12,185 nucleotides of DNA, from the NCBI GenBank assembly GCA_023150055.1, contig JAKLLP010000031.1, positions 1-12,185 on the forward strand, written 5' to 3'. The notes under the pieces were generated by a model that ran no database searches, was not told the DNA's origin, and saw nothing but the letters and a program-made list of their open reading frames with translations. Positions 1-12,185 of the stretch are shown here, one piece after another (position 1 is the first letter of the stretch; the number at the start of each line of letters is the position of its first letter). The DNA is from Gammaproteobacteria bacterium (GTDB lineage: Bacteria > Pseudomonadota > Gammaproteobacteria > Steroidobacterales > GCA-2729495). Position numbers and translations under genes: made by a program.

Positions 1-21
1 GTGGACGCCACCTGCGCACCG

Positions 22-105
22 GGTCGGCGCTGAAGCGCCTCCCACAGGGTGCTGGTCGGCGGTGGCGCTGAACGGCAGCCGTTGTAGGAGGAACTTCAGT
101 CCCGA
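22..105. repeat. Inverted pair of REP-like palindromes
   Basis: Two short palindromic units face each other. The left unit (22-47), read on the minus strand, is a GTGGGAG head followed by a GGCGC-TTCA-GCGCC hairpin. The right unit (82-105), on the plus strand, is a TGTAGGAG head followed by an imperfect hairpin around ACTTCAGT. Both resemble REP elements of pseudomonads and xanthomonads, which carry a GTAG/GTGG head and a stem around TTCA. Two inverted units about 35 nt apart are REPIN-like. They lie downstream of the UrcA gene's stop. I see no gene in 1-124. The right copy has stem mismatches, so it may be decaying. Confidence 0.5.
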
Positions 106-124
106 TGGGCCACTTAACCCGCTT

Positions 125-520
125 TCAGGAACCGCTGGTCACGCGCTCAGGCGGGTCCTGTTTCGGTTCGCCCGCACCCGTTCGGCTATGCACCGCCACC
201 CGTTCGGCGTCCTCGAGGCGCCCGAGCGCTGCGGCGAGCGCCTGATCGCGGCAGTCCCGATACTGCCGCCGGCGCGTGAGTTCGGCCCCCTCCAGTGGTC
301 GGCAGACCGCCGCTGCCGCTTGCCGGAGCCTGCGGTGGAGCACCTCCAGGCCAGCGGCGTTGCCGAGATCGAGGTCGCCGAAATGCACGGAGGTCGACAA
401 CGCGCCGTCGCTCGTGCGCGACGGCGGCGCCACCGGCGGCCCCGCAACTGCAACTGTCGTGACCAGGAACATGGCGAGGGCGCCCAGGGGTGCCGCGAAT
501 CCGGTTTCATGCTGTGACAT
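125..520 (-). CDS. UrcA family exported protein
   Basis: Small secreted protein (131 aa) of the UrcA family, whose function is unknown. Residues 1-26 look like a signal peptide (hydrophobic stretch GALAMFLVTTVAVA, then G-P-P). The mature part has the family pattern: SVHFGDLDL at about 44-52, a helix with the first cysteine at 73 (AAAAVC), and a second cysteine at 90 in a YRDC-RDQAL segment, probably paired in a disulfide after export. I chose ATG at 520 because a strong AAAGGAG ribosome-binding site lies about 8 nt upstream; an open frame extends to 589 but gives no signal peptide. The charged, Pro-rich C-terminus (about 112-131) looks disordered. It is divergent from the LysR gene across about 120 nt, so the LysR protein may control it, which is inference only. 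Confidence 0.75.
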   Translation of the reverse strand: MSQHETGFAAPLGALAMFLVTTVAVAGPPVAPPSRTSDGALSTSVHFGDLDLGNAAGLEVLHRRLRQAAAAVCRPLEGAELTRRRQYRDCRDQALAAALGRLEDAERVAVHSRTGAGEPKQDPPERVTSGS

Positions 521-639
521 AGCCTGTCTCCTTTGACGCGGGGTCATCCCGCATGTCGTGATGGGGATGATGCTAGACAGCCTCTCCACGCTCCGGTATA
601 GACAGGAAAGAAAACGACGCTTTCATTTCCGTACGACCG

Positions 640-1887
640 ATGGAGTGGGACGATCTTCGCTATGTCCTTGCGGTGCGCCGGGCGGGTACGCTGGCTGGCG
701 CCGCGCGCACGCTCGGTGTCAGCCACGTCACCGTGTTCCGCCGGGTCGAGCAGCTCGAGAAGACGCTCGGTGTGCGCCTCTTCGACCGCAAGCGGCAGGG
801 CTATGTCGCCACGCCCGCCCTGGGTGAAATCATCGACCAGGCCGAGCAGATCGAAGACCAGGTCAATGCGATCGAGCGGCGTATCTGGCGCCAGGACCAG
901 GAAATCCAGGGCACCGTTCGCCTGACCACCACCGACACCATCGCGAACGTCGTGCTGCCGAAAATACTGACCGCTCTGCACCAGGAGAATCCGCGGTTGT
1001 CCGTCGATCTGCTGACCTCCTGCCAGCAGTTCAACATCACCAAGCGCGATGCCGACATCGCCATCAGGTACACGGTGGCGCCACCGGAGATGCTCATCGG
1101 GCACCGGCTGACCGAAGTCCGGCATGCGGTTTACGGCGCACGGCGGTTTGCCCCGCGGGGCCGCAATCATGCCGACCTGTCGCAGCTGCCGTGGATCTCG
1201 CCGGACGACGAGTCGACCGAGTACCCGCTCATCAACTGGATGCAGCAGCAGGGGCATGAGCGACAGGTCGTGCTCCGCTGCAGTTCAACCACGACCATGG
1301 CGGCCGCGGTCCAGGCGGGGGTCGGCGTGGGCATCTTGTCCTGCTTCGTGGCCGACAGCATGAAGGGCCTCGTGCGGCTGAGCCCGCTCATCCGCGAGAC
1401 CGACCACGAATACTGGGTCCTGACACATCGCGAGCTGCGCGACGTGGCTCGGGTCGCCACGGTCTACGCCCACCTGCGCAAGGCATTCTCGGCGTTGCGG
1501 CCGCTGTTCGTCGGTGAGAGTGCGCGGTTGCCTGCGTCACGAGATGGCCCCGGGCCACCCGGAATGTTCGGAGCGGTTGCGCGCCATCGAGCGGGAGCTG
1601 CGCCACCGCGGCCTCTTCGACCGGCTCCAGCATCACGAGGCGCGGTGCGCGACCCGAGCGGAGATAGAGCGCGCACACGACCCGGCTTTCGTCGCCGGGA
1701 TCTTTGCACGCGCGCCGGCGAGCGGTTACGTGATGCTCGACCCGGACACGATCATGGGGCCGTCGACACTCCCTGCGGCACTGCGGGCCGCCGGCGCGCT
1801 CGCGCAGGCCGTCGATCTTCTGCTCGCCGGCCGCGCCACGAACGCCTTCTGCGCCGTGCGCCCGCCGGGACATCACGCCGAGCGTGA
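640..1887 (+). CDS. LysR-family regulator, frame lacks its natural stop
   Basis: LysR-type transcriptional regulator, a DNA-binding protein with a C-terminal inducer-binding domain. Residues 1-60 form the winged HTH (LRYVLAVRRAGTLAGAART, then VSHVTVFRRVEQLE, LGVRLFDR), followed by a linker helix (about 62-90). The substrate-binding fold begins at GTVRLTTTDT (about 91) and ends around ALRPLF-VGE (about 286-293), the usual LysR end at roughly 290-300 aa. The ATG at 640 gives a standard N-terminus (MEWDDLRYVL). From about 1515 the frame runs on for another 120-odd codons of Arg/Pro/Ala-rich sequence, which is the downstream HDAC-like gene in the wrong frame and not real protein. A TGA at 1515-1517 in a neighbouring frame overlaps the HDAC GTG, so one small indel may have removed the stop. 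Ligand and targets are unknown; the divergent urcA-like gene is an obvious candidate. Confidence 0.85.
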   Translation: MEWDDLRYVLAVRRAGTLAGAARTLGVSHVTVFRRVEQLEKTLGVRLFDRKRQGYVATPALGEIIDQAEQIEDQVNAIERRIWRQDQEIQGTVRLTTTDTIANVVLPKILTALHQENPRLSVDLLTSCQQFNITKRDADIAIRYTVAPPEMLIGHRLTEVRHAVYGARRFAPRGRNHADLSQLPWISPDDESTEYPLINWMQQQGHERQVVLRCSSTTTMAAAVQAGVGVGILSCFVADSMKGLVRLSPLIRETDHEYWVLTHRELRDVARVATVYAHLRKAFSALRPLFVGESARLPASRDGPGPPGMFGAVARHRAGAAPPRPLRPAPASRGAVRDPSGDRARTRPGFRRRDLCTRAGERLRDARPGHDHGAVDTPCGTAGRRRARAGRRSSARRPRHERLLRRAPAGTSRRA

Positions 1888-2419
1888 CGCGGCGATGGGT
1901 TTCTGCTTCTTCAACAACGTGGCCATCGGCGCCGCCCACGCGCTCGCCGCGGGACTCGACCGTGTCGCGGTGCTCGACTTCGACGTGCACCACGGTAACG
2001 GCACCGAGGACATCTTCGCCGAAGATCCGCGGGTGTTGCTCTGCTCGAGCTACCAGCACCCGCACTACCCCCACCGGGCGCGCGGGTCGGTACCGGGACA
2101 CCGGGTGAACACGCCACTGCCCGCAGGCGCCGGCAGCGCGGCGTTTCGTGCCGCGGTCTCGGGGCGCTGGCTGCCGGAACTGGAAGCCTTCGCGCCGCAG
2201 ATGCTCTTCGTCTCGGCCGGCTTCGATGCGCACGCTGCCGACCCGTTGGGCGGACTGCGCCTCGAAGACGAGGATTACGCCTGGATCACGGCCCAGATCG
2301 ACAACGTCGCCGGGCGATATTGCGACGGGCGCATCGTCTCGACTCTCGAGGGCGGCTATGACCTTGCCGCGCTCGGACGCTGCGCGGCGCTGCACATCGA
2401 AGGCCTGCTCGAGGCGTGA
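1514..2419 (+). CDS. Histone deacetylase family (acetylpolyamine amidohydrolase-like) protein
   Basis: Zinc-dependent deacetylase of the arginase/deacetylase fold (bacterial HDAC, AcuC, acetylpolyamine amidohydrolase group), 301 aa, cytoplasmic. It removes acetyl groups from lysines or polyamines; the actual substrate is not readable. Catalytic features are intact: His pair in RPPGHHAE (H120, H121), zinc ligands in LDFDVHHGNG (D157, H159) and SAGFDAH (D238), and the transition-state Tyr in LEGGYDL (Y282). The N-terminal signature CLRHEMAPGHPE-SERLRAI starts at residue 6, whereas relatives usually carry several more residues, typically a strand ending in THP. The GTG at 1514 is therefore either a makeshift start inside the LysR end or the remnant of a damaged junction. 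The two genes are tightly linked and probably co-transcribed. The end converges on the GSDH gene with only 18 nt between stops. Confidence 0.88.
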   Translation: MRVRGCLRHEMAPGHPECSERLRAIERELRHRGLFDRLQHHEARCATRAEIERAHDPAFVAGIFARAPASGYVMLDPDTIMGPSTLPAALRAAGALAQAVDLLLAGRATNAFCAVRPPGHHAERDAAMGFCFFNNVAIGAAHALAAGLDRVAVLDFDVHHGNGTEDIFAEDPRVLLCSSYQHPHYPHRARGSVPGHRVNTPLPAGAGSAAFRAAVSGRWLPELEAFAPQMLFVSAGFDAHAADPLGGLRLEDEDYAWITAQIDNVAGRYCDGRIVSTLEGGYDLAALGRCAALHIEGLLEA

Positions 2420-2437
2420 GCGCGTTTGCGATGGTTG

Positions 2438-4012
2438 CTAGTCGCGGACCAACCGCACGATGCGGGATCCCGCGGCATTCTCGAGCAGCAGGTAGAGTTC
2501 GCCGCGCCGGCCGATCTCGATGTCGCGAAAGCGTGCCAGGTCTTCGAGCAGCACCTCGCGATGCACGACCTTGCCGTCCTGCAACTCCAGGCGCCAGAGG
2601 TCCGTCGCCCGCAGCGTGCCGACGATGATGTCGTCCTTCCAGCGCGGGAATTCCCGGCCATGGTAGAACACGAAGCTCGAGATCGCCGGCGACGGCGTGA
2701 GATCGAGCACCGGGAACTCGACGTCTTTTTCCTCCAGCGTGATGCCGAGCGCGCGACCTACGTTGACCGGCCGCCCGTCGTAGTTCACGCCGCTGGTGAA
2801 GAGCGGCCAGCCGTAGTTGCGCCCGGGCAGCAGGCGGTTGAGTTCATCGCCGCCGCGCGGGCCCATCTCCGTGTTCCACAGCTGCCCGCTGCGCGGGTCG
2901 AACTCCAGTCCCTGCACGCTGCGGTGGCCGAAGGTGTAGATCGAGGCCAGGGCGCCCGCGGTCTTCACGAACGGGTTGTCCGGCGGAATGCCACCGTCGT
3001 CGCGCACGCGGTGGATCTTGCCGTACGGCAGGGCGAGGTCCTGGATGCCGATGAACTCCAGCGGCGCCTTCATGCCGATGCTGAAGTAGAGGTTTGCGTC
3101 CGCGTCGAAGGCGAGGCGCCCGCCGGCGGCAAGATCGCTGGTGTCGGTGTAAGTCTCGCGGTCGGCCTGCCAGATCACCTGCTCGTCCACCCACTGGCCG
3201 TCGCGGATGCGGCCGCGCACGATGCGGTTCATCGACACGGGACGACCACTCTTGCGGCTGAGGGCATTGCAGTCGGTGCACCGGTCGGTGTGGTGGATGT
3301 AGACCCAGCCGTTTTCCTCGTAGCGCGGATGGATCGCCACATCGAGCATCCAGCCGAGCCCCTGGACCTGGCCGAGGAACTCCCGCTGGTCGTCATAGAC
3401 GGGTGGCGTGCCGCGGATTGGGGCGGATTTCTCGCCCCTGGCCGAGACGATGCTCAGGCCGCGCATACGCTCGGCGAGCAGGATGCGGCCGTCGGGCAGC
3501 AGCGCGATCGAAAACGGCATCGGGTCGAGACCCTCGGCGACCGGTTCGATACGGAAAGCGTGGCGCTCACTCCTGATGCGGCCTTGCGGGATGCTGAGCG
3601 CGATGCCGGCGCGCTTGTCGAGGATGGTGGTGCCCTGGCGTTGCTCGGCGACGTACAGGGCAAGGTTCCAGATCTGGCTCTCGCTGAGCGTCTCGGACCA
3701 GGCCGGCATGCCTTTATCCGGCGAGCCGCGTGCGATGCTCGCCGCGATCGCCTGCACCGACTCGCCGTAGCGCAGGCCAGCGCCCACCAGCGGCGTGCCG
3801 AGCGTGGTGCCGCGCAGGTCCTCGCCATGGCAGGCCCCGCATTGCTCGTTGAACTGCTTGATGAAGAGATCCTTCATCGGGATCTTGCTCAACGCGTCCC
3901 AATCGACCTTCGCCGGGTCGAAGCCCTGCGCGCAGAGCGGCACGGGCGGCATGCCCACGAGAACGAGCAGGCCCACGAGGGGCAGCAGGCGGGCGGATGT
4001 ATGGTGCATCAT
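2438..4012 (-). CDS. Cytochrome c-fused glucose/sorbosone (PQQ-type) dehydrogenase
   Basis: Exported oxidoreductase, 524 aa from the ATG at 4012. That start has GAGGA 7 nt upstream and begins a clear signal peptide (ARLLPLVGLLVLVG, cleavage near CA-QG, about residue 28). An ATG at 4009 is equally possible, and longer frames to 4108 add a basic stretch that spoils the signal. A small cytochrome c domain follows: CGACH heme site at about 58-62 and a GMPAW axial Met at about 102. From about 153 it is a six-bladed GSDH/soluble-glucose-dehydrogenase propeller: FSIALLPDGRILLAER, DVAIHPRYEENG (catalytic-His region, about 226-235), GHRSVQGLEF (about 362), TEMGPRGGDELN then NYGWP (about 381-403). It probably oxidises a sugar or aldehyde in the periplasm using PQQ and passes electrons to its own heme. 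The substrate is unknown, and PQQ use is inferred from the family. Confidence 0.87.
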   Translation of the reverse strand: MMHHTSARLLPLVGLLVLVGMPPVPLCAQGFDPAKVDWDALSKIPMKDLFIKQFNEQCGACHGEDLRGTTLGTPLVGAGLRYGESVQAIAASIARGSPDKGMPAWSETLSESQIWNLALYVAEQRQGTTILDKRAGIALSIPQGRIRSERHAFRIEPVAEGLDPMPFSIALLPDGRILLAERMRGLSIVSARGEKSAPIRGTPPVYDDQREFLGQVQGLGWMLDVAIHPRYEENGWVYIHHTDRCTDCNALSRKSGRPVSMNRIVRGRIRDGQWVDEQVIWQADRETYTDTSDLAAGGRLAFDADANLYFSIGMKAPLEFIGIQDLALPYGKIHRVRDDGGIPPDNPFVKTAGALASIYTFGHRSVQGLEFDPRSGQLWNTEMGPRGGDELNRLLPGRNYGWPLFTSGVNYDGRPVNVGRALGITLEEKDVEFPVLDLTPSPAISSFVFYHGREFPRWKDDIIVGTLRATDLWRLELQDGKVVHREVLLEDLARFRDIEIGRRGELYLLLENAAGSRIVRLVRD

Positions 4013-4317
4013 GCGTGCTTCCTCACTGTCCGCCATCTTAGCCGCGCGCGGGCGTTTTTTCTTTTTTCGACAGACAGTTAAGCGAAGACCACAGAAGATC
4101 TTTGCCAAAACAAAACAGCCGCTGCACCGCGTGGCTGCGGCACCTCGCCACAGCCGACGGCCATCAGTAACGTTGCCTGACCATGATCAAGACGTGCCGG
4201 CCATATGTTGCTAGTGTCCAGCACGTTGACGGCCTGCGATCGGCGAACCGCCCGGAGGCGGGAACGACTGGTAATTTTGCCCCGCGCACATCGCAACACT
4301 GATCGGAACGCAAGCAC
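4013..4317. other. Divergent intergenic region between GSDH and flavin oxidoreductase genes
   Basis: These 305 nt separate two divergently transcribed genes and must hold both promoters. No ORF here looks like protein. Visible are an A/T-rich patch at 4055-4069 (two runs of six T split by C) directly after a GC-only palindrome CCGCGCGCGG, and a weak inverted repeat CAGCC/GGCTG around 4119-4140. Toward the plus-strand gene there is a TTGACG at about 4224 without a good partner and a TG-G-TAATTT extended -10-like string at about 4270-4277. None is strong enough to call a promoter. Confidence 0.4.
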
Positions 4318-5367
4318 ATGGACATCGAAATCATCATCGGCTGCGACATGCACCCGCAGCAGGTCGCCGAGTTTGCGATCGAGGCCGAACAAGCCGGCGT
4401 GCGCGCGCTCTGGCACTCGAACCTGCCGAACGGCTGGGACCCCTTCCTCGGCCTGTCGCAGGCGGCGCTCGCCACCCGCCGTATCAAGCTCGGTGTGCTC
4501 GCGCTCAGCCCCTACGAGATGCACCCGGTGCGCATCGCCTACTCGCTCATCAGTCTCAACGAACTTTCGAAGGGCCGCGCCATGATCGGCCTCGGCGGCG
4601 GCGGCGCCATGGCGCTTGCCACCACCGATCATGCCATGGGCACGAGCCTCGACTTTTCCAGGATGCGCATCGTGCGCGGCGTGCGCGAAGCCGCCGAGAT
4701 CATCTGGCGCATGTCGAGCGGCAAGTTCTACTGGGGCTACGAGGGCGAGGTCTTCAGCGTGCGCCAGCCGTTCAAGGTGAGCTACCCGACTGCGCCGCGG
4801 CCGAAGATCATCACCTGCTCGATGGGCCCGCAGATGCTGCGCATGGGCGCACGCGTGGCAGACGGCATACAGGTCGGCGACGTCACCGCCGAGCGCCTGC
4901 CCGAGGTCATGCAGGACATCCGCACCGGGCTTTCCCGGCGCAAGTACCCCGCCGAGGACTTCCGCATCGGCAACTTCTGGGCCTGGCACATCAAGAAGGA
5001 CCGCGCGGCCTCCATGCACGAGGCGCGCGTCGGGCTTTTTGCGCGCGCCGAGGTGATTCCGCCCCACATCGGGCTCGACCACCTGCTCGAACCGGACGAA
5101 GCGAAACTCGTGCGCGACAACTACCGCAACTTCATGCTTGCCGGCGTCACCGGCACCGGCGACATCAAGGGCGTGCCACCGGATCTCGTGCAGCGGCTGA
5201 TCGATGCGGTCAGTTCGTCGGGCGACTACGGCGACATCGACCGCGAGGTCGAGCGTTACCGGGAGATGGCGCGCGCCGGGCTCACCGACCTTGCGCTGCG
5301 CGTGTTCGACGAGCCCTTCGACGCGCTGCGGGTGATCAGCGAACGGGTGATTCCGGCGTTCCGGTAG
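4318..5367 (+). CDS. LLM-class (luciferase-like) flavin-dependent oxidoreductase
   Basis: TIM-barrel oxidoreductase of the bacterial luciferase-like superfamily (349 aa), which uses FMN or F420; cytoplasmic. Family marks in order: short first strand IEIIIGCDMHPQQ with the helix EFAIEAEQAGVRALW (about 17-32); RIKLGVLALSPYEMHPVRIAYSLISLNEL (55-83), the classic barrel core; RAMIGLGGGG (87-96); helix VRGVREAAEIIWRM (about 118-131); and RPKIITCSMGPQMLRMGARVADGIQVG (about 161-187), the usual phosphate-binding and product-side segment. The ATG at 4318 fits the family N-terminus, although its ribosome-binding site is poor. The sequence looks nearer to Mer-like/F420-type members than to LuxAB, but cofactor and substrate cannot be settled by eye. 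It stands alone, divergent from the GSDH gene. After the stop there is an 8-bp inverted repeat (5375-5382 with 5410-5417) but no T-run. Confidence 0.85.
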   Translation: MDIEIIIGCDMHPQQVAEFAIEAEQAGVRALWHSNLPNGWDPFLGLSQAALATRRIKLGVLALSPYEMHPVRIAYSLISLNELSKGRAMIGLGGGGAMALATTDHAMGTSLDFSRMRIVRGVREAAEIIWRMSSGKFYWGYEGEVFSVRQPFKVSYPTAPRPKIITCSMGPQMLRMGARVADGIQVGDVTAERLPEVMQDIRTGLSRRKYPAEDFRIGNFWAWHIKKDRAASMHEARVGLFARAEVIPPHIGLDHLLEPDEAKLVRDNYRNFMLAGVTGTGDIKGVPPDLVQRLIDAVSSSGDYGDIDREVERYREMARAGLTDLALRVFDEPFDALRVISERVIPAFR

Positions 5368-5498
5368 GTCGGGTTGCGGCCGTGCACCCGGCGTGCAACC
5401 AGGCAACTCCGGCCGCAGCCGAGCCCACCTGGAGGATCGGCCGGGCCACGGGAAGTGAGAACTGAAATCGTTGTCGGCGCGGCAAGATCAGGCCCCTC

Positions 5499-5522
5499 CG
5501 GTCGCTGCGGTCGCTGCGGTCG
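5499..5522. repeat. Short tandem repeat, 9-nt unit
   Basis: CGGTCGCTG occurs twice in perfect tandem followed by a partial third copy (CGGTCG). It lies in the gap between the convergent flavin oxidoreductase and uracil-DNA glycosylase genes. It may only be slippage-prone GC-rich spacer; no function is evident. Confidence 0.45.
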
Positions 5523-5561
5523 ATCCGCCCGATCTCCCCAGCACCGTAAACCCCGCGCGAA

Positions 5562-6146
5562 TCACCCAGGCTCACCTACGGCCTTGACCACGTCTTTTCG
5601 CAGCGCAGGCAGAAGTTCAGCCGCAAACCAAGGGTTGCGGCACAACCACCCGTTGTTTCGTGGGCTTGGGTGCGGCAGGGGATAGAGGCGCGGAGCCCAG
5701 CTCCTCCAGGCGCGCACCATGGTCGTGACGTCGGCGGTTCCGCTGCGCAGATGATAGGCATGCGCATGGCGGCCGGTGACCACAGTGAGGCGAACGTTAC
5801 CCAGCATCGCCAGCAGCTCTGCACGCCATGCCGGCGCACACTCGGGCCGCGGTGGCAGGTCGCCGGAAGGGCCTACGCCCGGGTAGCAGAAGCCCATGGG
5901 CAGAATCGCCACCCGCCGGGCGTCGTAGAACGTCTCCGGTTCAAGCCCGAGCCATTCCCGCAACCGTTTTCCGCTTGGATCACTGAAGGGGACGCCCGAC
6001 TCGTGAGCTCGCCTGCCGGGCGCCTGCCCGGCTACCAGTATTCGGGCATCGGGATGGAACTGCAGGACCGGCCGCGGATTCAGCGGAAGCTGGTGCGCGC
6101 ACAACCTGCAGTCGCGCACCCGGTCGAGTACTTTACGAACGTTCAT
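5562..6146 (-). CDS. Uracil-DNA glycosylase family protein, four-cysteine type
   Basis: Member of the uracil-DNA glycosylase superfamily (194 aa), which cuts uracil or other damaged bases from DNA as the first step of base-excision repair. Seen: CRLC (C13, C16) near the start; motif 1 GQAPGRRAHESGVPF (about 40-54) followed by SGKRLREWLGL; MGFCYPG (C87) and RPEC (C103); and motif 2 PLPHPSPRNNGW (about 156-167) followed by NPWF. C13, C16, C87 and C103 match the spacing of the [4Fe-4S] ligands of family 4 enzymes. Motif 1 reads GQAPG where family 4 usually has GEAPG, and the rest differs too, so this is probably a separate proteobacterial subfamily. The ATG at 6146 has only a weak ribosome-binding site. 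It lies 134 nt downstream of the GST gene on the same strand. Catalytic activity is inferred. Confidence 0.82.
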   Translation of the reverse strand: MNVRKVLDRVRDCRLCAHQLPLNPRPVLQFHPDARILVAGQAPGRRAHESGVPFSDPSGKRLREWLGLEPETFYDARRVAILPMGFCYPGVGPSGDLPPRPECAPAWRAELLAMLGNVRLTVVTGRHAHAYHLRSGTADVTTMVRAWRSWAPRLYPLPHPSPRNNGWLCRNPWFAAELLPALRKDVVKAVGEPG

Positions 6147-6218
6147 TCCGCAGTGCTGACGCCGCCTTGAGCGTCGTGGCCGATCTGGCGTGCGGGCAGG
6201 GTGCCCCCCGCCGAAAGG

Positions 6219-6236
6219 CCCCCCCGGGCAGGGGGG
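6219..6236 (-). terminator. GC-only hairpin after the GST gene, possible terminator
   Basis: A run of C pairs with a run of six G across a short CGGGCA loop, about 45 nt past the GST stop when read on the minus strand. There is no U-tract, so it is a weak candidate for an intrinsic terminator and could simply be a structured leader of the downstream glycosylase gene. Confidence 0.25.
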
Positions 6237-6280
6237 AGGACGGGTCCGATCGGCGGGGAGCGGGATGACCGGCCACTGGC

Positions 6281-6889
6281 TCAGGCGGCGATACCTTCGG
6301 CCGCCAGCGCCAGGCGCACAGCAGGCCGGCTCGCGACGTTTCGCTGGAATTCCTGCAGGGCCGTGAGGCTGGCAAGGTCGAGAGCCACCGCGTGCGCCCA
6401 GTTGGTGACCGTGTACAGGTAGGCATCGGCAACGGTGAATTCATTGCCGGTCAGGAACTTCCGCCCTTGCAGTCGTTCGTTCACCCACGTGTACCGTCGG
6501 CGAAGCCACTGCCGGAAGGTGTCCTTGACATCAGCCGGCAACTCGCCGCTGAACAACGGCGTGAATCCCTTGTGCAGTTCCGAGGAGATGAAACTCTGCC
6601 ATTCGAGCACACGGTAGCGCCCCGGCGTGCCGCAGGCAGGTAGCAGGTCCTCGCGGCCGACCTGCTCGCTGATGTACTGAGAGATCACCGCGCCTTCGGT
6701 AAGCCGCTCGCCGTCGGCCATCTCCAGCACCGGTACCTGGCCGCGCAGGTTGATAGTGCGGAAATCACTGCCATCGGCGAGCTGGTGGCGGGTGAGGTCC
6801 ACCGGCTCGAGCTGGAAAGGCAGGCCGGATTCGCGGAGCACGATGTGTGGCGCTAGCGAGCAGGCGCCCGGTGCGTAGTACAGTCTCAT
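6281..6889 (-). CDS. gstA: Beta-class glutathione S-transferase
   Basis: Cytosolic glutathione S-transferase (202 aa), conjugating or reducing electrophiles and peroxides with glutathione. It begins MRLYYAPGACSLAPHIVLRE, nearly the same as the E. coli beta-class GstA start, with the beta-class cysteine at residue 10. The thioredoxin-fold half continues through LRGQVPVLEM and LTEGAVISQYI (about 51-76). The helical half holds ELHKGFTPLFSGELP (about 106-120), FTVADAYLYTV (about 150-160) and a typical end, ALAAEGIAA. ATG at 6889 is chosen over 6904 because GAGGAG lies 7 nt upstream and the first strand then starts at residue 2. It follows the YHS gene by 69 nt on the same strand with a strong hairpin between them, so it may be only partly co-expressed from the ECF-type promoter upstream of YHS. 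Confidence 0.9.
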   Translation of the reverse strand: MRLYYAPGACSLAPHIVLRESGLPFQLEPVDLTRHQLADGSDFRTINLRGQVPVLEMADGERLTEGAVISQYISEQVGREDLLPACGTPGRYRVLEWQSFISSELHKGFTPLFSGELPADVKDTFRQWLRRRYTWVNERLQGRKFLTGNEFTVADAYLYTVTNWAHAVALDLASLTALQEFQRNVASRPAVRLALAAEGIAA

Positions 6890-6926
6890 GAGCAATCTCC
6901 TCATCGGCGCAGAAACGAGGCATGTC

Positions 6927-6952
6927 GGGGCCGGCGCGCCTGCGCCGGCCCC
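6927..6952. promoter_or_regulatory. Perfect 11-bp hairpin between YHS and GST genes
   Basis: GGGGCCGGCGC pairs perfectly with GCGCCGGCCCC across a 4-nt loop. A second overlapping pairing is possible (ACGAGG at 6915-6920 with CCTCGT at 6951-6956). It starts a few bases after the YHS stop and ends about 40 nt before the GST start. It lacks a T-run, so it could be a Rho-independent-like terminator of poor quality, an mRNA 3' stabiliser, or a processing site that sets different levels of the two genes. Confidence 0.5.
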
Positions 6953-6958
6953 TCGTTC

Positions 6959-7441
6959 TCACAGGTCGGTGGCGGCGGTGCGGCGGATCGTCTTCCAGTT
7001 GGCCTCGGCCTTGGCAAGCGTGCCGGCCGGATCCTTCTGGAAGGAACGCAGCACATCCTCGCCGAGAAAGACATAGAGCTTTCCGTCATGGATGGCGGCG
7101 TAGTGAGGGTTGCCGTCGAACTTCTTGCCGACCGACACGCCGAAGGCGCAGAAACCGCCGTACTGCGGCACGTAGCGGCCTGGTGCGGCCTTGAAGCGGT
7201 CGAGGTTCTCCTGGCTGGCAAAATAATAGGTGACGCCGTCGTGGACCGCGGCATAGCTGCCGGTTCCGTCGATGCGGTTGCCGATCTCCAGGAAGGCCAC
7301 CGGGTCGACTCCGTGCAGCCCGAGAGGCGCACCAAGGTACGTCAGCCCTGGAACGGTGTTGTGCTCGTCGGCGGCCAGAGCGGATCCGGCCGGAAAAATC
7401 AGCATTGCCGCTACGGTGGCTGTCAGTGGGATGCGGTTCAT
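6959..7441 (-). CDS. Exported YHS-domain protein
   Basis: Periplasmic protein (160 aa) of the YHS family, a small fold thought to bind metal, found in copper and heavy-metal handling proteins; its own job is unknown. Start ATG at 7441 has AAGGA 8 nt upstream and begins a clean signal peptide (MNRIPLTATVAAMLIF-, cleavage after ALA at about 23). The YHS core runs from GVDPVAFLEIG (about 44-54) through YYFASQENLDRFKAAPGRYVP (about 72-92) to YGGFCAFGVSVGKK (about 94-107). The single Cys of the mature protein (C98) lies there. A second half (YAAIHDGKLYVFLGEDVLRSF, about 114-134) loosely repeats the first (YAAVHDGVTYYF). A TGTAACC-N16-CATC site upstream puts it in the same predicted regulon as the divergent ECF sigma gene, suggesting an envelope stress or metal role. 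Confidence 0.85.
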   Translation of the reverse strand: MNRIPLTATVAAMLIFPAGSALAADEHNTVPGLTYLGAPLGLHGVDPVAFLEIGNRIDGTGSYAAVHDGVTYYFASQENLDRFKAAPGRYVPQYGGFCAFGVSVGKKFDGNPHYAAIHDGKLYVFLGEDVLRSFQKDPAGTLAKAEANWKTIRRTAATDL

Positions 7442-7506
7442 ACGCGGTATCCTTGTGCTATGTGGTTTAAGTGTCCGGGCCGGCATGCGCCCTCCTCGCT
7501 CGCATG

Positions 7507-7533
7507 GATGCCGGCTGGCTCGTCCTGGTTACA
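7507..7533 (-). promoter_or_regulatory. Predicted ECF-sigma promoter of the YHS gene
   Basis: On the minus strand, TGTAACC (7533-7527) is followed by a 16-nt spacer and CATC (7510-7507), about 65 nt before the YHS start codon. The same box, spacing and -10 occur facing the sigma gene and before the SPW-like gene. GTAAC-type -35 boxes are a known ECF sigma preference; the match to this particular sigma is inference. Confidence 0.65.
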
Positions 7534-7566
7534 GGTAGCGCCGCAAGTTGCCCGATTCCGGCGACG

Positions 7567-7593
7567 TGTAACCTCCGCCGTGCCGGCGGCATC
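7567..7593 (+). promoter_or_regulatory. Predicted autoregulatory ECF promoter of the sigma operon
   Basis: TGTAACC (7567-7573), 16-nt spacer, then CATC (7590-7593). It lies back to back with the minus-strand copy, the two -35 boxes being 33 nt apart. Transcription would start near 7600, leaving a leader of about 100 nt before the sigma GTG that includes a small ORF. Self-activation is usual for ECF sigma genes. Confidence 0.65.
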
Positions 7594-7636
7594 TCATGTG
7601 AAGCCGCGGGCGATGCGGCCGGCGGAGAACCAGCAC

Positions 7637-7702
7637 ATGAGTCCAGTGATTTCATACAAGCATGAACCCCCACCGCGCCAGTTCTGCAGGCGCCACGGGT
7701 GA
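7637..7702 (+). CDS. Leader peptide ORF overlapping the sigma start
   Basis: A 21-codon ORF (starts MSPVISYKHE, ends FCRRHG) begins at ATG 7637 with GGAG 9 nt upstream. Its TGA (7700-7702) overlaps the GTG start of the sigma gene in a GTGA arrangement. The sigma GTG has no ribosome-binding site of its own, so translating ribosomes arriving from this ORF could re-initiate there. An in-frame ATG at 7613 would lengthen it to 29 codons. I recognise no family; it may be a coupling device and not a functional peptide. It could also be chance, as short ORFs are common in GC-rich leaders. Confidence 0.35.
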   Translation: MSPVISYKHEPPPRQFCRRHG

Positions 7703-8373
7703 CCGGGACAGAGCAGACGCCAACCCTGGCAGCACCCCCGGCGGAGCACCGGATCGCTGCGGATGATGCGTGCTCGGGCAGCGCGCACGGCCCGGGTGAC
7801 GAGGCGCAGCTGCTCCGGTCTCTTCGTGACGGCGACCGGAGTGCATTCGAGTTTCTGGTGCGCAGCCACGGCAACTACCTGTACAACGCAGCCCGGCGAA
7901 TCACCGGCGACGACGCCGAGGCCCGCGATGCGGTGCAGGACGCTCTGCTGGCCGCCCTCAGGCACTTCGACGACTTCGAAGGCCGTTCCAGTCTCAGGAC
8001 CTGGCTGTACAGGTTGGCCGTGAATGCCACGCTGATGCGCATGCGCACCCGGCGACGCCGCCACGAAGTCTCCATCGAGGAGCTCGTCGAGCCCGTGACG
8101 GGCATCCGCGAGGAGCCAGAGTGGCACTTCGCCGAGTCTGCCGAGGCGAGCATCGCCCGCAATGAGGTTCGCACCGCTGTGCGAGCCGGCATCGATCAAC
8201 TGGGGGACAAGTACCGTGAGGTGCTGATCCTCCGCGACATACAGGGCCATGACACCCGGGAAGTTGCGGCACTGCTCGGCGAGACCGAGGCCAACATCAA
8301 AGTGCGTCTGCACCGCGCCCGTGCCGCCCTGAAGAAAGCGCTGGAACCACTCTACCGGGAACAGTCCCCATGA
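7699..8373 (+). CDS. ECF RNA polymerase sigma factor (RpoE-like sigma-70)
   Basis: Extracytoplasmic-function sigma factor, 224 aa, directing RNA polymerase to stress promoters. Region 2 spans about 49-115: FEFLVRSHGNYLYNAARRI, DAVQDALLAALRH (the DxxQ core-binding patch, 77-90) and FEGRSSLRTWLYRLAVNATL (93-112, -10 recognition). A charged linker (about 116-155) leads to region 4 (about 157-215): LGDKYREVLILRDIQGHD, then the HTH TREVAALLGETEANIKVRLH that reads the -35 box. The first 35 residues are an unstructured extension, and the GTG start at 7699 is uncertain because it lacks a ribosome-binding site; an in-frame stop at 7663 limits the alternatives. The stop overlaps the next ATG (ATGA) of the anti-sigma gene, showing tight coupling. 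Likely regulon: itself, YHS and SPW-like genes via TGTAAC-N16-CATC. Confidence 0.92.
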   Translation: MTGTEQTPTLAAPPAEHRIAADDACSGSAHGPGDEAQLLRSLRDGDRSAFEFLVRSHGNYLYNAARRITGDDAEARDAVQDALLAALRHFDDFEGRSSLRTWLYRLAVNATLMRMRTRRRRHEVSIEELVEPVTGIREEPEWHFAESAEASIARNEVRTAVRAGIDQLGDKYREVLILRDIQGHDTREVAALLGETEANIKVRLHRARAALKKALEPLYREQSP

Positions 8374-8669
8374 AGCTGCGGAAATGGCTCCTGAAACTCG
8401 CCTATGCCATGGACAGGACACTGCCAGGACTGATCACCTGCGCTGAAGCCGAGCAATTCATTGACGATTACCTGGATGGGCGGTTGGCTGAGCGGGAACG
8501 CACGACGTTCGAGCGGCATATCCGCCTCTGCCCGCCGTGCCAATCCTATCTTGACGCCTATCGGCGCAGCGTAACGCTGACGCGGCTGAGCCCCGACGAC
8601 GCGTCCGGCGCCATGCCCGAGGAACTCGTGCAGGCGATCCTCGCGGCGCGGGACAAGTCGCAGCACTGA
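8370..8669 (+). CDS. Soluble zinc-binding anti-sigma factor (zf-HC2)
   Basis: Anti-sigma factor, 99 aa, expected to hold the upstream ECF sigma inactive. It shows the ZAS zinc pattern: C24, then H50-x3-C54-x2-C57 (ITCAEAEQFIDDYLDGRL ... FERHIRLCPPCQSYLDAYRR). The helix around the motif contacts region 2 and 4 of the sigma in known pairs. There is no membrane segment, so the signal is likely cytoplasmic; the HxxxCxxC set with the extra N-terminal Cys resembles redox-responsive members such as RsrA and ChrR, which lose grip when the thiols are oxidised. An Arg/Lys-rich N-terminus (MKLRKWLLKL) and a short helical tail (PEELVQAILAAR) complete it. The ATG sits in the sigma stop (ATGA), so both are made together. 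Redox sensing is inference. Confidence 0.88.
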   Translation: MKLRKWLLKLAYAMDRTLPGLITCAEAEQFIDDYLDGRLAERERTTFERHIRLCPPCQSYLDAYRRSVTLTRLSPDDASGAMPEELVQAILAARDKSQH

Positions 8670-8697
8670 CGACTGTCGCGCGCGGCCCCGGGACCGC

Positions 8698-8724
8698 TGT
8701 AACGTCCGTGCCCACGCCGGCATC
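8698..8724 (+). promoter_or_regulatory. Predicted ECF promoter of the SPW-like membrane gene
   Basis: TGTAACG (8698-8704), exactly 16 nt, then CATC (8721-8724), followed by the start codon at 8795. Third copy of the motif, differing by one base in the -35 box. It would give the membrane-protein gene a transcript independent of the sigma operon upstream. Confidence 0.6.
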
Positions 8725-8794
8725 CACCCCTTGGCAGGCATTTCCGGCCTCCCGGCTGGCGACATCGGCCGCAGGACTGACCAAGGAGTTTCAC

Positions 8795-9205
8795 ATGACC
8801 CGAATACGCATCCTGACACCCGCCGCGCACGGCGTTTTGGATTATGCCGCTGCGCTGACCCTGGCCCTGCTGCCGCTGCTGCTCGGCTTCAGTGGGCCTG
8901 CGCTGTGGGTATCTGCCGCTGGCGCGGCAGGGCTGCTTGCCTACAGCCTCTTGACCGACTACCGGTTCGGTGCTGCCCGGCTAATGTCCTTCCGCGCACA
9001 CCTCGCAGCAGACCTCACGGCAGCTGTCGCTTTCGCAGCGGCGCCCTTCCTGCTCGGCTGGTCGGGCCAGGTGGCAGCTTATTACTGGATCATGGCCGCC
9101 GGCGTCACCGCAGTAGTGGCGCTCACCCGGACGGAGGAACGCGGTGATCTCCGGCAGGCTGATCCCACCTGTTGCAGCGGAGCGCGGCCCACCCTGCCGC
9201 GCTGA
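8795..9205 (+). CDS. SPW-repeat-like four-helix membrane protein
   Basis: Inner-membrane protein, 136 aa, with four predicted helices (about 13-31, 35-53, 69-88, 93-111). The sequence is an internal duplication: HGVLDYAAALTLALLPLLLGFSG and HLAADLTAAVAFAAAPFLLGWSG each start a helical hairpin. This is the layout of SPW-repeat proteins, where the motif reads SPW-LLGF; here the Ser-Pro-Trp core is replaced by LPL and APF, so the assignment rests on overall pattern. Start ATG 8795 has AAGGAG 6 nt upstream; the longer frame to 8708 has none. The C-terminal 25 residues are polar with a CC pair. It lies behind the anti-sigma gene and has its own ECF-type promoter, which argues for a role in the same envelope stress response. 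Molecular function unknown. Confidence 0.72.
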   Translation: MTRIRILTPAAHGVLDYAAALTLALLPLLLGFSGPALWVSAAGAAGLLAYSLLTDYRFGAARLMSFRAHLAADLTAAVAFAAAPFLLGWSGQVAAYYWIMAAGVTAVVALTRTEERGDLRQADPTCCSGARPTLPR

Positions 9206-9237
9206 ACGGGTGGTGAGCACCCCAAATACCTCTTCAA

Positions 9238-9345
9238 CGCCACGCCGGGCGCGAGGTACTGGCCCAGCGGCTCGGACGCGATTTCAAACGTGTTTGCGAA
9301 AACGTGAAAACGCTCGCCGAGTGCGCGGCCTGGGGAGACCGTGAC
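9238..9345 (+). pseudogene. Relic of a MarR-like antitoxin HTH (TumA/HVO_A0114 type)
   Basis: In the frame of 9253 one reads VLAQRLGRDFKRVCENVKTL followed by AECAAWGDRDDSSLRCTF. This closely matches the winged HTH of small antitoxin-like regulators, whose usual text is ELARRLGRD-KRVHEDVKAL followed by a D-rich wing and a PF/PY-D motif. No start codon or N-terminal half is present upstream, and the sequence after about 9345 loses the family's ending. I call it a decayed fragment. It sits in the 207-nt gap between the SPW-like gene and the ATPase gene; the rest of this gap shows nothing. Confidence 0.45.
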
Positions 9346-9412
9346 GACAGCAGCCTGCGCTGCACCTTTGGGTGTGATCGCCGCCGAATTGCCCCTATCG
9401 CCGCCCAGGCAT

Positions 9413-10972
9413 TCACCGCCGGCGCGTGCGAGCGCCGGGTGTCTTCCTGACGGCCCTACCCCAACGGCGCAGGAACTCCGTGACGAATGCCGGATAAGCG
9501 CCCGGATCGGTCACCAGCGGGGCGAGCGCCATCGCCACGCACAACGCCAGGTGATAGCCCTCGGAGCGCGAGGCAACCGCGCGGGCATAGGCCGGGTGGG
9601 CCTCGTTTACCCACACGACCGTGTCGACCAGACGTGCGAGTCCCGGCTCATCGGGTCGCGATTCGTAGTGGATCACCAGTCCGTAGCGGGCCGGGCGGCG
9701 GGGGCCCTGACGGGACGCGGCAGGCAGCTCCGCCGCCTGCGGCGAGGGTGGTTTCGATTCTTCGTCCGTCGCTGGTGGGGGCGGTACGGCGGGCGCCATC
9801 GGCTGGTCGTCGCGCGTGTCCTGATCGGGCGAAACGGACGCGGTGGCCGGAATGCTTGCCTGCACCCCGCCCCCGGGTGCTCCCATCGGCAGCCGACGCT
9901 GTCCGCCGAGGCGTTTTTCCACCAGGGAGGCCAGCATCGGAAACTCGTCGGCCAGGTTGACGAGCACGTCCTCGAGATCGCGTTCCACGGGCCGTGCCGC
10001 ACGGCGCTGCGCGCGCTCGTCCGGATCCTGCGCATCGCCCCACTCGGTAAGCTGGCGCACCACCGCTTCCTGGATCGCCCGGCGGTATGCCAGATAGATG
10101 GAGCCGCGGGATCCCGTGCGGATGAAGTCCCCCTTGTTCAGCGTCAGGCACTCGGCGAGCCCCGGTGCCTCGATCAAGCCGCCGATCCGATCGGCCTGCG
10201 CCGGGCTCACCCCAAGCCAGTCCCAGCCGCGTTTGATCACTTTGCCGTAGGTGCTGACCGCGAGCCCGCGCCGGTCCTCCGGGAGCGGCGCGGACTCACG
10301 CACGAGCCAGCCCACGGCGGAGGGCTTGCGCCGGCGCGACAGGCGCACCAGCAGATCCGCTCGTTCGGCGGCAAGCTCCGACTCGTGCACCAGCCGCTGT
10401 CCATTGACCTCGAAGGCAATGTCATGCCGATACAGTGGCACCAGAATCGCCGCGAGCGCGGGATCGAGGAGTGGCTCGTAATGGCGGCGGATCGCGCTCT
10501 CCACAAAGCCGACATCGAGGAGCAGTGAAAGCGGATCGCGCAGGTGCAGCCGGATCGCCGTGCCGCGCTCACCGACCAACCGCGGCGGCGCGGGGAGCCA
10601 GTGCCACGGCGCCTTGTGCCGGCCGGTGAGCGACCAGGTGGTGGCGAGGCGGGTGGCGCCCGTTCGGCTCTCCGTCACCACCTCGTGACCGATCAGGAGC
10701 CCGAGCTTCACCCCGACGCCAGCGAAGCCGATCCCCTTGCCGCGGGTCTTGGTGCTGGTGGCGAGATCGTGGTAGCGGGCCAGTTCACGCCGACGCATCC
10801 CGGAACCGTCGTCCACCACGGTGAGCGTGGCTGCAGCCGTGTCGGCTCTGATCCGGATGCTGCCGGCACCGGAATCGAGTGAATTGGCGATGACCTCGGT
10901 GAGAATCGTCTCCTCGATGCTGCCGGGATACGCATCGCGCAGATGCCTGAGGTCGACGCGGGTTTGGCCCAT
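9413..10972 (-). CDS. GHKL-fold (Hsp90/MutL-like) ATPase of unknown role
   Basis: Large protein (519 aa) with a Bergerat ATP-binding fold at the N-terminus. N box EVIANSLDSGA (E26, N30, D33), G1 box DDGSGM (54-59), and a glycine-rich lid GKGIGFAGVGVKLG (about 78-91) are all present, so ATP binding is expected. Lid chemistry and the HDLATSTK segment recall MutL/Hsp90/topoisomerase VI B rather than sensor kinases, and no histidine-phosphotransfer domain is visible. A middle domain (about 130-370) follows, then a Pro-rich disordered linker (about 385-425) and a separate C-terminal domain (about 429-506) with WVNEAHPAYARAVASRSEGY and a helical end. The ATG at 10972 lacks a ribosome-binding site. 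Neighbours are toxin-antitoxin relics on both sides, and no obvious partner is encoded next to it. DNA-linked or defence functions are possible for such ATPases, but I cannot assign one. Confidence 0.75.
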   Translation of the reverse strand: MGQTRVDLRHLRDAYPGSIEETILTEVIANSLDSGAGSIRIRADTAAATLTVVDDGSGMRRRELARYHDLATSTKTRGKGIGFAGVGVKLGLLIGHEVVTESRTGATRLATTWSLTGRHKAPWHWLPAPPRLVGERGTAIRLHLRDPLSLLLDVGFVESAIRRHYEPLLDPALAAILVPLYRHDIAFEVNGQRLVHESELAAERADLLVRLSRRRKPSAVGWLVRESAPLPEDRRGLAVSTYGKVIKRGWDWLGVSPAQADRIGGLIEAPGLAECLTLNKGDFIRTGSRGSIYLAYRRAIQEAVVRQLTEWGDAQDPDERAQRRAARPVERDLEDVLVNLADEFPMLASLVEKRLGGQRRLPMGAPGGGVQASIPATASVSPDQDTRDDQPMAPAVPPPPATDEESKPPSPQAAELPAASRQGPRRPARYGLVIHYESRPDEPGLARLVDTVVWVNEAHPAYARAVASRSEGYHLALCVAMALAPLVTDPGAYPAFVTEFLRRWGRAVRKTPGARTRRR

Positions 10973-10990
10973 GGGCGTTCGAACGGCTGG

Positions 10991-11062
10991 TCAGGGCAGC
11001 GAATTGGGGGTTACCGCCACGACGGCGAGCAACTTGCCGGGATGCATTGCCATGCGTGTCAT
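10991..11062 (-). pseudogene. Truncated higA-like antitoxin remnant
   Basis: A 23-codon frame begins MTRMAMHPGKLLA, which is the typical opening of HigA antitoxins (MxRMAIHPGE-LAEEL) before their HTH. It then passes into VVAVTPNSLP and stops at 10991-10993, so the whole HTH is gone. AAGGAGG lies upstream and only 2 nt separate it from the stop of the higB-like relic, as in a normal higBA operon. It ends about 18 nt before the ATPase start. Confidence 0.5.
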
Positions 11063-11064
11063 AC

Positions 11065-11337
11065 CTACGCCTCGTTGCCTCCTTCATTCCTGGTCGCGGC
11101 CGACTCTATCCGACATCCGCGGTAATCAACAATCTCAACCTTGCGGCCATCACCATCCTGCCAGCGGAAGCAGATGCTCCATTGGCCACGGGGCCCTCCC
11201 TTCAGGGCCTGCAGGCGATTGCTGGGCGGAGCCATCAGCGCCCTTGCGGCGGGAGGCCTCCGCCGTCGCTCCCACCCTCGTTCGTCAACACTCGCTTTGA
11301 GCGGAGACCCCCGCCTCCACGTGGTCGCGCCCATCAC
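11065..11337 (-). pseudogene. Degenerate higB/RelE-family toxin
   Basis: The C-terminal half is plainly HigB: APPSNRLQALKG, then GGPRGQWSICFRWQDGDG and KVEIVDYRG. Intact relatives read NRLEALKGDRKGQWSIRIND, then QWRICFRWEDGD, so about 8 residues (RINDQWRI) are missing between WS and CFRW, an in-frame loss of the central strand that carries active-site residues. The N-terminal 35 residues of the open frame have no HigB likeness, and the end is extended past the normal DYH stop. It is therefore most likely inactive. It precedes the higA remnant on the same strand. 11338-11484, upstream of it, shows no recognisable gene. Confidence 0.6.
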
Positions 11338-11484
11338 AGACCACCAACGTATTTGCCGAACACCACACTGGCCGGCTTAGAGAGTCAACGTTCGTGCAAG
11401 GCGGCAGGTAGCGTCGATGGCCAGTCTGCCTCCGACAACGAGGGTGACGATCCTGATGAGTGACCGGGTGCGTGGCAGTGTCCG

Positions 11485-11988
11485 TCAACTGCGAATCCGC
11501 CGTTTGAGTTCCTTCATCACCAGCATCAGATGCAGCGCATCGCTCGGGCTCGGCTCGAAGCCAAAGTGCGCGTAAAACCCGCGCGCCTGCTCATCCTTGG
11601 CGTGAACGAGCAGTGCTCGCGCCCCGATGGTCTCGGCCGCGGCAGCGGTTCGCAGGAGGGCATCCTTGAGCAGCGCGGCGCCGAAACCCTGGCCTTGCAG
11701 AGCACGGTCCACGGCCAGTCGAGCGAGCAGGATAACCGGGATTGCGTGGCGCGCCTGGCCCTTGCGCACGCGCACCGAGGCCGATTCATGGGTCACTGCA
11801 CCTGCGGCCAGACTGTAATAACCGCGAACGACGCCGCTGTCAGCGAGCACATAGGTCTGGGCGCTGCTCGACTGCTGGCTCACCCACGCCTGTTGCTTCA
11901 GAAAGCGGTTGAGGTCGGCCTGGCCGCAATCGAAACTCTCAACCTCGTGCGCCTGCGTGAGCTTTTCGATCGCGCCGCGTGCGCTCAC
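11485..11988 (-). CDS. GNAT-family acetyltransferase toxin (TacT-like)
   Basis: Toxin of a type II toxin-antitoxin pair, 167 aa. TacT-like enzymes acetylate the amino group of charged tRNAs and stop translation. Seen: the family start EKLTQAHEVESFDCGQADLNRFLKQQA (about 8-34); a core strand TYVLADSGVVRGYYSLAAGAV (about 45-65); the acetyl-CoA loop LARLAVDRALQGQGFGAALL (about 88-107, QGQGFG at 98-103); and RGFYAHFGFEP (about 136-146) with Y139 at the position of the catalytic tyrosine. It ends in MKELKRRIRS. All expected residues are present, so it looks functional. The GTG start at 11988 overlaps the stop of the antitoxin gene (GTGA), the usual order of antitoxin then toxin in one operon. Confidence 0.88.
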   Translation of the reverse strand: MSARGAIEKLTQAHEVESFDCGQADLNRFLKQQAWVSQQSSSAQTYVLADSGVVRGYYSLAAGAVTHESASVRVRKGQARHAIPVILLARLAVDRALQGQGFGAALLKDALLRTAAAAETIGARALLVHAKDEQARGFYAHFGFEPSPSDALHLMLVMKELKRRIRS

Positions 11989-12185
11989 TCCAGCGCGCTC
12001 GGTGTCTTCAGCAGCCGATCAAGACGCGGTTTAGGCGTCGGACGTCGATCCAGCGCCGCCACGAATGCCTCGTAGGCCTTGGCCGAGATCTGGAATTGCT
12101 GGCGATCAGCCAGTGTTTCGGCCGCCGCTGTCATGCCACTGTCGAGAATGAAGGCGCTCACCGTCTTGCCCTGCACGCTGGCAGC
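11985..12185 (-). CDS. DUF1778 (TacA-like) antitoxin, 5' end beyond the window
   Basis: Antitoxin partner of the GNAT toxin; only the last 66 codons are visible, entering at the right edge in frame (AASVQGKTVSAFILDS). This is the second helix of the ribbon-helix-helix DNA-binding domain. The usual remainder follows: AAETLADRQQFQISAKAYEAFVAALDRRP, then a flexible tail PKPRLDRLLKTPSALE that in known pairs wraps around the toxin. It matches DUF1778/TacA closely. The true start lies outside the window, so the GTG at 12176 is an internal Val codon and not a start. The N-terminal RHH would repress the operon promoter upstream; that promoter cannot be seen. Confidence 0.85.
   Translation of the reverse strand, partial: AASVQGKTVSAFILDSGMTAAAETLADRQQFQISAKAYEAFVAALDRRPTPKPRLDRLLKTPSALE

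Follow-up and report, generated by a model that had tools for sequence, protein, structure and literature searches.

Introduction

The anti-sigma factor RsrA releases its sigma factor upon oxidation.

The published systems compared here are taken from excerpts of the cited papers. In the pairs Streptomyces SigR-RsrA, Neisseria SigE-MseR and Haemophilus RpoE2-HrsE, the sigma gene is followed by the gene for a small soluble anti-sigma factor of the ZAS type (PMC2893595, PMC7907618). The characteristic residues occupy positions 11, 37, 41 and 44 in RsrA and 4, 30, 34 and 37 in MseR; the MseR cysteines are needed, and in the excerpted account MseR was unresponsive to the oxidants tried (PMC2893595). 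HOCl induces the targets of Haemophilus RpoE2-HrsE, where HrsE is also of ZAS type (PMC7907618).

GTAAC-type -35 elements are described for other ECF sigma factors. The ECF16 promoter is (T/C)GTAAC-N17-CGAA (PMC8315932), and the EcfF promoter is GTAAC(g,a)-N14-15-(t,c)CG(t,a) (PMC3420878). SigD of Corynebacterium glutamicum uses a -35 element of GTAAC(A/G) and a -10 element of GAT (PMC6338062).

Here we analysed a 12,185-nt stretch of DNA (the window), in which an earlier note had described three promoter-like sites around an ECF sigma gene and proposed that this sigma reads them as a self-contained regulon.

Results

Layout of the locus

The window contains three matches to TGTAACS-N16-CATC, arranged with their genes as follows.

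6959..7441, minus strand: YHS protein of the YHS_seleno_dom family, probably exported (Pfam YHS, 38.5 bits; NF041384, 113.1 bits, cut-off 70)
7507..7533, minus strand: promoter-like site TGTAACC-N16-CATC, facing the YHS gene (pattern match and occurrence in relatives)
7567..7593, plus strand: promoter-like site TGTAACC-N16-CATC, facing the sigma/anti-sigma operon, putative autoregulation (pattern match and occurrence in relatives)
7637..7702, plus strand: upstream ORF of 21 codons in the leader of sigma, preceded by GGAGAA (read from the sequence)
7699..8373, plus strand: ECF sigma factor, regions 2 and 4 (Pfam Sigma70_r2 and r4_2; TIGR02937, 104.5 bits)
8370..8669, plus strand: zinc-finger (ZAS-type) anti-sigma factor, 99 residues (Pfam zf-HC2, 37.2 bits)
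8698..8724, plus strand: promoter-like site TGTAACG-N16-CATC, facing the SPW-like gene (pattern match; several relatives have a site 3' of the anti-sigma gene)
8795..9205, plus strand: small membrane protein resembling the SPW repeat domain (Pfam SPW, E 2.2e-05, 25.3 bits, below the cut-off of 31.5)

The coordinates, strands and common spacer given for the sites in the earlier note were exact, and each site does point at a gene, with a plausible start codon 3' of it. The distance from the last base of the site to the start codon is about 65 nt for YHS, 105 nt for sigma and 70 nt for the SPW-like gene. One promoter motif is therefore found 5' of the sigma gene as well as 5' of other genes, the arrangement of an autoregulated ECF factor.

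The sigma factor has Sigma70 regions 2 and 4 only and belongs to the ECF factors (group IV). Its start codon is GTG 7699, which is overlapped by the TGA of the upstream ORF (GTGA). The sigma gene has no clear ribosome site of its own; together with the overlap, this suggests that its translation is coupled to that of the 21-codon ORF.

The anti-sigma factor carries C24, H50, C54 and C57 in the pattern C-x25-H-x3-C-x2-C and has no transmembrane-like stretch over its whole length (top 19-residue hydropathy, 0.88), as in ZAS proteins of the RsrA/MseR type.

The YHS reading frame opens at ATG 7486, but ATG 7441, preceded by AAGGA, is the likelier start. The N-terminus is hydrophobic with a hydropathy peak at residue 6, and a signal peptide is predicted, as judged by eye. 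The SPW-like protein starts at ATG 8795, preceded by AAGGAG. It had been called a four-helix membrane protein; four helices were not clear, with three hydropathy windows above 1.6 in a simple scan. Elsewhere in the window (9413-10972, minus strand) lies a gene for a 519-residue HATPase_c_3 protein weakly like sacsin-like and BbrUII-type ATPase domains.

Comparison with described systems

The locus shares its gene order, a sigma gene and then a small soluble ZAS anti-sigma gene, with the SigR-RsrA, SigE-MseR and RpoE2-HrsE pairs (PMC2893595, PMC7907618), and the spacing of its four zinc-finger residues is that of RsrA and MseR (PMC2893595). It also resembles RsrA/MseR-type pairs in its predicted autoregulation, and the Neisseria regulon, as excerpted, is likewise small (PMC2893595, PMC7907618). 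Unlike in Neisseria, where the SigE/MseR consensus is GTMAGBWTT-N12/13-CGTCTAAH, the sites read TGTAACS-N16-CATC and do not follow that promoter (PMC2893595). The window outputs also differ from those of Neisseria and Haemophilus: they are YHS and SPW-like, with no DoxX or MsrAB among the window's scanned genes.

The ECF16 factors (Caulobacter SigF, Bradyrhizobium EcfF, Brucella BcrS) share the -35 TGTAAC and a similar spacer, EcfF is autoregulated, and oxidative or hypochlorite stress is involved (PMC3420878, PMC8315932). However, their -10 element is CGAA-like and their anti-sigma factor is a six-helix DUF1109 membrane protein (PMC3420878, PMC8315932). Membership of ECF16 was rejected, as the -35 agrees but the -10 differs and the partner is a zf-HC2 protein without a transmembrane-like stretch.

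The comparison with Corynebacterium SigD concerns promoters and regulon content: the -35 GTAAC(A/G) agrees in part, and the SigD regulon includes the gene of its own inhibitor, rsdA, whereas its -10 is GAT, its targets are cell-wall genes and its host is of a different phylum (PMC6338062). With CATC as the -10, the window sites are not of the SigD kind. ECF26 factors (Sinorhizobium RpoE1/E3/E4/E6) also have the anti-sigma gene directly downstream, some with neighbouring or divergent targets, but their promoter has GGAATA at -35 and GT at -10, and their anti-sigma factor has a transmembrane segment (PMC6180224). Both promoter and anti-sigma of the window differ, and ECF26 was rejected too.

The three sites compared with chance

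None of 200 dinucleotide shuffles of the window contained TGTAACS-N16-CATC. The looser pattern GTAACN-N14..18-CATC, expected 0.14 times, found the same three sites and none further, in agreement with the earlier statement that the window has no other copy with CATC at such a distance. Directly 5' of CATC, all three sites have CGG (giving CGGCATC). The rest of the spacers are dissimilar, so the sites are not copies of one repeat.

Sigma relatives and their sites

Genome searches, each including the own genome, gave sigma matches in 12 of 296 genomes of the order (1e-30), 6 of 369 of the class (1e-50) and 2 of 398 of the phylum (1e-50). The nearest metagenomic sigmas (P0002-P0010) reach 76% identity to that of the window. 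A contig scan was queried with an alignment of 32 sigmas, and the best 80 of 377 loci were kept, so nearer kin possibly lie outside them.

Upstream of the sigma genes (420 bases, both strands), GTAAC-Nk-CATC peaked at k = 17, in 21 of these best 80 of 377 loci; k = 16 gave 4, and every other k from 8 to 27 gave at most 3. After the relatives were inspected, the -10 class was widened to C[AG][TA]C. The resulting class site, [TC]GTAAC-N17-C[AG][TA]C, lay within 600 nt of the sigma gene in 45 of 100 loci, a set of 92 enlarged by 8 longer re-reads and additional genome loci, with some overlap. Neither this count nor the clade and shuffle counts below include sites that fall within the sigma gene.

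A tree of 97 sigmas was built by a quick method without bootstrap, leaving out L013, L018 and L025 (copies of L149, L077 and L142) and L012, L105-L110, L150 and L151 (copies or shorter pieces of other rows). In this tree the window sigma falls in a 42-row clade with an SH-aLRT of 97. All 42 clade anti-sigmas, the window's included, have C-x25-H-x3-C-x2-C and lack a transmembrane-like stretch from the zinc finger onward.

The class site was present in 34 of 42 clade members versus 9 of 55 sigmas outside, with -10 forms CATC (22), CAAC (9) and CGTC (3). Leaving the window out, 33 of 41 clade operons had the class site beside them (shuffles: mean 0.43, maximum 3) and 17 of 41 had strict TGTAACS-N16-CATC (shuffle mean 0.04). 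Outside the clade, the 9 of 55 compare with a shuffle mean of 0.51 and the strict form, in 4 of 55, with 0.01; the motif exceeds shuffles there too, and the link between clade and site is thus not exclusive. As in the window, clade sites lie 5' of a divergent gene, of the gene after the anti-sigma gene, or of both.

These counts bear on the idea that the sites are three chance similarities or copied GC-rich repeats with no promoter function. In its favour are the GC content of the window (67%), the CGGCATC common to all three sites and a genome-wide count of the loose pattern no better than chance (11 matches versus 9 in a reversed control). The shuffles, the spacer fixed in relatives and the clade counts largely refute this idea, and the unlike spacers argue against a copied repeat; we consider it very improbable. 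The proposal that the sigma reads these sites held up as the best reading, since the motif is common beside clade sigmas in several phyla.

Ten loci from the window's own order (L014-L017, L019-L024) were also inspected. In 7 of them the sites end in GGCAAC instead of CATC, a variant of the -10, and two of them precede ABC-transporter ATPase genes.

Clade members without a near site

Eight clade members lack a near site: L021, L052, L069, L102, L141, L142, L143 and L144. L141, L142 and L143 (57, 56 and 51% identical to the window sigma) are the nearest among the loci read (for contigs, the best 80 of 377), and no class site was found near their operons. L142 has TGTAACC 5' of sigma with CATC missing, and L143 has neither; in L144 and L069 the sites lie farther off. 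L102 shows the full three-site layout (divergent, facing sigma and after the anti-sigma gene) with a spacer one base shorter, and its third site precedes a gene that is DoxX-like by eye. Conservation, proposed as a check in the earlier note, is therefore mixed: most of the clade has the site, and the three nearest relatives read lack its exact form.

Output genes in relatives

One Na+/H+ exchanger family is encoded in 16 of 42 clade loci versus 0 of 55 outside (home-made profile, 1e-20; locus lengths differ), and it is PF00999 in the 10 loci scanned with Pfam. Other genes at the divergent position in the clade encode an FMN reductase, a DUF3179 protein, a YjeF_N protein and an ABC ATPase. After the anti-sigma gene come genes for acetoacetate decarboxylase, GH15, DUF2721 and HvfA-like peptides. 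Among the 44 downstream proteins listed, some of them the sigma genes themselves, 30 were scanned. The YHS and SPW-like genes of the window occupy the same two positions.

In L074 (6140-6457) and L145 (6687-7010), a site TGTAACCTTTT...GCATC precedes a gene for an HvfA-type metallophore peptide, which passes NF050137 in L074 and is named by resemblance in L145. The HvfA-like genes behind these sites are a likeness to Neisseria and Haemophilus, where the controlled DoxX cluster is presumably of a similar type.

The YHS/ECF/zf-HC2/SPW set, whose conservation the earlier note had also proposed to check, did not recur in any of the loci read (for contigs, the best 80 of 377). In repeated profile searches, the window YHS and SPW proteins matched no relative in those 80 contig loci or in 12 loci of the order. 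YHS matches were found at 36 places in 24 of 196 genomes, of which 30 loci were read, one being the window's own; SPW matches occurred in 5 of 196 genomes. Within the same order, the site was upstream of none of the YHS relatives (0 of 32 loci, 29 distinct) and none of the SPW relatives (0 of 5 loci, 4 distinct), and no such sigma lay beside any of them in the stretch read.

In two genomes of the same family, neighbourhoods of interest were seen. L147 (G162:C70, 1724-6045) carries YHS (60% identical) and SPW (57%) genes about 2.3 kb apart, and no relative of the window sigma was found in the stretch read. As in the window, uracil-DNA glycosylase-like and GST genes are present, with AraC-like and P460-like genes nearby, all four named by eye. 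L146 (G107:C44, 6885-17861) has three YHS_seleno-type paralogues within 11 kb.

Another GTAAC-reading sigma elsewhere in the genome, for example of the ECF16/SigF type, could use the three sites as its promoters, making the neighbouring sigma incidental. This -35 is common to other ECF sigmas, namely ECF16 (PMC8315932), EcfF (PMC3420878) and SigD (PMC6338062), and a genome that is 73% complete leaves room for one. However, the window -10 is CATC, the sites follow the window's sigma clade, and those YHS and SPW relatives that were read without such a sigma alongside lack the site upstream. We regard this explanation as unlikely.

The site in the own genome and genus

The source assembly comprises 2.65 Mb and is 73% complete. 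Across it, GTAACN-N16-CATC matched 11 times versus 9 for the reversed control. Of the 11, 4 had the full TGTAACS form: besides the three window sites, there is one on contig C366. The latter, TGTAACG-N16-CATC, ends 24 nt 5' of a GTG start with AGAGG ahead, before a gene whose product is weakly LpxH-like (NCBIfam, 37.2 bits; cut-off 134). It is a lead only, because chance alone would yield about 0.9 strict matches in 2.65 Mb of the window's base composition. No useful match was obtained when counterparts of this site were sought in the genus. A further match, on C491 with CCGGCATC, sits inside a 293-codon reading frame and was discarded.

The regulon may thus extend beyond the locus, for example to the LpxH-like phosphatase gene on C366 or to genes in the quarter of the genome that the assembly lacks, which would be compatible with the sigma reading its three local sites. 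The fourth strict site, with its nearby start codon, and the weak LpxH likeness speak for such an extension; the number of strict matches expected by chance speaks against it. Loosening the -10 to CRWC gave 10 matches, three of them the known sites, versus 16 in the control, and a wider regulon defined in this way was rejected. Overall, an extended regulon is a minority possibility. The genome-wide search proposed in the earlier note thus found the pattern at chance outside the window, which fits a small local regulon and adds no support to it. To call the regulon self-contained goes further than a 73% complete genome with a fourth strict site allows.

In 9 other genomes of the genus, no match was found to the sigma (1e-20), YHS (1e-10) or SPW (1e-5) protein. 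The set may therefore be of recent origin or, less likely, reflect a binning error.

Discussion

We propose that the ECF sigma encoded between the three sites reads them as promoters. In the resting state, the sigma would be bound by the soluble zinc-finger anti-sigma factor; a stress signal, possibly the oxidation of cysteines at the zinc site, would free it. The freed sigma would then transcribe its own operon in positive feedback and, as putative outputs, two flanking genes: the divergent one, encoding the exported YHS protein, and the downstream one, encoding the SPW-like membrane protein. To this autoregulated switch we give a probability of roughly 85%. Recognition of the sites by the sigma is the best reading of comparative evidence, and this core of the earlier interpretation stands, without its self-contained regulon.

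The redox step has about even odds. It draws on the residue spacing, on the behaviour of RsrA and on the induction of Haemophilus RpoE2 targets by HOCl (PMC7907618), and it is weakened because MseR, in the excerpted account, did not respond to the oxidants tried (PMC2893595).

Judged by its sequence, the locus is very probably a small autoregulated ECF regulon of a familiar kind, with swappable outputs. A bolder and doubtful idea is that of a portable cassette, in which the sigma, its soluble zinc-type anti-sigma and a promoter with invariant -35 and spacer might move together from lineage to lineage, with the -10 drifting from one sub-branch to another (CATC, CGTC, CAAC). Two docking positions would take different effectors: Na+/H+ exchanger, flavin reductase, DUF3179 or YHS at the divergent one, and acetoacetate decarboxylase, GH15, HvfA-like peptide or SPW after the anti-sigma gene.

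A limited literature search, which included excerpts of PMC6180224, PMC10880074, PMC3420878, PMC8315932, PMC3240639, PMC7907618, PMC2893595, PMC6338062 and PMC3511301, found no description of the promoter motif or of a YHS/ECF-sigma pairing. The promoter class may already be listed in the 2021 ECF reclassification.

TGTAACC-N16-CATC is offered as a candidate promoter code for this sigma clade, for which the same limited search found none. The locus would also give a first regulatory setting to two poorly understood families, the exported YHS proteins (candidate selenoproteins) and the SPW-like membrane proteins, and would align them with the Na+/H+ exchanger that follows a site of this kind in many relatives.
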